61,831 nucleotides of DNA from positions 1 through 61,831 of the forward strand of contig CANGOF010000002.1 in the NCBI GenBank assembly GCA_947455515.1. Reading direction: 5' to 3'. Positions 1 to 61,831 of this stretch are shown one piece after another. This DNA is from Flavobacteriia bacterium (GTDB taxonomy: Bacteria > Bacteroidota > Bacteroidia > Flavobacteriales_D > Crocinitomicaceae). Positions within the stretch are counted from its first letter, which is position 1. Every line of letters starts with the position of its first letter. The notes under the pieces are model-generated. The model was not told the origin of the DNA. It did not search any database and saw nothing but the letters and a program-made list of their open reading frames with translations. A program made the translations under genes and the position numbers.

Positions 1-1
1 G

Positions 2-214
2 GCAGCTATGTGTGCGATAAGATTTGATCATGAAATAAAAGAATATTACCAAAAAAAAGTAAGTGAAGGAAAAAATAAAATGAGTGTGTTAAATGCTGTC
101 CGAAATAAATTAGTACATCGAATTATGGCTGTAATTAACAGAAAAACACCATATATTAAAAAAGTAACCGAAAAACTATCAGAAAGTGAAATGAAAGTTT
201 GCATTTTAACATAG
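2..214 (+). CDS. IS110-family transposase, C-terminal fragment (cut by window edge)
   Basis: The reading frame is open to the left edge (codons GCA GCT precede the first ATG at 8), so this is the end of a longer protein. The visible residues, including 'EGKNKMSVLNAVRNKLVHRI' and a preceding 'AAMCAIRF', match the end of the Transposase_20 domain of IS110/IS1111 elements, DEDD-type transposases that move circular intermediates. IS110 elements lack clear terminal inverted repeats, so the element's right end cannot be placed. It lies somewhere between 214 and the fhs promoter region. Whether the upstream part is intact cannot be seen. Family assignment is by recalled motif similarity. Confidence 0.72.
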   Translation, partial: AAMCAIRFDHEIKEYYQKKVSEGKNKMSVLNAVRNKLVHRIMAVINRKTPYIKKVTEKLSESEMKVCILT

Positions 215-294
215 AAATCTCTGCGCTAAAAACACCCACCAACTCTCATCCAATCATCTACCTACATTTATTATATTTTCTAAGTGAAATATCG

Positions 295-302
295 TAATTT
301 TA
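295..302 (+). promoter_or_regulatory. Possible -7 box upstream of fhs
   Basis: TAATTTTA resembles the Bacteroidota -7 element TAnnTTTG with the last G replaced by A. It lies 22 bases upstream of the fhs ATG. No clear TTTG -33 box is seen about 20 bases further up. The rest of the 215-324 gap shows no gene, terminator or recognisable riboswitch. Confidence 0.3.
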
Positions 303-324
303 CACCCAATTAAAGTATAAACCT

Positions 325-2016
325 ATGTCCTCAACTACTTCTTTTCCATCTGATTTAGCAATCGCACAAGACTGCCAAATGCAACACATCAATACAATCG
401 CATCGAAACTTGGTATCGAAACCGATCTTTTAGAACATTACGGAAAATATAAAGCGAAAATTCCTTTGTCTTTAATCGATGCGGAAAAGATTAAAAAAAG
501 TAAGTTGATTCTCGTGACTGCTATTACGCCAACTCCTGCAGGAGAGGGGAAGACAACAACTTCCATTGGTTTACACGAAGGATTAGCTAAAATCGGTAAA
601 AAGTCGGTAGTGGTGCTACGTGAACCTTCGTTAGGACCTGTTTTTGGAATGAAAGGAGGAGCTGCTGGTGGTGGATATTCACAAGTGGTTCCGATGGAGG
701 ATATTAATTTACATTTTACAGGTGATTTTTCCGCGATTGAAAAAGCGAATAACCTACTTTCTGCTTTGATTGATAATAACCTACAAGCGAAAGGAGAGAA
801 AAATTTACATTTGGATCCTCGTAAAATTTATTGGAAACGTGTGATCGATATGAATGACCGTGCATTACGACAAATTACGATCGGATTAGGTGGAATAGGC
901 AACGGAATTCCACGCGAAGAAGGATTTAACATTACTGCTGCTTCGGAGGTTATGGCGATTTTATGTATGTGTGAAAACATTGCAGATCTAAAAGAAAAAT
1001 TAGGAAATATTTTTGTCGGATTTACATTAGATAATCAGCCAATCTATGCATGTGACCTAAAAGCGGAAGGGCCTATGGCTGTGTTGTTAAAAGATGCGAT
1101 TAAACCAAATTTAGTACAGACCTTAGAAGGAAATCCTGCAATTATTCACGGTGGACCATTTGCAAACATTGCACAAGGGACAAACACCATCATCGCTACA
1201 AAAATGGGGATGTCCTTAGGAGATTATGTCGTAACAGAAGCTGGTTTCGGAGCAGACTTAGGTGCTGAAAAATTCTTAAATATCAAATGTGGATATGCTG
1301 GATTAACACCCGCTACGATTGTTCTTGTCGCGACTATTCGTGCATTGAAACACCATGGAGGAGCAACAAAAGAAGAATACAATATTCCAAGTGTAGAAAA
1401 AGTGGCTGCAGGAATTTGCAACTTAGAAAAACACATAGAAAATGCGCGTAAGTTTGGTTTACAACCGGTCGTTTCCATCAATCATTTTTATAAGGATACG
1501 GAGGAAGAGGTACAATTTGTATTAGAGCATTGTGCAAAATTAGGTGTGAAAGCAGTTGTTTCCAAAGGATGGGAACGAGGAGGAGATGGTATGATCGACC
1601 TTGCAAACGCAGTAGTGGAAACGATTGAAAATTCAACGGAAACATTCAAACCTTTGTACGACTGGAAAGCATCGGTGAAATCAAAAATTGAAACGATTGC
1701 GAAAGAAATTTATGGAGCAACGGGTGTAAATTACGATGCGAAAGCGGAAACAGACTTGAAACGTATACAATCCTTAGGCTTGGATGTACTTCCGGTTTGC
1801 ATGGCTAAAACACAAAAATCATTTTCAGACAATGAGAACTTGGTAGGTCGACCTACAAATTTTAACGTTACTGTACGAGAATTTGAATTCGCAGCAGGAG
1901 CAGGGTTCATCATCCCAATCCTAGGAAATATGTTACGCATGCCAGGACTTCCATTAATTCCAGCTTCCGAAGGAATGGATATGGATGAAAATGGTGTGAT
2001 TTCGGGGTTGTCGTAG
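325..2016 (+). CDS. fhs: Formate--tetrahydrofolate ligase
   Basis: It catalyses ATP-dependent ligation of formate to tetrahydrofolate, giving 10-formyl-THF for purine and one-carbon metabolism in the cytoplasm. At 563 residues it has the usual family length (about 555-560). The ATP-binding stretch TPTPAGEGKTT sits at residues 68-78. The family block 'EPSLGPVFGMKGGAAGGGYS' and the stretch 'FTGDFSAIEKANNLLSAL' follow, and the end 'LPLIPASEGMDMDENG' is typical. The ATG at 325 fits the family N-terminus. The gene is monocistronic and converges on the DUF4249 gene, whose stop lies 4 bases away, with no hairpin between them. Confidence 0.96.
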   Translation: MSSTTSFPSDLAIAQDCQMQHINTIASKLGIETDLLEHYGKYKAKIPLSLIDAEKIKKSKLILVTAITPTPAGEGKTTTSIGLHEGLAKIGKKSVVVLREPSLGPVFGMKGGAAGGGYSQVVPMEDINLHFTGDFSAIEKANNLLSALIDNNLQAKGEKNLHLDPRKIYWKRVIDMNDRALRQITIGLGGIGNGIPREEGFNITAASEVMAILCMCENIADLKEKLGNIFVGFTLDNQPIYACDLKAEGPMAVLLKDAIKPNLVQTLEGNPAIIHGGPFANIAQGTNTIIATKMGMSLGDYVVTEAGFGADLGAEKFLNIKCGYAGLTPATIVLVATIRALKHHGGATKEEYNIPSVEKVAAGICNLEKHIENARKFGLQPVVSINHFYKDTEEEVQFVLEHCAKLGVKAVVSKGWERGGDGMIDLANAVVETIENSTETFKPLYDWKASVKSKIETIAKEIYGATGVNYDAKAETDLKRIQSLGLDVLPVCMAKTQKSFSDNENLVGRPTNFNVTVREFEFAAGAGFIIPILGNMLRMPGLPLIPASEGMDMDENGVISGLS

Positions 2017-2020
2017 AATA

Positions 2021-2923
2021 TCACTTCAACAACACAACCGTTTTTGCATACCCTCCAAAGATTCCCATACCATTTGTAATATTAGTATATACTTTAACAG
2101 GTTCTGATAATGGATTTTTACGACTTTGAACAGAATTACTCACCGATAATAAGTAGTTGTAAACTTCCTCAGTAACATTATAAAACTCGAAACGGTATTT
2201 TCGTTCAACTCCTGTATTAGACCCAAAAGAACCAGGTCCAAAAGATTCAGAACCATAATAACTAGGTCTGAAATTTAAACTTACACTTTTGGTTTGATTC
2301 TCAAATAATTCATCGTCTAAAAACAAAAAATCTCCATTCGTTTTACCCGAAATTTGGGTGTTGTCTTGAACTCGGATAGTTACGTTTCGATCTACAAAAT
2401 CGCTAGTGTCAATTGCTACAATTTTAAATACATAGTAGTTTTTACCAATAGGATCTGTAAACGTGAAGTTTAATAGTTTGTTTTTCGCTCCTTTTCCTTT
2501 CGTAGATGCAATGCTGGAAGTGTCCCATTCTGAAATAGATACAGGTGAAGGAATGGAAGTAATGGTTGATGAAACCACTCCATATTCAGGGTGATTTAAC
2601 GCTAATTGGTAGTTGTGTCCTTTAATACCTTTCGTTTTAAAAATGTAATTACCTTCAATATCTACAGAGTCACTTGTGAATTTCTCGTTAGTAGTTAAAT
2701 CGGTTATTAATAATGTTGCTCCAAAAGTAATCTGATTTGCTAAAGTATCCACAATTCCTATCGATGGTGTACTATGAGAAAGTGAAACTTTTACGATAGA
2801 GTCGTCTTGTATAAATCCATTTACTACAATAAATTCTTTTTGTAATGCACCAGTAAATGGAATTTCTTTTTTACACGAAATCACGAGTAAAATGAAGGAA
2901 AGATAAATCGCTATTTTTTTCAT
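2021..2923 (-). CDS. DUF4249-family outer-membrane-associated lipoprotein
   Basis: This 300-residue protein starts with a lipoprotein signal peptide: lysines, a hydrophobic stretch and a lipobox ending 'LLVISC', with Cys17 as the expected lipidated residue. The rest matches the DUF4249 pattern as I know it, with an N-terminal 'FIVVNGFIQ' beta-strand block and a C-terminal 'NITNGMGIFGGYAK' segment. DUF4249 genes in Bacteroidota usually sit directly downstream of a TonB-dependent receptor. Here the start overlaps the receptor stop by 4 bases (ATGA), which suggests translational coupling and a joint role in uptake at the outer membrane. The substrate is unknown. Confidence 0.85.
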   Translation of the reverse strand: MKKIAIYLSFILLVISCKKEIPFTGALQKEFIVVNGFIQDDSIVKVSLSHSTPSIGIVDTLANQITFGATLLITDLTTNEKFTSDSVDIEGNYIFKTKGIKGHNYQLALNHPEYGVVSSTITSIPSPVSISEWDTSSIASTKGKGAKNKLLNFTFTDPIGKNYYVFKIVAIDTSDFVDRNVTIRVQDNTQISGKTNGDFLFLDDELFENQTKSVSLNFRPSYYGSESFGPGSFGSNTGVERKYRFEFYNVTEEVYNYLLSVSNSVQSRKNPLSEPVKVYTNITNGMGIFGGYAKTVVLLK

Positions 2924-5295
2924 GGTTGTCCTGTTATTGATTTATTTGCTTTGTATTTATCAAAATCAAATTTGAATTTCCAGCTAACAGATGGAATAAT
3001 TGGAAACAAACTTACTTGCATTAACACTGTTTTTCCTTGTTGATTATCGGTATATAGGAAGTATGGATTTTTGCGGTTGTATAAATTATACACTGAAAAG
3101 GATAATACCGTTTGACCCCATTTTTTCTCTCGTGTGCGATTTGCACTTACATCCAAACGATGATATGCTGGCATCCGATAGTTATTTATGGAGTTAAAAT
3201 AACTCACTTGAGAGTTTTTGATTCCATTGGTGATTTCATTATAAGCTAGGTTGTAGTTTTGTGTACCTAAGGTTACTGCATTTCCGGTTCCATAAACAAA
3301 CACTGCCCCAAAGTCCCATGTGTCATTTAATTTATAGGTCATTACAACCGATAGGTCATGCCTTCTATCGTAGCGATAAGGGAAAATTTTACCAAAGTTT
3401 ATATTGTCGAATTGTCTGTTGGTCCAACTCAAGGTATAACCAATCCATCCTGTCAATTTACCTCTCTTCTTTTCTAAGAAAAATTCAGCTCCATACGCCC
3501 AACCGCGACCAATTTCAATTTTAGATTGCCAATTCGTATTCGCATCAAAAAAGCTGGAACCTTCTTTATATTGAATTAAGTTGGTCATTTTTTTATAATA
3601 TCCTTCTACTGAAAAACTATATCCTTTTTGGAAATCTTTCACATAACCTCCACTAATCTGATCTGAAATTACGGGAGGAACAGAGTCAGTTGTTGGAACC
3701 CATAAGTCAGTTGGTAAACCAATTCCTGTATTGGATAATAAGTGAAGGAATTGTGCTGTTCTTGCATAACCAAGTTTTATACTAGAAGATTCAGTTAACA
3801 TATAATTTAAAGCAAATCGAGGCTGTGGTTTACTGTATGAAATTTTATCTACGAGGAATCCACAGTAACTAATTCCGATATTCACTTTTAATTTCTCATT
3901 GATTTTAATATCATCTTCAACATAACTCGAAATTTCATGGGTGTATTTGAAATCGGCACTTCGTGTTCCACTTGTTGTTTGGGTACTATAGGTATTTACA
4001 CCTGGTTTAAATGTGTGGTAAATATCTCCAAAACCAAAACGAATAGTATGATTTGGGTTAGGAATGTAAGTGAAATCCGATTTTCCTGACCAATCATTTA
4101 TTCCAGAAAAATAATTAAATGAGAAACTTTTGTCTGTAGTTACATTATTAAATGTACTTGAATTGTTACTACTCGTTCCTAGGTTAAAAAGATATTTAGA
4201 ATACGTAAATGTTGTATTTACAAATAGTTTGCTATTTATTCGATAATTCCATCGTAATGCAGCAATTGCATTTCCCCAATTTAGACCACTTGTATTTTGA
4301 TTTTTAAAGGAAGAGTAAGTGGTATTTCCTGAACTAGTGGATGTAATGTTTGCTACATCTTTTCCAAAATAGGTAGAGAAATAAAGGTGATGATTGTCAT
4401 TAATTTTGTGATTGATTTTTGCATTTACATCATAAAAATAATATCCTCCAGTATTATCTGCTGGTAAAAATGGTTTAGCTAAAAAATCTAAATAGGTTCT
4501 TCGAGCACTAATCACAAATGCAGTTTTATCTTTTTTGATTGGACCTTCTATTAATATTCTACTTGCAATGATTCCAATAGAACCTTCAATATTCATTTTT
4601 TGATTGTTCCCTTCTTTCATTTTCATATCAAGTACAGAAGAAACTCTTCCATTATAACGTGCAGGAAATCCACCTTTTGTTAAGGTAACTTGAGAAATTG
4701 CATCAGAATTGAAAACAGAGAAAAATCCAAATAAATGTGAAGCATTATAGACAGGTACTCCATCTAATAAAATTAAGTTTTGATCAGGACTACCCCCACG
4801 AACATAAATTCCACTCGATCCTTCACCTCCTGATTTTACTCCCGGCATTAATTGTAATATTTTAAGAACATCTTTTTCACCAAGGAGTACAGGTAATTTA
4901 TCCACTTTATCCATCGATAATTCAATTGTTCCAATGTTAGTGGTGTTAACCTGACTTTTATTTTGTTTAATTTTCACTATGGCAACATCCAAACTTTTAA
5001 CTTTTTCAAGATAAATTGTTAAATTGTTTTTTGATATTGGAAGATTTATAAATTGTGTTTCAAATCCAGATCCAGAAACTCTAATCACAACTGTATCGTT
5101 CAGGGTTTTTAAACTAAAGAAACCGTAATCACTAGAAATTACCCCAATTTTATGAATTGTGTCGTAAATACTTATTGATGTTAATTTTTCTCCATTTGAT
5201 TTTTGAATTATGTATCCATTTATAACTCTATTTTCTTGAGTAAAACTAAAGAATACGACAAAGAAAATAAAAATGGAAAGGATGATTTTCCGCAT
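2920..5295 (-). CDS. TonB-dependent outer-membrane receptor with carboxypeptidase-like N-terminal domain
   Basis: This is a 791-residue outer-membrane receptor. A signal peptide (about residues 1-20, ending SFTQE) is followed by a carboxypeptidase-regulatory-like beta domain (about 22-95), a plug domain (about 115-235, with 'GGSPDQNLILLDGVPVYN') and a long beta-barrel rich in aromatic strands ending in a phenylalanine-rich stretch. It should import a ligand with energy from TonB/ExbBD. The partner DUF4249 gene overlaps its 3' end. TAAAGATA at 5363-5370 (TATCTTTA on this strand) is a possible -7 box. No SusD gene is adjacent, so this is not a SusCD pair. The ligand cannot be told from sequence. 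Confidence 0.9.
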   Translation of the reverse strand: MRKIILSIFIFFVVFFSFTQENRVINGYIIQKSNGEKLTSISIYDTIHKIGVISSDYGFFSLKTLNDTVVIRVSGSGFETQFINLPISKNNLTIYLEKVKSLDVAIVKIKQNKSQVNTTNIGTIELSMDKVDKLPVLLGEKDVLKILQLMPGVKSGGEGSSGIYVRGGSPDQNLILLDGVPVYNASHLFGFFSVFNSDAISQVTLTKGGFPARYNGRVSSVLDMKMKEGNNQKMNIEGSIGIIASRILIEGPIKKDKTAFVISARRTYLDFLAKPFLPADNTGGYYFYDVNAKINHKINDNHHLYFSTYFGKDVANITSTSSGNTTYSSFKNQNTSGLNWGNAIAALRWNYRINSKLFVNTTFTYSKYLFNLGTSSNNSSTFNNVTTDKSFSFNYFSGINDWSGKSDFTYIPNPNHTIRFGFGDIYHTFKPGVNTYSTQTTSGTRSADFKYTHEISSYVEDDIKINEKLKVNIGISYCGFLVDKISYSKPQPRFALNYMLTESSSIKLGYARTAQFLHLLSNTGIGLPTDLWVPTTDSVPPVISDQISGGYVKDFQKGYSFSVEGYYKKMTNLIQYKEGSSFFDANTNWQSKIEIGRGWAYGAEFFLEKKRGKLTGWIGYTLSWTNRQFDNINFGKIFPYRYDRRHDLSVVMTYKLNDTWDFGAVFVYGTGNAVTLGTQNYNLAYNEITNGIKNSQVSYFNSINNYRMPAYHRLDVSANRTREKKWGQTVLSFSVYNLYNRKNPYFLYTDNQQGKTVLMQVSLFPIIPSVSWKFKFDFDKYKANKSITGQP

Positions 5296-5388
5296 GATTT
5301 TTTTTAGTAAATGTAAACCAAAAAATTAATTATAAATGTTAATATTTAAATATGTGATTATATAAAGATAATGTCCAATTAATTTGCA

Positions 5389-5420
5389 GTTGAATTGCTC
5401 TAAAATTCTTACTATATTCG
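5389..5420 (+). promoter_or_regulatory. Putative promoter of the thiolase gene
   Basis: GTTG at 5389-5392 (a -33-like box) is followed after 20 bases by TATATTCG at 5413-5420, one base off the Bacteroidota -7 consensus TAnnTTTG. The ATG lies 21 bases downstream of the -7 box. The same TATATTCG box occurs on the minus strand upstream of rpsA. Confidence 0.45.
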
Positions 5421-5441
5421 TGGTGTCAAAAAAATGAAATT

Positions 5442-6623
5442 ATGAGCAAAAAAGAAGTATATATCGTTTCTGCAGCGAGAACTCCAATCGGAAGTTTCTT
5501 GGGTGCATTGTCTAGCGTTTCAGCTACTGATTTAGGTGCAACTGCAATTAAAGGTGCTGTTGAAAAAGCAGGTGTTAGTCCTGAAGCAATTCAAGAAGTA
5601 TTTATGGGTAACGTATTGCAAGCGGGTGTTGGTCAAGCTCCCGCACGTCAAGCTGCATTAAAAGCTGGTTTGTCTAATACGGTTCCTAGTACGACAATCA
5701 ACAAAGTATGTGCTTCTGGTATGAAATCGGTGATGTTAGGAGCACAATCGATCATTGCTGGTGATAACGATCTAGTTGTTGCTGGTGGGATGGAGAGTAT
5801 GTCTCAAACTCCTCATTACATCGACGGAAGAAATGGTACGAAATTCGGTAACATTTTGATGTTGGATGGTATTACAAAAGATGGATTATTAGACGTTTAC
5901 AGCAGAGTTCCTATGGGAAATTGTGCTGAATTATGTGCAAAAGAATATAACCTAACTCGTGAAGATCAAGATAACTTTGCGGTTGACTCCTATAAAAAAT
6001 CAGCGGAAGCATGGAAAAATGGGCACTTCGCAAACGAAGTTGTTCCAGTATCTGTTCCACAACGTAAAGGAGATGCTATTTTAGTTGGTGAAGACGAAGA
6101 ATACAAAAATGTTTTCTTAGACAAAATCCCAACCTTACGTCCTGCATTTGATAAAGAAGGTACAATTACTGCGGCTAATGCATCTAAATTAAATGATGGT
6201 GCTTCTGCATTAATTTTAGCTTCTGCGGAAGCTATTGCTAAATACAACTTGAAACCAATTGCTAAAATTGTTTCGTATGCGGATGCTGCACACGCTCCTG
6301 AATGGTTTACAACTGCTCCTGCAAAAGCGGTGGATAAAGCATTAGAAAAAGCAAACCTTAAAAAAGAAGATATCAATTTCTGGGAATTCAACGAAGCATT
6401 TGCAGTTGTTGGATTAGCAAACGTGAAAATCTTAGGGTTAGATCCTGAAAAAGTAAATATTTACGGTGGTGCAGTTGCCTTAGGTCACCCACTAGGAAAC
6501 TCTGGATCTCGTATCTTAGTTACGTTGGTAAATGTATTGAAACAAAATAACGCGAAATACGGTGGTGCTGCTATCTGTAATGGTGGTGGAGGTGCTTCTG
6601 CAGTTATCATTGAAAATATCTAA
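5442..6623 (+). CDS. Acetyl-CoA C-acetyltransferase (thiolase)
   Basis: A biosynthetic/degradative type II thiolase (393 residues) that condenses or cleaves acetyl-CoA/acetoacetyl-CoA. The nucleophile Cys90 lies in 'INKVCASGMKSV', His349 in 'GGAVALGHPLGNSGSR' and the second catalytic cysteine, Cys379, in 'CNGGGGASA', all in the standard order and spacing. Length matches the AtoB/PhaA/ThlA family. The gene has its own promoter and a strong terminator, so it is transcribed alone. Without neighbouring beta-oxidation or mevalonate genes, its role (ketone or fatty-acid breakdown versus isoprenoid supply) cannot be chosen here. Confidence 0.94.
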   Translation: MSKKEVYIVSAARTPIGSFLGALSSVSATDLGATAIKGAVEKAGVSPEAIQEVFMGNVLQAGVGQAPARQAALKAGLSNTVPSTTINKVCASGMKSVMLGAQSIIAGDNDLVVAGGMESMSQTPHYIDGRNGTKFGNILMLDGITKDGLLDVYSRVPMGNCAELCAKEYNLTREDQDNFAVDSYKKSAEAWKNGHFANEVVPVSVPQRKGDAILVGEDEEYKNVFLDKIPTLRPAFDKEGTITAANASKLNDGASALILASAEAIAKYNLKPIAKIVSYADAAHAPEWFTTAPAKAVDKALEKANLKKEDINFWEFNEAFAVVGLANVKILGLDPEKVNIYGGAVALGHPLGNSGSRILVTLVNVLKQNNAKYGGAAICNGGGGASAVIIENI

Positions 6624-6644
6624 TCGTTGACAAAAAACGAAATC

Positions 6645-6685
6645 AGACAAAAGACTTTAATTATTTAAAGTCTTTTGTCTTTTTA
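6645..6685 (+). terminator. Rho-independent terminator after thiolase
   Basis: A perfect 16-bp inverted repeat (6645-6660 with 6665-6680), loop TTAT, followed by a T run. It separates the thiolase gene from hemB. Confidence 0.9.
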
Positions 6686-6694
6686 ACCAATTTA

Positions 6695-6722
6695 TAATTC
6701 ATCACTCATAATTCATAACCCC
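6695..6722 (+). repeat. 7-bp degenerate tandem repeat, 4 units, abutting the hemB start
   Basis: The units are TAATTCA, TCACTCA, TAATTCA and TAACCCC, with a strict period of 7 bp. The last unit ends at the base before the hemB ATG. Related heptad arrays lie at 8637-8664 and 10048-10089. Confidence 0.7.
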
Positions 6723-7694
6723 ATGAATATTCGTCCAAGGAGAAATCGTAAAAACGCTGCCATTCGTGCAATGGTGGAAGAAACCAAATTAGGTGCTGAA
6801 AATTTAATTTATCCAATCTTTTTACAAAATGGAAAAGGGATTAAAACCGAAATTAAATCCTTACCGAATAATTTCCGTTGGAGTATCGATATGCTTCTAC
6901 CTGAGGTGGAGAAATGTTTGGAATTAGGAATTAATACCTATGTACTTTTCCCAGCGATTGAAGAACGTTTGAAAGATGCAATTGCTTCTCACAGTTATGC
7001 TTCGGATAATTTCTACTTGGATGTGATTCGTACCCTGAAAGATCGTTTTCCTGAAATCGTATTAATGAGTGATGTGGCTATGGATCCATATTCATCCGAT
7101 GGTCATGATGGATTAGTGTGTGATGGTAAAATCATCAACGATGAAACTCTTCCTATCTTAGCGAAAATGTCGATTGCACAAGCACAAGCAGGGATTGATA
7201 TATTAGGACCTTCGGATATGATGGATGGACGAGTAGGGTACATTCGTGAAGCATTAGATCAAGCAAACTTTACGGATGTGAGTATTATGTCTTATTCCGT
7301 GAAATATGCAAGTGCTTTCTACGGACCATTCCGTGATGCCTTAGATTCTGCTCCAAAGGCAGGAGATAAAAAAACGTACCAAATGAACCCTGCAAATCGT
7401 CGCGAGGCTTTAATTGAAGCGGAATTGGATATCCAAGAAGGTGCAGATATGCTGATGGTGAAACCAGCGCTTTGTTATTTGGACGTAATTGCTTCTTTGA
7501 AAGAAAAATTCGCCGTTCCAATAACAGCGTATAATGTGAGTGGGGAATGTGCCATGGTTTATGCTGCATCGCAAAATGGTTGGCTGAATTACGAAGCTAC
7601 GATGTCTGAAATGTTATTGAGTATTCGTCGTGCTGGTGCAGATGGTATCTTGACGTATTTTGCTAAAGACTTCGCAACTTTATTGAAGAAATAA
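6723..7694 (+). CDS. hemB: Delta-aminolevulinic acid dehydratase (porphobilinogen synthase)
   Basis: It condenses two 5-aminolevulinate molecules to porphobilinogen in haem synthesis, in the cytoplasm. At 323 residues it has the family length. The two active-site lysines are Lys194 ('YSVKYASAFYGPFRDA') and the Schiff-base lysine Lys247 ('MLMVKPALCYLDVI'). The metal site (residues 116-130) is aspartate-rich ('SDVAMDPYSSDGHDG') and lacks the cysteine triad of zinc enzymes, so this is a magnesium/alkali-metal type. The stop codon overlaps the next ATG by one base (TAATG). No other hem genes are nearby. The start directly follows a heptad repeat array, so the mRNA leader must be very short or made of repeats. 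Confidence 0.95.
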   Translation: MNIRPRRNRKNAAIRAMVEETKLGAENLIYPIFLQNGKGIKTEIKSLPNNFRWSIDMLLPEVEKCLELGINTYVLFPAIEERLKDAIASHSYASDNFYLDVIRTLKDRFPEIVLMSDVAMDPYSSDGHDGLVCDGKIINDETLPILAKMSIAQAQAGIDILGPSDMMDGRVGYIREALDQANFTDVSIMSYSVKYASAFYGPFRDALDSAPKAGDKKTYQMNPANRREALIEAELDIQEGADMLMVKPALCYLDVIASLKEKFAVPITAYNVSGECAMVYAASQNGWLNYEATMSEMLLSIRRAGADGILTYFAKDFATLLKK

Positions 7695-8182
7695 TGAAGT
7701 ACCAAGAAATTTTAGACGAAGCAAAAGCAAATCTTCCAGCCTTAAAAAAGAAAATTGTAAGTCTTAAAAAAACGAATAATCGTTTATTAGATACGCAATT
7801 TCATACAGCACATACCAAAACATTCAAAGGTATCGATTGTTTGTCTTGTGCAAATTGCTGTAAAACTACGAGTCCTATATTCCGTAAGGTTGACATTGAT
7901 CGAATCTCCAAAAGCATGGGAATGAAATCCGGAAAATTCGAGGATGAATTTTTACGTGTAGATGAGGATGGTGATTTTGTACTTAAATCTTCTCCTTGCT
8001 ATTTTTTAGGAAAGGATAATAAGTGTTCCATTTACGACGTGCGACCGCTCGCTTGTCGTGAATACCCGCATACCGATCGTAAAAACATGTTTCAGATATT
8101 AGATTTAACTGCAAAAAACGTAGAAATTTGTCCTGCAGTCGCAAAGATTGTAACCGAAATGGAAGGGAATGTGAAGAAATAA
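7694..8182 (+). CDS. YkgJ-family cysteine cluster protein
   Basis: A 162-residue cytoplasmic protein of the YkgJ/UPF0153 type (zinc- or iron-chelating domain). The cluster starts at 'CLSCANCCKTTSPIF' and continues with 'SSPCYFLGKDNKCSIYDVRP' and 'ACREYP', then a final 'EICPAV'. This is the usual arrangement of about eight cysteines that bind a metal or Fe-S centre. Its biochemical role is not established. The ATG overlaps the hemB stop by one base, so it is translated with hemB. Coupling to a haem enzyme would suit a metal-linked role, but that is inference. Confidence 0.85.
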   Translation: MKYQEILDEAKANLPALKKKIVSLKKTNNRLLDTQFHTAHTKTFKGIDCLSCANCCKTTSPIFRKVDIDRISKSMGMKSGKFEDEFLRVDEDGDFVLKSSPCYFLGKDNKCSIYDVRPLACREYPHTDRKNMFQILDLTAKNVEICPAVAKIVTEMEGNVKK

Positions 8183-8189
8183 CATTAAA

Positions 8190-8603
8190 ATGCCTAACAC
8201 ATTATCTGACATCAACCAATTCATATTGGAAAACATTTGGGACTACGAATTAACTCCTGAAACAGATATCGTTTATGAAATTGGTTGTTACGGCGATGAT
8301 TTAGATGATTTCTTAAAGGTATATGCTAATCATTTTAAAGTTGATATGAAATCCTACATCTGGTTTTTTCATTCAAAAAGAGAAGGATACTTTGGATTAG
8401 TTGGGATATTTTTTAAACCTCCAAATAAATATGTTAATCATATTCCTATAACTCCAAAAATGTTAGTTGAATTTTCAAATTCAGGTATTTGGAATATTCA
8501 TTACCCTGAACATAAAGTACCAAATTACAAACTCGCAACTAGAATTTACAATGGATTTTTTATGCTTTTATGCCTTCTATTAATCCTATCAAAATGTAGT
8601 TAA
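8190..8603 (+). CDS. Small protein, possibly DUF1493 (acyl-carrier-like), with C-terminal membrane segment
   Basis: I do not recognise this 137-residue protein with certainty. The N-terminal part (about 1-60) contains 'TPETDIVYEIGCYGDDLDDF' followed by 'VDMKSYIWFFHSKREG', resembling DUF1493 proteins, which are distantly related to acyl carrier proteins. The usual DSL phosphopantetheine serine is replaced by GDD, so it is probably not a working carrier. Residues about 118-134 form a hydrophobic segment (FFMLLCLLLILS), so the C-terminus is likely membrane-embedded. It follows the cysteine-cluster gene by 7 bases and probably ends that operon. No terminator hairpin is visible after it. Confidence 0.6.
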   Translation: MPNTLSDINQFILENIWDYELTPETDIVYEIGCYGDDLDDFLKVYANHFKVDMKSYIWFFHSKREGYFGLVGIFFKPPNKYVNHIPITPKMLVEFSNSGIWNIHYPEHKVPNYKLATRIYNGFFMLLCLLLILSKCS

Positions 8604-8636
8604 ACTATAAGTAAAATTACCTTTTTATATCTACAT

Positions 8637-8664
8637 TCACTTGTCACTCGTCACTCGTCACTAT
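8637..8664 (+). repeat. 7-bp tandem repeat, 4 units, upstream of the helicase promoter box
   Basis: The units are TCACTTG, TCACTCG, TCACTCG and TCACTAT, period 7. The array ends 8 bases before the -7 box at 8673, so it occupies the region where RNA polymerase would contact the -33 element. Confidence 0.75.
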
Positions 8665-8672
8665 ATTTTCCG

Positions 8673-8680
8673 TATATTTG
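8673..8680 (+). promoter_or_regulatory. -7 promoter box for the RNA helicase gene
   Basis: TATATTTG is an exact match to TAnnTTTG, 60 bases upstream of the ATG. No TTTG box is present 19-21 bases upstream, where heptad repeats are found instead. Confidence 0.5.
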
Positions 8681-8715
8681 TAATTCGTATTCCTAGGGTT
8701 TAATTCAGAACAAAG

Positions 8716-8744
8716 TAGGAAAATCGATGAACATTTTCCTATGA
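8716..8744 (+). promoter_or_regulatory. Hairpin with a five-codon upstream ORF at the helicase start codon
   Basis: TAGGAAAAT (8716-8724) pairs perfectly with ATTTTCCTA (8733-8741). The loop is 8 bases and the last paired base is the A of the helicase ATG. A mini-ORF, ATG AAC ATT TTC CTA TGA (8727-8744), starts in the loop and ends overlapping the helicase start as ATGA. This could hide or couple the start codon, but chance is not excluded. Confidence 0.4.
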
Positions 8745-10039
8745 AATTTGAAGATTTAAATTTAATTGAGCCTATTCTTAAGGCTTTAAACGAAGAAGGT
8801 TACACAAATCCAACACCAATCCAAGAAAAATCCATTCCAATATTATTAGAAGGTACCGATTTATTAGGTTGTGCGCAAACAGGTACAGGTAAAACAGCAG
8901 CTTTTGCGATTCCTATCATTCAGTTGTTATACAAACGTAAGGAAGCAGGTGAAAGAAATAATAAAATTCATGCACTGATTGTAACGCCAACACGTGAACT
9001 TGCCATTCAAATTGGTGAAAGTTTTGCAAGTTATGGCCGTTATACAAAATTACGTCATACTGTAATATTCGGTGGAGTTACCCAAAGTTCGCAAGTTAAT
9101 GCTATCAAAGCAGGGGTAGATATTTTAGTCGCTACTCCAGGTCGTTTACTCGATCTTATTGGACAAGGAGTGATTCGTTTAGGCGACATCCAATTATTTG
9201 TTTTAGACGAAGCAGATCGTATGCTTGATATGGGGTTTGTGAACGATGTAAAGAAAATTTTAAAAGTCATTCCTGAAAAAAGACAATCTTTGTTTTTCTC
9301 TGCAACCATGCCAGATACGATTAAAGTACTCGCAGGTAACATTTTAACAAATCCTGAAAAAGTAGAGGTTACTCCAGTTTCTTCAACTGCAGAAACGATT
9401 CAACAGGAAGTTTATTACGTAGATAAAGGAAACAAAAATGCCTTATTAGTACATTTATTAGAAGACCCTTCTATCAAATCAGCCTTAGTGTTTACGAGAA
9501 CAAAACACGGTGCGGATAAAGTGGTTAAAATTTTAGATAAAGCAAAAATCAAAGCGGAAGCAATTCACGGAAATAAATCACAAAATGCAAGACAACGTGC
9601 ATTAAGCAATTTTAAAGATTACACAACAAGAGTATTAGTCGCTACTGATATTGCTGCTCGTGGTATAGATATAGATGCCTTGGCTTTTGTAGTGAATTTC
9701 GAACTTCCAAATATTCCTGAAACGTATGTTCACCGAATTGGACGTACAGGTAGAGCAGGAGCGTCTGGAAAAGCAGTTTCCTTCTGTGAATACGAAGAAC
9801 GTGCTTATTTAAAAGACATTCAAAAGTTAATATCCATGCAAATCCCAGTCGTGGAAGAGCATCCTTTCCCAGCAAAAATATTTGTTGTGGAAAAAGAAGA
9901 AAAAAGAACGTTTAATAATAACAGAAATCAAAATACTTCCCAAAGCAAACGTCCGCAAGGAGGTGGGAGTAGACCACAAGGTTCTGGAGCTGGAAAGCCA
10001 CAAGAAAAAAGAAGATTTACCCCAAAGAAACGAGATTAA
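8741..10039 (+). CDS. DEAD-box ATP-dependent RNA helicase, RhlE-like
   Basis: A 432-residue RNA helicase. In order it shows a Q motif ('[12 protein letters not shown]', residues 20-31), motif I AQTGTGKT (45-52), motif Ia PTRELAIQ (83-90), motif II DEAD (156-159), motif III SAT (about 188) and motif [12 protein letters not shown] (about 331-340). The tail after about residue 375 is basic and disordered-looking, with '[14 protein letters not shown]' and an end 'RRFTPKKRD', as in RhlE-type enzymes that act on ribosomal or structured RNA. It is preceded by a promoter box, a hairpin and a tiny upstream ORF, which hints at translational control. It is likely transcribed alone. Confidence 0.93.
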
Positions 10040-10047
10040 AAAACGTC

Positions 10048-10089
10048 CAACTGTCGACTTTCAACTTTTAACTTTCGACTTTTAACTTT
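10048..10089 (+). repeat. 7-bp tandem repeat, 6 units, upstream of trxB
   Basis: The units are CAACTGT, CGACTTT, CAACTTT, TAACTTT, CGACTTT and TAACTTT (consensus YRACTTT), strictly in period 7. The array lies between the helicase stop and the possible trxB -7 box TACTTTTA at 10103-10110. It is the longest of three heptad arrays in the window. Confidence 0.8.
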
Positions 10090-10102
10090 AATCAAAAAAT
10101 CT

Positions 10103-10110
10103 TACTTTTA
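10103..10110 (+). promoter_or_regulatory. Possible -7 box for trxB
   Basis: TACTTTTA is TAnnTTTG with the last base changed, 22 bases upstream of the trxB ATG and 13 bases after the heptad array. Confidence 0.35.
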
Positions 10111-10132
10111 TACGCTAAAAAAAAATACGGTT

Positions 10133-11089
10133 ATGAGTAACACAGAAATAGAAAAAGTAAAATGTCTTATCATAGGTTCTGGTCCTGCTGGATATACAGC
10201 TGCAATCTACGCTGCACGTGCAGACATGAAACCTGTTATGTACCAAGGAATGCAACCTGGTGGACAATTAACTACGACTAATGAAGTAGAAAATTTCCCT
10301 GGATATCCTGAGGGAATTACAGGTCCTGCTATGATGTTAGAATTAGAAGCGCAAGCAAAACGCTTCGAAACAGATATTCGTTTTGGTTTTATTACAAAAG
10401 TGGATTTTTCTGGAGAAATTCACAAATGTTGGACAGAATCAGGCCATGAAATTCATGCAGAAACAGTAATTATCTCTACTGGTGCTTCTGCAAAATATTT
10501 AGGTCTACCTTCCGAACAAAAATACTTGGAGTTAGGTGGGGGTGTATCTGCTTGTGCAGTATGTGATGGTTTCTTTTACAGAGGTCATGAAACGGTTATC
10601 GTTGGTGCTGGTGACTCAGCTTGCGAAGAAGCACACTACCTTTCTAAATTATGTACAAAAGTTACCATGTTGGTTCGTAAAGAAGACTTTAGAGCATCCA
10701 AAATTATGGCGGATCGTGTAAAAAACACACCTAACATCACAATTTTATACAATACTGAAACTGTTGAAGTATTAGGTGAAGGGGATTTAGTAACTGGTGC
10801 AAAAGTTAAAAATTCAGTAACTGGAGAAGAACAAATTATTCCTTGTACTGGTTTCTTCGTTGCGATTGGACACAAACCAAATACCGACATCTTTGCGGAT
10901 TACATCAACCTTGATGAAACAGGATATATCAAATACGAACAACCTGGAACATCTAAAACAAATGTTGCTGGAGTATTTGTTGCTGGGGATGCAGCGGATA
11001 AAACATACAGACAAGCAATCACAGCAGCTGGAACTGGATGTATGGCTGCATTAGATGCGGAAAGATATTTAGCTGCAAAAGGTCACTAA
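10133..11089 (+). CDS. trxB: Thioredoxin-disulfide reductase
   Basis: A 318-residue NADPH-dependent flavoenzyme that reduces thioredoxin. The FAD-binding motif GSGPAGYTAAIYAARA is at residues 15-30. The redox pair is Cys141/Cys144 in 'SACAVCDGFFYRG', and the NADPH motif 'VGAGDSACEEAHYL' follows. The C-terminal FAD block is 'FVAGDAADKTYRQAITAAG'. Length and order match low-molecular-weight TrxB. The gene is monocistronic, with a good terminator behind it. A thioredoxin gene is not in this window. Confidence 0.96.
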   Translation: MSNTEIEKVKCLIIGSGPAGYTAAIYAARADMKPVMYQGMQPGGQLTTTNEVENFPGYPEGITGPAMMLELEAQAKRFETDIRFGFITKVDFSGEIHKCWTESGHEIHAETVIISTGASAKYLGLPSEQKYLELGGGVSACAVCDGFFYRGHETVIVGAGDSACEEAHYLSKLCTKVTMLVRKEDFRASKIMADRVKNTPNITILYNTETVEVLGEGDLVTGAKVKNSVTGEEQIIPCTGFFVAIGHKPNTDIFADYINLDETGYIKYEQPGTSKTNVAGVFVAGDAADKTYRQAITAAGTGCMAALDAERYLAAKGH

Positions 11090-11112
11090 TTATTTATAAT
11101 GAATTTAAATTG

Positions 11113-11144
11113 AATGCGTTTAGTTTTCTAAACGCATTTTTTTT
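11113..11144 (+). terminator. Rho-independent terminator after trxB
   Basis: An 11-bp perfect stem AATGCGTTTAG/CTAAACGCATT (11113-11123 and 11128-11138), loop TTTT, followed by a T run. Confidence 0.9.
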
Positions 11145-11191
11145 GTTAAAATTCCATAATTATTTTACGTATTATTTCGTAATTTAGTAAC

Positions 11192-11872
11192 ATGAAAAAA
11201 ATATATTTACTTGCACTTACGTTTGTTGGAACTTTGAATTTGTTCGGACAAACCACATCTGCTGATAGTTCTAACTCAGTAGATCATCGTTTCATGACTT
11301 CTATACATGCTGGTACAGTTGGTTTTGGAATAGATTTTAAATACAATTACGGTATTCATACTGCTCGTTTGGGGTATTCTACGATTCCTTTTCACTACGC
11401 TACAGTTGTAGATATGGGGTTACAGATGGGGGCAGATGCAAAAGTTTCATATAATAACTTACATTTATTGTATGATATAACTCCTTTCAAAAAAGCACAA
11501 TGGTTAAGATTTACTGCAGGTGCAGCTTATTTCACTTCTGCTCAAGTGGTTGCTACATTAACTCCACGAGAAGCGGTTGAAACTAAAATTGTAACACTTA
11601 CAGCAGAAGAAATAGGAGACGTGACTATAACTGTTGACTCTAAAGGTTTTGCTCCATATCTTGGCTTAGGCTTAGGTAGAGCTGTTCCAAAAAAGAAATT
11701 TAATGTGAATTTTGATTTCGGAACCTATTACTTACCAGCTCCAAAAGTTACTGTGGTTGGTACAAAATTATTAGAAAATAATACTGCATTAGGTACGCAG
11801 TTAACAAATGATTTAAAAACATACCGTTGGATGCCTGTATTACAATTAAACTTAACCTATTTAATAAGATAA
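11192..11872 (+). CDS. Exported protein of unknown function, possible small outer-membrane barrel
   Basis: I do not recognise this 226-residue protein. It has a clear signal peptide (about residues 1-19, 'MKKIYLLALTFVGTLNLFGQ'). The mature part has alternating hydrophobic stretches, glycine-rich turns ('GLGLGRAVPKK') and a C-terminal 'PVLQLNLTYLIR' ending, as in small outer-membrane beta-barrels. It is followed after 28 bases by a large secreted protein gene with which it probably forms a two-gene operon closed by the hairpin at 13620. Function cannot be assigned. Confidence 0.75.
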   Translation: MKKIYLLALTFVGTLNLFGQTTSADSSNSVDHRFMTSIHAGTVGFGIDFKYNYGIHTARLGYSTIPFHYATVVDMGLQMGADAKVSYNNLHLLYDITPFKKAQWLRFTAGAAYFTSAQVVATLTPREAVETKIVTLTAEEIGDVTITVDSKGFAPYLGLGLGRAVPKKKFNVNFDFGTYYLPAPKVTVVGTKLLENNTALGTQLTNDLKTYRWMPVLQLNLTYLIR

Positions 11873-11900
11873 TTACATTAATCTAATAAAATCGAATAAT

Positions 11901-13598
11901 ATGAAAAAGAAAATAGTTTATGGTGTTGTTGCATTATCTTTAATTGGATCAATGGCAATTCCTTATGGTTGTAAAAAAATCAGCCCAGATAATTATACAA
12001 TTAGTGTTAACACGGATGTTTTTAGTGCTCCAACAGCAATACTTTTTGAAAATGCAAATTCTACATCGGATAAACAACCTGGTGATTTTCCAATTACAAT
12101 TTCTGGTAAAGATGCAGATAAAGTAATTACCTCATTAGGAAAATCTACATATGGAGTAACTAACGGATTTACTTTTTTAAGTTTGAAAAAGGGGGTAGAA
12201 CCAACAAGAGAAAACCCAATAACTTTTAAAGTATCCGGTAAACCAGATGGTTTTGAATCATTTGTATATGATGTTGTAATAACCGAAAATGCAGAACAAA
12301 ATTTTTCTTTTAAACTAATAGAAGAAGGTGCTGCATTACCATCAGGTATGGTTGAATTAAAGCAAAACGAAACGTTAACTAATGGAAAACCATCAAATCC
12401 TATCGTTATCGAAACTACCACTACTAACTCAGGTACTGAACAATCTGCAAAAATGGATATGGCAGCAGGTACTGTTATTTTTGGTTTAGATAAAAAAACG
12501 CCACTTACTGGTTCTGATTTAGCTATCAATGTAAGATATTTCGATCCAAGAACGGAAGCAAATGACGTTGTTCCAGGTGGATTAAATCCGCAAGATGTAG
12601 TTGATAAAAATAACAACAAAATTGAAGGCGGTGCAAATTTTATCTCTGCAGGTGTCATTAAAGTGGATATGACTGTTAATGGAACTAAGGTAGGTGGTTT
12701 TGACAAAGAAGTTGCTGCACAAATCGAGTTGGCTTCAGGACAAGATAACCCTGAAACAGGTGAACCATTAAAAGTAGGTGATAAGATGCCTTTATGGAGT
12801 AGAAATGATGAAACAGGACAATGGTCTGCAGAGGATTCTGCTATTGTTGCTCAAAATGGAAACAAATTAGTTGCGAAATTTAAAATGATTCATTTATCAA
12901 GCTATGGTTTAATGTATAGACCAAAAAATAGAATTTTTACATTCAAATTTGAACAAACTGGTTTCGTATCATCTGGAACTACAGGGTCAATATTTGATGA
13001 ATTGTTTACGGGTCAATTAGTTTACATTACTGCATATTCTAAAGAAGGAACAATTATTATTCCAAAACGTCCAATTTATGTATCAGGATTAGAAAACAAT
13101 TATTACTTCATTATGCCAATGTTGGATGTAGCATATTTTAAGTTTACAGATGCTAATACAGGTAAAGTAGTTCAAACAGCTAATATTAATACGAAAAACC
13201 AAGCTTTATATTCTTTCAATTTAAGTCAATTTGATGATCCTAATGTAATTAACCTTGCCTTAGATTACACAATTAAATGTACAGCTAATAAAATGATACC
13301 TTCTGCAGGGACTTACGCAATCATTACTAATTTAAATACAAAACAAAAAATCACCGTTAGAATAGATGCACCTTCAAAAACTAAAAAAGGTGGAATGAAA
13401 ATCAAATTAGTTAACAAAAATTATTACCGTATTGAAACTTTAGGTTTAGATGGTAAAATCATATCGTACGAATCCATCTTAGATATTAATAATTTAATAA
13501 CTAAAAATGTAAATGGATTTACGATTAATAAACTAATTTACAACCAATCTACAAAAAAGGTAGAGGCTGCTGTAACATATGTGACAACCAAATGTTAA
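11901..13598 (+). CDS. Large secreted lipoprotein-like protein of unknown function
   Basis: A 565-residue protein with an N-terminal lysine-rich hydrophobic signal ending 'AIPYGCKK', which suggests lipid attachment at Cys24 although the lipobox is not classical. The mature part looks all-beta. It includes a repeated-strand region (about 30-130) and a segment 'VGDKMPLWSRNDETGQWSA' (about 296-314), similar in feel to ZU5/UPA-like surface modules that end in '...HLSSYGL'. No catalytic motif is apparent. It is probably a cell-surface adhesion or structural protein working with the barrel-like protein upstream. That is inference from pairing only. Confidence 0.72.
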   Translation: MKKKIVYGVVALSLIGSMAIPYGCKKISPDNYTISVNTDVFSAPTAILFENANSTSDKQPGDFPITISGKDADKVITSLGKSTYGVTNGFTFLSLKKGVEPTRENPITFKVSGKPDGFESFVYDVVITENAEQNFSFKLIEEGAALPSGMVELKQNETLTNGKPSNPIVIETTTTNSGTEQSAKMDMAAGTVIFGLDKKTPLTGSDLAINVRYFDPRTEANDVVPGGLNPQDVVDKNNNKIEGGANFISAGVIKVDMTVNGTKVGGFDKEVAAQIELASGQDNPETGEPLKVGDKMPLWSRNDETGQWSAEDSAIVAQNGNKLVAKFKMIHLSSYGLMYRPKNRIFTFKFEQTGFVSSGTTGSIFDELFTGQLVYITAYSKEGTIIIPKRPIYVSGLENNYYFIMPMLDVAYFKFTDANTGKVVQTANINTKNQALYSFNLSQFDDPNVINLALDYTIKCTANKMIPSAGTYAIITNLNTKQKITVRIDAPSKTKKGGMKIKLVNKNYYRIETLGLDGKIISYESILDINNLITKNVNGFTINKLIYNQSTKKVEAAVTYVTTKC

Positions 13599-13619
13599 TA
13601 TTCTATTAGAAATTTAATT

Positions 13620-13653
13620 AAGCGCTTAGGAAAATCTAAGCGCTTTTTTTTTG
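13620..13653 (+). terminator. Rho-independent terminator between convergent genes
   Basis: A 10-bp stem AAGCGCTTAG/CTAAGCGCTT (13620-13629 and 13636-13645), 6-base loop, then a T run. The right arm also encodes the last two codons and stop of the opposite-strand gene. Confidence 0.9.
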
Positions 13654-14403
13654 TCGTTTATGTAAAACCAAAACAACACCCATTAAACCCAATGAAGTTA
13701 GGATATGTTTTATACTATGACCACTAAGCAAATGAATAGAGGTAAAAATAGCTTCGTCAAAATGCTCTGAAATTTTCGCTAATAAATAAGCCAAAAGTAA
13801 GTACCAATAAGCTCGAAAATGCGTAAGTTTAGATGGATAGAAAAGCAAAATAATTGGTATACTTATTACTGGATAAAATTGAACCAAAATATAATAATTC
13901 AAATTCCCCATTTGAATTTTCTCAGTATAAAACCAATAGAGAACTGAAAAAACACCTGAAACAAGTAATGGAAATAATAATAATTTACCGCTTTTAACTG
14001 AAATGAATTCACTTATTAAGATAGAAAACAATCCCATAAAAGCAAAAGTCATTGGCAAACGATCCCAAAGTAAAGATTCATTGGAAGGGGAAAGGTGGTA
14101 ATAACCTGAACCAATGGATACAAATGTAATACCTAAATAAAAAAACTGATAAGCTATTTTGTTTTCTGAAATAAATGACTCTTTTGAAATAGATCTCAAT
14201 TTAATCAAACCAATTATTCCTACTAATAAAAATGGAAGATTACTTAACACATTCCAAAAGTTGGGTACACCATAAATACAACGCTGATCACAAAAGGAAT
14301 GATAATGCTTATCCTGAGCAATTGGATGTATAAAATGTGCTGAAATTAATCCAACAATAGCAAGAATAACTAATAAAATAGAGGTGATTTTTTGTTTTTT
14401 CAT
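13636..14403 (-). CDS. Ceramidase-like membrane hydrolase (CREST superfamily)
   Basis: A 255-residue integral membrane protein with about seven hydrophobic segments. It shows the conserved pattern of alkaline ceramidase-like CREST proteins: an N-terminal 'YHSFCDQRCIYGVPNFWNVL' with downstream SN, then 'SIGSGYYHLSPSNESLLWDR' (Ser, His and Asp of the putative zinc site) and a C-terminal 'SGHSIKHIL' with two histidines. CREST members are predicted metal-dependent amide hydrolases of lipids, so a sphingolipid or N-acyl-lipid substrate in the inner membrane is plausible. It is monocistronic and faces the 11.2-13.6 kb operon. Substrate is inference. Confidence 0.75.
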   Translation of the reverse strand: MKKQKITSILLVILAIVGLISAHFIHPIAQDKHYHSFCDQRCIYGVPNFWNVLSNLPFLLVGIIGLIKLRSISKESFISENKIAYQFFYLGITFVSIGSGYYHLSPSNESLLWDRLPMTFAFMGLFSILISEFISVKSGKLLLFPLLVSGVFSVLYWFYTEKIQMGNLNYYILVQFYPVISIPIILLFYPSKLTHFRAYWYLLLAYLLAKISEHFDEAIFTSIHLLSGHSIKHILTSLGLMGVVLVLHKRQKKSA

Positions 14404-14448
14404 AATACAATAGTAGTAATAGGAAAAAAAACATCATTTGATATATAT

Positions 14449-14481
14449 CAAAAAAGCCCTACTGAATTAACAGCAGGGCTT
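14449..14481 (-). terminator. Terminator of rpsA
   Basis: On the minus strand an 11-bp stem (one G-U pair) between 14471-14481 and 14454-14464, loop of 6, is followed by a T run. It lies directly after the rpsA stop. Confidence 0.85.
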
Positions 14482-14501
14482 CCATAGTGTGTTAGGTAAG
14501 A

Positions 14502-16304
14502 TTATTTACCTTCCATTTTATCTTTCAATGCAGATAATGCATCTAAATCACCTAACGTAGATTTCTCAGAGTTTTGGTTGATCGCTTTTACAGCTTGTGC
14601 AGTTGAATTTCCAGCTGGTTTCTTAGCTCCACCTTTAGACTCAGTCGCTTTAGTTGTAGTTGGACGATCTTCTCCTTCTTCAAATAAACGTGTGTGAGAT
14701 ACAACGATTTTTTTAGATTCTTTATTGAACTCAATCACTTTGAAATCTAAAGTTTCGTCAATTTTAGCATTCGATCCATCTTCTTTTTTCAAGTGTTTTG
14801 CAGGACAAATCCCTTCAACACCATAAGGAAGAGCAACAATACCAGATTTGTCTTTCGTTTCAACGATAGTACCTTGGTGAATTGTTCCTTCTCCGAAGAT
14901 TGTTTCAAATACATCCCATGGATTCTCTTCCAATTGTTTGTGACCTAAAGAAATACGACGGTTTTCACGATCGATTTCTAAAACAACAACTTTCATTTCG
15001 TCACCAACTTTACAGAATTCAGATGGATGCTTGATTTTTTTCTGCCAAGAAAGGTCAGAAATGTGAATCAATCCGTCAACACCTTCTTCTAACTCAACAA
15101 ATACACCGAAGTTTGTGAAATTACGAACTTTCGCATCGTGTTTCGTTCCAACTGCATATTTAGCTTCGATAGCTGTCCATGGATCTGGCATCAATTGTTT
15201 GATACCTAAAGACATTTTTCTTTCTTCTCTGTCCAAAGTCAATACAACTGCCTCGATAGTATCTCCAACAGACATAAAGTCTTGTGCAGAACGTAAGTGT
15301 TGTGACCAACTCATTTCAGATACGTGAATTAACCCTTCAACTCCAGCAGCGATTTCAACAAAAGCACCATAATCAGCCATAACAACTACTTTACCAGATA
15401 CTTTATCACCTACAGCGATATTAGCATCTAAAGCATCCCATGGGTGAGCACTTAATTGTTTCAATCCTAAAGCAATACGTTTTTTGTCATCATCAAAATC
15501 AAGAATTACTACATTCAATTTTTGATCTAACTCAACGATTTCTTCTGGGTGATTTACACGACCCCAAGAAAGGTCAGTAATGTGGATTAATCCATCAACA
15601 CCTCCTAAGTCAATAAATACACCGTAAGAAGTAATATTCTTAACTGTACCTTCAAGAACTTGTCCTTTTTCAAGACCAGAGATGATTTGTTTTTTCTGTT
15701 CTTCTAATTCAGCCTCAATAAGAGCTTTATGAGAAACAACAACATTACGGAACTCTTGATTGATTTTAACAACTTTGAATTCCATATTTTTACCAACGTA
15801 AATATCGTAATCACGGATTGGTTTAACGTCAATTTGTGAACCTGGTAAGAATGCTTCAATACCAAATACATCAACGATAAGACCACCTTTCGTACGACAT
15901 TTAACAAATCCTGTAATGATTTCTCCTGTACGCAATACATCGTTCACACGAATCCATGCTTTGTGCATACGCGCTGTACGGTGAGAAATAACTAGTTGAC
16001 CTGATTTGTCTTCTTGACATTCAACATACACATCCACTTTGTCACCCACTTTTAAATCTGGATTGTAACGGAATTCGCTCACTGGAACAACTCCTTCAGA
16101 TTTGTAACCTACGTTGATAACTGCTTCACGTTTTGTTAAAACAACAACCGTTCCTTCAATTACTTCTTTTTCATTGATTGAACTTAATGTTTTCTCGTAC
16201 GTGTCAGACATTTCTGAACGTTGGATTTGTGTGTAACCGTCTAATGCTAATGCATCCCAGTCAAAATCAGCAGTTCCCTGCCCTGTAATTTTTGTTTCTG
16301 CCAT
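14502..16304 (-). CDS. rpsA: 30S ribosomal protein S1
   Basis: A 600-residue protein with six S1 RNA-binding domains at about residues 47-108, 126-193, 213-283, 298-369, 385-457 and 472-541. Domains 3-5 show the classic 'GVEGLIHVSEMSW' type motif. It helps mRNAs bind to the 30S subunit. An N-terminal acidic stretch of about 45 residues (with FDWDAL, a Bacteroidota S1 feature) and a lysine/alanine-rich tail flank the domains. Bacteroidota mRNAs generally lack Shine-Dalgarno sites, so S1 is expected to matter for initiation. It is a single-gene unit with its own terminator. TATATTCG (minus strand, 16396-16403) is a candidate -7 box, giving a leader of about 85 bases. Confidence 0.96.
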   Translation of the reverse strand: MAETKITGQGTADFDWDALALDGYTQIQRSEMSDTYEKTLSSINEKEVIEGTVVVLTKREAVINVGYKSEGVVPVSEFRYNPDLKVGDKVDVYVECQEDKSGQLVISHRTARMHKAWIRVNDVLRTGEIITGFVKCRTKGGLIVDVFGIEAFLPGSQIDVKPIRDYDIYVGKNMEFKVVKINQEFRNVVVSHKALIEAELEEQKKQIISGLEKGQVLEGTVKNITSYGVFIDLGGVDGLIHITDLSWGRVNHPEEIVELDQKLNVVILDFDDDKKRIALGLKQLSAHPWDALDANIAVGDKVSGKVVVMADYGAFVEIAAGVEGLIHVSEMSWSQHLRSAQDFMSVGDTIEAVVLTLDREERKMSLGIKQLMPDPWTAIEAKYAVGTKHDAKVRNFTNFGVFVELEEGVDGLIHISDLSWQKKIKHPSEFCKVGDEMKVVVLEIDRENRRISLGHKQLEENPWDVFETIFGEGTIHQGTIVETKDKSGIVALPYGVEGICPAKHLKKEDGSNAKIDETLDFKVIEFNKESKKIVVSHTRLFEEGEDRPTTTKATESKGGAKKPAGNSTAQAVKAINQNSEKSTLGDLDALSALKDKMEGK

Positions 16305-16395
16305 CTGGCTTTAAAATTGTATTTCATTAGAACCCTAAAACTAACGAAAGTGTGAATAATAACTACCTAATTAAGGTTGGTAGCGATTTATTCTG

Positions 16396-16403
16396 CGAAT
16401 ATA
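16396..16403 (-). promoter_or_regulatory. Possible -7 box of rpsA
   Basis: The minus strand reads TATATTCG, the same box as at the thiolase promoter, 92 bases upstream of the rpsA ATG. No good -33 box is visible at the usual distance. Confidence 0.3.
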
Positions 16404-16492
16404 CAAAAAATAAATGATAAAAATAGAGCTTGAAGTCAATAAAATATGGAGAAATCATTCCTTATTTAAAGGTAAACTTCCCTGAAAAATTT

Positions 16493-16500
16493 TACTTTTG
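16493..16500 (+). promoter_or_regulatory. -7 promoter box for menD
   Basis: TACTTTTG matches TAnnTTTG exactly and lies 30 bases upstream of the TTG start of menD. The rest of the 16305-16530 gap holds only the divergent rpsA leader. Confidence 0.45.
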
Positions 16501-16530
16501 TAAGTAATTAATCCTAATTGTTATCTTATT

Positions 16531-18228
16531 TTGATATCTAGTACAAAAACTCAAGTGCAATTCATTGTAAAGCAAAGTGTTGCTTTAGGATTGAAATACG
16601 TCGTTTGTTCTCCAGGATCTAGAAATGCACCACTGCTTATTGCTTTCAATCAACATCCTCAAATAGAATGTATTATTATTCCTGATGAACGATGCGCTGC
16701 ATTTTATGCGCTTGGAATAGCACAACAAACAGATGCATTAGTAGGAGTCTGTTGCACCTCTGGTTCCGCTGCTTTAAACTACTACCCAGCAATAGCTGAA
16801 GCGTATTACCAACAAACACCACTTCTTGTTTTCACTGCCGACCGACCTATTTCTTGGGTCGATCAAGGGGACGGACAAACAATAGTACAACACGAAGTTT
16901 TTAAAAATCATATTCGCTTTTCTACAACTATAACAGAAAACGTTTGGGATAAAGAACAACAATGGTTTGTTAACCGTCAAATTTCTGAAGCCTTTCATTC
17001 TGCTAACGAAACCGTTAAAGGTCCTGTTCATATCAATCTACCTTTCTCAGAACCTCTATATGATCAAGTGGAAATAAATGAAAGTGCATTTATTGAACCT
17101 ATTCAAATTTCTACTTTAAATCATTCACTTTCAGACCAACAATTAAAACAGATTCAACAAACGTGGGAGAAATCCCCTAAAAAAATGATCCTTTGTGGTC
17201 AAATGGCACCAAATGAAGCATTAGAAAACTCACTGAAATTTATTTCGGAAGACCCTTCTGTCATTATTCTTGTTGAAAACACTTCTAACTTAGTTCACCT
17301 TCAGTTTGTTCATTGTATCGATAGAACCTTACAAGGAATTAAAGAAACTGAACTAGCTGATTTTTCACCAGATTTGTTGGTGATATTAGGTGGGGCAGTA
17401 GTCTCTAAAAAAATTAAATCTTACCTGAGAAAATTTACACCGAAAGAAACATGGAAAGTTGGTCACGACTTTTTATTTATGGATACCTATCAATCCTTAG
17501 TACATTCGTTTCCGATGAATCCATTTACCTTTATCAAATCCATCGATCTAACAACAAGAAACTACGATGCAAACTATAGAAATAAATGGAAACAAAAAGA
17601 TTACATAAATAAAGATAAAGCACTAGCATTCATCAATCAACAAACTATATTTTCAGATTTAGTCGCTTCAAATCTACTGTTAGATTATATTCCTGAAAAT
17701 TCAAACTTACACTTAGCAAATAGCTCCATTGTACGTTATGCACAATTAGCAGACCCAATTAAAACAATACATACATTTTGTAACCGAGGAACAAGCGGAA
17801 TTGATGGCAGTACAAGTACTGCATGTGGTGCATCCTTCGTTACTCCAAACAAATGTAACACCTTAATTACTGGAGATATATCTTTCTTTTACGATAGTAA
17901 TGCTTTTTTTAATAAACTATCACTTTCTAACTTTCGTGTATTTTTAATAAACAATGATGGAGGTGGTATTTTCAAAATTATCCCAGGTCCAGATACAACG
18001 AATGAATTAAATGAATTCTTTGTTTTTGAACATGGATATTCAGCGGAATATATTTGTAAAGCATTTGGAGTAAAGTATTATTCTGCAAAATCTATTTCAG
18101 ATATCGAACAACAAATGGAAGAATTTTATACGATTACATCCAGTGATAAACCTAGTTTAATGGAAATATTCACTGATTCTGAATTAAATGACAAAATATT
18201 AAAACAATATTTTGATGCTTTATCTTAA
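16531..18228 (+). CDS. menD: SEPHCHC synthase (2-succinyl-5-enolpyruvyl-6-hydroxy-3-cyclohexene-1-carboxylate synthase)
   Basis: A thiamine-diphosphate enzyme that joins isochorismate and 2-oxoglutarate in menaquinone synthesis. The 565 residues carry 'CSPGSRNAPLLIAF' (27-40), the cofactor-activating Glu53 in 'DERCAAFYALG', 'TSGSAALNYYPAIAEAYYQ', and the ThDP/metal block 'GDISFFYDSNAF' with 'NNDGGGIFKI' near the C-terminus. No ATG or GTG lies between the upstream in-frame stop (16501-16503) and the conserved N-terminus, so the start is TTG at 16531 or the adjacent ATT. terC follows after 22 bases and is probably co-transcribed. MenE is encoded far away at 44.1 kb. Confidence 0.93.
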   Translation: MISSTKTQVQFIVKQSVALGLKYVVCSPGSRNAPLLIAFNQHPQIECIIIPDERCAAFYALGIAQQTDALVGVCCTSGSAALNYYPAIAEAYYQQTPLLVFTADRPISWVDQGDGQTIVQHEVFKNHIRFSTTITENVWDKEQQWFVNRQISEAFHSANETVKGPVHINLPFSEPLYDQVEINESAFIEPIQISTLNHSLSDQQLKQIQQTWEKSPKKMILCGQMAPNEALENSLKFISEDPSVIILVENTSNLVHLQFVHCIDRTLQGIKETELADFSPDLLVILGGAVVSKKIKSYLRKFTPKETWKVGHDFLFMDTYQSLVHSFPMNPFTFIKSIDLTTRNYDANYRNKWKQKDYINKDKALAFINQQTIFSDLVASNLLLDYIPENSNLHLANSSIVRYAQLADPIKTIHTFCNRGTSGIDGSTSTACGASFVTPNKCNTLITGDISFFYDSNAFFNKLSLSNFRVFLINNDGGGIFKIIPGPDTTNELNEFFVFEHGYSAEYICKAFGVKYYSAKSISDIEQQMEEFYTITSSDKPSLMEIFTDSELNDKILKQYFDALS

Positions 18229-18250
18229 ATTTGAACCTAAATTATAAATT

Positions 18251-19003
18251 ATGCTCGATTATTTTTCAATTCTTTTCACTAGTACTGGTGTTTTTTATTT
18301 GGTAGTTCTTTCCTTATTAGAAATTGTACTTGGTATAGACAATATCATTTTTATCTCTATCGTAACAGACAAATTACCAAAAGAAAAAAAGAGAAAAGCA
18401 AGAAATATAGGATTGATTTTAGCGTTGGTAGTTCGTTTATTTTTGTTGTCTATCGTCGGTTGGATTATGGGTATGACGGATACCTTATTTACCGTATTTG
18501 GAACAAAATTTACAGGACAAAGCTTAGTTTTACTAATAGGTGGATTATTCTTGATTTATAAGAGCACTACAGAAATGCATAGTACCATTAAAGGGAACCA
18601 TGAAGGAGAAGTGAAAGTGAAAACAAAATTATCTTCTGTAATTTTTCAAATTGTCATGATTGATATCGTTTTTAGTTTCGATTCAGTAATTACTGCTATT
18701 GGTATGACAAACGAAATAAGTAAAGACGGGAAAGGGAATCCAATGGTGATTATTTTCGGTGCTGTAATCATTTCAATGATGATTATGTTGATGTTCGCGA
18801 AACCAATTTCTGATTTTATCAATAAAAGACCAACAGTAAAAATGATCGCTTTGGCATTCTTAGTAACAATTGGTATGGTTTTAATTGCAGAAGCATTTGG
18901 TCAACATGTTCCAAAAGGATATATCTATTTCGCAATGGTTTATGCTCTAATTGTTGAATTTATCAATATCCGAATGAGAAAAAATAAAGGGATTGAAGAG
19001 TAA
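18251..19003 (+). CDS. TerC-family integral membrane protein
   Basis: A 250-residue inner-membrane protein with about seven transmembrane segments. Acidic intramembrane motifs 'EIVLGIDNIIFISIV' (about 24-38) and 'DIVFSFDSVITAIGMT' (about 137-152) are typical of TerC/Alx proteins, which export manganese or help load metal onto exported proteins. No tellurite-resistance genes surround it, so the 'tellurium resistance' label should not be assumed. It sits between menD (22-base gap) and an S41 peptidase gene (30-base gap) on the same strand. Confidence 0.9.
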   Translation: MLDYFSILFTSTGVFYLVVLSLLEIVLGIDNIIFISIVTDKLPKEKKRKARNIGLILALVVRLFLLSIVGWIMGMTDTLFTVFGTKFTGQSLVLLIGGLFLIYKSTTEMHSTIKGNHEGEVKVKTKLSSVIFQIVMIDIVFSFDSVITAIGMTNEISKDGKGNPMVIIFGAVIISMMIMLMFAKPISDFINKRPTVKMIALAFLVTIGMVLIAEAFGQHVPKGYIYFAMVYALIVEFINIRMRKNKGIEE

Positions 19004-19033
19004 ATAAAAGATCTCTATATTTTACTAAACAAA

Positions 19034-20503
19034 ATGAAAATAGTTAATATTCTAATTATTGCTCTTATTTTATTATCTTCCTTTTCAGACGAAGAAAAAG
19101 AAGTTCATTTACAAAGAAAAGATTGTGAAATTCTTCGTGAAATTCTGATTAATAAAGAAGGAAAATTAGATATTCATGTTTCTGAAGATTCAATTTTTAA
19201 AGCATTTGATGATTTACATGCCAATTTAGATGTCGAACTACCATTTATAGAATTGTATAAATCATTTGGAAAAGCAGTTTCTACCATCCAATGCGGACAC
19301 ACCAATTTATCACCATCAGGTAGAGTTTTTGGAGAATGGAGAAACGAACGTATGTCACTCCCTTGTGACTATGTTTTAATCGGCAAAAAGCTATTCGTTA
19401 ATGAATTAGTGAAAGAAGACAAAAAGATAGTCAATTTCGGAAAACGTAAAAGCCAACAAAAAAACATTCCTAAAAATTCAGAAATAATATCTATTGATGG
19501 AGAAACCGTTCCTGATATGATGGATAAAATCGGAGAATTTATTTCTTCGGATGAAAACGGAATAGAATTCAAATATGCAAATGCTACCAATCTTTTTGAA
19601 TTCTTAAGAAATGTTGCCTATCGTGATCGAAAAGATTCACTAGAAGTAGTTTATTCAGCTAAAAGAGATACTGATAAAATTGTATTATATACAGGGTATC
19701 CACCTTTAAAAACAATTCTCAAGCGTTTAGATAAACTAGAGAAACAAAACGAAAAGAACTTAAAAAATATAGGTAAATATTCCGTTATTAAAAGCAAATA
19801 CGCTTATTTCCGATTTGTCTCATTTTACGAATGTCACGGAGCAAAATATGAGAAGTTTTTAGAAAAATCGTTTAAAGACATCGAGAAAAAGAAAATTAAA
19901 AAATTGATTGTGGATGTTCGAGGAAATGCAGGTGGACAATTACAATATTCTTTTATGAAATACATTGTTGGTTCAAATAAATTAATGGGAAGGTACGAAT
20001 ACAATAAAACTTTCAAACGATTTACAAATAGGCACTTAAAGAAATACAATGAATTCTATCGTAACTATAAAAAATCAAGTCGAAGTATAAAACGATATCT
20101 TCGTAAACACCCTGGTTATGGATACGAATTATATACTGGCTATGTAGATAGTGAACTGATTTTTGAGGGAGATATTATTGTAATTACAGATGAAGGTTCG
20201 TTTTCAGCTTCTTCTTTACTTGCTTGTCATCTAAAAACAATGGCGAAAGCAAAAATTGTAGGACAAACAGCTGGCGGTAGTTTCTTTTGTGGGAATTCTG
20301 GAGGTTTACAATTGGAATTACCTTACACTAAATTCGGTGTAACAATTAATCCATTCACTTTTTGGTCTCATTTACCACAACAAGAAAATCCACAATCCAT
20401 CAAAAAGCCAGATTTAGAGTTAGAGCCAATAAACCCTAAAATGGGGAAGAAGGATGACTGGTATATTACCAAAGCAATACAAGGATTTTTTATCGATAAA
20501 TAA
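19034..20503 (+). CDS. S41-family (C-terminal-processing-like) peptidase, exported
   Basis: A 489-residue protein with a short signal peptide (about 1-18, ending LLSSFSD). The S41 protease fold is recognised by 'KLIVDVRGNAGGQLQYSF' (about 290-307), the serine loop 'DEGSFSASSLLACHL' (about 386-400) and 'GQTAGGSFFCGNSG' after it. The middle (130-240) may hold a degenerate PDZ-like domain ('SEIISIDGETVPDMMDKI'). The usual Ser-Lys dyad lysine is not obvious in the position expected after the SASE motif, where SASS is found, so activity is uncertain. A basic insert (about 325-360) is unusual. Probable third gene of the menD-terC unit. Confidence 0.8.
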   Translation: MKIVNILIIALILLSSFSDEEKEVHLQRKDCEILREILINKEGKLDIHVSEDSIFKAFDDLHANLDVELPFIELYKSFGKAVSTIQCGHTNLSPSGRVFGEWRNERMSLPCDYVLIGKKLFVNELVKEDKKIVNFGKRKSQQKNIPKNSEIISIDGETVPDMMDKIGEFISSDENGIEFKYANATNLFEFLRNVAYRDRKDSLEVVYSAKRDTDKIVLYTGYPPLKTILKRLDKLEKQNEKNLKNIGKYSVIKSKYAYFRFVSFYECHGAKYEKFLEKSFKDIEKKKIKKLIVDVRGNAGGQLQYSFMKYIVGSNKLMGRYEYNKTFKRFTNRHLKKYNEFYRNYKKSSRSIKRYLRKHPGYGYELYTGYVDSELIFEGDIIVITDEGSFSASSLLACHLKTMAKAKIVGQTAGGSFFCGNSGGLQLELPYTKFGVTINPFTFWSHLPQQENPQSIKKPDLELEPINPKMGKKDDWYITKAIQGFFIDK

Positions 20504-20505
20504 AA

Positions 20506-21027
20506 TTAAAACAGCAAATTTTGGATAGCTAAAACAGTTTTCCAATTTCTAGTAGTAGCCTTTGTTTTAAAAGATTTTTCAATATAAGAATTAGAAAATT
20601 TAGTATCACTATATTTTAAGTCACAAGCTAAGTAAAATTCTTTTCCTAATAGAGCATATTCCTCTTTAACTACTTCTATTTGATTAACCATATCTATACT
20701 TGGATGTGTTTCTAATAAAGTCAAATGTAAATGTTCTATATCGTATTTTTTGGAAAATGGACTTTTTTCAATAATCTCATTCCATTCATGACGAGTACGA
20801 AGAATGGGATGGATAGTTAAAGAGAATTTAGTTTGTATACTTTGGAAAATGATTTCCTGTAAATAATTAGAATCGTGAGCAGATTCAAAAGCAATGTTGC
20901 CACTTTGAATATAAGTTCTTGGATTTTCTAACGCTAAAGAACTAAATAAGGATTTGAGCTCATCCATCTTAATTCGATTATTACCTCCTACATTAATACC
21001 TTTTAACAAACAAATAAAAGTTTCCAT
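20506..21027 (-). CDS. DUF1697-family protein
   Basis: A 173-residue cytoplasmic protein. The N-terminal block 'FICLLKGINVGGNNRIKMDE' and 'PRTYIQSGNIAFES' are diagnostic of DUF1697, whose function is unknown. It converges on the S41 gene with 2 bases between stops and follows endonuclease III by 7 bases, so it is probably in an operon with nth. Confidence 0.87.
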   Translation of the reverse strand: METFICLLKGINVGGNNRIKMDELKSLFSSLALENPRTYIQSGNIAFESAHDSNYLQEIIFQSIQTKFSLTIHPILRTRHEWNEIIEKSPFSKKYDIEHLHLTLLETHPSIDMVNQIEVVKEEYALLGKEFYLACDLKYSDTKFSNSYIEKSFKTKATTRNWKTVLAIQNLLF

Positions 21028-21034
21028 TTCAATA

Positions 21035-21679
21035 TTATACTAGTTCTAAAATTGCAGCTTTGGTTCCAATGGTATTAGTAATGTAATCTTTATTCTTTTT
21101 TGGGCTTCGCGCTGGCGAATATTCTCTACCATAAAATATTATTTGTAAATGTAACTTATTCCAACTCTCTTTTGGAAATGCTTTTTTAGCATCTTTTTCT
21201 GTCTCTACAACATTTTTACCACTTGTGATTCCCCAACGCGTTAATAAACGATGAATGTGTGTATCTACAGGAAACATTGGGTGACCAAAAGATTGTGACA
21301 TGACTACAGAAGCTGTTTTATGTCCAACACCAGGTAATTCTTCCAATAAGAGGATATCTTCCGGTACTTCACCATTATATTTTTCAATTAATATCTGAGA
21401 TAAAGTAAAGATCGCGTATGCTTTTTTAGGAGATAATCCACATGGTCGAATGATTAGTCGAATTTCCTCTATACTTAATTTAACCATATTAAACGGATTA
21501 TCCGCTTTCGAAAATAGGAGAGGAGTTATCTTATTAACTCTTTCGTCAGTACATTGAGCGGACAATAAAACTGCAATCAATAATGTATAGGCATCCTTAT
21601 GATCTAAGGGAACAGGTGTAGTTGGATACAACTTTTCCAATTCCTTCAAAATATAGTTCGCTTTTTCTTTTTTAGTCAT
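21035..21679 (-). CDS. nth: Endonuclease III (DNA glycosylase/AP lyase) without the Fe-S cluster
   Basis: A 214-residue helix-hairpin-helix DNA repair enzyme that removes oxidised pyrimidines and cuts AP sites. The HhH loop 'LEELPGVGHKTASVV' carries catalytic Lys121, and Asp139 lies in 'FPVDTHIHRL'. In E. coli the end of the protein holds a four-cysteine 4Fe-4S cluster. Here the corresponding region after residue 176 ('LHLQIIFYGREYSPARSPKK' onward) has no cysteine at all, so the cluster is absent. I believe related Flavobacteriia proteins share this, so it looks like a lineage feature rather than a mutation. It is divergent from a small gene 24 bases away. Confidence 0.9.
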   Translation of the reverse strand: MTKKEKANYILKELEKLYPTTPVPLDHKDAYTLLIAVLLSAQCTDERVNKITPLLFSKADNPFNMVKLSIEEIRLIIRPCGLSPKKAYAIFTLSQILIEKYNGEVPEDILLLEELPGVGHKTASVVMSQSFGHPMFPVDTHIHRLLTRWGITSGKNVVETEKDAKKAFPKESWNKLHLQIIFYGREYSPARSPKKNKDYITNTIGTKAAILELV

Positions 21680-21683
21680 AGAA

Positions 21684-21697
21684 TAAAGATATATTTT
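21684..21697. promoter_or_regulatory. Overlapping divergent -7 boxes, nth / small conserved gene
   Basis: The minus strand reads TATCTTTA at 21691-21684 (for nth) and the plus strand reads TATATTTT at 21690-21697 (for the small gene). Both are one base from TAnnTTTG. The gap between the start codons is only 24 bases, so transcripts would have almost no leader. Confidence 0.3.
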
Positions 21698-21703
21698 TAA
21701 TGT

Positions 21704-21940
21704 ATGGAAAACAAAAATGCATATCCAATTTATCGTAAATTAAACAACAATCGCTCTTTCTATAAAATTTCTTCCGATAGAATTTTTGAAGAGATTCAAA
21801 GGATAGGTACGAGAAAAGTACATTATGTTCATGAAGCAAAACAATACCCAGAAATCTTATTTATTCAAGACTTAATTAACTTTGCTCACCAAGGTATTGA
21901 AGATTTCACTGAAAAGGAATGGGAAATAATAATCAAATAA
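21704..21940 (+). CDS. Small conserved-looking protein of unknown function
   Basis: A 78-residue protein, charged and soluble, with no cysteine or membrane segment. It reads as a real gene: ATG start, ordinary codon use, a strong terminator directly after the stop, and a divergent promoter shared with nth. I do not recognise a domain. 'IYRKLNNNRSFYKI' followed by 'FEEIQRIGTRK' gives an alpha/beta pattern with a short basic patch. Function unknown. Confidence 0.6.
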   Translation: MENKNAYPIYRKLNNNRSFYKISSDRIFEEIQRIGTRKVHYVHEAKQYPEILFIQDLINFAHQGIEDFTEKEWEIIIK

Positions 21941-21966
21941 AAAAGAGGAGCGAACTCCTCTTTTTT
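21941..21966. terminator. Bidirectional terminator
   Basis: A 10-bp perfect stem (21941-21950 with 21955-21964) around a CGAA loop, with A runs before and T runs after. It can end both the small gene and the polysaccharide operon arriving on the minus strand. Confidence 0.88.
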
Positions 21967-21976
21967 ATATTAATAT

Positions 21977-24346
21977 TTATTTGGTAAATATTTTTTTATA
22001 CCAAGGCGTTATTTTATTATGTAAACTATCGTTTATACCACTACCATAACCGTAGCCATATCCATATCCATAATTTTTTGTATGATCTGAACAATTCAAT
22101 AAAATTGCCATGTTTTTTAATTTACCTTCATTGTAAAGTGATGTAGGAATATTTAATAAACGTTTATCCAAATAATCTGCTCTTGAAACATAAATAAAAA
22201 TATCTGCATAATCATTTAATAATAAGGTATCCGCAACCATTCCAACAGGAGCAGTATCTACTACTATATAATCAAACTTTTCTTTTACTATTTCAAACAA
22301 AGTATTTAATCTATCGGTCATTAATAATTCTGCCGGATTTGGAGGTATAGGACCTGAAGGAATAATAGTCACATTTTCAATTTCCTTCAAATTAATACTG
22401 ATATCATCTAACGTAATATTTTCATCAATTATAAAACTTGTAACACCTTTTGTTGCATTAATATCCAAATACTGCATAATTTTAGGCGCTCTTAAATCCA
22501 TTCCGATTAGGGCTACTTTTTTACCCGATAATCCTAAGGTACTTGCTAAGTTCAAAGCAATAAATGATTTACCTTCATGACTAATCGTAGAAGTTATAAA
22601 GATAGATTTACATGTATCTTTCTTGCTAGGGATTAAGAAATTTATGTTTGTACGAAGTAGTCTAAATGCTTCAGCAACACTAGATCTTTCCGTTTTTCCA
22701 ACTACTAATTTATTTTCTACATCAGAAATTGGAATATCCCCGATATAAGGTATTCCGAGATCAGAAACATCAAATTTATTATGAATTTTAGTGTCTAAGG
22801 TGTTTCTGATATATATAATTAACGTTGTTATTGCTAATGTTAACAAAAGAACAATAGTAAAAACCATTTTCTTTTTTGGCTTAATTATACTCCCGTTACT
22901 ATACGCATCATCAATAGTTTTGGAATTGGATACAGTAACCGCTAATGCCATAGAAGTTTCTTCTCTTTTTTGAAGTAAGAACAAATAAAGATTTTCTTTA
23001 ATTTGTTGTTGTCTCATTATTTCTTTAAAATTCTTCTCTTGAACTGGCGCAGAAACTAATTTATTTTTTAAGTTTATGTCTTGATTCTCTAAAGATTTAT
23101 TCCTAATCTTTAACGAGTTACGCTGATTAGATAAACTTTCCTTTAAGTTTCTTTTAAGTGATTCTAATTGAGCGTCTAAATTTACAATTACAGGATTTTT
23201 ATCGCTAGATCCTATAATTAATTTATTTCTTTCTAATTGAAGCGTATTTACAGTTTCAATCATTTTCTCAATCGATGGATTATTAATACCAATATTAGAA
23301 GGTATCAATTCACCATTTTTCTTTTTACTTATATAATCAAAAATGTATTCAGCCATTTTAAGCTGTGTACTATTTTCAATTATTAACTTTTCATTTTCTG
23401 ATTCATTTTCAAAAAACAGAGAAGCATTGGTTGTTAAATCGAAAATTTTATTATTTGATTTGAAATTCGATACATTTTGATCAACATTAGAAAGTTCATT
23501 CGTAATAAAATCAATACGTTCATTAATAAAATTTAATGTGTTTTTTGAAACTTCATTTTTATCTTGAATCGCATCTTTATTGTGTTGCTTTATTATATTG
23601 TTAATAATAGCTTCCCCTTTATCTATATTTTCTATATCCATAGATATCAACAAAACACTAGATTCTTTATTATTTTCTTCAACAACAACATTACTTTGTA
23701 AATAGTCAACTACTGCATCAAACTTTGAGATTTCCAATATCAGCTTTTTACCAATTGGAATTTGTTTACAATTCGGGGTAATAACTGCATCTCCTAATGG
23801 TAAATGAAATGATTTACCAAAATTGACTATCTTAGAATCTTCAGTTTCTAAATCATTTATTTCAAATGTTGAATTAGAAACAAAAGTGATTTCGTAGGAT
23901 CCATCCAATTTGTAAATAGAAGAGTCACCTTTTAAAAAATTAATTTTTATCCAAGGATTTTTAAATTGCTCCTTAGAAATTGGCCCATTATTGTCAATAT
24001 AACCGACATTTAATTTTAAATCTTTAACTACAAGTGACAATAATTTACGTGATTCTAAAATTTCAATTTCATTTTCAATTTTATTTTGCATAGATCCACC
24101 TCCACTTAATTCAGAGATAGCAGACATTTGTGAGACTAAATCATTTTTATCATCGTCTTTAATTAATATACTTGCACTTACATTATAGGTAGGTGTAGTA
24201 TATCTTAAATACAAGAGGCCAAAAATAATCCCGAAAAATAGCGTTACTAAATACCACTTCCATTTAAATAAATAGGGGTAAATTATTTCTTTAAAATTAA
24301 AATTTTCAGAAAAATCTTCTTTCGTTGTTTGATTTAGTTGATTCAT
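21977..24346 (-). CDS. Wzc-like polysaccharide co-polymerase and tyrosine autokinase
   Basis: A 789-residue inner-membrane protein that controls chain length and export of the polysaccharide. It has a Wzz domain with transmembrane segments at about 31-49 and 494-513, and a long periplasmic coiled-coil region between (about 255-460). A cytoplasmic BY-kinase domain follows, with Walker A 'TSTISHEGKS' (585-594), Walker A' 'VALIGMDLRAPK' (611-622) and Walker B 'DYIVVDTAP' (692-700). The tail has a Tyr-Gly repeat (759-768), the likely autophosphorylation cluster. The start overlaps the wza-like stop by 4 bases. It is the last gene of the cluster. Confidence 0.93.
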   Translation of the reverse strand: MNQLNQTTKEDFSENFNFKEIIYPYLFKWKWYLVTLFFGIIFGLLYLRYTTPTYNVSASILIKDDDKNDLVSQMSAISELSGGGSMQNKIENEIEILESRKLLSLVVKDLKLNVGYIDNNGPISKEQFKNPWIKINFLKGDSSIYKLDGSYEITFVSNSTFEINDLETEDSKIVNFGKSFHLPLGDAVITPNCKQIPIGKKLILEISKFDAVVDYLQSNVVVEENNKESSVLLISMDIENIDKGEAIINNIIKQHNKDAIQDKNEVSKNTLNFINERIDFITNELSNVDQNVSNFKSNNKIFDLTTNASLFFENESENEKLIIENSTQLKMAEYIFDYISKKKNGELIPSNIGINNPSIEKMIETVNTLQLERNKLIIGSSDKNPVIVNLDAQLESLKRNLKESLSNQRNSLKIRNKSLENQDINLKNKLVSAPVQEKNFKEIMRQQQIKENLYLFLLQKREETSMALAVTVSNSKTIDDAYSNGSIIKPKKKMVFTIVLLLTLAITTLIIYIRNTLDTKIHNKFDVSDLGIPYIGDIPISDVENKLVVGKTERSSVAEAFRLLRTNINFLIPSKKDTCKSIFITSTISHEGKSFIALNLASTLGLSGKKVALIGMDLRAPKIMQYLDINATKGVTSFIIDENITLDDISINLKEIENVTIIPSGPIPPNPAELLMTDRLNTLFEIVKEKFDYIVVDTAPVGMVADTLLLNDYADIFIYVSRADYLDKRLLNIPTSLYNEGKLKNMAILLNCSDHTKNYGYGYGYGYGSGINDSLHNKITPWYKKIFTK
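22038..22073 (-). repeat. In-frame hexamer repeat coding the Tyr-Gly tail of the kinase
   Basis: Six 6-bp units (plus strand CCACTA, CCATAA, CCGTAG, CCATAT, CCATAT, CCATAA) encode repeated Tyr-Gly. Gain or loss of a unit by slippage would add or remove one tyrosine without a frameshift. Confidence 0.6.
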
Positions 24347-25107
24347 TTTGTTAGGATATTAATCATCGTAATTAATAAGGATGCAGTTGAAATAAATACA
24401 CTTGAAGCAGCACTAATCAAGGAAGAATTTGCTCTTGCTTGATTAGGTTGAATATAAACTACATCATTTTGATTCAAATAATATACAGGAGAATTAAATA
24501 TTTCTTTCGTAGTTAAATCTATTTTATATTCCTTCTTTTGACCGTTTTCTTCTCGAATTACTAAAATGTTATTTCTAACTCCTGTGATGTTTAAGTCACC
24601 TGCTAAACCGATTGCTTCTAATAAAGTAATTCGTTCGTTAGGAATAGTAAAAGTTCCAGGATTTTTAACTTCACCTAATACGGTTACTTTAAAATTTTGA
24701 ATTTGAATATTAATGATAGGATTGTTAATGTAAGGTTTGATTTTTTCTTTTAACAATTCAATTACTTGACTTCTTTCTAAACCTCCAATTTTGATTGTAC
24801 CTAATATAGGGAAGTCGATTTCACCTTTCTCATTTATTAAAAAACCTTGATTAGCAGGAGCACCAATAGAATACCCACGATTTGTTGGGTTTATGGAAGG
24901 TGGAAGATTAAAAGGTTTTGTACTATTATCGTCCGCACCATAAACTACAATGTATAAAAAATCATCTGGTTTGAATTTAGGGGAATATGAATTAGTTGTT
25001 ACAGAACTTATTGGGTCAGTTGAATTTTGAAAATAAACTAATTTTTTTCGCGATGCACAGGAAAAAAATAAAATTGTCAAGAGGAGAAATGATATACTTT
25101 TTTTCAT
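24343..25107 (-). CDS. Wza-like outer-membrane polysaccharide export lipoprotein
   Basis: A 254-residue export protein forming the outer-membrane outlet. The N-terminus from the ATG is 'MKKSISFLLLTILFFSC', a lipoprotein signal with Cys17. A Poly_export domain (about 40-125) and an SLBB domain ('VTVLGEVKNPGTFTIPNERI' and onward, about 140-205) follow, and a hydrophobic C-terminal helix (about 226-252) may cross the outer membrane as in Wza. An in-frame TTG at 25134 would add nine residues. I chose the ATG at 25107 because it gives a standard signal peptide and because that TTG lies inside a promoter-like box. Its stop overlaps the kinase start. Confidence 0.9.
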   Translation of the reverse strand: MKKSISFLLLTILFFSCASRKKLVYFQNSTDPISSVTTNSYSPKFKPDDFLYIVVYGADDNSTKPFNLPPSINPTNRGYSIGAPANQGFLINEKGEIDFPILGTIKIGGLERSQVIELLKEKIKPYINNPIINIQIQNFKVTVLGEVKNPGTFTIPNERITLLEAIGLAGDLNITGVRNNILVIREENGQKKEYKIDLTTKEIFNSPVYYLNQNDVVYIQPNQARANSSLISAASSVFISTASLLITMINILTK

Positions 25108-25131
25108 TTTATTACGTGATGAATTAATGGA

Positions 25132-25139
25132 CAAAAATA
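25132..25139 (-). promoter_or_regulatory. Internal -7 promoter box upstream of the wza-like gene
   Basis: The minus strand reads TATTTTTG, an exact TAnnTTTG, 24 bases upstream of the ATG in the 60-base gap after the sugar transferase. It suggests that export genes can be transcribed apart from the sugar genes. Confidence 0.4.
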
Positions 25140-25167
25140 CTATAAATTAATATTTTAAACTAACATA

Positions 25168-26202
25168 TTAAGCACTTCGCTTTTTCTTAATTAAAATATT
25201 CCAAATAGCTTTAAAAAAACAAATAGTATCGGTAAAATAAGGGTTTTTATTTTTTTTAATTAAGTATTCACGTTCTGCATCTAATACACTTGCTACCGTA
25301 CTACTCTTATTAAAAGCAACATATGGAGGGATACAGCCTGGTTTGTGTTTAGCTCTTAACTCCCTTAAATCTTCCGGAATATCTTGTAAATAACGAAGTC
25401 CAACAGGTCTTATACCTACCAATTTTAAATCACCTTTGATAACATTTAATAGTTGAGGAAGTTCATCTAACCAATATTTTCGCAAAAACTTCCCCCAAGG
25501 AGTTAATCTAAAATCATCCGCTGGCTTACCAGAAGCAGCATATCCATTTTTTTCCAGTATATACGAATGTAAAAACTCAGAATATGGGTGCATGGTTCTA
25601 AATTTATAAACTCCAATCATTTTTCCGTTCTTACCTACACGAGGCATTGTATATAATAAACCATAACTTGGCTTTTGATTCTCAATTGGAAGACCTGTTT
25701 TTTTAACAATAAAATAAAGTTTATTGTTAATCGTTTTAAACTCTACAATAGAGAAACCACAAGAAATTAACCTACCTAAGAGTTCTGCTTTAGAAATTAG
25801 TCTATTTCTTCCTCGAGTAACAAAAAAATAGATTTTTTTTAATCCAGACACTTTTGGAAAAACACGCAAAAAAATAAATTCAAAAATAAAAATGATTTTA
25901 GCAATGATTCTAGGATACTTCTTTCTTTTGCGTTGCTGTCTACCAGCAATAGTTTCAGCTAACCCAATATATAAACCATCAAATTCAAGTTTTGAATTAA
26001 CATCAATAAAAAAACGGTTTATATATCGTAGGTTATTTACTTTTGTAAAGTTGACTATAGTGTTAAATTTAGCTGTGGCATTAATAATATTAAATGAATT
26101 AGTTGTTGATATAACTAACGTTTCGCTATTATTTAAATCGGTAAAAGAAGATAAATATCTATAAGCATCTTCACCAATTTTATCTGATATCAAAGTTTTC
26201 AT
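25168..26202 (-). CDS. Initiating sugar-phosphate transferase with atypical N-terminal half
   Basis: The C-terminal half (about residues 180-340) is a bacterial sugar transferase (polyprenyl-phosphate glycosyl-1-phosphate transferase) domain: 'PRVGKNGKMIGVYKFRTMHP', 'LTPWGKFLRKYWLDELPQLL' and 'GDLKLVGIRPVGLRYLQDI'. It should put the first sugar phosphate on undecaprenyl phosphate. The usual membrane helix directly before the catalytic domain is missing. Instead residues 1-165 contain a soluble-looking region, one hydrophobic stretch (about 100-120) and 'AELLGRLISCGFSIVEFKTI', like the end of a degenerate methyltransferase fold. The ATG at 26202 has a TATCTTTG box just upstream. Confidence 0.85.
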   Translation of the reverse strand: MKTLISDKIGEDAYRYLSSFTDLNNSETLVISTTNSFNIINATAKFNTIVNFTKVNNLRYINRFFIDVNSKLEFDGLYIGLAETIAGRQQRKRKKYPRIIAKIIFIFEFIFLRVFPKVSGLKKIYFFVTRGRNRLISKAELLGRLISCGFSIVEFKTINNKLYFIVKKTGLPIENQKPSYGLLYTMPRVGKNGKMIGVYKFRTMHPYSEFLHSYILEKNGYAASGKPADDFRLTPWGKFLRKYWLDELPQLLNVIKGDLKLVGIRPVGLRYLQDIPEDLRELRAKHKPGCIPPYVAFNKSSTVASVLDAEREYLIKKNKNPYFTDTICFFKAIWNILIKKKRSA

Positions 26203-26207
26203 CTAAA

Positions 26208-26215
26208 CAAAGATA
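26208..26215 (-). promoter_or_regulatory. Possible internal -7 box upstream of the sugar transferase
   Basis: The minus strand reads TATCTTTG, an exact TAnnTTTG, 5 bases before the ATG. A transcript starting from it would be nearly leaderless, so it is weaker evidence than the box at 25132. Confidence 0.28.
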
Positions 26216-26227
26216 GTTATTTATTAA

Positions 26228-26962
26228 TCAATATTTTACTATATAATGTTCTTCAATATAGAAATCACAATAAATTTTTATAAGGTAGTATCCTGTATTT
26301 AATTCAGTTAGATCAATTTCACTTTTATTTTTTGAAATTAAAAGTATTTGACCTGTCAAATTTGAAATTGTAATTAATTCCGGAATATTATCTGTTAAGT
26401 AATCAATTTTTAAAATATTTTGTGTTGGATTTGGATATATTTTAAATTTATTATCATTAATGAATAAATGTTTTTTATCATCACTTTTAGATTGAAAAAA
26501 AAGTATATCAGATTTTTTAAAATTTGAATGTAAAAAACAAGAATTATTAAATCCATTAAATCCGTTATCATTTAATGGATTATTTCTATTAAACTGACAA
26601 ATATAAAATTGTTCAATTTCTAAATTGTTGATTGATATTATATCATTACTATACCAAGATTTGAATTCTCCTATAACTGTAGCTTTAGATATAACATTTA
26701 ATGAATATGTTAATGAAGAATCTAGATAATTAGTATTTTTTGTTGCTAAGTACATATTTGTCAAAGCATCAATAGAATAAGCTAATTCATAGTAATCATT
26801 AGAATATTTACTATTACTTCTGTTAAGTGCAGCATTATAAAAATTTTCAGCTTCAGATTTAGCTCTTATATCAAATTGATCCTGCCAATACTTAATTGAA
26901 TCACTATTAATTTGTGAAAAGATAGAATTTGAAATAAATATTAGAATAATTAATAGTTTCAT
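26228..26962 (-). CDS. T9SS-exported protein with type A sorting domain, unknown function
   Basis: A 244-residue protein with a signal peptide ('MKLLIILIFISNSIFSQ', 1-17) and a C-terminal type A sorting domain of about 72 residues starting 'FKIYPNPTQNILKIDY' and ending 'YIVKY'. Such domains direct proteins through the type IX secretion system to the cell surface. The middle (about 18-165) is helical-looking, with 'EAENFYNAALNRSNSKY' and repeated Asn/Tyr-rich stretches, and matches nothing I recognise. It lies inside the polysaccharide operon, 14 bases after the acetyltransferase and 25 bases before the sugar transferase, an unusual place for a T9SS cargo. A+T content is high, like its neighbours. 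Confidence 0.8.
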   Translation of the reverse strand: MKLLIILIFISNSIFSQINSDSIKYWQDQFDIRAKSEAENFYNAALNRSNSKYSNDYYELAYSIDALTNMYLATKNTNYLDSSLTYSLNVISKATVIGEFKSWYSNDIISINNLEIEQFYICQFNRNNPLNDNGFNGFNNSCFLHSNFKKSDILFFQSKSDDKKHLFINDNKFKIYPNPTQNILKIDYLTDNIPELITISNLTGQILLISKNKSEIDLTELNTGYYLIKIYCDFYIEEHYIVKY

Positions 26963-26976
26963 TTTAAAATTTATAA

Positions 26977-27495
26977 TTATAGTATATCTAAATCTTTTGA
27001 TAGATCTTTCAATACTTTAGCAGGAACACCACCTACCAATGTTCTTGGAGGTACATCTTTAGTTACAACAGAACCTGTAGCGATTACTGATTCATCACCT
27101 ATTGTAACACCGGGAATAATAACAACATTTGGCATTATCCAAACTCCTTTACCAATGATTGTTTTCTTAATTTGTCTTGGATATAATTTTTTTAAAATGG
27201 TGTCTGAAGGAATATTGGCATGCGCTGTAATAATTGTTCTATCACCAACAGAGCTATGATCTCCAATATAAATATGATCTGTAAATACTCTGTCAAACAT
27301 AACTTCATGACCTATATACACATCTTTACCGATGTTGACTCCTCTCATTCTGTGAATTTTGGTTCTCCATGATTTGACAAAACAAAAAAAAGCGATTTTG
27401 TCTAAAATGAATCGATTAATAAATTTAATTGAATATTGAATTTTTCCAATAAATCCTTTATAACCATAGTATTCTAAAACTTCATTTGCTGGCAT
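26977..27495 (-). CDS. Left-handed beta-helix (hexapeptide) acyltransferase
   Basis: A 172-residue trimeric-type acetyltransferase of the maltose/galactoside/serine O-acetyltransferase class. Hexapeptide repeats run from about residue 55 ('VNIGKDVYIGHEVMF') to the end 'TGSVVTKDVPPRTLVGGVPA'. A loop containing 'ITAHAN' supplies the likely catalytic histidine. It probably O-acetylates a sugar of the surface polysaccharide. Spacing to the deacetylase gene upstream is 3 bases. Confidence 0.87.
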   Translation of the reverse strand: MPANEVLEYYGYKGFIGKIQYSIKFINRFILDKIAFFCFVKSWRTKIHRMRGVNIGKDVYIGHEVMFDRVFTDHIYIGDHSSVGDRTIITAHANIPSDTILKKLYPRQIKKTIIGKGVWIMPNVVIIPGVTIGDESVIATGSVVTKDVPPRTLVGGVPAKVLKDLSKDLDIL

Positions 27496-27498
27496 ATA

Positions 27499-28431
27499 TT
27501 AATTTTTTAATGATAATTTATAATACTCTTTACATGTAATGAATTCATATCCTTTTTTATGAAAAAAAGCTATTTCTTTTTCATACAACGGAATTGCATC
27601 ATCCCCTAAATTTTTAAGTTTTACTTTGTGACGTAATACATCTCCAATAAAATATTTTATTGGGTTTTTAGTTCTTTTTTTAATTTTTTCAGCCGTTTTT
27701 TCTTCATTAATAAATTCATTTGGATGTGTTAAGAACACAATAGGTTTATGATTGAATTTATTTTCGAAATGTAATAAATACCTTGTTAATCTTGTAAGAA
27801 TAGGTGTTATTCTTAATAAGGTACCTATGTAAGGGATTCCAAAAGCTGAGATTGGAATCTCGTATATGGATCCTTTACCCTTTTTCCATAATTTTTTAGA
27901 ATCTGACAGATATGGTAATCTTGGGGCAAAAACCCAACTCAATTTTTTTAGCCCTCCAAAAGATAAAAACATATCTAGACGTTGTGGAGATACTGAAGAA
28001 TCAACGAGAAATCCATTTTCTGTCAACGCTGTGTTAGTATCTTCATTAATACGAAGAGCAGGTGCTCTAAAAGATATTACTTCTTGACCAGATATTTGTT
28101 CCAAAACTTCTTTCGATTTTTTTAGGTGGTCGATTTGGTCTTCTAAACTTAACACATCAAAGGCTTGATCAGATTCATGTACCCAACCATGAGAGGCTAC
28201 TTCATGACCATCCTCAAGAATCATTTTTACAATATCATTGTTGTAAATAGCAATGTCAGCGGTATAGAAAAAAGTTGATTTTACACCATATTTTTTATAT
28301 AATTTTAAAAGTGAACGCATCCCTTGATCGTACACTTTATCTGCAGTTTGTAAATTTAAATTATGATTTACTAAAGATGTCAATTCAACATCGTTGGTTA
28401 AAATACAATATTTTTTTTTCAATTTACTCAT
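27499..28431 (-). CDS. Polysaccharide deacetylase (NodB homology)
   Basis: A 310-residue carbohydrate esterase family 4-type protein. Motif 1 is 'CILTNDVELTS' (NDVE in place of TFDD). The metal-binding H-x-x-x-S-H motif is in 'GHEVASHGWVHE', motif 3 is 'SFRAPALRI', and a late 'FLTHPNEF' carries the last histidine. It should remove N-acetyl groups from hexosamine residues or a precursor. No signal peptide is visible, which points to action on a cytoplasmic precursor. It overlaps the preceding gene by 4 bases, showing coupled translation. Confidence 0.87.
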   Translation of the reverse strand: MSKLKKKYCILTNDVELTSLVNHNLNLQTADKVYDQGMRSLLKLYKKYGVKSTFFYTADIAIYNNDIVKMILEDGHEVASHGWVHESDQAFDVLSLEDQIDHLKKSKEVLEQISGQEVISFRAPALRINEDTNTALTENGFLVDSSVSPQRLDMFLSFGGLKKLSWVFAPRLPYLSDSKKLWKKGKGSIYEIPISAFGIPYIGTLLRITPILTRLTRYLLHFENKFNHKPIVFLTHPNEFINEEKTAEKIKKRTKNPIKYFIGDVLRHKVKLKNLGDDAIPLYEKEIAFFHKKGYEFITCKEYYKLSLKN

Positions 28432-29192
28432 TTTTTATTTCGTATCATATTTAGTAATATCTTGGCAATATTCTTTGTTTTTTGAAGGAAAAAACGATAC
28501 GTCCAAATAATGTAATTATTATTCCATCTTGCAGGATGGATATTTAAAATAATTTGATTTGGTAGTAATCCATTTTTAAAATGTTGTATTAAATCAAAAG
28601 TAGAATTTATGTCAAAATTGTTATCAACATTAACTTTATCTCGAATATTAGTTTTATTTGAATTCCATTTATTTCCATTATCAGTTAAATACAACACTTT
28701 ATTATAATCTACATCCAAATAAGGTTCGCCAATTAAACCGTATTTTTTATAGTCGTATTTTTTCCAAAGATCTAAACTTTCAACTTTTGATAAGGGTCTA
28801 CCATGACGTACAAAAGTTGTTATTTTTGCGATTGAATTTAATTGATTTAATTTTTCTTCGAAACTTTTTATAGCAACTTCATAATCTCCGTTATGTCTAG
28901 CCAATTCCTCATAATGGTAACCAATTTCATGACCACTATTATTTATTTTTTTAATTATTAGAGCATTAAAGGTTTCAGGTACTCTAAAATAGTAAGTTGA
29001 TTTTACATTTAAAGTATTCTCTACCTCACTCATTATTAAATCATTGTTTGGCCATATATCGGAATCGTGTCTGAGAATCACAACTTTGTCTTTTGGTGAA
29101 AGAATAAAATCATCAAAACGCTGAATATCATAGCCACTCGCTAAAATTTGTTCTAATAGTTTTTTATAAGTTTTAAAAGTAAAATCTCTCAT
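28428..29192 (-). CDS. Polysaccharide deacetylase-like protein (divergent NodB fold)
   Basis: A 254-residue protein with a weaker NodB pattern: 'VVILRHDSDIWPNNDL' (RHDSD as motif 1), 'NSGHEIGYHYEELARH' (H-x4-H) and 'ILNIHPARW' near the end. This resembles the group of polysaccharide deacetylase-like proteins with an RHDxD start that occur in sugar clusters without proven activity. No signal peptide is present. It lies 7 bases after the DUF354 gene and overlaps the next deacetylase by 4 bases, so two deacetylase-type genes are expressed together. Confidence 0.75.
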   Translation of the reverse strand: MRDFTFKTYKKLLEQILASGYDIQRFDDFILSPKDKVVILRHDSDIWPNNDLIMSEVENTLNVKSTYYFRVPETFNALIIKKINNSGHEIGYHYEELARHNGDYEVAIKSFEEKLNQLNSIAKITTFVRHGRPLSKVESLDLWKKYDYKKYGLIGEPYLDVDYNKVLYLTDNGNKWNSNKTNIRDKVNVDNNFDINSTFDLIQHFKNGLLPNQIILNIHPARWNNNYIIWTYRFFLQKTKNIAKILLNMIRNKK

Positions 29193-29199
29193 TTTAGAT

Positions 29200-30255
29200 T
29201 TAATATTGATTATTGGAAATAGTATAATTTGTTCTACTATCTGGGTAATTATTAATAAACCAGATTAAAAACTTGGTAACATTTATGTTAGCTTCAATAA
29301 ATTTGGTTGATTTTAATCGAGCATTTACATTCAGATCTTTATCCTCTAGTAGAGTTTTGACTTTTTCTACAACACCATTTCCATTTCTATAATGGTATAG
29401 TAAGCCGATTTCTTCTTGTTCATCTATGGATCCTGCTTCCATTGTATTAACGTAAACTGCTGGTGTACCGAGTACTGCACATTCGGAAGCCATAGTAGCA
29501 CCTTCACCAATAAATAATTTCGCACAAGCCAAGGCATCATGCATATCTTCAGGATTTATTTTTATTTGGTATTGATTAAATTCTGCTGGTAGATCTCCTT
29601 CAGATGAAATAAATACTTTTCCAAATCTGTTTAATAACTCAATTAATTCTCTTTTTTGCGTTAATGTTAGTCCTTTTTGCCCAACGTCATGTGTCGCATT
29701 CCAAGAAACGAATCTTAGAATAAAATAAGAATCATTTAATTTCAGTCCAAGTTTATTAAAGATAGAATCATTTGGTGTAAAATAATTAGGGTGAAGGTAA
29801 GCTAATTCGTGACACCCACGATACCTAAGTTGTTTTGAACCATAATTTTCTTTAAAAGTGGTAGATGTTAATATTGTTTCTGTAAATGGTTTGTATAATC
29901 TTACTTGTTCGATATTTCCAGTGTCTTCAAATGCAATATGTGGTTTTCGATAAAAATATGATGCTATTGCATTGTACATAGACCCATGACTTAAATAGAT
30001 GTCAGGTTTAAATTTCAGACTTGTTTTATAGGATAAAAATGAAAATTTAGCTAAACCAAAAACTTTACCAATTTTTGATTTGTAGTGTTTTCCGAAATTT
30101 ATGAAATTAAATTTTTCATGTTCCAATAGTTTCACTTCAAATTCTTTATCCCGAACAGTAAATAAAACTTCATGATTAGATTTTATCATTTCATGTGCAA
30201 AATGTTTGAATAAATGAACATGTCCAGGATGACCAATATCGATTAATATCCTCAT
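29200..30255 (-). CDS. DUF354-family protein (GT-B glycosyltransferase-like)
   Basis: A 351-residue cytoplasmic protein starting 'MRILIDIGHPGHVHLFKHFA', the hallmark of DUF354. Two Rossmann-like halves, 'KPDIYLSHGSMYNAIASYF' in the first and 'AKLFIGEGATMASECAVLGTPAVYV' in the second, give it a GT-B fold like MurG or UDP-GlcNAc 2-epimerase. It probably transfers or modifies a sugar in the polysaccharide. Its exact reaction is unknown. It overlaps the FemAB-like gene by 4 bases. Confidence 0.85.
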   Translation of the reverse strand: MRILIDIGHPGHVHLFKHFAHEMIKSNHEVLFTVRDKEFEVKLLEHEKFNFINFGKHYKSKIGKVFGLAKFSFLSYKTSLKFKPDIYLSHGSMYNAIASYFYRKPHIAFEDTGNIEQVRLYKPFTETILTSTTFKENYGSKQLRYRGCHELAYLHPNYFTPNDSIFNKLGLKLNDSYFILRFVSWNATHDVGQKGLTLTQKRELIELLNRFGKVFISSEGDLPAEFNQYQIKINPEDMHDALACAKLFIGEGATMASECAVLGTPAVYVNTMEAGSIDEQEEIGLLYHYRNGNGVVEKVKTLLEDKDLNVNARLKSTKFIEANINVTKFLIWFINNYPDSRTNYTISNNQY

Positions 30256-31250
30256 TTTTTGAATCTTTTTAATTGATTGAGTGCAAATTTACCTAAATTG
30301 AAAAGAAATGGTTTTGTAATTTTTAGAAATCTTCCATGTTCAACTAATTCACCTCCAAATCCTTGTTTATATACGCGTACACCATATTCTTCACCAGGTT
30401 TACCAGCCCCCATAAAATCTATGCTTTTTAATTTATTGTTAATTCCAAATTCAATTGCACCAAGAAGTGCTAAATGAGTCGGATAAACCCTTTTATCATA
30501 ATCCCTTAATCCACAGTAATATAAAGAATAGATTGATTGATTTTCATAATACATACAGAATGCACCTCCGACTAATAAATTATTATGTTTAACGATAAAT
30601 ACTTTACCAACTGGAGAATTAAACAAATTGATAAAATAATCTAAATCTGGCAGAGGTAATTTCACTCGTGTGTTATATAAATCTTTTAATATTTCATAAA
30701 GTTGTTTTATTTCTTCTTCAGTTGATGCTTCACAATACGATGCACCTTCTTTTAAACTTTGTTTTATTTGTCTTCTTCGGGTACTATTCATACCTGACAA
30801 AATTTGTTCCGAAGTTGCGTCTTTTAATACAAGTTGTACATTTAAGTAAGGAACGAAATCCCAATTTGTTTTAGTAAAAGTTGAAATTTGATTGGAATAA
30901 TCAAAAAAGTTTCGAATCTCAATATAAATGACTTTGTTTTTTAATTCTTTCACAACATATTTTAAAAGTTGTGTATTGATTTCAGTATGGTCGGAAAGTA
31001 ATGGACCTCCATATATTATTGCTCTTCTTGAAAAAAAACCTTTTAGTCCACTTTCTTTGACTATAGTAACTAAACAAATTGCTTTCAGTTGATTACTTTC
31101 ACTACAACTGAAACTAATCGCTTCATAATTCTTAGTTTTATTTATAAATTCTAAAAAATCAAAGGATTGCAATGGACTGGCGTATGGATTAGTTTGTAAA
31201 AATTTATCCCAATCATTTTTTGCTATTTTTTTATTTTGGAATTGTAGCAT
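30252..31250 (-). CDS. FemAB/BioF2-type GNAT-fold acyl transferase
   Basis: A 332-residue protein of the FemAB/GNAT type (Acetyltransf_6-like), recognised by 'GMNSTRRRQIKQSLKEGASY' and 'LVGGAFCMYYENQSIYSLYY' followed by 'GIKSIDFMGAGKPGEEYGVR'-type C-terminal strands. In peptidoglycan, FemX-type members add amino acids from aminoacyl-tRNA. In polysaccharide clusters, related proteins probably add an amino-acid or acyl group to an amino sugar. No membrane segments are evident. It is one of two such domains in the cluster, the other being fused to a NeuD-type domain at 36.0-37.7 kb. Confidence 0.75.
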   Translation of the reverse strand: MLQFQNKKIAKNDWDKFLQTNPYASPLQSFDFLEFINKTKNYEAISFSCSESNQLKAICLVTIVKESGLKGFFSRRAIIYGGPLLSDHTEINTQLLKYVVKELKNKVIYIEIRNFFDYSNQISTFTKTNWDFVPYLNVQLVLKDATSEQILSGMNSTRRRQIKQSLKEGASYCEASTEEEIKQLYEILKDLYNTRVKLPLPDLDYFINLFNSPVGKVFIVKHNNLLVGGAFCMYYENQSIYSLYYCGLRDYDKRVYPTHLALLGAIEFGINNKLKSIDFMGAGKPGEEYGVRVYKQGFGGELVEHGRFLKITKPFLFNLGKFALNQLKRFKK

Positions 31251-31252
31251 TT

Positions 31253-32494
31253 TTATTTGGTATTAGTTTTATTAGTAGCTATTTGAACCTTATATTCTTT
31301 TCCTATCCTTAAAATACTACCTATGAGTAGATAAGAAAAGGCATTATACCCCAAATAGGTTATACCTGAGCTAAAATCATTGAAAAATCGAAGTAAAATA
31401 AAAATACATCCAAAATAAAATAAGTTTAATAAATAAAAATTATTAAGTTTCTTGGCAGTGTAGAAATTTTTTAAAATTTCAGTAAATTGCTTATAATAAA
31501 AAGACAAAAATAATAATAGTCCAACAAACCCTCCATTCCAAAAAATTCGAATGTAGGAATTATGTGCCTCGCGATCTACGTCAAACGATTTACTCAAAAA
31601 CATTCTGTCATTGAAAACTTCTCCTGTTCCAAATAACAATTTAAGTGGGGAATCTTTCATTAAAGCATATACCTTAATATTTTCCACAAAACGTCCTTCG
31701 TTAGTAACATCGTATTCTTTGTCAAACCTTCCTTTTCGAGATGCAATACTATCTTCCAAGAGATAAGAGAAATTGGAAAAAACCACTAAAAATAAAATAG
31801 AAAATAATGTAATACGTAAAATTCGAATAAGACTGATTTTTTTAAAAAAATAAAAAATAAAGGATACAAAAATTAGTATAACAAGAGTTCTTTTAAGAAG
31901 AAGGATTAATATGATAATTGATGTGATAGAGAATAATATTGAAAAATAACGTTCAATTTTACTTTTTATCATTTTCAAATTATAAATTATAACTATAATA
32001 GAAAAAGTTGGAACATAAATACCGTTTAATGAATAATATCCCATTTTAATTCCTCCTTTATAAAAGGATTCACCTATCCCTAAAACATTTACTATAATGA
32101 TATAAATTGAAAAATAAGCCAAAAAAAACCACGATTTTCTTATAAAATAACCAATATAGTCTGGTTTATTTAATATACTATACCCGATTAAAAGATAAAA
32201 AAATGGGATTAAAAATTTAATTAAATAGTTAAAAGTCACTATCATATTCGAACTAAATAAAGATAGAACGATAAAATAAATTATTATGGTAAATGTTAAA
32301 ACTGAGAGTTTAGGTTTTTGAATATTTGTTCTCGATAAAATGAAAAAACGATAGAATAAAATACCATTTAACAGCAACTGAACAGATATAATTAGAGTTC
32401 TATCTTCTGTAAACAAAAGAAAGGATTCAATTACTGTATTTAAAAAAATTACAATAAATGTTAGCTTAATAATCGTAGGAATTTTAGTTTTCAA
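31253..32494 (-). CDS. O-antigen polymerase/ligase-like membrane protein (Wzy-type)
   Basis: A 413-residue protein with about ten to twelve transmembrane segments and a periplasmic loop ending 'SFDVDREAHNSYIRIFWNGG', the pattern of Wzy/O-antigen ligase proteins (H-N-x-Y followed by W/G). It should link undecaprenyl-bound repeat units in the periplasm. Because the cluster also has a flippase and Wza/Wzc-type exporters, a polymerase role is more likely than a lipid A ligase role. It overlaps the glycosyltransferase gene by 11 bases. Confidence 0.8.
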   Translation of the reverse strand: MKTKIPTIIKLTFIVIFLNTVIESFLLFTEDRTLIISVQLLLNGILFYRFFILSRTNIQKPKLSVLTFTIIIYFIVLSLFSSNMIVTFNYLIKFLIPFFYLLIGYSILNKPDYIGYFIRKSWFFLAYFSIYIIIVNVLGIGESFYKGGIKMGYYSLNGIYVPTFSIIVIIYNLKMIKSKIERYFSILFSITSIIILILLLKRTLVILIFVSFIFYFFKKISLIRILRITLFSILFLVVFSNFSYLLEDSIASRKGRFDKEYDVTNEGRFVENIKVYALMKDSPLKLLFGTGEVFNDRMFLSKSFDVDREAHNSYIRIFWNGGFVGLLLFLSFYYKQFTEILKNFYTAKKLNNFYLLNLFYFGCIFILLRFFNDFSSGITYLGYNAFSYLLIGSILRIGKEYKVQIATNKTNTK

Positions 32495-33644
32495 TGTTCA
32501 ATTTTTTGTAAAAATTTAACCAATCATTAATAACATTGTTATCGTACTTTTCAATTACTTTCATTCTATTTTGATTTAATGTAAGTAAATTGTCTTCTGT
32601 TTGTAAAGAGTTAGCGATTGTATTTATTGCACTCGAAAGTTCATCAATCGAATTAATTAATGTGGTCTTAACATCTGAAGTATAATCATTATATGGTAAC
32701 CATTTACCGGTAATAACATTTGCAAATCCTAAATTGCTTTCCATTAGAGATAGTGCAAGTTGGTCAATTTTTCGCATATTAACGAAAATATCCGTTGCAT
32801 GTCTTAGAAGTGCCATTTCTTCATAAGATAAGAATCTAATATTTATAGAATAGGAAATTGTCTTAAATTCTGTTTTTAACAATTCTTCGATTTTTCTTTC
32901 ACGATCTAAAACGGTATTTAGATGATTAGAAAGATTAATCACAAAATGAAACCTTGAAATATCAGGGATTTTTTTTACCTCTTCAAACATTTTTTCATGT
33001 TGTTCATTTTCAGTTGAATTTGTACCAAGGACAACAATAATTTTATCTAAAGGATAATTCAGCTTTTTTTTACTTTCTTTCTTATTTTCAAATGTAAAAT
33101 CGCGGTAAAATTTAAAATGATCCTGTGGAAGCAATAATACATGTAATTTATCTAAAATGACATCATTTTTTACATAACTATTTGCTGTTTTGGCAAAGTT
33201 CAATGAAGAAGCGATAATTGCATCCGCTTTATCGTAAATCTTAGTGAACTTATTTTTAATAAATGTTCTTTGATTGATATCTGAACCAAAAAGACAAATG
33301 ACTAATTTATCACTGAGGTTATTTATCAATTGTGGAATGACTAAATATTCTTCTCTTAAATAGTTGATTTGAACAACATTGTATTTCTTTTTGTTTTTAA
33401 TACAGAAATAGATTAAACTCAAAAAATTTAGAAAAATATTAATTTTAAGTTTATAAAAAAAAACTGGAAAGAGATTATATGAGTGAATTTTCTTAGCGTC
33501 AAGATCCATTAATATTCGTTGCTTTGGATCATATATATCAACAGAATAACCACTACTAATTAAATTAGAAATGATGTAATCATGATCTCTTCTAACTGTC
33601 TTAAAAGGACTGTTAGATCGCGCAAATATTAATACCTTCATCAT
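32484..33644 (-). CDS. Glycosyltransferase, GT-B type (family 4-like)
   Basis: A 386-residue cytoplasmic glycosyltransferase. The N-terminal half has 'MKVLIFARSNSPFKTVRRDH' and 'VVQINYLREEYLVIPQLIN'. The C-terminal half has the donor-binding pattern 'KIIVVLGTNSTENEQHEK' and a late 'LALSLMESNLGFANVITGKW' (equivalent to the E-x7-E region of GT4). It would add one sugar to the lipid-linked repeat unit. It shares one base with the flippase stop. It is the only clear classical glycosyltransferase in the cluster. Confidence 0.78.
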   Translation of the reverse strand: MMKVLIFARSNSPFKTVRRDHDYIISNLISSGYSVDIYDPKQRILMDLDAKKIHSYNLFPVFFYKLKINIFLNFLSLIYFCIKNKKKYNVVQINYLREEYLVIPQLINNLSDKLVICLFGSDINQRTFIKNKFTKIYDKADAIIASSLNFAKTANSYVKNDVILDKLHVLLLPQDHFKFYRDFTFENKKESKKKLNYPLDKIIVVLGTNSTENEQHEKMFEEVKKIPDISRFHFVINLSNHLNTVLDRERKIEELLKTEFKTISYSINIRFLSYEEMALLRHATDIFVNMRKIDQLALSLMESNLGFANVITGKWLPYNDYTSDVKTTLINSIDELSSAINTIANSLQTEDNLLTLNQNRMKVIEKYDNNVINDWLNFYKKLNIEN

Positions 33645-34933
33645 TAAACAATTTTTAAACCTACTAATCTTCGGACGAAAGAATTCATCATTATAAAACT
33701 TAAAAAAGAACTAATAGAAACAGCTAAAGTAGCACCTAAAAGTCCGTAAAAGTAAGAAAAAATAACTGTTAAGCTTAATGAAATTGCCATAATTGAAAAT
33801 GTACGAATCACATTTTCTTTCAATTTACCTATCATTACTAATATAGCACCACTCCAAGATATAAGTGCGGAAGGAAAAATTCCAATCATTGAAATAACCA
33901 AAAGATGTAAACTATTTTTGAAATCCGCTTTGAAATAATGTACTATAATTAAATACATAATAATCACAGCAATAGATTGTATTAAAAGAACTAATAGATT
34001 TACTTTACGTATCCTATTAAATTTATTTTGAAGTTCTATTAAGTTATTTTCACTATGATATTTGGAAATGATAGGGTTAATATTTTGTTGAAGTATTCCA
34101 GGAAAAATGTAAAGAGATTTTGCAAAGAATATATAGAAGCTATAAATCCCAACTTCTGAATTTGTTAAAAAATATCCAATTATTAGGATATCAAATTTAT
34201 CATTAAAAATCGCAAATAATTCTGCTGAAAAGCTTTTAAATCCAAAGCTGAAATTATCTTTAAGTATTTCTTTATTAAAATTTAAAGTGAATAATTTTCT
34301 AAGTTGTATAGAACTATAAACTACTAAAATAATCTCAGAGAATAGAAAAGAATATAGAATTGTTTTTTCATCAAGTTTAAGCGAAATACAAATACTAATA
34401 AAACCAATAATTAAAACCCACCTCAAACTACGAACAAAAGAAAATTGTTTCTGCATTCTTTTACCTGAATAATAAGCCATGAAATTTTTATTCAAATTAA
34501 AGAAGGGAAGAGATAATAAGGGGATTATTAATGCATTCGCTAATTCTTTTGAACTAATAATTTGAGGCCAATTATAGATAACCATTATTGTTAAACCAGT
34601 AAGTATTGTAGAAAAAAGGAATGTTAAAAAAAAGTTAGAACTAAGTAATTGCTTTTCTTTTTGAATCCTATATTGGTCTTGAGATAATGAAGAAATCTTT
34701 TTAATGATTGAATTATTTAGACCAAGTGAGAAGATCGTGGATAATATAGCATAATATCCTAATACTTGATTGAAAATTCCAAGTTCACTTGAACCAAGTT
34801 CTTTTCCAATAAGTAAATTAACTAATAATCCCGAGACTACTAATACGCCCTGTGAACCTATCAACCAAATAGTATCTTTAGAAAATTTACTTTCTGCTAT
34901 TTTTTTTAATAATATATTAGCTTTGTTTATCAA
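33644..34933 (-). CDS. Wzx-type oligosaccharide flippase
   Basis: A 429-residue polytopic membrane protein of the MATE/polysaccharide-transporter type: 'KDTIWLIGSQGVLVVSGLLV' as first segment, about twelve hydrophobic segments, and 'FGFKSFSAELFAIFNDKFDI' followed by 'IIGYFLTNSEVGIYSF' in the middle. It would flip lipid-linked repeat units to the periplasm. Eleven bases separate it from the nucleotidyltransferase gene. Confidence 0.88.
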   Translation of the reverse strand: MINKANILLKKIAESKFSKDTIWLIGSQGVLVVSGLLVNLLIGKELGSSELGIFNQVLGYYAILSTIFSLGLNNSIIKKISSLSQDQYRIQKEKQLLSSNFFLTFLFSTILTGLTIMVIYNWPQIISSKELANALIIPLLSLPFFNLNKNFMAYYSGKRMQKQFSFVRSLRWVLIIGFISICISLKLDEKTILYSFLFSEIILVVYSSIQLRKLFTLNFNKEILKDNFSFGFKSFSAELFAIFNDKFDILIIGYFLTNSEVGIYSFYIFFAKSLYIFPGILQQNINPIISKYHSENNLIELQNKFNRIRKVNLLVLLIQSIAVIIMYLIIVHYFKADFKNSLHLLVISMIGIFPSALISWSGAILVMIGKLKENVIRTFSIMAISLSLTVIFSYFYGLLGATLAVSISSFLSFIMMNSFVRRLVGLKIV

Positions 34934-34944
34934 ATTCTCTTAGT

Positions 34945-36006
34945 TTACTGTTGAAAATTAGCAAGATACTCATCCCAGTTACCTATGTCTTTCCAAGAAT
35001 TTTCAGAAATAGGGAAGACCCCAACTTTCCCACCTCTATTTTTCACTTGTTCAATTAAATGAGTAATGTGAAAGAATTCATCTTGAGGTATTTCATCCAT
35101 GAGATGCGGCTCTAAAATGTACATTCCACTGTTGATTTGAAAAGTCATTTCAGGTTTCTCTTGTAATGAAACCAACTCACCATTCATTCCTGTTTCAATG
35201 GTTCCATAAGGAATGGAATAGGATTTTAATACAGCGACTAAAGTAATTTCAAATTGATTAGCTGTATGATAATCAATTATTTCAGAATAATCTTGATCGA
35301 TTAATATGTCACAATTGTGCACTATAAACGTTTTTGTTAATTTACCTTTTAACAGAGATAAACTTCCAGCTGTACCCATTGGTTTATCTTCTTGGAAATA
35401 GGAAAGATTATAGGGTAAATTTTGACTTTGTAAATAATATTTAATTAATTCTGCTTTGTAGTTTACTGAAATATAAAAGTCATCACATCCGTAATGATTA
35501 AATCGACTAAATATTTCTTCCAACATGGTGGTTTCACCTATTGGAATTAAAGGTTTAGGCAAAACATTGGTGAGAGGTTTTAAACGTGTTCCAAATCCAC
35601 CCGCCATTATTACAATGGGTAAATTAAATTTGTTTTTTGGTGGTAGTTTTTTTAATGTAAATAAATCATCCCAAAAATAAATGGTACTTATTTCATTTTT
35701 AAGATCAACAATTGGTAGAAATTCAATTCTACTTTGAATCATTATTTCTTTTACTTGATTTTCACTCAAATCTATTGTACCAATGGTCGGATTTTTACGT
35801 AATATCTCATTTATCTCATTTTCAAGAGAAGTACCGGCAAGTATTGCACGTTGGATATCACCGATACTTAAAACTCCGACGAATTGATTTTCTGTAGATG
35901 TTACCAAAAGAGATTTACATTCATTACTATCCATTTTTTTTAACGCATCAATTAATGTAGTTGATGGTTGTATCGTAATGGATTGTATTTTATCAGTTAT
36001 CTTCAT
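34945..36006 (-). CDS. CBS-domain sugar nucleotidyltransferase, PtmE-like
   Basis: A 353-residue protein with two N-terminal CBS domains (about 8-58 and 65-115) and a nucleotidyltransferase domain (about 127-353) starting 'LPIVIMAGGFGTRLKPLTNV' and then 'LPKPLIPIGE'. The same CBS plus nucleotidyltransferase architecture is found in Campylobacter PtmE, which makes GDP-glucosamine for legionaminic acid. Next to LegB- and LegC-like genes, a GDP-amino-sugar role is a reasonable inference. It shares one base with the NeuD-FemAB gene (ATGA-type junction). Confidence 0.85.
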   Translation of the reverse strand: MKITDKIQSITIQPSTTLIDALKKMDSNECKSLLVTSTENQFVGVLSIGDIQRAILAGTSLENEINEILRKNPTIGTIDLSENQVKEIMIQSRIEFLPIVDLKNEISTIYFWDDLFTLKKLPPKNKFNLPIVIMAGGFGTRLKPLTNVLPKPLIPIGETTMLEEIFSRFNHYGCDDFYISVNYKAELIKYYLQSQNLPYNLSYFQEDKPMGTAGSLSLLKGKLTKTFIVHNCDILIDQDYSEIIDYHTANQFEITLVAVLKSYSIPYGTIETGMNGELVSLQEKPEMTFQINSGMYILEPHLMDEIPQDEFFHITHLIEQVKNRGGKVGVFPISENSWKDIGNWDEYLANFQQ

Positions 36007-37718
36007 TAGAATTTATATCTTAATAATATATTTTTTAATTGCTCAGATTTGTCAGGATTTTCACTACTCCATTTCTGAATGATCTCGTTATAAATAACAG
36101 GTAGATATATTTTTTTTCCTATATAAAAATTAGATCTTTGGTTTGAAAAACTACTTTTAAATTTAAATAAACTATCATTTTCATCCTTTGAACGTCCTCC
36201 ACCTAAATGAAAATATTTTGCATTTAAATTTTGAGCAAATTGTACTGCTTTATAGAGTAAAAAATTATTTGATGTATTATCAGCAAACTCAGTCCTGGCA
36301 GATAAATGATAATGAAAATAATCTTTATAATGAAAGAACATGGATGTACACATTATTTGACCATTTTCATTTAAGACATTAAACAAATAGGTGTTCTTAT
36401 TTAATAATTTAAATGAGTTTTTTATATATTCAAAGGAAAAAAAGTAATAATCATCCGCATTTACACTTTTCATCGTGTTATGATAAGTCTCTACAAAAGT
36501 TACTATTTCTTGATCCGAAGGATTAGACAATATTTGAATCCTACATTTATTTTGTTTCGCTTTACGAATGATATTTCTATTTTTTGATGAAATTTCATTG
36601 TCCCATATATCATATATACTCTGATCCGTGTCAACCCAAACTGTTTGTCTATCAAATATTTTATTCTCGGAGTATAAATTATCTTCCTCCGTATTAATCA
36701 AAGAATGAAATCTTGTAAACCCACAAACAATATTATTTTGAATACAGTATTTCTCAAATGCATTATTAAACTCATGAATTAATTTTTTATTATTTGAATT
36801 AGATATTGGTCCTGAATAACCATAAACACTTTCAATATCGTAATATGTCTTATTTAATTCAAACTTTGAAGCTATTACATTTTTCAAATAAGGAAATAAA
36901 ACAAATTCATTTCCTTTTTTAAATACAAAACACTCAGCCTTTCCAAAATGATTAATTTCTTGTATTTTATGGTAATTTGGAGTGAAATAAATGTCTTGTT
37001 TATTACTTGGTAACATCGTTATTAATTCATTCCAATGCAAATAATCAGCAGTTGTTAAAATAGAGATTGAAGAAATCTCATGTTCTATTCGAGCTGTGTT
37101 AGATTTTATTCTTTTAGCAGGATTTCCCGCCCAAATTTCATTATTTGGAACATCTTCAATTACTACAGCTCCAGCTCCAATAACTACATTGTCTCCAATT
37201 CTTACACCTTGTTTTATGACTGAATTTGCACCAACAAAAGTACACTCTCCAATATGTACATCACCACACAAAACTGCTCCAGGTCCAATATGTGCATAAT
37301 CAGATACAATAGATTCATGTTCCACTATTGCTCCAGTATTAATTATACATCCATTACCAATAGTCGATAGGGTATTCACTATTGAATTTCTCGCCAAAAA
37401 ACAATAATCTTTATAAGTAGATTTGATGGAAACATTACTATAAAGTGATGTGACTGAGAAAGAATTTAAATTCATTGAATTTAATAATTCAATAATTCTT
37501 TTTCTGGTGAAATTATCTCCAATTGCAGGGAAATAGAGCGTGTTTTCTATTTCTTTAATTTGATCATCTCCTCCTAAATATTTTATTCCTAAAGGGTTAT
37601 TTTCTTTTTCCTCTTTGTCAATATAACCAATAATTTCAAAATTCGAATGTGAATTTATTACGTCAGCAACAACAATTGAATGACCAGAATATCCAATTAA
37701 AATAATTTTAGTTCTCAT
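36006..37718 (-). CDS. Fusion of NeuD/PglD-like acetyltransferase and FemAB/BioF2-like domain
   Basis: A 570-residue protein with two parts. Residues about 1-205 are a NeuD/PglD-type acetyltransferase: an N-terminal Rossmann-like 'IILIGYSGHSIVVADVI', then left-handed beta-helix repeats ('GNGCIINTGAIVEHESIVSD', 'GAGAVVIEDVPNNEIWAGNP'). Residues about 225-545 are a FemAB/GNAT-type domain with 'EISSKNRNIIRKAKQNKC', 'CTSMFFHYKDYFHYHLSART' and 'AKYFHLGGGRSKDEND'. The first part probably N-acetylates the 4-amino-dideoxy sugar made by the LegB/LegC-like enzymes. The second could add another acyl or aminoacyl group. I know no named protein with this order. Confidence 0.8.
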   Translation of the reverse strand: MRTKIILIGYSGHSIVVADVINSHSNFEIIGYIDKEEKENNPLGIKYLGGDDQIKEIENTLYFPAIGDNFTRKRIIELLNSMNLNSFSVTSLYSNVSIKSTYKDYCFLARNSIVNTLSTIGNGCIINTGAIVEHESIVSDYAHIGPGAVLCGDVHIGECTFVGANSVIKQGVRIGDNVVIGAGAVVIEDVPNNEIWAGNPAKRIKSNTARIEHEISSISILTTADYLHWNELITMLPSNKQDIYFTPNYHKIQEINHFGKAECFVFKKGNEFVLFPYLKNVIASKFELNKTYYDIESVYGYSGPISNSNNKKLIHEFNNAFEKYCIQNNIVCGFTRFHSLINTEEDNLYSENKIFDRQTVWVDTDQSIYDIWDNEISSKNRNIIRKAKQNKCRIQILSNPSDQEIVTFVETYHNTMKSVNADDYYFFSFEYIKNSFKLLNKNTYLFNVLNENGQIMCTSMFFHYKDYFHYHLSARTEFADNTSNNFLLYKAVQFAQNLNAKYFHLGGGRSKDENDSLFKFKSSFSNQRSNFYIGKKIYLPVIYNEIIQKWSSENPDKSEQLKNILLRYKF

Positions 37719-37723
37719 ATAAG

Positions 37724-38869
37724 TTACAAAATAACACTACTTGGAATATTAACTAAACGAGATTCAATCCATTCACTATTTACTAATGATTTTTTGTAAC
37801 ATTTTTCAAACATTATATTTTTATTTAGTAAACCCCAAACTGGTCTTGTCATAACGCCATTATCATTCGTTTCCGTCAAGAATTGATCTCTATCTTCCTT
37901 ACTTTTTAGTAAAATTGAATTCAACCAATAATTAGATCTAGAATTATCTGGTTCTATAATAAATTCAATATTTTCATTACTGTTAAAATACTCATTATAA
38001 ACTTTAGACGTATTTCTTTTCTTTAATATAAAATCTTCTAACTGTTCAATTTGCGCACATGCTAAGGCAGCATTTAAATTAGGACATCTATAATTGTAAC
38101 CAATATAATCATGTTTATATTCCCATCGATGTGGAATTTTTGCTTGTGTTGTAATATGTTTTGCTAATAAACCAAGTTTATCGTCATTTGTTACAATTAT
38201 ACCACCACCACCACAAGTAATAGTTTTATTTCCATTAAAACTATACGTCCCAAATAAACCGAAAGTACCTGTATGCTTCTCATTGTAAGTTGAACCCAAG
38301 GATTCGGCTGCATCTTCAATTACTGGAATATGAAATACTTCACATAGTTGAATTATTTTATCAATTTCTACAGGGAAACCAAAAGTATGCATAGGAACAC
38401 AAGCACCGATTTTTTTTCCAGTTGGGATGTGAAAAGGTTTCCCATTTTTCAATTCGACTTCAGTCAGAAAGTCTTCGAGTGCTTCAACAGATAAACCTAA
38501 AGTTTTGGTGTCAACATCAACGAATGCTGGTTCGGCACCTAAATAAGAAATTGCATTACATGTTGCTACAAAACTCAGAGATTGAGTAATTACAAGGTCA
38601 TTTCGCTCAACACCAGCAAGTAATAAACTCATATGTAAAGCAGAAGTACCATTCACAACAGCAATTGCATGCTTAGCTCCAGTGTACGCTTTAATTTTAT
38701 CTTCAAATAAATCAACAAATTTTCCTACTGAAGAAACAAAAGTTGAATCGATTGTTTCTAAAACGTATTTTTTTTCATTTCCTGAAAAACAAGGCTCATG
38801 CAAAGGCGTAAAATCCTTATTTCCAAAATGATTTTTGATAAAATTTATTTCCTTTTCAAAACGCAGCAT
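37724..38869 (-). CDS. LegC-like PLP-dependent sugar aminotransferase
   Basis: A 381-residue DegT/DnrJ/EryC1-family aminotransferase. 'FTPLHEPCFSGNEKKYVLET' and 'STFVSSVGKFVDLFE' at the start are characteristic of the LegC branch. The PLP lysine is in 'GTYSFNGNKTITCGGGG' and the cofactor aspartate in 'PVIEDAAESLGS'. LegC converts the 4-keto-6-deoxy sugar nucleotide made by LegB to a 4-amino sugar. It follows the LegB-like gene by 4 bases. Confidence 0.9.
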   Translation of the reverse strand: MLRFEKEINFIKNHFGNKDFTPLHEPCFSGNEKKYVLETIDSTFVSSVGKFVDLFEDKIKAYTGAKHAIAVVNGTSALHMSLLLAGVERNDLVITQSLSFVATCNAISYLGAEPAFVDVDTKTLGLSVEALEDFLTEVELKNGKPFHIPTGKKIGACVPMHTFGFPVEIDKIIQLCEVFHIPVIEDAAESLGSTYNEKHTGTFGLFGTYSFNGNKTITCGGGGIIVTNDDKLGLLAKHITTQAKIPHRWEYKHDYIGYNYRCPNLNAALACAQIEQLEDFILKKRNTSKVYNEYFNSNENIEFIIEPDNSRSNYWLNSILLKSKEDRDQFLTETNDNGVMTRPVWGLLNKNIMFEKCYKKSLVNSEWIESRLVNIPSSVIL

Positions 38870-38873
38870 ACTA

Positions 38874-40064
38874 TTACATTTTTGAGTCTAAATATTTACC
38901 TGTTTCTTTATGCCCAAAATCTGGAATCATAGAATGGAATAGAGATACGATCTCTTCTTTAGTCCATGATAAATTAGACTTATACTCATTTATCGTGTTT
39001 AAAAAATGAATTAATTGATCATTATTTACGTCACGATTATGATTTTTAATAATACCTAAATTATTAAACTTAATTAAATCTAAAGTTTCATTTTTTGTAA
39101 AAAATTCTTCAAAATCTTTTTCTCCAGTTGTATCAGAAGATACAAATAAACAAGGCCATGCACTTGTAGTGGTAAGATTTTTGGCAATACTTCTTGCTTC
39201 ATCTTCGTCAATACAAATTTTGGGAGTAATATTTAAAGCTTTTAAATATTTTTCTGCTATCTCTGCAAAAGTTACAAGATGTAAATTTTCACTTAATTTA
39301 GGGAAAAATATATCTCCATTTTCACCAAAAATACAACTCATTAAACAAAGTTCTCCAGATTCTTGTGGGGTAACAAAATACCTTTTAATATCATTTGGCG
39401 CAACAATAGGTTGTCTTTTTTCTATGCGTTGGTTGAATCCATGTAAAAGCGAACCATCTGAAAATGCAACATTTGCAAATCTAGCAGTTGAAATGTCAAT
39501 TTGATTGCTTTTCTCCATCAAAAATAATTCCATTATTTTCTTGGAAGCTCCCATCATATTTACAGGATTTGCAGCTTTATCTGTAGAAACACAGAAATAT
39601 TTTTTAGTCCCTTTTTCAATAGACTGATCTATCGTTTTAATCGTATTAAGTACGTTAACTTCAATCATTCGCATAAGTGTAAAAGGATCTTTCTCACTTC
39701 GAACGTGTTTTAACGCTGATAAATTTAATACGTAATCGAATTTTCCATCATTTTTTATAAAAGCATCATATTCCCATGATCCAATATCTAATGCAAAAGT
39801 TTGAAAATCACCATCGATATAGCCATAAGAACTTCGAATATCTCTTACAAGTTCTACTAAATTATTTTCAGATATATCTACAACATGAAGTTTTTTTGGA
39901 TTACGTTTAAAAATTTCTTTTGTAACCGCTTGACCAATAGAACCTGCACCTCCAATAACTAAAAAAGTCGATTTTTGAACAATAGTTGAAAGCTCTGTTT
40001 GATTATTTTGAATATCTTCAAAAAACAATTCTTTCTCTCGGCCAATTAAATTTAAAATATTCAT
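38874..40064 (-). CDS. LegB-like sugar-nucleotide 4,6-dehydratase (CapD/FlaA1 type)
   Basis: A 396-residue short-chain dehydrogenase family enzyme. The NAD-binding motif is 'FLVIGGAGSIGQAVTKEIF' (about 34-52). 'LNLSALKHVRSEKDPF' and 'STDKAANPVNMMGASKKIME' are diagnostic of the NDP-GlcNAc 4,6-dehydratase group that includes CapD, FlaA1/PseB and LegB. Together with the LegC-like neighbour it produces a 4-amino-4,6-dideoxy-HexNAc nucleotide. Whether the carrier is UDP or GDP is not visible from the sequence, but the PtmE-like gene favours GDP. Confidence 0.88.
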   Translation of the reverse strand: MNILNLIGREKELFFEDIQNNQTELSTIVQKSTFLVIGGAGSIGQAVTKEIFKRNPKKLHVVDISENNLVELVRDIRSSYGYIDGDFQTFALDIGSWEYDAFIKNDGKFDYVLNLSALKHVRSEKDPFTLMRMIEVNVLNTIKTIDQSIEKGTKKYFCVSTDKAANPVNMMGASKKIMELFLMEKSNQIDISTARFANVAFSDGSLLHGFNQRIEKRQPIVAPNDIKRYFVTPQESGELCLMSCIFGENGDIFFPKLSENLHLVTFAEIAEKYLKALNITPKICIDEDEARSIAKNLTTTSAWPCLFVSSDTTGEKDFEEFFTKNETLDLIKFNNLGIIKNHNRDVNNDQLIHFLNTINEYKSNLSWTKEEIVSLFHSMIPDFGHKETGKYLDSKM

Positions 40065-40072
40065 GTTGTAAA

Positions 40073-41056
40073 TTATAATACATTAAAATAATTCCAATAC
40101 CACTGTACAGCTTCTTTTAAACCTTTTTTTAAGTTATGGCTTGGTTTATATCCTAAAAATTTTTGTGCTTTTTCAATTGAAGCATGGGAGTGAGGGATAT
40201 CTCCTTTTCTCTCAGGTCCATGAAGAATAGGAACATCTTTAATTTTCGGGTTATAATAGGATAAATACTCCTTTAACAAGGTAGTTAGTTGAATCAAATT
40301 TGTTCGATCACCAACAGCTGTATTAAACACTTGTCCAATTGCAAGTTTATTTTTTGTTTTTGCAGCAAGGTAATTCATTTGAATCACATTATCAACATAG
40401 GTAAAATCTCTAGAATTAGTACCATCCCCATTAATAGTAGGTGATTCTAAATCCATTAATAATTGCGTAAATTTTGGAATTACAGCTGCATAAGCCCCAT
40501 TTGGATCTTGTTTTCTACCATAGACGTTAAAATACCTCAAGCCAATCGTCTCTAAACCATAGGTTTTATAAAAAACTTCAGCATATAATTCATTTACATA
40601 TTTTGTAATTGCATATGGGGAAAGAGGTTTGCCTATAACATCTTCGACTTTTGGTAAAGAAGTAGAGTCACCGTAAGTCGAAGAACTCGCAGCAAAAATA
40701 AATCGTTTTACTTCAGCGTCTCTAGAAGCAACAAGCATATTTAAAAAACCGTTGATATTAACGTCGTTTGTAGTGATAGGGTCATTTATTGATCTTGGAA
40801 CTGAGCCTAATGCGGCTTGATGAAAAACAAATTCTACATTATCCACCGCTTTTCTACATGTTTCTAAATCACGAATATCACCTTCAATAAAAATAAAGTT
40901 TGAATTTGTTAATAAGTGTTCAATATTTTCTTTTTTTCCTGTTGATAAATTATCTAAACATCGAACAATATTCTTATTCTGTAAAAGTGATTCACAAAGA
41001 TTTGAACCAATAAAACCTGCTCCGCCAGTAACTAAAACTACTTTATTTTTTATCAT
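40073..41056 (-). CDS. UDP-GlcNAc(A) 4-epimerase, WbpP/TviC-like
   Basis: A 327-residue extended SDR epimerase with 'VLVTGGAGFIGSNLCESLL' (7-25), active-site 'FAASSSTYGDS' and Y-x3-K 'PYAITKYVNE', then 'FTYVDNVIQMNYLA' and the end 'YNPKIKDVPILHGPERKGDI'. The triple-serine 'SSST' segment and the R-S-I-N-D-P stretch are typical of WbpP/TviC enzymes, which interconvert UDP-GlcNAc and UDP-GalNAc or their uronates. It overlaps fcl by 4 bases. Confidence 0.87.
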   Translation of the reverse strand: MIKNKVVLVTGGAGFIGSNLCESLLQNKNIVRCLDNLSTGKKENIEHLLTNSNFIFIEGDIRDLETCRKAVDNVEFVFHQAALGSVPRSINDPITTNDVNINGFLNMLVASRDAEVKRFIFAASSSTYGDSTSLPKVEDVIGKPLSPYAITKYVNELYAEVFYKTYGLETIGLRYFNVYGRKQDPNGAYAAVIPKFTQLLMDLESPTINGDGTNSRDFTYVDNVIQMNYLAAKTKNKLAIGQVFNTAVGDRTNLIQLTTLLKEYLSYYNPKIKDVPILHGPERKGDIPHSHASIEKAQKFLGYKPSHNLKKGLKEAVQWYWNYFNVL

Positions 41057-42003
41057 AGTTTTACTTCTTTAAAATCATTAACATTATTAAGAAACCACTG
41101 ATAAGTATCTTTAATCCCATTTTCTAACTCAATTTTAGCTTTCCAGCCTGCCTCGGTCATTTTAGATACATCCATTAATTTTCTTGGAGTTCCGTCTGGT
41201 TTAGTGTTATCCCAGATAATTTCACCAGTATGACCAACAATCTTTTGTATGAGTTCAGCAAGTTCTTTAATGGATAAATCTTCTCCTTTACCAACATTAT
41301 ATAAATTATCAGACAAGTTATTTTCAAGTGTAAAGACAACTGCTTCCGCTAAGTCATCCACATGTAAAAATTCTCTTTTAGGTGTACCGGAGCCCCAAAG
41401 AGTTACGGATGTATTGCCATTTTCCTTGGCTTCATGAAACTTACGAATCATGGCAGGCAAAACATGAGAAGTATGTAAATCAAAATTATCTTTTGTGCCA
41501 TATAAATTAGTAGGCATCAAACTGAAATAATCTTTATTATATTGTTTTCGAATTGCTTCACAAGCTTTAACCCCAGTAATCTTTGCGATAGCATACCATT
41601 CATTAGTTGGTTCCAAAGAATCCGTTAATAAATATTCCTCTTTCAAAGGTTGTGGAGCTAACTTAGGATAAATACAAGAACTTCCTAAGAAAATAAACTT
41701 TTGAACATCAGACTTTAATGAAGCATCAATAATGTTGTTTTGAATTTGCATATTTTCCATTAAAAACTGATATGGAAAATCATTATTAGCTAAAATCCCA
41801 CCAACACGAGCTGCAGCATCGATAACAATGTCTGGCTTTTGATTCTCAAAAAAATCAATAACTGCTTGTTGATTTCTTAAATCTAGTTCTTTGGAGGATT
41901 TACCTAATAAATTGGTATAACCTTTTTCTATTAAATTTCTCCAAATAGCAGAACCAACCATTCCATTGTGTCCAGCAATATAAATCTTACTATTTTTATT
42001 CAT
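41053..42003 (-). CDS. fcl: GDP-L-fucose synthase
   Basis: A 316-residue NADPH-dependent epimerase/reductase converting GDP-4-keto-6-deoxymannose to GDP-L-fucose. It shows 'IYIAGHNGMVGSAIWRNL' at the N-terminus, 'FLGSSCIYPKLAPQPLKEE', the catalytic Y-x3-K 'EWYAIAKITG' and 'WGSGTPKREFLHVDDLAEA'. Length and motifs match WcaG/Fcl. It follows gmd after 3 bases, the usual pair. Confidence 0.95.
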   Translation of the reverse strand: MNKNSKIYIAGHNGMVGSAIWRNLIEKGYTNLLGKSSKELDLRNQQAVIDFFENQKPDIVIDAAARVGGILANNDFPYQFLMENMQIQNNIIDASLKSDVQKFIFLGSSCIYPKLAPQPLKEEYLLTDSLEPTNEWYAIAKITGVKACEAIRKQYNKDYFSLMPTNLYGTKDNFDLHTSHVLPAMIRKFHEAKENGNTSVTLWGSGTPKREFLHVDDLAEAVVFTLENNLSDNLYNVGKGEDLSIKELAELIQKIVGHTGEIIWDNTKPDGTPRKLMDVSKMTEAGWKAKIELENGIKDTYQWFLNNVNDFKEVKL

Positions 42004-42006
42004 TTC

Positions 42007-43119
42007 TTATTCGAAATAATTGTAAGTGTTGAAGTTACCATCTTTCAAATATTGATCTTTTTGCATCAATCGAACATCACTTTTCATCATGTCTTTTACT
42101 AAATCACTTAGATCGTATTCAGGAATCCATCCCAATTTTTCTCTTGCTTTAGTTGCATCCCCAATTAATAAATCAACTTCTGTAGGTCTAAAATATTTCG
42201 GGTCAACTGCCAATACTTCTTTTCCTATTTCTATTTGAAAATCAGGATTATTACACGCTTTCACAAATGCTTTTTCATCCACACCAATCCCTCTAAATTC
42301 TAATTCAATTCCAACTTCATTAAATGCCATTCGAACAAATTCTCTAACTGGTGTGGTTTTATTTGTTGCAATTACCCAATCTTCAGGTTGATCCGCTTGA
42401 AGAATCATCCACATCATTCGAACATAATCTTTTGCATGCCCCCAATCACGTTGCGCATCTAAGTTACCTAAATAAAATTTATCCTGTAATCCTAATGCAA
42501 TACGAGAAGCTGCTCGTGTAATTTTACGTGTTACGAAAGTCTCTCCACGAATTGGTGATTCATGGTTAAATAAGATTCCATTACAAGCATACATTCCATA
42601 TGCCTCACGATAATTAACTGTAATCCAAAACGCATACATTTTTGCTACAGCATAAGGACTGCGAGGGTAAAAAGGTGTTTTTTCTGTTTGAGGAACCTCT
42701 TGTACTTTACCATACAACTCAGAGGTTGAAGCTTGATAAATTCTTGTTTTCTTTACTAAACCTAATAAACGAACAGCATCCAAAATCCTCAAGGTACCCA
42801 AACCGTCAGCATTACCTGTATATTCAGGTGTTTCAAAAGAAACAGCAACATGGCTCATGGCTGCCAAATTATAAATTTCATCCGGTTGAATTTCCTGAAT
42901 TAAACGGATAAGATTCGTACTATCTGTCATATCTCCATAATGAAGAATGAAATTCTTATTTTCTAAATGAGGATCTTGGTACAAATGATCAATTCTATCC
43001 GTATTAAATAAAGATGTACGACGTTTCAATCCATGAACTGTGTATCCTTTTTTTAATAAAAATTCACTTAGATAAGCACCATCTTGTCCAGTTACACCCG
43101 TAATAAAAGCTGTTTTCAT
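42007..43119 (-). CDS. gmd: GDP-mannose 4,6-dehydratase
   Basis: A 370-residue SDR enzyme and the first step from GDP-mannose to GDP-fucose. It has '[18 protein letters not shown]' at the N-terminus, the catalytic set '[15 protein letters not shown]' and '[15 protein letters not shown]', and '[19 protein letters not shown]'. Length fits the family. It is the first gene of the 19-gene polysaccharide operon. The 147 bases upstream (43120-43266) contain no gene, a 14-bp palindrome ATCAATTTATTGAT at 43132-43145 and a weak hairpin at 43210-43238, but no clear TAnnTTTG box on this strand. Confidence 0.96.
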
Positions 43120-43131
43120 TTAAATGTATTT

Positions 43132-43145
43132 ATCAATTTATTGAT
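43132..43145. promoter_or_regulatory. Palindrome upstream of the polysaccharide operon
   Basis: ATCAATTTATTGAT is an inverted repeat of 6+6 bp around TT, 13 bases upstream of the gmd start. It could be an operator, but AT-rich palindromes of this size also arise by chance. Confidence 0.2.
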
Positions 43146-43266
43146 TCGTAAAGTGTTAAATTATCAGAATAAGAAAAATTCAATACGATATTAATCTGCT
43201 AATTTAATAATTTTCTCCGTGTTTTCAAGGAAGAAAATGAAATTCATAGACATATTGTTATTGAAT

Positions 43267-44109
43267 CTACAAAAAGCCAAGAAAGAGTAAATGAAACCAT
43301 CTATCTTGTGAAAATAGAAAGTAAAGAAATAGACTTTCCAATATATAATACGAAAATTTATACGTAAAAATATAATTAGAATTAAGCTTTCTTCTTCTTT
43401 TTACAAAAAAGGGGATAGCGAACAAAATGGAAATCAATGGAAATAGATTTATTACTGAAAAATCGATGGAATGTGAGGTAATACCAAGTTTAGATCGATG
43501 AAAAATTTTTGTAGGATTATGAAAAATAAAAGAACGTTGTATAAATATTGTATCATTCAAAAATAATTTTTCGTGAAGGGTTTGAGAACAAAACAAGCTT
43601 AAATCTTTCGTGGTTTTTATTAAAAACACTTCATCTTGTTTAAATCCATTATACTGATTTGAATAAGCTTTTACAATCTGTTTTTCTAAATGATTTGGTA
43701 AATAAGGCTCAATCAATAGAATGATTGCAGTAAATAAAGATAAATAACTTAAAACACTAAATATTTTCCACTGAAAGCCAGAAGTTAACCTTTGATAAGT
43801 AACTTTTCGAACCCTTTCTTCTGACTCACGTTTAGCCTTAATTCTTTCTTTTGCTTTTCGTATTCGCTCCATTCGTTTTGCTTCCTCAGATGGAGTTGCA
43901 TTAAAATTCAAGCTTTTAATCGATGTATTTTCATCAATTAAATAATCATAAGCCTCTTTAATTAATTGAAATAATTCTGTCGCATTTTCAGAGCTATTTC
44001 TATCTGGATGGTATTCTTTTGCGAACTTACGAAACTGTTTTCGAATTTCATCTTTAGTAGCATTACTTGGTAGATTTAATATTTCTAAATAGCGTAGTCT
44101 ATTATTCAT
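43267..44109 (-). CDS. J-domain membrane protein
   Basis: A 280-residue protein with an N-terminal J domain (about 3-62). The HPD signature lies in 'FAKEYHPDRNSSENATELF', which would stimulate a DnaK-type chaperone. A charged helix (about 76-105) follows, then about three hydrophobic segments with a periplasmic or cytoplasmic loop between. There are no zinc-finger or C-terminal DnaJ domains, so it is not DnaJ itself. It is the last gene of the 43.3-51.7 kb operon and overlaps menE by 8 bases. Confidence 0.82.
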   Translation of the reverse strand: MNNRLRYLEILNLPSNATKDEIRKQFRKFAKEYHPDRNSSENATELFQLIKEAYDYLIDENTSIKSLNFNATPSEEAKRMERIRKAKERIKAKRESEERVRKVTYQRLTSGFQWKIFSVLSYLSLFTAIILLIEPYLPNHLEKQIVKAYSNQYNGFKQDEVFLIKTTKDLSLFCSQTLHEKLFLNDTIFIQRSFIFHNPTKIFHRSKLGITSHSIDFSVINLFPLISILFAIPFFVKRRRKLNSNYIFTYKFSYYILESLFLYFLFSQDRWFHLLFLGFL

Positions 44110-45118
44110 CTTTTTTAAAGGAAAAATAGGTTGATATACGATTTATTTTACCAGATGCTGTTTCAATAAAAGTAGGGATAAAATAAATCTGCTTTGGTAT
44201 TTCATACGTTGATAACTTAATAGATAAAATTGTTTTAATCTTTTCTTTTAGTTGTTTTTCGTATTCCTGTTCCACCAATAAAATAATTCGTTCTCCTAAT
44301 TTTTCATCCGATTCTTTATGGATAAAAAAACGAAATGTAAATAACGGTTCTAATTTACTTTCAATTAACTCTGGATGAAACTTGTAGCCACCGGAATTAA
44401 TTACAAAATCTTTTCTACCCAACCAAACAAATTGCGTTGACGAGTGTAGTTCAATTTCATCATTTGTTTGTAAACGTTTAATATCTAAATCAGGCGCATG
44501 AATCACCAAACATTCATTTTGTACTGAAAAATGTGTTTTACCAACGGCCTCAAACAAACCATATTTGGAAGAAATTTTTTTAATTGCGATATGAGACATC
44601 GTTTCTGTCATACCAAAACTTTCAAAAAAATTCGTTGAACTATGTTTTAATTGTTTAAGTGTTTTTTGGGATATTGGAGCTCCACCAATTAAAACATTCG
44701 AGATTAGTTTGAATTTTTTAGGAGTATTTTCTAATATTTCTTGAACTTGATATGGTACTAATGATGCAAAATATACTGGTGTTTCTAAATGTAACAATGG
44801 ATTTTTCGTTAAATCAGTAACGACAATATTCATACCATACTCCAAAGCTCTGATAACAATCATTTTTCCTCCGATGGTATCTATCGAAAGTGAAAGTAAA
44901 ATAACTTGTCCTTTTTGAAACTTAAAATAATCTCCTGTCATATGAGCAGAAGATCGAAGTAAGTTTTTGGGTAAACGAATCACTTTAGGAACACCTGTAG
45001 AACCTGATGTTTTACTCAAAATGTACTCACTTTCAGAATTCCATTCTGAAATAAAATCTTGAACTTTATTAATTAATTCTTGATTTTCTGTTAAATAAGA
45101 AATCGAAATCTCGTGCAT
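44102..45118 (-). CDS. menE: Probable o-succinylbenzoate--CoA ligase (MenE-like AMP-binding enzyme)
   Basis: A 338-residue, short AMP-forming ligase. The ATP-binding P-loop is 'LSKTSGSTGVPKVIRLPKN'. 'SFGMTETMSHIAIKKI' is the Y/FGMTE motif, 'VWLGRKDFVINSGGYKFHPE' the hinge region, and 'ETASGKINR' supplies the C-terminal lysine. Short ligases of this form are usual MenE proteins in Bacteroidota. Menaquinone synthesis is supported by menD at 16.5 kb. Assignment to OSB is by family and genome context, and other short AMP ligases are possible. Confidence 0.8.
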   Translation of the reverse strand: MHEISISYLTENQELINKVQDFISEWNSESEYILSKTSGSTGVPKVIRLPKNLLRSSAHMTGDYFKFQKGQVILLSLSIDTIGGKMIVIRALEYGMNIVVTDLTKNPLLHLETPVYFASLVPYQVQEILENTPKKFKLISNVLIGGAPISQKTLKQLKHSSTNFFESFGMTETMSHIAIKKISSKYGLFEAVGKTHFSVQNECLVIHAPDLDIKRLQTNDEIELHSSTQFVWLGRKDFVINSGGYKFHPELIESKLEPLFTFRFFIHKESDEKLGERIILLVEQEYEKQLKEKIKTILSIKLSTYEIPKQIYFIPTFIETASGKINRISTYFSFKKDE

Positions 45119-45120
45119 TA

Positions 45121-45729
45121 TTATAACTCACCTAATCCTTGACGAATAATCTCTGGCGCACCAGAAGTACAATCAACAACAGTTGTTCCGTCTAATTTGC
45201 CATATCCACCATCTATTATTAAATCTACATTTTCATTAAAATGTTCGTAAATTTCAGCTGGATCATTATGATATTCAAGGAAGGAAGTATCATCTTTTAA
45301 AGAGGTTGTTGCAATCGGATTTCCTAATTTCTCTACAATTTCGATAATAATTGGATTATTTGGAATTCGTATACCTATGTCTTTTCGATTTGAATCAAAC
45401 AACTTAGGAATCTCCGGAGTTGCTGGTAGAATAAATGTAAAAGGACCAGGTAATGAATTATTTAAAAGTTTAAATATGGATCTATCCAATTGCTTTACGT
45501 ATTTCGACAAATCACTCATACCAGTACAAATAATAGAAAAATTTGCCTTATTCAATTTGACATCTTTGAATTTTGCTAATTTATCTAATGCTTTCTTATT
45601 GTAGAGATCACACCCTATAGCATATACACTATCTGTCGGGAAAATAACTAAACCTCCTTTTTTAAGTACTTCAACTGCTTGATTAATCGCTCTTGAATCA
45701 ATGTTTTCTGGATTTATTTCAATTATCAT
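45121..45729 (-). CDS. L-threonylcarbamoyladenylate synthase (Sua5/YciO/YrdC family)
   Basis: A 202-residue protein of the YrdC fold. The family blocks are 'GGLVIFPTDSVYAIGCDL' (about 25-42), 'FKDVKLNKANFSIIC', 'GIRIPNNPII' and 'GKLDGTTVVDCTSGAPEIIRQG'. YrdC/Sua5 makes threonylcarbamoyl-AMP for the t6A base of tRNAs. The KxR of the classical motif appears as 'KLNKANFS', as in the YciO-like branch, so a true t6A role is likely but not certain. Spacing is 2 bases to menE and 11 to the upstream EEP gene. Confidence 0.85.
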   Translation of the reverse strand: MIIEINPENIDSRAINQAVEVLKKGGLVIFPTDSVYAIGCDLYNKKALDKLAKFKDVKLNKANFSIICTGMSDLSKYVKQLDRSIFKLLNNSLPGPFTFILPATPEIPKLFDSNRKDIGIRIPNNPIIIEIVEKLGNPIATTSLKDDTSFLEYHNDPAEIYEHFNENVDLIIDGGYGKLDGTTVVDCTSGAPEIIRQGLGEL

Positions 45730-45740
45730 ATCTTTTTATA

Positions 45741-46871
45741 TTATTTCCAAATTTCACAGGTGATTGCTCTATGATCGGAATAAACTTCTTTTTGAATAAC
45801 AAAATTGGAGGAATGTAAATTTTTGGAATGGAAAATATAATCGATACGCCCAGCAGGGACTTTACCTGCATACGTGACACCCAATCCACTGGATGTATTT
45901 CTAAATGCGTCTGTATATAAACCATTGAAAATGTTATATGTATAAGACATAGGAGTATCGTTAAAATCGCCGCAAATTATAATAGGAAATGGCGATTGTT
46001 GCATGTGTTCAACTACTAATCTTGCTTGCTCAGCTCTTTTTGGATAGGCAATTCTAAGCTTTTCTAAAAGTAATTGTGCCGTAGATTTTTTTTCTTTTAT
46101 TTTGTGAACAGAGTCACTAAACACTTGGTATTCATCCTTTTTAAATTTTATGGATTGTAAATGGACGTTATATACTCTAAACGTATCTTTTCCTTTAATA
46201 ATATCTGCAAAAATACAGTAGTTATTATCAATATTTAACGGGTCTTCAAAAACAATATCCCCTCTGGAAATCATAGGATATTTGGAAAACATAGCTATCC
46301 CAAAATTTTGTCTTCCTTCTAGTTTATGACTGTATTTTTCATGACAAAAAGGTGTTTCTAATAATCCTTTTAACGTGTCCCTCGTAGGGAATTTAGTAGG
46401 TCGGTCTTGCTGGTAAAATTCTTGAAAACAAATGACATCTGAATTTTGCTCTTGAAGGTATTTAAATATCGCATTTCGATTTACGTATTTTCCAGCATCA
46501 CTCCATTCATACAAATCAAACAAACGAACATTATAACTAGTAATCTTAAGGGTTGAAACTGTATCGGATTCACTTTTTTCTTCCGTACCAAAAGGCATTG
46601 CAACTGTTCTAAAATGTAATTTACCACCAAAAATCATCACCAGAATCACGACGAAAGTCATACGTGATTTCATGATTAACCAATAAATAAAGAAAAGTAA
46701 AGTAAACAATAAAATTACAGGATATGCTAATCCAAAGAAAGGTAAAATCCAAAAATCAGAAGGATGAACAAAAGGGCAGAGGTAAGACAATAGTAAACAA
46801 CCTAAACAAATAAATGTTAACACCTTCATTAAAGAAGAAAAGCGTGCTATGGAAGATAATATACTACCCAT
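45741..46871 (-). CDS. Endonuclease/exonuclease/phosphatase-family protein, membrane-anchored
   Basis: A 376-residue protein. Three hydrophobic segments (about 12-85) are followed by an EEP domain with 'ITSYNVRLFDLYEWSD' (Asn), 'VICFQEFYQQDR' (metal Glu), 'PIIICGDFNDTPMSYTYN' (Asp/Asn pair) and the final 'YSDHRAITCEI' (catalytic Asp-His). The catalytic part is probably periplasmic or cytoplasmic at the membrane. The substrate may be a nucleic acid, phospholipid or phosphoester. The same three-helix-plus-EEP layout is common in Bacteroidota next to rhomboid genes. It overlaps the rhomboid gene by 8 bases. Confidence 0.88.
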   Translation of the reverse strand: MGSILSSIARFSSLMKVLTFICLGCLLLSYLCPFVHPSDFWILPFFGLAYPVILLFTLLFFIYWLIMKSRMTFVVILVMIFGGKLHFRTVAMPFGTEEKSESDTVSTLKITSYNVRLFDLYEWSDAGKYVNRNAIFKYLQEQNSDVICFQEFYQQDRPTKFPTRDTLKGLLETPFCHEKYSHKLEGRQNFGIAMFSKYPMISRGDIVFEDPLNIDNNYCIFADIIKGKDTFRVYNVHLQSIKFKKDEYQVFSDSVHKIKEKKSTAQLLLEKLRIAYPKRAEQARLVVEHMQQSPFPIIICGDFNDTPMSYTYNIFNGLYTDAFRNTSSGLGVTYAGKVPAGRIDYIFHSKNLHSSNFVIQKEVYSDHRAITCEIWK

Positions 46872-47784
46872 TTTTATTACTTTGCTGGAATAAAAATTCT
46901 TTTTCTTTGGATGTAAGTGATTCGTAACCAGACTTCGATATTTTGTCTAAAATAGAATCAACTCTCGCTTGGTTTGCTTTTTTTCTTTCAATGAATTCTT
47001 CATCAGTTAATGGTCGACCACCTCGTTCTACTTTAAATTTCGTTTTCTTAGAAAAGAAATCACGTTTAAATAAAAGGAATACCTTATCTGTAAAATGAGT
47101 GAAACGAGTTAATATATTCGATGACTTATCCATAGTTTTAATGGTGAGGATTCCAATAATACCACCTCCAATATGAGCAAAATGAGCTGTCCCATCTGGC
47201 ATACCTAAACTCAATAAGTCGTAAACAAAATATAATCCTGCTAATAACATAATCGAAACAGGCAATACACCAAACAACATTATCTTGGTTGTTGGACGGT
47301 ACATCGCAACCGACATAAAAATCGCCATAATGGATCCGGATGCCCCAACAATGATCGTTTGAGAATTGGATAAAGTAGGAAATATTTCATGCGCAATAAT
47401 CTCTAATAATCCACCCACAATGCCTCCAAGAATATAAATGTTTAATAATTTTTTCGCACCAAAAAGTTGTTCGTATAATTGACCTGCGAAATACAAAAAC
47501 ATCATATTAAACAAAAAATGAAGAAACTCAAAATGGGAAAAAATACTGGTTACCAACCCCCAAGGTTTGGTAATCAAACCTAAAAAATCTGCTTGAAGAG
47601 AAAAAACATCATGCAGTAAAATAGAAGAAGATTGTTGAATTTCAAGGGAACCTAACAAGCGAAAAAACACATGCAAAAAACTAATAAATACAAATACGAT
47701 AGCATTTATAAAAAGTAATTTCACATGCATTCCACCAAATTGATATCGGTGTTTTAATTCTTGAAAAATATTCTTATCGTCCAT
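46864..47784 (-). CDS. Rhomboid intramembrane serine protease (with C-terminal cytoplasmic extension)
   Basis: A 306-residue membrane protease with six transmembrane segments. The catalytic serine Ser149 is in 'VGASGSIMAIFM', and the catalytic histidine His204 in 'GTAHFAHIGGGIIGI'. 'HFEFLHFLFNMMFLYFAG' is the conserved H-x4-N region. A charged tail of about 80 residues after the last helix ('ERKKANQARVDSILDKISKS') resembles the tail of Bacteroidota rhomboids. The substrate is unknown. It shares one base with the second rhomboid gene (47784). Confidence 0.93.
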   Translation of the reverse strand: MDDKNIFQELKHRYQFGGMHVKLLFINAIVFVFISFLHVFFRLLGSLEIQQSSSILLHDVFSLQADFLGLITKPWGLVTSIFSHFEFLHFLFNMMFLYFAGQLYEQLFGAKKLLNIYILGGIVGGLLEIIAHEIFPTLSNSQTIIVGASGSIMAIFMSVAMYRPTTKIMLFGVLPVSIMLLAGLYFVYDLLSLGMPDGTAHFAHIGGGIIGILTIKTMDKSSNILTRFTHFTDKVFLLFKRDFFSKKTKFKVERGGRPLTDEEFIERKKANQARVDSILDKISKSGYESLTSKEKEFLFQQSNKNG

Positions 47785-48572
47785 CAGTAAAACGTTTTTC
47801 TATTTTTATTCCAAATAAAAACTAAAATAAAACCGGTTACAGCTCCTCCAACATGTGCTAAATGAGCTACATTATCTCCTTGAACCATATAGATACTTTT
47901 ATACAATTCGTAAAGAAAATAAACGGAAATTAAATATTTAGCTTTTACTGGAATTGGAGGGAATAATAACATTAATTCCGTATTTGGAAATAAATAAGCA
48001 AAAGCTGCCATAATACCAAAAACTGCACCTGAAGCTCCTACCATAGGTGTATACGAATTTTGTATGTATTTAATTAAATCAGGTACATTAATATGTGTGT
48101 AATCGGCTTGTTGTGATAAGTAAGTAGAAATTCGTAACTGTAAATCTTGATCTGTATGACTTTCTCTAATTATGTTATTGATTACTTCAATATCTAAGTT
48201 ACTTCCCAAAGAAACTTTTAATGCATGAATTTCATATACTCCTATTAAATTATATAATGCAAAGGCTCCTATAGCAGAAGCAATATAAAAAATGAAAAAT
48301 CGTTTAGGACCCCATATACGTTCTAAATGAGAACCAAACATTACTAACATCAACATATTAAATAGAATATGAAAAAAATCAGTGTTAGAATGCATGAAAA
48401 AATAAGTGATAATTTGAAATGGTTTAAATAAAGGTGAATTCACATAATGAGCTCCTAATAAAGAAATTAAATCAATGCCTTTACTCATTAACACCAATGT
48501 CGCTAAATAGAACAATCCATTTAAAATTAAAATATTTTTGGTAACCTGAGGTATACTCGAAAATGAAAACAT
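47784..48572 (-). CDS. Rhomboid intramembrane serine protease
   Basis: A 262-residue rhomboid with Ser181 in 'TPMVGASGAVFGIMAAFAYL' and His240 in 'GDNVAHLAHVGGAVTGFIL', plus the 'DFFHILFNMLMLVMFGSHLE' region. A long loop of about 60 residues (113-172) between helices is larger than usual. It is the upstream partner of the second rhomboid and follows mutL with one base between, so the two proteases are made together. Confidence 0.93.
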   Translation of the reverse strand: MFSFSSIPQVTKNILILNGLFYLATLVLMSKGIDLISLLGAHYVNSPLFKPFQIITYFFMHSNTDFFHILFNMLMLVMFGSHLERIWGPKRFFIFYIASAIGAFALYNLIGVYEIHALKVSLGSNLDIEVINNIIRESHTDQDLQLRISTYLSQQADYTHINVPDLIKYIQNSYTPMVGASGAVFGIMAAFAYLFPNTELMLLFPPIPVKAKYLISVYFLYELYKSIYMVQGDNVAHLAHVGGAVTGFILVFIWNKNRKTFY

Positions 48573-48573
48573 A

Positions 48574-50403
48574 TTAAAAGTTTTTTAGAATTTCTTCCGT
48601 AGTTAGTGTAAATAAAATGCGTTTTCCTTGTGGTGTAAATTGATGTTCTGCACATTGAAATAAGGTGTCAAACAAATTGTTTGCAGTCTCTTTGTTCCAG
48701 GTTGCTTTTTTAGAAGCATTCGCTACAGCAATTCCAACGGCTATCTCGTGTGCGATTTCAGATTTATCCATTGTTTCCATTGCTAATTTTTCCGAAATCA
48801 CTTGAATGGTATATAAAATGGAATCATCGTTTAATTCTGCAGGAGCACCCAAAATTTCTATGCCTTCATCCGTAGTTGTCCAACTATACCCCATACGTTC
48901 TAAAGTTACCTTATTATCTTCCCAAAGTAATTTTGTTGATGCTGAGCAATTCACAGGTAACGGAAATAATAATTGCTGTGAGTTTAAAGCTCTTAATACA
49001 AAGGTAGCCATGATTTCATCGTATAATACTCGTTCTTGTGCTCGTGTAGTATGCAATACTAAAAAACCACTCTTAGTAGGAAATATCATTAAATTTCCTT
49101 TGACTATAAATTCCTTTTTAACCTCTTCAATATCAATGTCTAAAGTAGGAAATTCATCTTTGCTTTCTTTGATTTCTTCTATATTATAAAAATTGTCCCA
49201 ATCCTCGGTTTTATAGGTATTACCTCCAAATCCGGAATTTTTAATTGCATTACTCATACCTGACGAAACAGATTTAGTTGAAGAGAATGAATTCGATTTA
49301 AACGGATTGTAATCTGGATTAATTGTGATTTTCGGTTCGACAACAGGTCGATCAATCATATCATAAGGTAATTCAAAACTCGTTTCTTGTTCAAAATCTA
49401 AACTAGGTGAAATATTATATTTACCTAATGCTTGTCGAATGGAACTTTTTAAAATTGCATAGATTTCTTTATCCTCTTCAAATTTTATTTCGGTTTTAGT
49501 AGGATGCACATTTACATCAATAGAGGAGGGGTCTACCTCAAAAAACAAGAAATAAGAAGCATAGGTTTTAGGTACTAAAAGATTATCGTATGCTTGTGTG
49601 ATTGCATGATTAAAATAAAAATCTTTGAAAAAACGATTATTAACAAAGAAATATTGTTCTCCACGGGTTTTCTTTGCAGACTCGGGTTTACCAATAAATC
49701 CTGAAATCGTAACAATTCCTGTAGTTTCTTCGACAGGTACCAATTTATCATTGAATGATTTTCCGAAAATATCTACGATACGTTTACGTAAATTACCTTC
49801 CGGTAATACATAACATACTGAATCATTATGGTGAAGGGAAAAACTCAATTCTGGATGAGCCATTGCTACACGAATAAATTCTTCTTCAATATGTTTAAAT
49901 TCAATAACGTCCGTTTTTAAAAAATTTCTACGTGCTGGAACATTAAAAAACAAATTCTTTATTGCAAATGAAGATCCAGGTTTACAAGTAGTTTGTGATT
50001 GATCAACAATTTTACTACCTTCAATTTGTAAAGCTATTCCAAGTTCATTATCAACTCTACGAGTTTTTAATTCTACATGCGCAATAGCAGCAATGGATGC
50101 AAGTGCTTCTCCTCTAAAACCTTTAGTTTGTAATGCAAACAAATCATCAATCGAGCTTACCTTACTGGTAGCATGTCTTTCAAAAGCCATTCTTGCATCT
50201 TGCTCGGACATACCAGTTCCATTGTCAATGACTTGAATCAAAGTTCTGCCTGCATGTTTAACATAAACATCAATAGAAGTCGACTTTGCATCTATGGCGT
50301 TTTCTACCAATTCTTTTATCACAGAAGCAGGACGTTGAATAACTTCTCCTGCTGCAATTTGGTTTGCAATGTGATCGGGTAGTAATCGAATAATATCGTT
50401 CAT
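48574..50403 (-). CDS. mutL: DNA mismatch repair protein MutL
   Basis: A 609-residue mismatch-repair ATPase. The GHKL motifs are 'KELVENAIDA' (Glu34, Asn35), 'VIDNGTGM' (Asp60), 'TKGFRGEALASIAA' (93-106) and 'GEQYFFVNNRFFKD' in the transducer domain. A flexible linker (about 340-430) leads to the C-terminal dimerisation domain. The usual endonuclease motif DQHA-x2-E-x4-E is degenerate: residues 450-463 read 'LHTTRAQERVLYDE', without the Asp-Gln-His. The CPHGRP-type motif near the end is replaced by 'FTPQGKRI'. A nicking activity is therefore doubtful. Confidence 0.95.
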   Translation of the reverse strand: MNDIIRLLPDHIANQIAAGEVIQRPASVIKELVENAIDAKSTSIDVYVKHAGRTLIQVIDNGTGMSEQDARMAFERHATSKVSSIDDLFALQTKGFRGEALASIAAIAHVELKTRRVDNELGIALQIEGSKIVDQSQTTCKPGSSFAIKNLFFNVPARRNFLKTDVIEFKHIEEEFIRVAMAHPELSFSLHHNDSVCYVLPEGNLRKRIVDIFGKSFNDKLVPVEETTGIVTISGFIGKPESAKKTRGEQYFFVNNRFFKDFYFNHAITQAYDNLLVPKTYASYFLFFEVDPSSIDVNVHPTKTEIKFEEDKEIYAILKSSIRQALGKYNISPSLDFEQETSFELPYDMIDRPVVEPKITINPDYNPFKSNSFSSTKSVSSGMSNAIKNSGFGGNTYKTEDWDNFYNIEEIKESKDEFPTLDIDIEEVKKEFIVKGNLMIFPTKSGFLVLHTTRAQERVLYDEIMATFVLRALNSQQLLFPLPVNCSASTKLLWEDNKVTLERMGYSWTTTDEGIEILGAPAELNDDSILYTIQVISEKLAMETMDKSEIAHEIAVGIAVANASKKATWNKETANNLFDTLFQCAEHQFTPQGKRILFTLTTEEILKNF

Positions 50404-50407
50404 CCGT

Positions 50408-51748
50408 TTAATACCCCTTTAAAGCTAACACAAAACGTAAACATTCAGTATAGGAAAATTTATCTTTTTTGAAATTCAACTTTCCTTTAATTCGAATAGT
50501 TTTTCCTTTTTGAGTTACACGTATGGAAGTGTTTTCAACAGATTGAAAGAAATCTTTACTTGAAGAAAAAGCAGGGAATATCATTTCGACAAAGGTAGTG
50601 ATACTTTCTGAACCACTTATTTTTAATAAGGAATTGATATCGCCTTCGATATTTAATAAATAGCGATTACTCTTTTTTATCAGATTTGTAGAATTTATTC
50701 CTATAAAAAAAGTAGTAGGACTTAAGGAATCAACGATATATTTTTGTTTACCGATTATTAATTCACGCTCCCTTGTTTTTATTCCCCATTTTTTAAAATT
50801 TTCAGTATAATCAATGTGTTGACTTAAGTGAAAAGGCTTTTCAAATTCTACCAACATATCCGTTAATGGTTGAACATAAAAACCTAAATTATGATCTCCA
50901 CCTTCTTGAATATTCATTCCCTGGTAATTCCATGAAATATTTTTAATTTTTGGTAATTTATCTTTATTTGAAATTGGAAATAATTGTTCAAATGCTGGAA
51001 TATAATTATCCGGCAAGATTGCGCAAGACAAATGCAAACCAGCTGGTTTTAAACAATAACTACTATTAGAGTAAATCATTTCCTTAGCATTCATTGTTGA
51101 TTCAATTGTAAAAGCATTATTTTCCTCGCTAATTTCAATAGTACCTTTCCCTAGTTTTTGATCATTAGATTTAATTTCAATTAATAAATTATTTTTCTTG
51201 GAATTAAGAAAAGGGTTTACTCCATTTTTTGTTAATATTTGATTTCCGTATTTTCTAAGCTCATCTTCAGCGATAAGATCTGCCGATAAATTCGTTAAGA
51301 AAAGTCCAACACTTCCGTTTTGAGCAGTAACTGTATTACCATCTTCAAAACGTTTAGCATTTTGTTCAAACATCGTAGAAGAATTTAAATTCACTAAAAC
51401 ACCAATTAATTTCCCTTTTTTATAAGGTTGAACAAATATTCCTATATCAGAAAGTAGATTAATACCAAGTCGCTTTTGCTCACCATTCTCTTCTTCTTTA
51501 GTAATAAAATTCATGATTTGAGAAAGTGCATTTTTATCTTTTGAATCCACTAAAACATTATAAGCAGTGTTTTTTATTAACTTTTTGCCATCAATACGAA
51601 GTGTAACTTCAGAATTGGAAGGAATGTAACTCAGATTATTATTTTCTGAAGTTCTTAATAATAAAGAGGATATGTAAAATAATCCCCAAATAAAAAATAA
51701 GGAAACTACTGTTAAAATTAGTCCTTTTGTACGTGATTGTGTTTGCAT
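50408..51748 (-). CDS. Membrane-anchored protein of unknown function
   Basis: I do not recognise this 446-residue protein. One transmembrane segment (about 9-31) anchors a large region outside the cytoplasm. That region looks all-beta with repeated short strands, for example 'YIPSNSEVTLRIDGKKLIKN' and 'NRYLLNIEGDINSLLKIS'. No cysteine pair or catalytic motif is seen. It is the first gene of the mutL-rhomboid-menE operon and 4 bases upstream of mutL, an odd partner for a repair gene. The ATG is at the edge of a divergent promoter. Confidence 0.7.
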   Translation of the reverse strand: MQTQSRTKGLILTVVSLFFIWGLFYISSLLLRTSENNNLSYIPSNSEVTLRIDGKKLIKNTAYNVLVDSKDKNALSQIMNFITKEEENGEQKRLGINLLSDIGIFVQPYKKGKLIGVLVNLNSSTMFEQNAKRFEDGNTVTAQNGSVGLFLTNLSADLIAEDELRKYGNQILTKNGVNPFLNSKKNNLLIEIKSNDQKLGKGTIEISEENNAFTIESTMNAKEMIYSNSSYCLKPAGLHLSCAILPDNYIPAFEQLFPISNKDKLPKIKNISWNYQGMNIQEGGDHNLGFYVQPLTDMLVEFEKPFHLSQHIDYTENFKKWGIKTRERELIIGKQKYIVDSLSPTTFFIGINSTNLIKKSNRYLLNIEGDINSLLKISGSESITTFVEMIFPAFSSSKDFFQSVENTSIRVTQKGKTIRIKGKLNFKKDKFSYTECLRFVLALKGY

Positions 51749-51768
51749 ACGTAAAGATAGTATCTTTG
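51737..51768 (+). promoter_or_regulatory. Promoter of the acyltransferase gene
   Basis: TTG at 51737-51739, a 21-base spacer, then TATCTTTG at 51761-51768 (exact TAnnTTTG). The -7 box is 20 bases upstream of the ATG. The -33 box lies inside the opposite-strand gene. Confidence 0.5.
51752..51759 (-). promoter_or_regulatory. -7 box for the mutL operon, back to back with the acyltransferase box
   Basis: The minus strand reads TATCTTTA, 4 bases from the start codon of the membrane protein gene. With the plus-strand box one base away it forms the 15-bp inverted repeat AAAGATA-G-TATCTTT (51753-51767). Confidence 0.35.
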
Positions 51769-51787
51769 CAAATAATTATACTGAAAT

Positions 51788-52330
51788 ATGGGAAAATTTT
51801 TGTTTTTTGTCGCTAGTTTGTTGGGCTGGAAAATAGATGCTAATGCTCCGGATGGAATAAAAAAAGCGGTAATTGTAGTTGGTCCACATACATCTAATTG
51901 GGACTTTATTATTGGTAAAATTGCTTTTATGCAATACGGTATCCAAGGAAGATTTTTAATTAAAAAAGAATTATTTTTCTTCCCTTTCGGATATTTTTTA
52001 AAAAAATTAGGTGGAATACCTGTTGATCGTAAAAAGAATAATCGTTTTACTGAACAAGCCGTAGAATTTTTCGAAAATAACGAAACCATGTTTATGGTTT
52101 TCACACCTGAGGGTACACGTAAATATAATCCTAATTGGAAAAAAGGGTTTTATTATATCGCTCAAAAAGCAAATGTACCTATTTACATTGCTTATATTGA
52201 TTTCGCAACAAAAACTGGTGGTTTTCATTCTCTTTTTCAACCAACTGGAGATGTGGATGCAGATATAAAAACTTTGAAAGAAATACTCGGTCAATACAAA
52301 GGTAAGTTTCCTGAAAATGGGATATACTAA
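51788..52330 (+). CDS. Lysophospholipid acyltransferase-like protein (PlsC-type)
   Basis: A 180-residue, short acyltransferase. The H-x4-D motif is in 'VVGPHTSNWDFIIGKIAFM' (about 31-49) and the second motif in 'MVFTPEGTRKYNPNWKKGFY'. It resembles the glycerol-3-phosphate/lysophosphatidate acyltransferase family, and an N-terminal hydrophobic stretch fits membrane association. At 180 residues it is at the short end of the family, like the short Bacteroidota proteins annotated '1-acyl-sn-glycerol-3-phosphate acyltransferase'. It is followed by htrA, which has its own promoter box. Substrate unknown. Confidence 0.85.
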   Translation: MGKFLFFVASLLGWKIDANAPDGIKKAVIVVGPHTSNWDFIIGKIAFMQYGIQGRFLIKKELFFFPFGYFLKKLGGIPVDRKKNNRFTEQAVEFFENNETMFMVFTPEGTRKYNPNWKKGFYYIAQKANVPIYIAYIDFATKTGGFHSLFQPTGDVDADIKTLKEILGQYKGKFPENGIY

Positions 52331-52385
52331 TGATTGGTTAACAATCCTTAACAACTTCAGGAAACTAAAAATACTTTTTCTTAGT

Positions 52386-52393
52386 TAAATTTG
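52386..52393 (+). promoter_or_regulatory. -7 promoter box for the HtrA gene
   Basis: TAAATTTG matches TAnnTTTG exactly, 21 bases upstream of the ATG. No clear -33 box is present 19-21 bases upstream. Confidence 0.45.
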
Positions 52394-52413
52394 TAATCAA
52401 AATACAATTTACT

Positions 52414-53883
52414 ATGAAGACAAATTTTAAATTTTTAGGATTAGGTTTAATAGGAGGGATGCTACCTCTTGGTTTATTTTTATGTTTCAATACTCCATAT
52501 TCTTCTTTATCAGACGAAGTAATTGATGGAAATCGAATCAATAATGCCCATTTTACTTCCATGGGTTCCAATCCAATGATGACTGAAAATTTTGTTGACG
52601 CTTCTGAAAGTACAATTAATTCAGTTGTTCACGTTACAACAAAGGTTGTTAAAACAACCATTCAACAAGATCCATTTTTTGAGTTCTTTAATGGTCCAGG
52701 TTCTGGAAATAGAGAATTTAAACAATACGGTACTGGATCTGGATCGGGTGTAATCGTTTCTTCAGAAGGCTACATTGTCACAAATAACCATGTTATTGAT
52801 AATGCAAGTGAAATTGAAGTAATACTTAACGATAATTCTAAATATTCGGCAACTGTTATAGGTGCAGACCCCTCAACAGATGTTGCAATTCTTAAAATTA
52901 ATGCTCCTAACTTAAAACCGATTGTTTTAGGAAATAGTGACGATTTAAGAGTCGGTGAATGGGTTCTTGCTGTTGGAAATCCATTTAATCTTACTTCCAC
53001 AGTAACCGCTGGTATTGTAAGTGCTAAAGCAAGAAATATAAATCTATTAACCGACAGAACCAATAATAATGTAGTTCCTATTGAATCATTCATTCAAACA
53101 GATGCTGCAGTAAATCCAGGAAATAGTGGTGGTGCTTTAGTAAACACAAAGGGTGAATTAATAGGGATTAATTCGGCGATTTCTTCACCAACTGGTAGTT
53201 ATTCTGGTTATTCTTTTGCAATTCCTATCAATTTAGTACAAAAAGTTATGCGTGACTTAATTGACTTCGGAGTCGTTCAAAGAGGATTCTTAGGTGTTCA
53301 AATATCCGATGTAAACCAAGAATTGAAAGAAAAACATAATTTACCTTCATTAAAAGGTGTTTTTATATCTAAAGTTACCGAAGATGGAAGTGCAGATAAA
53401 GCAGGTGTTAAAGATGGAGACGTAATTTTGAAAGTTGGAATAAAAGAAGTTAATTCATCCGCTGAACTCCAAGAAGAAATTGGAAAACGACGTCCTGGGG
53501 ATAATGTTTCTTTGACTGTTAGAACAAAAAAAGGTGTTACAGAAACGATAGACGTTATTCTCAGAAATAGTGAAGGTTCAACTTCATTAATGAATAAAAA
53601 TGAGGTTTCTAAAACAAGTGCTTTAGGTGCAGTATTTGTTAATCTTACAGATAAAGAAAAAAAAGAACTAAACATCGCGTATGGTGTTAAAATAAAAACA
53701 TTAAATGCAGGAAAATTAAAAGGTCTTGGAGTAGAAGAAGGAATGATAATTACGAAAATAAATAATGATCCTGTCGAATCTGTTGAACAATTAACTACAA
53801 AGCTTAGTTCAGGTAACCGAGGAATTTTATTAGAAGTAATGACAAAAAGCGGTAAAAAAGACTATATCGGATTTGGTTTATAA
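52414..53883 (+). CDS. HtrA/DegP-like periplasmic serine protease with two PDZ domains
   Basis: A 489-residue envelope protease/chaperone. The signal/anchor segment is residues 5-25. The catalytic triad is His126 ('VTNNHVIDNA'), Asp156 ('ADPSTDVAILK') and Ser238 ('AAVNPGNSGGALVN'). PDZ1 (about 280-375, 'GVKDGDVILKVGIKEVNSSA') and PDZ2 (about 400-485, 'GLGVEEGMIITKINND') follow. Length and domain order match DegP/DegQ. It degrades or refolds damaged envelope proteins. A strong hairpin ends the gene, shared with the C25 protease gene on the other strand. Confidence 0.95.
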   Translation: MKTNFKFLGLGLIGGMLPLGLFLCFNTPYSSLSDEVIDGNRINNAHFTSMGSNPMMTENFVDASESTINSVVHVTTKVVKTTIQQDPFFEFFNGPGSGNREFKQYGTGSGSGVIVSSEGYIVTNNHVIDNASEIEVILNDNSKYSATVIGADPSTDVAILKINAPNLKPIVLGNSDDLRVGEWVLAVGNPFNLTSTVTAGIVSAKARNINLLTDRTNNNVVPIESFIQTDAAVNPGNSGGALVNTKGELIGINSAISSPTGSYSGYSFAIPINLVQKVMRDLIDFGVVQRGFLGVQISDVNQELKEKHNLPSLKGVFISKVTEDGSADKAGVKDGDVILKVGIKEVNSSAELQEEIGKRRPGDNVSLTVRTKKGVTETIDVILRNSEGSTSLMNKNEVSKTSALGAVFVNLTDKEKKELNIAYGVKIKTLNAGKLKGLGVEEGMIITKINNDPVESVEQLTTKLSSGNRGILLEVMTKSGKKDYIGFGL

Positions 53884-53900
53884 AACACAATTTCTTTACC

Positions 53901-53940
53901 AAATAATAAAAGCTACCGTTTTGGTAGCTTTTATTATTTT
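53901..53940. terminator. Bidirectional terminator between htrA and the C25 protease gene
   Basis: A 17-bp perfect stem (53901-53917 with 53923-53939), loop GTTTT, flanked by A and T runs. It serves htrA (plus) and overlaps the stop of the protease gene (minus). Confidence 0.9.
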
Positions 53941-56119
53941 ACCGAACTACTTCTAATTTTTTGTTAATTTTTTGCCCCCCAAATTCTATTTGAATTAAAT
54001 AAATTCCTTCTTCTAAAAAACTAACATCCATTTCTTTGTAGGAAAAACCTTTGTAATCTGTTTTTTGAACTATTTTACCATCTAAAGTGAAAAATGATAT
54101 TTCACAATCCATTAATGAATAAATAGTTATACTATTTTGACATGGATTTGGATAAATTTCAAAATTTGATAATTTGCCATCAAAAATATAAAATTGTTTT
54201 ACACCATAATTTTGCGATGTTGCAGTTATAATAATTGTATCATTCCACTGATTTTGAGGTAATATATAATTAAAAGTATTATTTATAGTATTCCCATTAG
54301 TTAAATATTTATTCTTTTTAGAGACTCCTATTTTTAAATCTTTAATTGAAGAAACAATTTCTAATTCATTTGAAATATCGTTCAAATTAACACTTAAATC
54401 AATTGATTGTGTCAATTTACTTCTGAAAACAGTGGAAGGATCTCCAAAAAAAATCCACGTTTGAACAACTCCGTCACCATCTTTTCCATATTTTTCTAAC
54501 ATACTAAATTGACCATTATTAAACAACCCACCTAAGGAATATTTATGTACACCTGAAGAGTAATTACTTAATAATCGTACAATTTCATCTTGTGTTTTCA
54601 TCGGTGGTGCCCAATCCATTAAAATAGACGAACCACATGCCGCAATTGCTCCTGTAATTTGGTTGTTATTTTTTGCAGACAACCATGTTTCAGACATACA
54701 TTCATTATTGACAAATTTTCCATTATTACATGCAACAGAAATTACAAAAGGATAAGATCCGTAATTTGTTGCTTTTAAAATATCCGTATTATAAAAATTC
54801 GAGGTTATAAAATTATACGTATCACCGTGGCCTGTATAATTTAAAAGACCTACTCCCGAATTTAGAGCACTGATAATATCATTATTCGTAGGGTTATTGT
54901 CAGCATCATTCCCTCCTTGACTTCCATCATAAAATTCATATACATAAGAATAACCAGTAGCTAAAAGTGTATCTCTCATTTTACGCTCGTGTTGCCAATC
55001 AATTTCACCATCATCTCCAATGCCTAAGCCTTGACTAGAAGCAATTCCAATTGCTCGAGTCATCCAATCACCTATTTTTGGTGATTTCTCATATTCCAAT
55101 GTTCTCTTAACCATTGTTTCTACTTCTAACAAAGAACCAGAAAAACGACCAACAAACAATTCACTATACATATCGTTACCAGAAAGTTGACCGTAATAAG
55201 AGTCGCTCCAATATTCATCTCCACTAAAAGTTCCATAAGAGTATGAAGGGACATCTGAATGATCTCCAACGAGTAATAGGTACAACAAAGAAGGATTACT
55301 TAAATAATAATTATTAAGATATTGTTTGATTTTATCAGAGGTAGTACCAATATTTTCAATTGTTTGAATAGTTGTTTTTATTCCTTTTTGATTTTTCCAA
55401 TCTACCAATGGTTGAATGTATGCTTTAAAACTTTCAGGACAAATAACCAACATTTCTCCTTCTTCTTCTTTTGCTAAATATTTATTTTGATGCGGTTTGT
55501 AATTTATAAACTGCGAAGAAAATTCTCGTTCACCTAACATAGAATTTGTTATTGAGAATAGTTCATTTTCGCTAGAAGTATTTGTGAATTTAACGTGTAC
55601 GGATAAATTCTTATAAAATCGTAAAACCTTTGTTACTGGATTATATTGATAAGGAAACAATTTAATAGTTTGCCCTCTTAATTCACGAAGTAAAAATGGA
55701 GTGGAACACATTGCCAATTTACCTGGATAAAATTCATTTTTAGAATAAGCTTCTCCGAAAACATAGGGTTGATTTGTGGAATTTCGTTTAACCAAACCTT
55801 GTGATGGAGTAATGTCTACTAAATTATATTCTATAATAGCATCGTAACTAACTTGTAATTCATTTCCTCCTGTACCTGGTATAAGTATTGATTTTGAATA
55901 AAAAGGTAGGGCAGGAGCCCCTTTTTCATAAGTTGTGACACCAGCAAGTATTGAAAAATCAATAAATGACGTTTCATTTTCCTTAGTTTGATTGAATACT
56001 AATTCGTCAAACTCAAAATTCACTAAAATTTCTTGGTCGGTATTTTTTAAAATATCCACTTTTTGTCCGTAAACAAAAAAAAGCGTCGAAATAAAAAATA
56101 GAGAAGTTATTTTATTCAT
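53939..56119 (-). CDS. Gingipain-like C25 cysteine protease with T9SS type A sorting domain
   Basis: A 726-residue exported protease. From the chosen ATG the signal peptide is 'MNKITSLFFISTLFFVYG', and an in-frame ATG at 56134 would add 'MSSVE'. Residue numbers below count from that upstream ATG. A C25 propeptide-like region (about 30-215) precedes the peptidase domain (about 225-575), with the catalytic His436 in 'NYTGHGDTYNF' and Cys469 in 'FVISVACNNGKF'. The last 75 residues (657-731) are a type A sorting domain with 'FEIYPNPCQNSITIY', giving cell-surface delivery by T9SS. It lies 32 bases behind the membrane-anchored protein gene, in an operon with an ECF sigma factor. Cleavage specificity cannot be told. 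Confidence 0.92.
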   Translation of the reverse strand: MNKITSLFFISTLFFVYGQKVDILKNTDQEILVNFEFDELVFNQTKENETSFIDFSILAGVTTYEKGAPALPFYSKSILIPGTGGNELQVSYDAIIEYNLVDITPSQGLVKRNSTNQPYVFGEAYSKNEFYPGKLAMCSTPFLLRELRGQTIKLFPYQYNPVTKVLRFYKNLSVHVKFTNTSSENELFSITNSMLGEREFSSQFINYKPHQNKYLAKEEEGEMLVICPESFKAYIQPLVDWKNQKGIKTTIQTIENIGTTSDKIKQYLNNYYLSNPSLLYLLLVGDHSDVPSYSYGTFSGDEYWSDSYYGQLSGNDMYSELFVGRFSGSLLEVETMVKRTLEYEKSPKIGDWMTRAIGIASSQGLGIGDDGEIDWQHERKMRDTLLATGYSYVYEFYDGSQGGNDADNNPTNNDIISALNSGVGLLNYTGHGDTYNFITSNFYNTDILKATNYGSYPFVISVACNNGKFVNNECMSETWLSAKNNNQITGAIAACGSSILMDWAPPMKTQDEIVRLLSNYSSGVHKYSLGGLFNNGQFSMLEKYGKDGDGVVQTWIFFGDPSTVFRSKLTQSIDLSVNLNDISNELEIVSSIKDLKIGVSKKNKYLTNGNTINNTFNYILPQNQWNDTIIITATSQNYGVKQFYIFDGKLSNFEIYPNPCQNSITIYSLMDCEISFFTLDGKIVQKTDYKGFSYKEMDVSFLEEGIYLIQIEFGGQKINKKLEVVR

Positions 56120-56151
56120 TTCGACGCTTGACATTAAATTAATAATAGAGT

Positions 56152-57378
56152 TTACTTTCTAGTAATCATACCTTTATATTCATTTTTTTCGTATTTCTCA
56201 GGATTCATCAAAATAACTTTCCAGATATATTCACTTCCCTCAGGTACTAATTGATCGGTTTTTTGGTTTGTGCCGTCCCAAGGATTATGTTTATCTGTCG
56301 TTTCAAAAATCACAGAACCATCTTTAGGATCAATGATTAACATTCTAAAAGGAGTATCTCTTTCAAGCAACGAAAGTGGCAAGAAAGTATTTCTCTTTGG
56401 ATTAGATGAAGTAGGTTCAAATCCTGTAGGTGCTTTTAAATTATAATTGAAACTCGATTCAGGATAAAACGTCTTTGTAGTCACATTTTCACAACCATTA
56501 TGACCAACAACCTGTAAGGTTACGCTATACTGCTCTTTATTAAAAATGGAAATTTTCACATCCTCACTTGTTGAAACTACACGCTGGTTAAACATCCATT
56601 TTTGACTTTTAACGTTTAATTGAGAAGTTAAAGTAATGGTAGGGATACCATTCTCATAAATAATATCGGAGGGTAAAGAAAAGTTTACAGTTGGTTTTTC
56701 TTTCACTTCAAAAGCTGATTTCTCACCATTATTCCATGTATATTGACCTTCTTGTTTTAAAGGAATTAATACGGATTCTTGCGCATCAATTTTAATTTGT
56801 TTTCCAAAAGCATTGGTTAAAAATACATCTACATTATTAGGATTAGAAATTTCAATTTTTTCTCCTAAGCAATACGATTTATTAGTTTTAGGAAAAATTA
56901 ACGCACGGTAATATTTTTCATTCCCTTTATTATTTGGTGAAACTTTTAATGAATTAAAATTAGTTTCTGAGGTTGTCGAAGATTGTAACGGAGAAAACTG
57001 ATTTACTGAAGATATACTACTTTCCTCCTTATTTTTTTGAATAGAAAGTGATTTTTCAGAAAGCATGGTTTCATTTTTCAAGGAATTATTTTTTGCTTCA
57101 ATTTCATTTTGTTCCGATTCTATAACTTGTTCAATTTTTGATTTATTAGACACCACCAACGGCTTGTTGGCTGTATCAGTCATTTTGTATAAAGCCATAG
57201 AAGCACTTATAACAGCAATAGAAGTGACAACCCAAAATTTTGGATTAGACAAAAACCCATTACCACCCGATGGTTTTGCATCCAAACGTTGGGACATTTT
57301 ATCCCAGGCAGATGCATCATACGGTACTTCGTAGTTTTCCAGACTAGACTTAATTTGGTTTGCTATGTCGTTATTCAT
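56152..57378 (-). CDS. Membrane-anchored protein with PKD-like and sorting-domain-like parts; possible anti-sigma factor
   Basis: A 408-residue protein. Residues 1-45 form a short cytoplasmic region ('EVPYDASAWDKMSQRLD'), a transmembrane helix spans 48-66, and a long low-complexity linker (70-150) follows. Then come a PKD-like beta domain (about 215-305, 'EQYSVTLQVVGHNGCENV') and a C-terminal segment (about 310-408, ending with 'NPWDGTNQKTDQLVPEGSEY' and 'WKVILMNPEK') that resembles gliding-motility/T9SS type B C-terminal domains. The start overlaps the ECF sigma gene by 8 bases, the standard place of an anti-sigma factor. The cytoplasmic part is too short for a classical zinc anti-sigma domain, so that role is inference. 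Confidence 0.75.
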   Translation of the reverse strand: MNNDIANQIKSSLENYEVPYDASAWDKMSQRLDAKPSGGNGFLSNPKFWVVTSIAVISASMALYKMTDTANKPLVVSNKSKIEQVIESEQNEIEAKNNSLKNETMLSEKSLSIQKNKEESSISSVNQFSPLQSSTTSETNFNSLKVSPNNKGNEKYYRALIFPKTNKSYCLGEKIEISNPNNVDVFLTNAFGKQIKIDAQESVLIPLKQEGQYTWNNGEKSAFEVKEKPTVNFSLPSDIIYENGIPTITLTSQLNVKSQKWMFNQRVVSTSEDVKISIFNKEQYSVTLQVVGHNGCENVTTKTFYPESSFNYNLKAPTGFEPTSSNPKRNTFLPLSLLERDTPFRMLIIDPKDGSVIFETTDKHNPWDGTNQKTDQLVPEGSEYIWKVILMNPEKYEKNEYKGMITRK

Positions 57379-57946
57379 TCGTTATTTTACTATATTTTTT
57401 AACTATTATTTTCTGTAAATTCGCTTTTGCTTTTGCAAGATTTGATTTTGATGTACCTTCAGAAATTCCAAGCATATCAGCTATTTCTTTATGTGTATAT
57501 TCTTCCATTACAAAAAGATTAAAAACTGTTTTATAAGCAGGAGAAAGTTGATTAATCGCTTCCAATGCAAACTCGGCTTTAATTTCTAATGAGCTTTCAT
57601 ATTCTAATTCATCACCATCCTCCACATATTCCTCCTTAGTATTCACTTCATTTTCTTCCACAAAACTGAATTTCTTTGATCTCCTAAGGTAATCTAATGC
57701 TGTATTTGTAACAATACGTCTCATCCAACCTTCAAAAGATCCATTCGATTCAAAAGTTGTAATTTTATCAAAAATCTTTATAAAGCCTTCTTGTAAAATA
57801 TCCTGAGCAGCGTCCCTATCATTTGTATATCGCATACATACAACCATCAATTTACCATAGTAAAGTTTAAATAACTTTTCTTGGTTTACTCGATCGTTTT
57901 TGAGACAACCTACAACAATACTATCCAACTGCTCTTTCTTTTCCAC
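57371..57946 (-). CDS. ECF-type RNA polymerase sigma factor
   Basis: A 191-residue group IV sigma factor. Sigma region 2 ('FKLYYGKLMVVCMRYTNDRD', 'ILQEGFIKIF' and 'GWMRRIVTNTALDYLRR', about 25-100) and region 4 ('LSPAYKTVFNLFVMEEYTHK', 'EIADMLGISEGTSKSNLAKA', about 130-180) are separated by an acidic linker, with no other domain. It directs RNA polymerase to envelope or surface genes. The next gene overlaps by 8 bases and the C25 protease follows, so they form one unit. TAATTTTA on the minus strand (57999-57992) is a possible -7 box for the operon. Confidence 0.93.
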   Translation of the reverse strand: MEKKEQLDSIVVGCLKNDRVNQEKLFKLYYGKLMVVCMRYTNDRDAAQDILQEGFIKIFDKITTFESNGSFEGWMRRIVTNTALDYLRRSKKFSFVEENEVNTKEEYVEDGDELEYESSLEIKAEFALEAINQLSPAYKTVFNLFVMEEYTHKEIADMLGISEGTSKSNLAKAKANLQKIIVKKYSKITNE

Positions 57947-58064
57947 CTTCGTGCTATAGTAACTTGACGTGACTTAATTTAATTAGTTGCCTAAAATTAA
58001 ATGTTTTTCTAAGATTAACTTAAAAAATATATAATAAAAAATAGATTCTATTAGTCAATTGTTT

Positions 58065-58072
58065 TAATTTTG
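58065..58072 (+). promoter_or_regulatory. -7 promoter box for mdh
   Basis: TAATTTTG matches TAnnTTTG exactly, 36 bases upstream of the mdh ATG. No clear -33 box is visible upstream. Confidence 0.45.
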
Positions 58073-58107
58073 CAGTGTAAGAGTTAAAATTTAACATAAT
58101 AAATACT

Positions 58108-59046
58108 ATGAAAGTAACAGTTGTAGGTGCAGGAAACGTAGGTGCTACGTGTGCAGATGTACTAGCGCAAAGAGAGATTGCTAACGAAATTGTATTGTTA
58201 GACATCAAAGAAGGTTTTGCTGAAGGTAAAGCATTGGATATTTGGCAAAAAGCTCCAATCAATTTGTACGATTCAAGAACAATTGGTTCTACGAATGATT
58301 ATACAAAAACAGCTAATTCGGATGTTGTAGTAATCACTTCTGGTTTACCAAGAAAACCAGGAATGTCTCGCGATGACCTAATCGCTACAAATGCTGGTAT
58401 CGTTAAAACAGTAACTGATAATATTATCAAACATTCTCCAGATGCAATTTTAGTAATTGTTTCAAATCCATTAGATGTAATGACTTATTGTGCATATTTA
58501 AATGCAAAAGTGGATTCTTCTAAAGTATTTGGTATGGCTGGTGTATTAGATACAGCACGTTATAGAGCTTTCTTAGCAGAAGAGTTAAATGTTTCTCCAA
58601 AAGATATTCAAGCAGTATTAATGGGAGGTCATGGCGACACTATGGTTCCACTTCCACGTTATACAACTGTTGCAGGAATTCCTGTTACGGAATTGATTTC
58701 TCCTGAGAAATTAGACGAAATCATTGAAAGAACTAAATTCGGTGGTGGTGAAATCGTTAAATTATTAGGAACTTCTGCTTGGTATGCGCCAGGAGCTGCT
58801 GCAGCTCAAATGGTAGAAGCGATTGTTCGTGATCAAAAACGTATTTTCCCTGTTTGCGCTTGGTTAAATGGTGAATATGGAATGAAAGACATCTATTTAG
58901 GAGTACCTGTAGTATTAGGTAAAAATGGTATTGAAAAAATAATTGAACTACAATTAAATACAGAAGAGAAAGCATTATTAGAAGAATCTGCAAAAGCAGT
59001 TAAATCTGTAATGGATGTGTTAGACAACATGAATGTAAACGCATAA
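58108..59046 (+). CDS. mdh: Malate dehydrogenase
   Basis: A 312-residue NAD-dependent enzyme of the citric acid cycle, of the LDH-like (MDH type 3) group. The nucleotide-binding motif is GAGNVGA (7-13). Asp32 ('VLLDIKEG') selects NAD. The substrate-binding region is 'TSGLPRKPGMSRDDL' and 'GVLDTARYR' (Asp148, Arg151), and the proton-accepting histidine His175 is in 'MGGHGDTMVPLP'. Arg82 and Arg88 in the mobile loop favour malate over lactate. It is monocistronic with its own promoter and terminator. Confidence 0.96.
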   Translation: MKVTVVGAGNVGATCADVLAQREIANEIVLLDIKEGFAEGKALDIWQKAPINLYDSRTIGSTNDYTKTANSDVVVITSGLPRKPGMSRDDLIATNAGIVKTVTDNIIKHSPDAILVIVSNPLDVMTYCAYLNAKVDSSKVFGMAGVLDTARYRAFLAEELNVSPKDIQAVLMGGHGDTMVPLPRYTTVAGIPVTELISPEKLDEIIERTKFGGGEIVKLLGTSAWYAPGAAAAQMVEAIVRDQKRIFPVCAWLNGEYGMKDIYLGVPVVLGKNGIEKIIELQLNTEEKALLEESAKAVKSVMDVLDNMNVNA

Positions 59047-59066
59047 TTAACACAATATACTAATCT

Positions 59067-59118
59067 AAAAAGCCTGTTAATTTTTATTAACAGGCTTTTT
59101 TATTATCAGGCTTTTTTT
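59067..59118. terminator. Bidirectional terminator with a duplicated right arm
   Basis: A 15-bp perfect stem (59067-59081 with 59086-59100), loop TTTT. The right arm is followed by a near-copy ('ATTATCAGGCTTTTTTTATT', 59099-59118). It ends mdh and, on the minus strand, the acyltransferase pair. Confidence 0.85.
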
Positions 59119-59119
59119 A

Positions 59120-60034
59120 TTATAAAGTAATATGTCTTTCTTTCTTCTCCTCGTAAATATCTGGTATGGTAACTAATATACCTGTTTCTTCTACTTCTCC
59201 AAACTCGTGATTTACCGCAGTCCCAAAAGTTTTCATAGTAGGAGAGAGGTGCATATAAATATTTACCAAAGGGGGCACATTTTCATTTCTTGCTCGCACA
59301 TAAGAATTTAATACTTTAAATCCATCTTTGAATGATAAATTTTGAAGTTGACCATCAATAAAAACAGAATCGTAATTTTGTTGTAATGGATGAAATGGAG
59401 TCATTAGTTTCTCTTCATCAGGAAAATAATGATGCATAAAATGAAGTAAAAAATCTCTCGATTCACGATTATAATTAGGATACATGGTAACTTTTCCGAA
59501 AAAATATTTCATCGAAGGATTCGTTAAAATAATTGCTCCTAAACCATCCCAAATATTATCTAATGCAAATAAACCTTTTCGAGGATTTACAGAAGGTTGA
59601 AAATTTGGTTGAACCCAACTTCTTCCTAATTCAATCGTTAACGGAAGGTATTCATTGATAAACTTGTTAGAAAAATCAAAATAATGACTTGTCGATAAAT
59701 GAATACCATCTTTTTGAATTGCTTTCTCACAAAGTATGTATCTATAACCTCCAACAATTTCTTCATCCTCCGGTGACCATACAATCAATTGTTCATAACA
59801 AATTTCATTTGTATCAAATTCATCTAGATCTAACGACAATCCTGTACCTCCTCCAGATTGTCTAAAAGTTACTTCCCGTAAACGACCAATTTCTTGCAAA
59901 GTGTGTGGTGCATTATGAATATTTACAGAATATATTTCATTCCCTCCTTTACGTGTATTTCGTATAAATCGATCTGGATTTAATTCTTTTTTAAGGATTT
60001 CCTTCGAAATCGGGGATATAATAGTTTGTTGCAT
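59120..60034 (-). CDS. GNAT-fold N-acyltransferase, OlsB/GlsB-like (acyl-amino-acid lipid synthesis)
   Basis: A 304-residue protein of the hemolysin-like/OlsB group (Acetyltransf_5). Family blocks are 'IGRLREVTFRQSGGGTG', 'IVGGYRYILCEKA', 'ELGRSWVQPNFQPSVNPRKG' and 'LDNIWDGLGAIILTNPSMKY'. In characterised members this enzyme N-acylates an amino acid with a 3-hydroxy fatty acid. The next gene encodes the O-acyltransferase partner, so the pair probably makes glycine, ornithine or serine-glycine lipids of the outer membrane. The amino acid cannot be told from sequence. Four bases separate it from the partner gene. Confidence 0.85.
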   Translation of the reverse strand: MQQTIISPISKEILKKELNPDRFIRNTRKGGNEIYSVNIHNAPHTLQEIGRLREVTFRQSGGGTGLSLDLDEFDTNEICYEQLIVWSPEDEEIVGGYRYILCEKAIQKDGIHLSTSHYFDFSNKFINEYLPLTIELGRSWVQPNFQPSVNPRKGLFALDNIWDGLGAIILTNPSMKYFFGKVTMYPNYNRESRDFLLHFMHHYFPDEEKLMTPFHPLQQNYDSVFIDGQLQNLSFKDGFKVLNSYVRARNENVPPLVNIYMHLSPTMKTFGTAVNHEFGEVEETGILVTIPDIYEEKKERHITL

Positions 60035-60038
60035 AATT

Positions 60039-60857
60039 TTACTTTTCTGAAAATGAATATACTTGTCTTCTGATTTCTTCTGCCCAACCTTTTTGTGATT
60101 TGGATTTATCCAGCATTTCTGGATAAATTGGTTTACCGAAAATCAATTTCATTGTCACATCTTTTTGTTTAAATAATTCATCTACTAAAAAAAACATTTC
60201 AATGTTCGCTTTTATACCGATTGATTTTCTAAAGTTGGCAAGTCGATAAAAGAAATTAGAAAGTTTACCATCAATATACACTGGAACAATTGGTTGATTA
60301 TGTTTAATCGACAGAGATACAAAGGTTTTTTTCCATTCTAAATCTTGCACTTTACCATTTATTTTTCGACTTACTAAACCAGCAGGAAAAATACACACTG
60401 CATTCCCAGAAGAAAAAATTTCATCAATTTTCAATAAATTAGAATTGGAATTTTTGCCATGCTTATTTACTCCAACGAACATTCCATTCATACTGTCTAA
60501 ATGGAGTAAAATATCATTTACAATGAATTTTAAATCTGAACGTTGATTCTTAAGTGCCGTAACTAAAGCCATTGCATCCATCCCCCCGAGTGGGTGATTC
60601 ATAGCTAAAGTAACACCTCCATTTAATGGAACGTTTTCAATTCCTTCTACTTCTATTTTGATATTAAATCGATCTATAACAGCTTGACAAAAATCTTGAT
60701 TACACTTAAGTTTATTTAACCTAATAACCTCATTTACATCATTTTCGTGTAATACTTTTTTTATATAATTGATTAAAAAAGTAGGTAAGAATTTCAATAA
60801 CTTTGGATTTTTATCCCCAATTATTTTTTTAATATCAATAAGTTTTTTTTCTTCCAT
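60039..60857 (-). CDS. Lysophospholipid/O-acyltransferase, OlsA/GlsA-like
   Basis: A 272-residue membrane-associated acyltransferase. The catalytic motif is 'AMNHPLGGMDAMALV', giving His88 and Asp94 with five residues between instead of the usual four. The second motif 'NAVCIFPAGLVSRKI' has FPAG in place of FPEGT. Both changes are typical of the subgroup that O-acylates acyl-amino-acid lipids, encoded beside OlsB/GlsB genes as here. It should add the second fatty acid to the N-acyl amino acid made by the downstream gene product. A perfect -7 box lies 14 bases upstream. Confidence 0.86.
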   Translation of the reverse strand: MEEKKLIDIKKIIGDKNPKLLKFLPTFLINYIKKVLHENDVNEVIRLNKLKCNQDFCQAVIDRFNIKIEVEGIENVPLNGGVTLAMNHPLGGMDAMALVTALKNQRSDLKFIVNDILLHLDSMNGMFVGVNKHGKNSNSNLLKIDEIFSSGNAVCIFPAGLVSRKINGKVQDLEWKKTFVSLSIKHNQPIVPVYIDGKLSNFFYRLANFRKSIGIKANIEMFFLVDELFKQKDVTMKLIFGKPIYPEMLDKSKSQKGWAEEIRRQVYSFSEK

Positions 60858-60871
60858 AATCTGTATCTACA

Positions 60872-60879
60872 CAAAAATA
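60872..60879 (-). promoter_or_regulatory. -7 promoter box for the acyl-amino-acid lipid genes
   Basis: The minus strand reads TATTTTTG, exact TAnnTTTG, 14 bases upstream of the ATG at 60857. The remaining gap up to 61074 is AT-rich and shows no gene. Confidence 0.42.
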
Positions 60880-61074
60880 AGGGATTAATATGTAAAGAGG
60901 AAATATTTAATCAAAATGCGCGAGTACCATAAAATAAAAATTAACAAAATTTTACTTTTTATTTGTTTATCAAAAATACTTTATTAAATTAGCATATAAT
61001 CATTAATAAAAAGCCTATCGGAACAACATTACTCTATTTAGTATAAATCGACTTCGGTCATAAATTATAGAGCT

Positions 61075-61668
61075 ATGTTTAGTACATTGGATGATTCCGT
61101 TTTAGTGAATCAATATATTTCAGGCGATGAAAAATCATTAGAAATTCTTTTAAAAAAATACAAACGTATTATTTTTAAAACTATTGTTTCAAAAGTAAAA
61201 TCAACTGAATTGGCAGAAGATTTATTTCAAGATACCTTTATAAAAATTATCAATACTTTAAAAACAGGGAAATACAATGAAGAAGGAAAATTTCTTCCTT
61301 GGGCATTACGAATTGCTAACAATCTTATAATTGATTATTTCCGTAAAAACAATTCTAGAAAAATGGTTTCTGAATCATCCTCTAGTTCCGACTCTTTCAA
61401 TATTTTCACTCACATGGAATGTGATTCTACCCCTTGGATTCACCAAGTGATGCAAAATGAACTCTATCAAGAATTACTTAATGGTATTGAATTTCTTCCA
61501 GCAGCACAAAGAGAATTAATTGAAATGCGAATCTTTCAAGGAATGTCCTTTAAAGACATCGCTGAAGAGAAAGAAATCAGTATAAACACAGCATTAGGTA
61601 GAATGCGTTATGCAATTCAAAACTTACGCAAAATGATGGAAGAAAAAAATGTTTTGATTGAAATATAA
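61075..61668 (+). CDS. ECF-type RNA polymerase sigma factor (second)
   Basis: A 197-residue group IV sigma factor. Region 2 has 'LLKKYKRIIFKTIVSKVKST', 'AEDLFQDTFIKIINTL' and 'WALRIANNLIIDYFRK', and region 4 has 'LPAAQRELIEMRIFQGMSFK' and 'DIAEEKEISINTALGRMRYA'. It is encoded alone here, without a recognisable anti-sigma gene before the window ends. The linker between regions is serine-rich ('SESSSSSDSF'). It shares little beyond the fold with the sigma factor at 57.4-57.9 kb. Regulon unknown. Confidence 0.93.
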   Translation: MFSTLDDSVLVNQYISGDEKSLEILLKKYKRIIFKTIVSKVKSTELAEDLFQDTFIKIINTLKTGKYNEEGKFLPWALRIANNLIIDYFRKNNSRKMVSESSSSSDSFNIFTHMECDSTPWIHQVMQNELYQELLNGIEFLPAAQRELIEMRIFQGMSFKDIAEEKEISINTALGRMRYAIQNLRKMMEEKNVLIEI

Positions 61669-61687
61669 AAAAGGTTATTTATAAAAA

Positions 61688-61720
61688 AAGAGGCTGTCTC
61701 AAAAGGACAGCTTCTTTTTT
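61688..61720 (+). terminator. Hairpin after the ECF sigma gene, possibly an IS-element end
   Basis: An 11-bp stem with one G-U pair (61688-61698 with 61706-61716), loop TCAAAAG, then a T run. It fits a terminator. The core 'GAGGCTGTCTCAAAAGG' also resembles terminal inverted repeats of IS1182-type elements, as I recall them. Confidence 0.6.
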
Positions 61721-61793
61721 ACTTAAAAAATCAGAATAACATTTTGTTATTTAATTGATAATCAGTATATTTAACCTGTATTATTGATTTTAT

Positions 61794-61831
61794 ATGGCAA
61801 AGCGTTTTCCTACATTCAAACCATACAACCA
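61794..61831 (+). CDS. Start of a gene cut by the window end, possibly an IS1182-type transposase
   Basis: The ATG at 61794 opens a frame reading 'MAKRFPTFKPYN' up to the last base. The short 'F-K-P-Y' N-terminus and the IS-like hairpin about 75 bases upstream are reminiscent of IS1182-family transposases. With only 12 codons visible this is a weak call. Confidence 0.35.
   Translation, partial: MAKRFPTFKPYN

Follow-up and report, generated by a model that had tools for sequence, protein, structure and literature searches.

The stretch of DNA analysed here, 61,831 nucleotides from a Flavobacteriia bacterium and hereafter called the window, carries a gene whose product contains the catalytic domain of a sugar transferase, here a monotopic phosphoglycosyl transferase (PGT), without the re-entrant membrane helix (RMH) and preceded by a methyltransferase-like half. 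All members of the monotopic PGT superfamily, which has been split into small, large and bifunctional members in the portion of PMC10942596 available, are said to include both an RMH and an Asp-Glu dyad (PMC10519829, likewise in the portion available). In the family to which the window protein belongs, the dyad is present and the RMH is absent; because the first hallmark is kept and the second is lost, the family is a new variant of the monotopic PGTs. The layout, presented as unusual in a preliminary description of this DNA, belongs to no well-known family in Pfam and NCBIfam, which model only the catalytic half, and is not described in the literature searched, a prior mention in superfamily network surveys being possible. 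A conserved family in which the active site is intact and the RMH missing provides a direct way to ask what purpose the RMH serves, and it suggests that a dead enzyme has been recruited as a membrane anchor. It also supplies an annotation marker for Bacteroidota polysaccharide loci; one member (L103) is annotated merely as "sugar transferase". The gene and its parts are as follows:

25168..26202, (-) strand: pseudo-methyltransferase/PGT fusion gene (P0001, 344 aa), ATG start, reading frame open and complete
25690..26202, (-) strand: class I methyltransferase-like domain without SAM motif I, residues 1-171
25852..25911, (-) strand: aromatic/hydrophobic helix, residues 98-117, between strand 72-83 and helix 138-147, candidate membrane-docking helix
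25816..25842, (-) strand: short second helix, residues 121-129, behind the P116-K117 break
25789..25869, (-) strand: residues 112-138, the most basic 27-column stretch
25657..25698, (-) strand: short linker at the expected RMH position, residues 169-182
25195..25665, (-) strand: monotopic PGT catalytic domain, residues 180-336, PF02397 positions 33-177
25462..25467, (-) strand: codons of the catalytic dyad Asp246-Glu247

The fusion is a real conserved family and not a product of chance. A pattern-led scan of one genome per species, covering 84,980 species, gave 38 loci, 36 of which were aligned with the window protein (alignment A1, 37 sequences), most of them across both halves and a few in part only; a frameshifted locus (L019) and one with the catalytic half only (L038) were left out. 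According to record titles, the family occurs in several Bacteroidota groups, Chlorobiota, Ignavibacteria and Calditrichota, the last two represented by metagenome-assembled genomes. A profile of the N-terminal half finds it in 45 of the 295 genomes sampled from the window genome's class (E up to 1e-6) and in 22 of 296 of its phylum (E up to 0.001), the window's own genome being counted in both samples. In the loci searched the N-terminal half never stands alone, the two exceptions being a reading frame cut by the locus end (L044) and the frameshifted L019. A truncated or misassembled gene is rejected, as the layout is kept in the 36 aligned homologs, the closest of which is 89% identical, and a lost N-terminal part has no space, because the upstream gene ends 25 bases before the start codon.

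PF02397 (Bac_transf) is the sole Pfam match of the window protein (E 7.3e-26, residues 180-336, profile positions 33-177 of 179), with a score of 91.2 bits that lies above the curated threshold of 27, and NCBIfam adds polyprenyl glycosylphosphotransferase models that match the catalytic half only, all under their cut-offs. Its sequence relatives in the PDB are WbaP and PglC, and the catalytic half of the AlphaFold2 model (mean pLDDT 89.5, pTM 0.82, with the 37-sequence alignment as input) resembles both structures. PglC of Campylobacter, a small monotopic PGT, thus shares with the window protein the catalytic fold (Z 12.5), a sequence match and the Asp-Glu dyad; unlike it, PglC has, as described in the text available, an N-terminal RMH with a Ser23-Pro24 kink in the place of the pseudo-methyltransferase. 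WbaP and WcaJ are large members consisting of four transmembrane spans, PF13727, an RMH and the PGT domain; the catalytic domain is alike (Z 14.5, 121 aligned residues and 2.3 Å for WbaP), as are the four N-terminal spans of some long relatives in the family, whereas the window protein has no PF13727, no RMH, no transmembrane span ahead of its methyltransferase-like domain and no four-helix transmembrane bundle.

The active site is well conserved. The D246-E247 dyad is kept in 91/91 family proteins, and K200, R202, R241, D246, E247, R265 and P266 are each kept in 61/61; profile alignment places the dyad and the G-x-RP motif in register with WbaP. The set of 91 was obtained after removal of L040, L064 and L066, the L044 frame at 2844 falling out as N-terminal half only, and the 61-protein counts exclude L019, the cut L044 frame at 2844 and, as second copies, L040 and L064; partial frames at contig ends, such as L008 and L016, were retained. 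The stretch behind the RPG motif, canonically of the ITxWxQ type, reads xxPPY in the family. The family-specific features lie at window positions 25321-25473, where W244 stands directly ahead of the dyad (RKYWLDEL) and KPGxxPPY takes the place of the RPGITxWxQ found in L039, the genome's ordinary PGT. Covariation between the domains (91 sequences, Neff 75) supports no conclusion, because F105 dominates the top pairs and this Y/F column may just track subfamily.

The absence of the RMH is apparent from several lines of evidence. The first 32 or so positions of PF02397, which represent the RMH, are unmatched in the window protein, whereas the control, L039, matches positions 1-178 together with CoA_binding_3; when the two are aligned, the family is without the stretch that holds the RMH of L039 and begins at the segment that follows it. 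Since 13-17 residues separate residues 168 and 183 in 61/61 family proteins, the linker has no room for an RMH. The preliminary description had called the segment before the catalytic domain hydrophilic and devoid of the usual anchor, and had noted a single hydrophobic stretch far upstream. Both points are borne out: besides the profile start at position 33, the 40 residues ahead of residue 181 reach a Kyte-Doolittle peak of 0.98 (19-residue window), and the only stretch of the protein above 1.6 is 99-117, at 1.76. Among the 37 aligned sequences, the highest values in the same 40-residue region are 1.43 (L024) and 1.72 (L026), both in the beta-hairpin region. Nor does an RMH appear in the predicted structure, where helix 138-147 and a beta hairpin (strands 150-158 and 161-168) precede the first catalytic strand, 183-189. 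The same division is seen across genomes. Starting positions of PF02397 matches were counted by hand in 41 genomes drawn from the 64 family-bearing genomes besides the window's own (20 from the phylum sample and 21 from among the most complete in the class sample), the places of family genes being identified by matches to the N-terminal-half profile. Of 149 matches, 91 begin at profile position 1-7 and 42 at 30-39, with none between 8 and 29; the 42 are the family genes, of which each genome has one or more. The remainder comprises 13 partial matches from 93-119, a split pair in G331 and one fragment in G119.

The N-terminal half had been described beforehand as like a class I methyltransferase, and residues 3-171 of the predicted model do match that fold (Foldseek E down to 1.6e-4). 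In VIA-align comparisons the best structural match is 3cc8 (Z 12.7, 133 aligned residues, rmsd 4.4 Å), and UbiG (5dpm) gives Z 11.1 over 121 residues at 3.5 Å. A weak model of a relative with four transmembrane spans (L011, pLDDT 73.7) still retrieves methyltransferases (best Foldseek E 0.0024), with WbaP at rank 41 only and an rmsd of 24. Sequence comparison points in the same direction. Methyltransf_23 and CMAS each match 4 of 28 N-terminal halves weakly (best E 0.00043 and 0.0011); the window protein's own half has no Pfam match. An HMM of the N-terminal half, run over 1323 open reading frames, gave methyltransferases as its first 11 non-family matches (best E 0.0013), in a set rich in such enzymes through the inclusion of 30 loci fetched by a TIGR01983 search. 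With hhalign the profile scores 45.9 against 15 methyltransferases (shuffled maximum 18.5), a figure flattered by the choice of these 15 as matches of the same HMM (E up to about 9). Seven UbiG proteins not so chosen score 23.8 (shuffled maximum 19.9), and both scores exceed 60/60 shuffles. Less informative were the NCBIfam matches of the 28 halves, in which a phospholipid N-methyltransferase (1/28, E 0.0017) stands amid chance-looking ones, and the comparison of the profile with PDB sequences, which gave nothing convincing (best E 0.45). TIGR01983, the curated UbiG model, matches none of the 28 halves at E up to 10, and its search of 60 genomes gave many matches, none above the cut-off.

As to the SAM-binding residues, to which the preliminary description had drawn attention, the GxGxG of motif I is present in 0/61 family proteins, compared with 13/15 true methyltransferases and 7/7 UbiG proteins; a bare GxG occurs in 16/61, mostly in the EGLGR of helix 138-147. 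By its predicted fold and motif content, the N-terminal half has the fold of a class I methyltransferase, lacks motif I and is a putative decayed methyltransferase. An active methyltransferase is rejected on the absence of the motif.

Between strand 72-83 and helix 138-147, the predicted model has a helical insertion made of helices 85-95, 98-117 and 121-129. Helix 98-117 is rich in aromatic residues and ends in a conserved pattern, with R113 in 90/91, P116 in 81/91 and K/R117 in 91/91 family proteins; columns 112-138 form the most basic part of the protein (charge +7.27, against a median of +1.35 for all 27-column stretches). Kyte-Doolittle values exceed 1.6 at this helix in the window protein and in 3 of the 36 others (L001, L002 and L004, the last from Taibaiella lutea). 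Because so few members look transmembrane by this scale, an in-plane or shallow re-entrant dock fits the sequences better than a membrane span. By the Wimley-White interface scale, 27 of 37 proteins have their most membrane-favouring stretch in the helix region; in the window protein this region reaches -3.82, compared with -4.26 elsewhere, and so is not its most interfacial stretch. A precedent is offered by E. coli UbiG, in which, according to the text available, an insertion (165-187) between beta4 and alpha10 binds membrane lipid (PMC4796655). By hhalign, this insertion is in register with helix 98-117, the UbiG stretch reading ...AEYILRMVPKG... and that of the window protein ...FEFIFLRVFPKV..., so that both carry a hydrophobic helix with R-x-x-P-K at a matching place, which is suggestive. 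UbiG resembles the N-terminal half in its methyltransferase fold as well and is unlike it in keeping motif I and in not being fused to a PGT; in sequence the two are weakly similar overall (hhalign P 0.008, probability 5%, above 60/60 shuffles), and the HMM of the N-terminal half matched only one of six UbiG loci in the 1323-frame set (L101, E 2.9).

The fusion gene lies in a polysaccharide locus, the main genes of which are:

24343..25134, (-) strand: wza-like polysaccharide export gene, next downstream
21977..24346, (-) strand: wzc-like chain-length/kinase gene
31253..32494, (-) strand: Wzy/O-antigen-ligase-like gene, same locus
33644..34933, (-) strand: Wzx-like flippase gene, same locus

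Further content includes a hexapeptide acyltransferase, a polysaccharide deacetylase and a DUF354 protein. Since the locus has Wza-, Wzc-, Wzx- and Wzy-like genes and the fusion gene is directly upstream of wza-wzc, the protein is taken, from gene content and order, as the PGT of a wzx/wzy-type locus. A separate observation is a 244-aa protein with a Por_Secre_tail, a type IX secretion sorting domain, encoded at window positions 26228-26962 between the hexapeptide acyltransferase gene and the fusion gene. A scan for viral sequence gave one weak locus.

It is reasonable to infer that the window protein is probably on the membrane in a different way from other PGTs. The explanation that we favour, and hold to be somewhat probable, is that the PGT is active and that the pseudo-methyltransferase keeps it at the membrane by means of the aromatic, very basic helical insertion 98-138. 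Some 14 linker residues would join the catalytic domain, devoid of the RMH, to a class I methyltransferase that has decayed and is no longer able to bind SAM in the usual way; the retained insertion would dock onto the inner membrane by its aromatic/hydrophobic helix and conserved basic cluster, and docking would keep the PGT active site at the bilayer surface. Catalysis, undecaprenyl phosphate as the acceptor and docking through 98-138 are thus what we infer. Against this, the loss of the RMH could mean that the reaction itself has been lost, because in PglC changing Pro24 of the RMH inactivates the enzyme and this residue is proposed to bind the polyprenol, the RMH being important for topology, fold and activity (PMC6133551, in the text available). 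An ordinary PGT and four PF00953 matches elsewhere in the genome, together with the replacement of the ITxWxQ-type stretch, also count against it.

Alternatively, the protein may be a peripheral PGT recruited by a membrane partner such as Wzc/Wza, the flippase or another glycosyltransferase, with helix 98-129 being a structural or protein-protein element of the decayed fold, a possibility that we rate clearly below docking yet take seriously. The adjoining wza-wzc genes would fit such recruitment, and in 7/37 loci (L001, L002, L003, L005, L006, L017 and L027) wza-wzc follow immediately downstream of the family gene, on the same strand; however, a wza or wzc homolog is present in 13/37 family loci and absent from the other 24 within the DNA covered, several of these being short contigs. 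Polar positions within helix 98-117 (D/E at 108 in 25/37 aligned proteins and R113 in 37/37) would also suit a protein contact, as would the additional transmembrane spans of some relatives, four in L010, L011 and L028, for example, and about eight in L012 and L051, as if the domain alone may be insufficient. Transmembrane-like spans before the domain number none in 44 of 64 rows, one of which (L014) reflects a mis-set domain start, the counts being too low for the first copy of L014 and for L055 for that reason. What speaks for docking rather than recruitment is that the aromatic and basic make-up of 98-138 is kept in long and short forms alike.

An elaboration of the docking proposal, which we consider rather unlikely and put forward tentatively, derives the pseudo-methyltransferase from a UbiG-like enzyme acting on membrane substrates with polyprenyl tails, the insertion now offering the undecaprenyl chain to the active site of the PGT and replacing the RMH and its proline. 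If true, a monotopic PGT would here have evolved its module for membrane and lipid recognition independently, and the RMH would not be essential to the chemistry.

It is more doubtful still that the protein is a non-initiating enzyme, whose catalytic domain uses another acceptor or is regulatory beside the ordinary PGT. Such an ordinary PGT with an RMH, L039, is the genome's one other PF02397 gene, and its equivalent is found in 40 of the 41 family-bearing genomes examined; the family-specific W244 and xxPPY would mark an altered pocket. Nevertheless, an invariant dyad is unlike a decaying enzyme, the window contains no PF02397 gene besides the fusion gene, inspection by eye of the 12 kb around L039 showed nothing that obviously serves polysaccharide export or polymerisation, and one family-bearing genome (G119) shows no ordinary PGT. 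Finally, an ordinary large PGT, with a divergent CoA_binding_3 (PF13727) Rossmann domain and a poorly recognised RMH, is very improbable and was rejected on the missing domain match and the methyltransferase-fold N-terminal half: although the order of 0/4/8 transmembrane spans, Rossmann-like domain and PGT mimics WbaP, the latter matches the model over 178-338 only, no more than 17 residues occupy the place of the RMH, and PF13727, present in the control L039, is matched neither by the 37 A1 members (trimmed to the shared region) and 14 A2 members at E up to 1 nor by nine full-length family proteins at E up to 0.1.

Bifunctional PGTs (PMC10942596) offer another comparison, in that a further domain is fused to the PGT catalytic domain; the fused domains are described there, in the text available, as functional, whereas the partner in the present family has lost its SAM motif and replaces the RMH. 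Possible fusions of a different kind occur in family-bearing genomes. In G124 (L138 2024-4012), with 13 similar places, the match of frames of 652-719 aa to PF02397 is confined to the end of the profile (from 93-119); the L138 frame lies beside an ordinary PGT gene, its start looks by eye like a family-2 glycosyltransferase and its degenerate PGT end has no Asp-Glu dyad, so that such frames are possibly glycosyltransferases fused to a dead PGT. Within the family itself, the pseudo-methyltransferase of L012 (3316-5319), L046 and L051 is preceded by 7-8 hydrophobic spans, as if a four-span module had been doubled, and L009 (Lutimonas halocynthiae, 4509-6026) and L053 (964-2385, (-) strand) begin with an extra segment that weakly resembles HTH_Tnp_1 (E 2e-4 and 3e-4, both short of the Pfam cut-off). 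Tandem family genes are found in two genomes, at L014 (4437-6035 and 6079-7641) and at L044 (1420-2499 and 2845-3465, the second cut by the locus end).

Follow-up and report, generated by a model that had tools for sequence, protein, structure and literature searches.

A putative sigma/anti-sigma pair of Flavobacteriales with a sorting-like outer domain and a possible link to type IX secretion

An ECF sigma factor and the membrane-anchored protein encoded next to it, here called SIG and MID, probably form a cognate sigma/anti-sigma pair that couples transcription to the state of the type IX secretion system (T9SS), a reading that we hold with moderate confidence. Both genes lie in a 61,831-nt stretch of the Flavobacteriia contig CANGOF010000002.1 (Crocinitomicaceae), hereafter the window. 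The genes, their architecture and conservation, and the promoter motif with its placement were established by computation. Together they suggest a so far undescribed feedback loop in which export acts on gene expression. The best-known regulator of the T9SS is PorXY-SigP, described for Porphyromonas.

The locus comprises three minus-strand open reading frames, placed as in the initial annotation. The reading frames of SIG and MID overlap by 8 bp, and the third gene, here called C25, begins 17 bp past MID. The features are:

57966..57991, minus strand: candidate ECF-type autoregulatory promoter GGCAAC-N16-CGTC (-35 GGCAAC at 57991-57986, -10 CGT at 57969-57967)
57371..57946, minus strand: SIG, ECF sigma factor of 191 aa with a GTG start (Sigma70_r2 1e-16, Sigma70_r4_2 3e-15, TIGR02937 1e-30)
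56152..57378, minus strand: MID, anti-sigma-like single-pass membrane protein of 408 aa with a CHU_C-like C-terminus (orthologs adjoin SIG in all loci examined; AF2 model)
56081..56129, minus strand: RNA hairpin over the C25 start region, AAGCGTCGAAATGAA / TTTATTTCGACGCTT (from comparison with shuffles and relatives)
53939..56134, minus strand: C25, gingipain-like cysteine protease of 731 aa with propeptide and T9SS type A tail
53902..53938, minus strand: inverted repeat directly 3' of the C25 stop codon, AATAATAAAAGCTACC-AAAAC-GGTAGCTTTTATTATT, read from the sequence as a likely operon terminator

The Sigma70_r2 and r4 Pfam matches bear out the assignment of SIG as an ECF sigma factor; it matched general ECF models, with TIGR02985 under its cut-off. 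An Rfam search of the locus gave no match.

SIG and MID were adjacent in the first 36 neighbourhoods, mostly with a divergent mdh gene alongside. By eye, MID-like frames of 360-530 aa were counted in 125 or more of the order's 150 sampled genomes, spread over 11 families. The pair is conserved throughout Flavobacteriales. PorG was present in all 150 genomes drawn, so that co-occurrence of MID and the T9SS offered no contrast. A trio conserved across the order, with a circuit tuned to export of the protease, had been envisaged at the outset. This picture did not survive the survey, since C25 directly follows the pair only in the genus of the window (g1, Crocinitomicaceae; one gene lies between in genome G026). 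In other families SprB-repeat or CHU_C giants come after the pair. The trio was rejected as a conserved unit, and the circuit is therefore not centred on the export of this protease.

The description of C25 as a gingipain-like protease with a T9SS type A domain agreed with its Pfam matches (Propeptide_C25 6e-34, Peptidase_C25 3e-57, Por_Secre_tail 1e-10) and with the conserved His/Cys pair of the family (GHG, H436; VACNNG, C469). PorU was considered and rejected as its identity: the length set for PorU was about 1100 aa upwards, and a separate C25 frame of 1148 aa is found at G000:C8 in the same genome. The hairpin at the C25 start codon was a secondary find. Its strength was matched by 0 of 100 shuffles, and relatives have a hairpin of different sequence in the same position, with two pairs changed on both sides. 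These changes are compensatory. The hairpin probably tunes C25 translation.

The AF2 model of MID shows a 45-residue N-terminus, a helix, a disordered stretch and confident beta domains from residue 166 to residue 408. Its parts are:

57274..57378, minus strand: residues 1-35, cytoplasmic two-helix anti-sigma-type motif (ENYEVPYDASAWDKMSQRLD), with 41% mean pairwise identity in orthologs and a match to a profile of Chitinophagaceae repeats
57184..57243, minus strand: residues 46-65, transmembrane helix (AF2 helix; most hydrophobic window from residue 48)
56908..57177, minus strand: residues 68-157, disordered periplasmic tether (pLDDT <50; 12% identity, 40% gaps)
56464..56883, minus strand: residues 166-305, two Ig/PKD-like domains (high pLDDT; PKD matches with Z 9.1 for residues 225-309; PKD_4 in ortholog L170)
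56155..56463, minus strand: residues 306-408, degenerate CHU_C (T9SS type B CTD-like) domain with 45% mean pairwise identity

The cytoplasmic start and membrane helix of the initial annotation were thus recovered in the model. In MID orthologs about 40-50 conserved soluble residues precede the helix, which argues for a membrane anchor, as had been proposed, and not for a cleavable signal peptide.

The N-terminal motif is common to proteins adjoining related sigma factors across Bacteroidota, including Chitinophagaceae, to whose repeats that of MID was matched by profile with a probability of 93.7 (E 2e-7). Four orthologs (L049, L058, L060 and L062) carry the two-helix motif in tandem copies, and in L212 it is joined to a weak beta-barrel match at the end of the protein, a layout like that of Dma factors. 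W25 and Y20 are invariant residues of the motif. MID had been said to sit where anti-sigma factors usually sit while lacking a classical anti-sigma domain. Its position is corroborated by the order-wide adjacency to SIG and the conserved two-helix N-terminus. As to the domain, it is true that none listed in Pfam is present and that NCBIfam has no family for MID, but residues 1-35 constitute a conserved anti-sigma-type motif of Bacteroidota. In position and appearance MID resembles an anti-sigma factor, and we infer that it inhibits SIG.

The sequence RGCAAC-N16-CGTY, with an exact spacing of 16 nt, precedes SIG in 31/31 readable loci across families of the order. It accompanied 44 of 52 loci with CHU_C-type partners versus 3 of 23 others (Fisher 4e-9, kinship ignored). 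SIG would read this motif. In five g1 genomes a giant CHU_C gene lay directly downstream of 11 of the 57 sites, against 0.087 expected (Poisson 5e-20), and in five other genera of 6 of 57, against 0.13 expected (Poisson 7e-9). Both tests take placement to be random and treat orthologs in related genomes as separate cases. Because frame length served to estimate where frames start, some of the CHU_C-proximal sites may fall inside the gene start (e.g. G026:C8). Control sites with wrong flanks in G000 stood ahead of giant CHU_C genes in 0 of 34 cases. The motif is present at only about 9% of CHU_C genes. It also precedes porG in 5 of 6 g1 genomes, the gene being identified by the NCBIfam equivalog T9SS_PorG (163.7 bits). 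As an order-wide target porG was rejected, the strict motif having been found before it only in g1. The suspected link to the T9SS is thereby supported, through cargo genes and porG, and the apparent regulon, compiled from pattern matches and fetched sequence stretches, would consist of these and not of one protease. It might be argued that the GGCAAC-N16-CGT sites are read by another ECF factor or regulator which governs SIG and the cargo genes alike, since further ECF factors are encoded in the genome (e.g. at 61075-61668 of the window). This is improbable: the motif is invariant ahead of SIG orthologs and rare with non-CHU_C partners, which is expected for autoregulation by SIG.

The outer part of MID had been described as PKD-like with a type-B-like C-terminus. 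In the protein of the window itself this is faint, the sole Pfam match being CHU_C at 19.4 bits (E 0.0012), below the cut-off of 27 by which type B cargo was defined; in ortholog L170 it is clear, CHU_C (55.2 bits) and PKD_4 (94 bits) both lying well over their cut-offs. Because orthologs score so far above the CHU_C threshold, the type B reading is, on domain scores, right for the MID family and degenerate in the window's genus. With type B cargo MID shares PKD-like domains and a terminal CHU_C domain, but it differs in having a cytoplasmic N-terminus and membrane anchor where cargo has a signal peptide. The CTD of the window's genus has lost the NGDG..ND motif and falls under the Pfam cut-off, and its recognition by the T9SS is uncertain for these reasons.

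Identity among orthologs is 45% in the CTD, 41% in the N-terminal motif, 19-25% in the Ig domains and 12% in the tether. A role of the CTD-like domain as sensor of export or proteolysis would agree with the fact that no other outer domain is as well conserved. One may go further and propose, tentatively, that this end docks at the T9SS (on the translocon, the carrier or a SprF-like partner) and so measures free export capacity, with MID as the anti-sigma factor directly gating transcription of cargo genes and porG. Alternatively MID, as the anti-sigma factor of SIG, could have borrowed only a fold from cargo, sensing envelope stress or the outer surface in general without T9SS contact, with T9SS cargo as one output. 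The degeneracy of the CTD in the window's genus would agree with this, as would the commonness of Ig folds (PDB fold searches with MID gave generic Ig/PKD matches; that no T9SS CTD stood out in them weighs neither way) and the layout of Dma anti-sigma factors, which is the same without a CTD (PMC13088901). We nevertheless regard it as rather unlikely, because no part of MID is better conserved than the CTD, which is canonical in deeper lineages (L170), and because the motif marks CHU_C genes. Very unlikely is a third possibility, that C25 or another protease cuts MID, which then leaves through the T9SS as cargo and by its export frees SIG. The CTD-like end and, in the window's genus, the co-located C25 gene are in its favour, but in other lineages the locus lacks the C25 gene, and MID itself lacks a cleavable signal peptide.

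In the favoured reading of SIG and MID as a pair coupled to T9SS state, MID would be anchored in the inner membrane, its cytoplasmic two-helix motif holding SIG, and the flexible tether of 90 residues would span the periplasm to present the Ig-like domains and the terminal type B CTD-like domain. If that domain were engaged by, or released from, an outer-membrane component of the T9SS, or if MID were cut, SIG would be freed. It would then transcribe its own operon from GGCAAC-N16-CGTY and turn on giant type B cargo genes and, in the window's genus, porG. In the same genus the C25 protease, with the hairpin at its start codon, would have been added downstream.

Among known systems, the Dma-type anti-sigma factors are closest in layout. 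Like MID they are encoded next to an ECF gene and have a short N-terminal sigma-binding part (predicted in MID), one transmembrane helix, a long disordered tether and a folded outer C-terminal part. They end in an outer-membrane beta-barrel, which in MID is replaced by Ig/PKD-like and CHU_C domains, and the Dma regulon consists of vesiculation and PUL genes, whereas that of SIG-MID appears to be T9SS cargo and porG. Also characteristic of the Dma type are a cognate sigma factor of group ECF21 and activation of that factor when the anti-sigma gene is deleted. We file SIG-MID with the membrane-tethered anti-sigma systems of Bacteroidota, its outer part differing. The PorXY-SigP-PorA system of P. 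gingivalis likewise has an autoregulated, T9SS-linked ECF factor and a CTD-bearing protein acting upstream (PMC7712824). There the response regulator PorX activates SigP, no anti-sigma factor has been described, and PorA, which is confined to Porphyromonas, is a surface protein in its own right (PMC7712824), whereas in SIG-MID it is the putative anti-sigma factor that carries the CTD-like domain. In Flavobacterium psychrophilum the ECF promoter class SM6 drives an ECF/anti-sigma pair, PorU, GldN and a homolog of PorG (PG0189) (PMC9723704). It resembles the SIG promoter in its ECF-type -10 CGT box and in having an ECF/anti-sigma pair (THC0290_1774/1773) and the PorG homolog as targets (PMC9723704), but the main targets of the SIG motif are CHU_C cargo genes. 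The link to the SM6 regulon is indirect, because a contig search with the SIG alignment returned close relatives and Chitinophagaceae, F. psychrophilum not being among them.

SIG-MID bears on how Bacteroidota adjust the making of very large surface proteins to what the T9SS can export, and offers a simple and testable feedback loop present across Flavobacteriales. It also indicates that the Dma-like layout takes varied outer sensors. If docking on the T9SS is true, MID would have no precedent among anti-sigma factors in being connected to this secretion system by a sorting-type domain, and such a connection would be common to most Flavobacteriales.

Three genes on the minus strand, described in the initial annotation as coding for an ECF sigma factor, an anchored membrane protein and a gingipain-like protease, were borne out by the open reading frames and, for the sigma factor (SIG) and the protease (C25), by Pfam and NCBIfam. 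The single-pass membrane protein between them (MID) had in these searches only one match, a sub-threshold one to CHU_C, the T9SS type B domain.

57371-57946, minus strand: SIG, ECF sigma factor (Pfam and NCBIfam)
56152-57378, minus strand: MID, 408 aa, overlapping SIG by 8 bp
53939-56134, minus strand: C25 protease, starting 17 bp past MID (Pfam and NCBIfam)
56081-56129, minus strand: RNA hairpin over the C25 start region, AAGCGTCGAAATGAA/TTTATTTCGACGCTT, without a match in Rfam

A second ECF sigma factor gene (61075-61668, plus strand, 197 aa) lies right at the contig edge, where its neighbour is cut off. A further protein with a T9SS type A tail (26228-26962, minus strand; Por_Secre_tail, 40 bits) is enclosed by a long run of surface-polysaccharide genes at about 26-43 kb.

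In the AF2 model MID begins with two helices (4-14 and 22-32), followed by a membrane helix (46-65), a disordered tether (68-157) and beta domains of high confidence (166-408). Residues 225-309 matched PKD domains best (Z 9.1) and the final hundred residues form the CHU_C region. Several orthologs carry tandem copies of the family's cytoplasmic motif, LE.YE.PYD..AW..M..KLD. Chitinophagaceae proteins encoded after SIG-related sigma factors carry 2-4 copies of a like motif, YEVTPPAGAWNNI..ELD, and the two motif profiles matched each other with a probability of 93.7 (E 2e-7). These anti-sigma-like proteins (Niabella and others; L174, L180, L188, L189, L193, L201 and further loci), whose 2-4 tandem W motifs precede a membrane helix, adjoin a close SIG relative that lacks the GGCAAC promoter. 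At one locus, L212, the cytoplasmic motif is joined to a weak OMP_b-brl_2 match, the arrangement that Dma anti-sigma factors have in Bacteroides (PMC13088901). MID is thus most likely an anti-sigma factor of Dma-like layout, but with a different outer end. Mean pairwise identity was highest in the C-terminal domain (45%) and the cytoplasmic motif (41%), compared with 19-25% in the Ig domains and 12% in the tether, which points to a function at both ends. The NGDG..ND signature of the C-terminal domain is lost in the genus of the window and retained in deeper lineages.

MID relatives were found in 58 of the 59 genomes of the order searched, many of the weaker matches being CHU_C cargo; a MID-like frame of 360-530 aa was present in at least 125 of 150 genomes drawn from the order (11 families). 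Of the three genes, only the SIG-MID pair stays together across Flavobacteriales: in 36 fetched neighbourhoods the pair was kept, nearly always beside a divergent malate dehydrogenase gene, and C25 followed directly only in this genus and lay nearby in one other genome, G026. In other families the pair is often followed by the gene of a giant protein of T9SS type: a SprB-repeat protein (2480 aa), CHU_C proteins (1166-2587 aa) or a type A-tailed M4 protease. At L058, L060 and L061 (genomes G022, G019 and G034) a gene for a SiaC family regulatory phosphoprotein, identified by Pfam for L058, separates MID from an M4 protease that bears PKD, CUB and a T9SS tail. Several public records of Crocinitomicaceae-like loci (L134, L136, L139, L153, L156) have titles at odds with what they contain, among them Chitinophaga pinensis, Chryseobacterium gleum, Kuenenia, Polynucleobacter and Glaciecola.

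Upstream of SIG, RGCAAC is followed after exactly 16 nt by CGTY in all 31 loci with a readable motif; in the six remaining loci it fell outside the sequence inspected, for several of them owing to a start codon placed too far upstream. The motif goes with a CHU_C-type partner (44 of 52 named loci, versus 3 of 23 with other partners, those three being short or broken frames). In five genomes of the genus, strict sites between genes lie mostly 9-60 bp before secreted-protein genes. Of 57 sites, 11 coincide with the beginning of a giant CHU_C frame (0.087 expected), whereas the 34 control sites with wrong flanks in genome G000 gave no such case. Five other genera, two other families included, gave 6 of 57 (0.13 expected). 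Type A cargo is also preceded by strict sites (L099, L117, L121), and the DUF6089 protein that carries a site in five of six genomes of the genus is PorG (NCBIfam), an essential T9SS component (PMC12635249). These findings agree with Flavobacterium psychrophilum, where GldN, PorU, a PorG homolog and an ECF/anti-sigma pair are all under a promoter class of ECF type (PMC9723704); that pair may be orthologous to SIG-MID.

C25 retains its propeptide, the catalytic His/Cys pair and the type A tail; it is distinct from PorU, an identity we considered and rejected. No SIG motif belongs to C25 itself, and because the gaps are short (0-22 bp) it is probably co-transcribed with SIG and MID. The hairpin recurs at the C25 start in L002 to L006. 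In the five relatives that align in register, 96.9% of cells form pairs, against 37-54% in slid controls, and two pairs differ on both sides, a compensatory change. Stems of 13-16 bp with other sequence occupy the same place in G008, G010 and G004. G001 and G005 have weaker stems there, and the hairpin was not evident in members of the genus that are less closely related. It possibly controls C25 translation or partly stops transcription.

Both the pairing of sigma with anti-sigma factors and the Dma layout have been described before; an anti-sigma factor with a T9SS sorting-type domain and a regulon of T9SS cargo and component was not found in the open-licence papers searched. The architecture and conservation of MID, the promoter motif and its placement were shown by computation; we infer that SIG reads the RGCAAC-N16-CGTY motif and that MID inhibits SIG. 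In the reading we favour, MID would hold SIG at the membrane, while the tether would bring the CTD-like end near the outer membrane to report on T9SS components; this sensor role of the C-terminal domain is the weakest step of the circuit. Freed SIG would then raise its own operon and giant type B cargo and, in the genus of the window, porG and the C25 protease as well.
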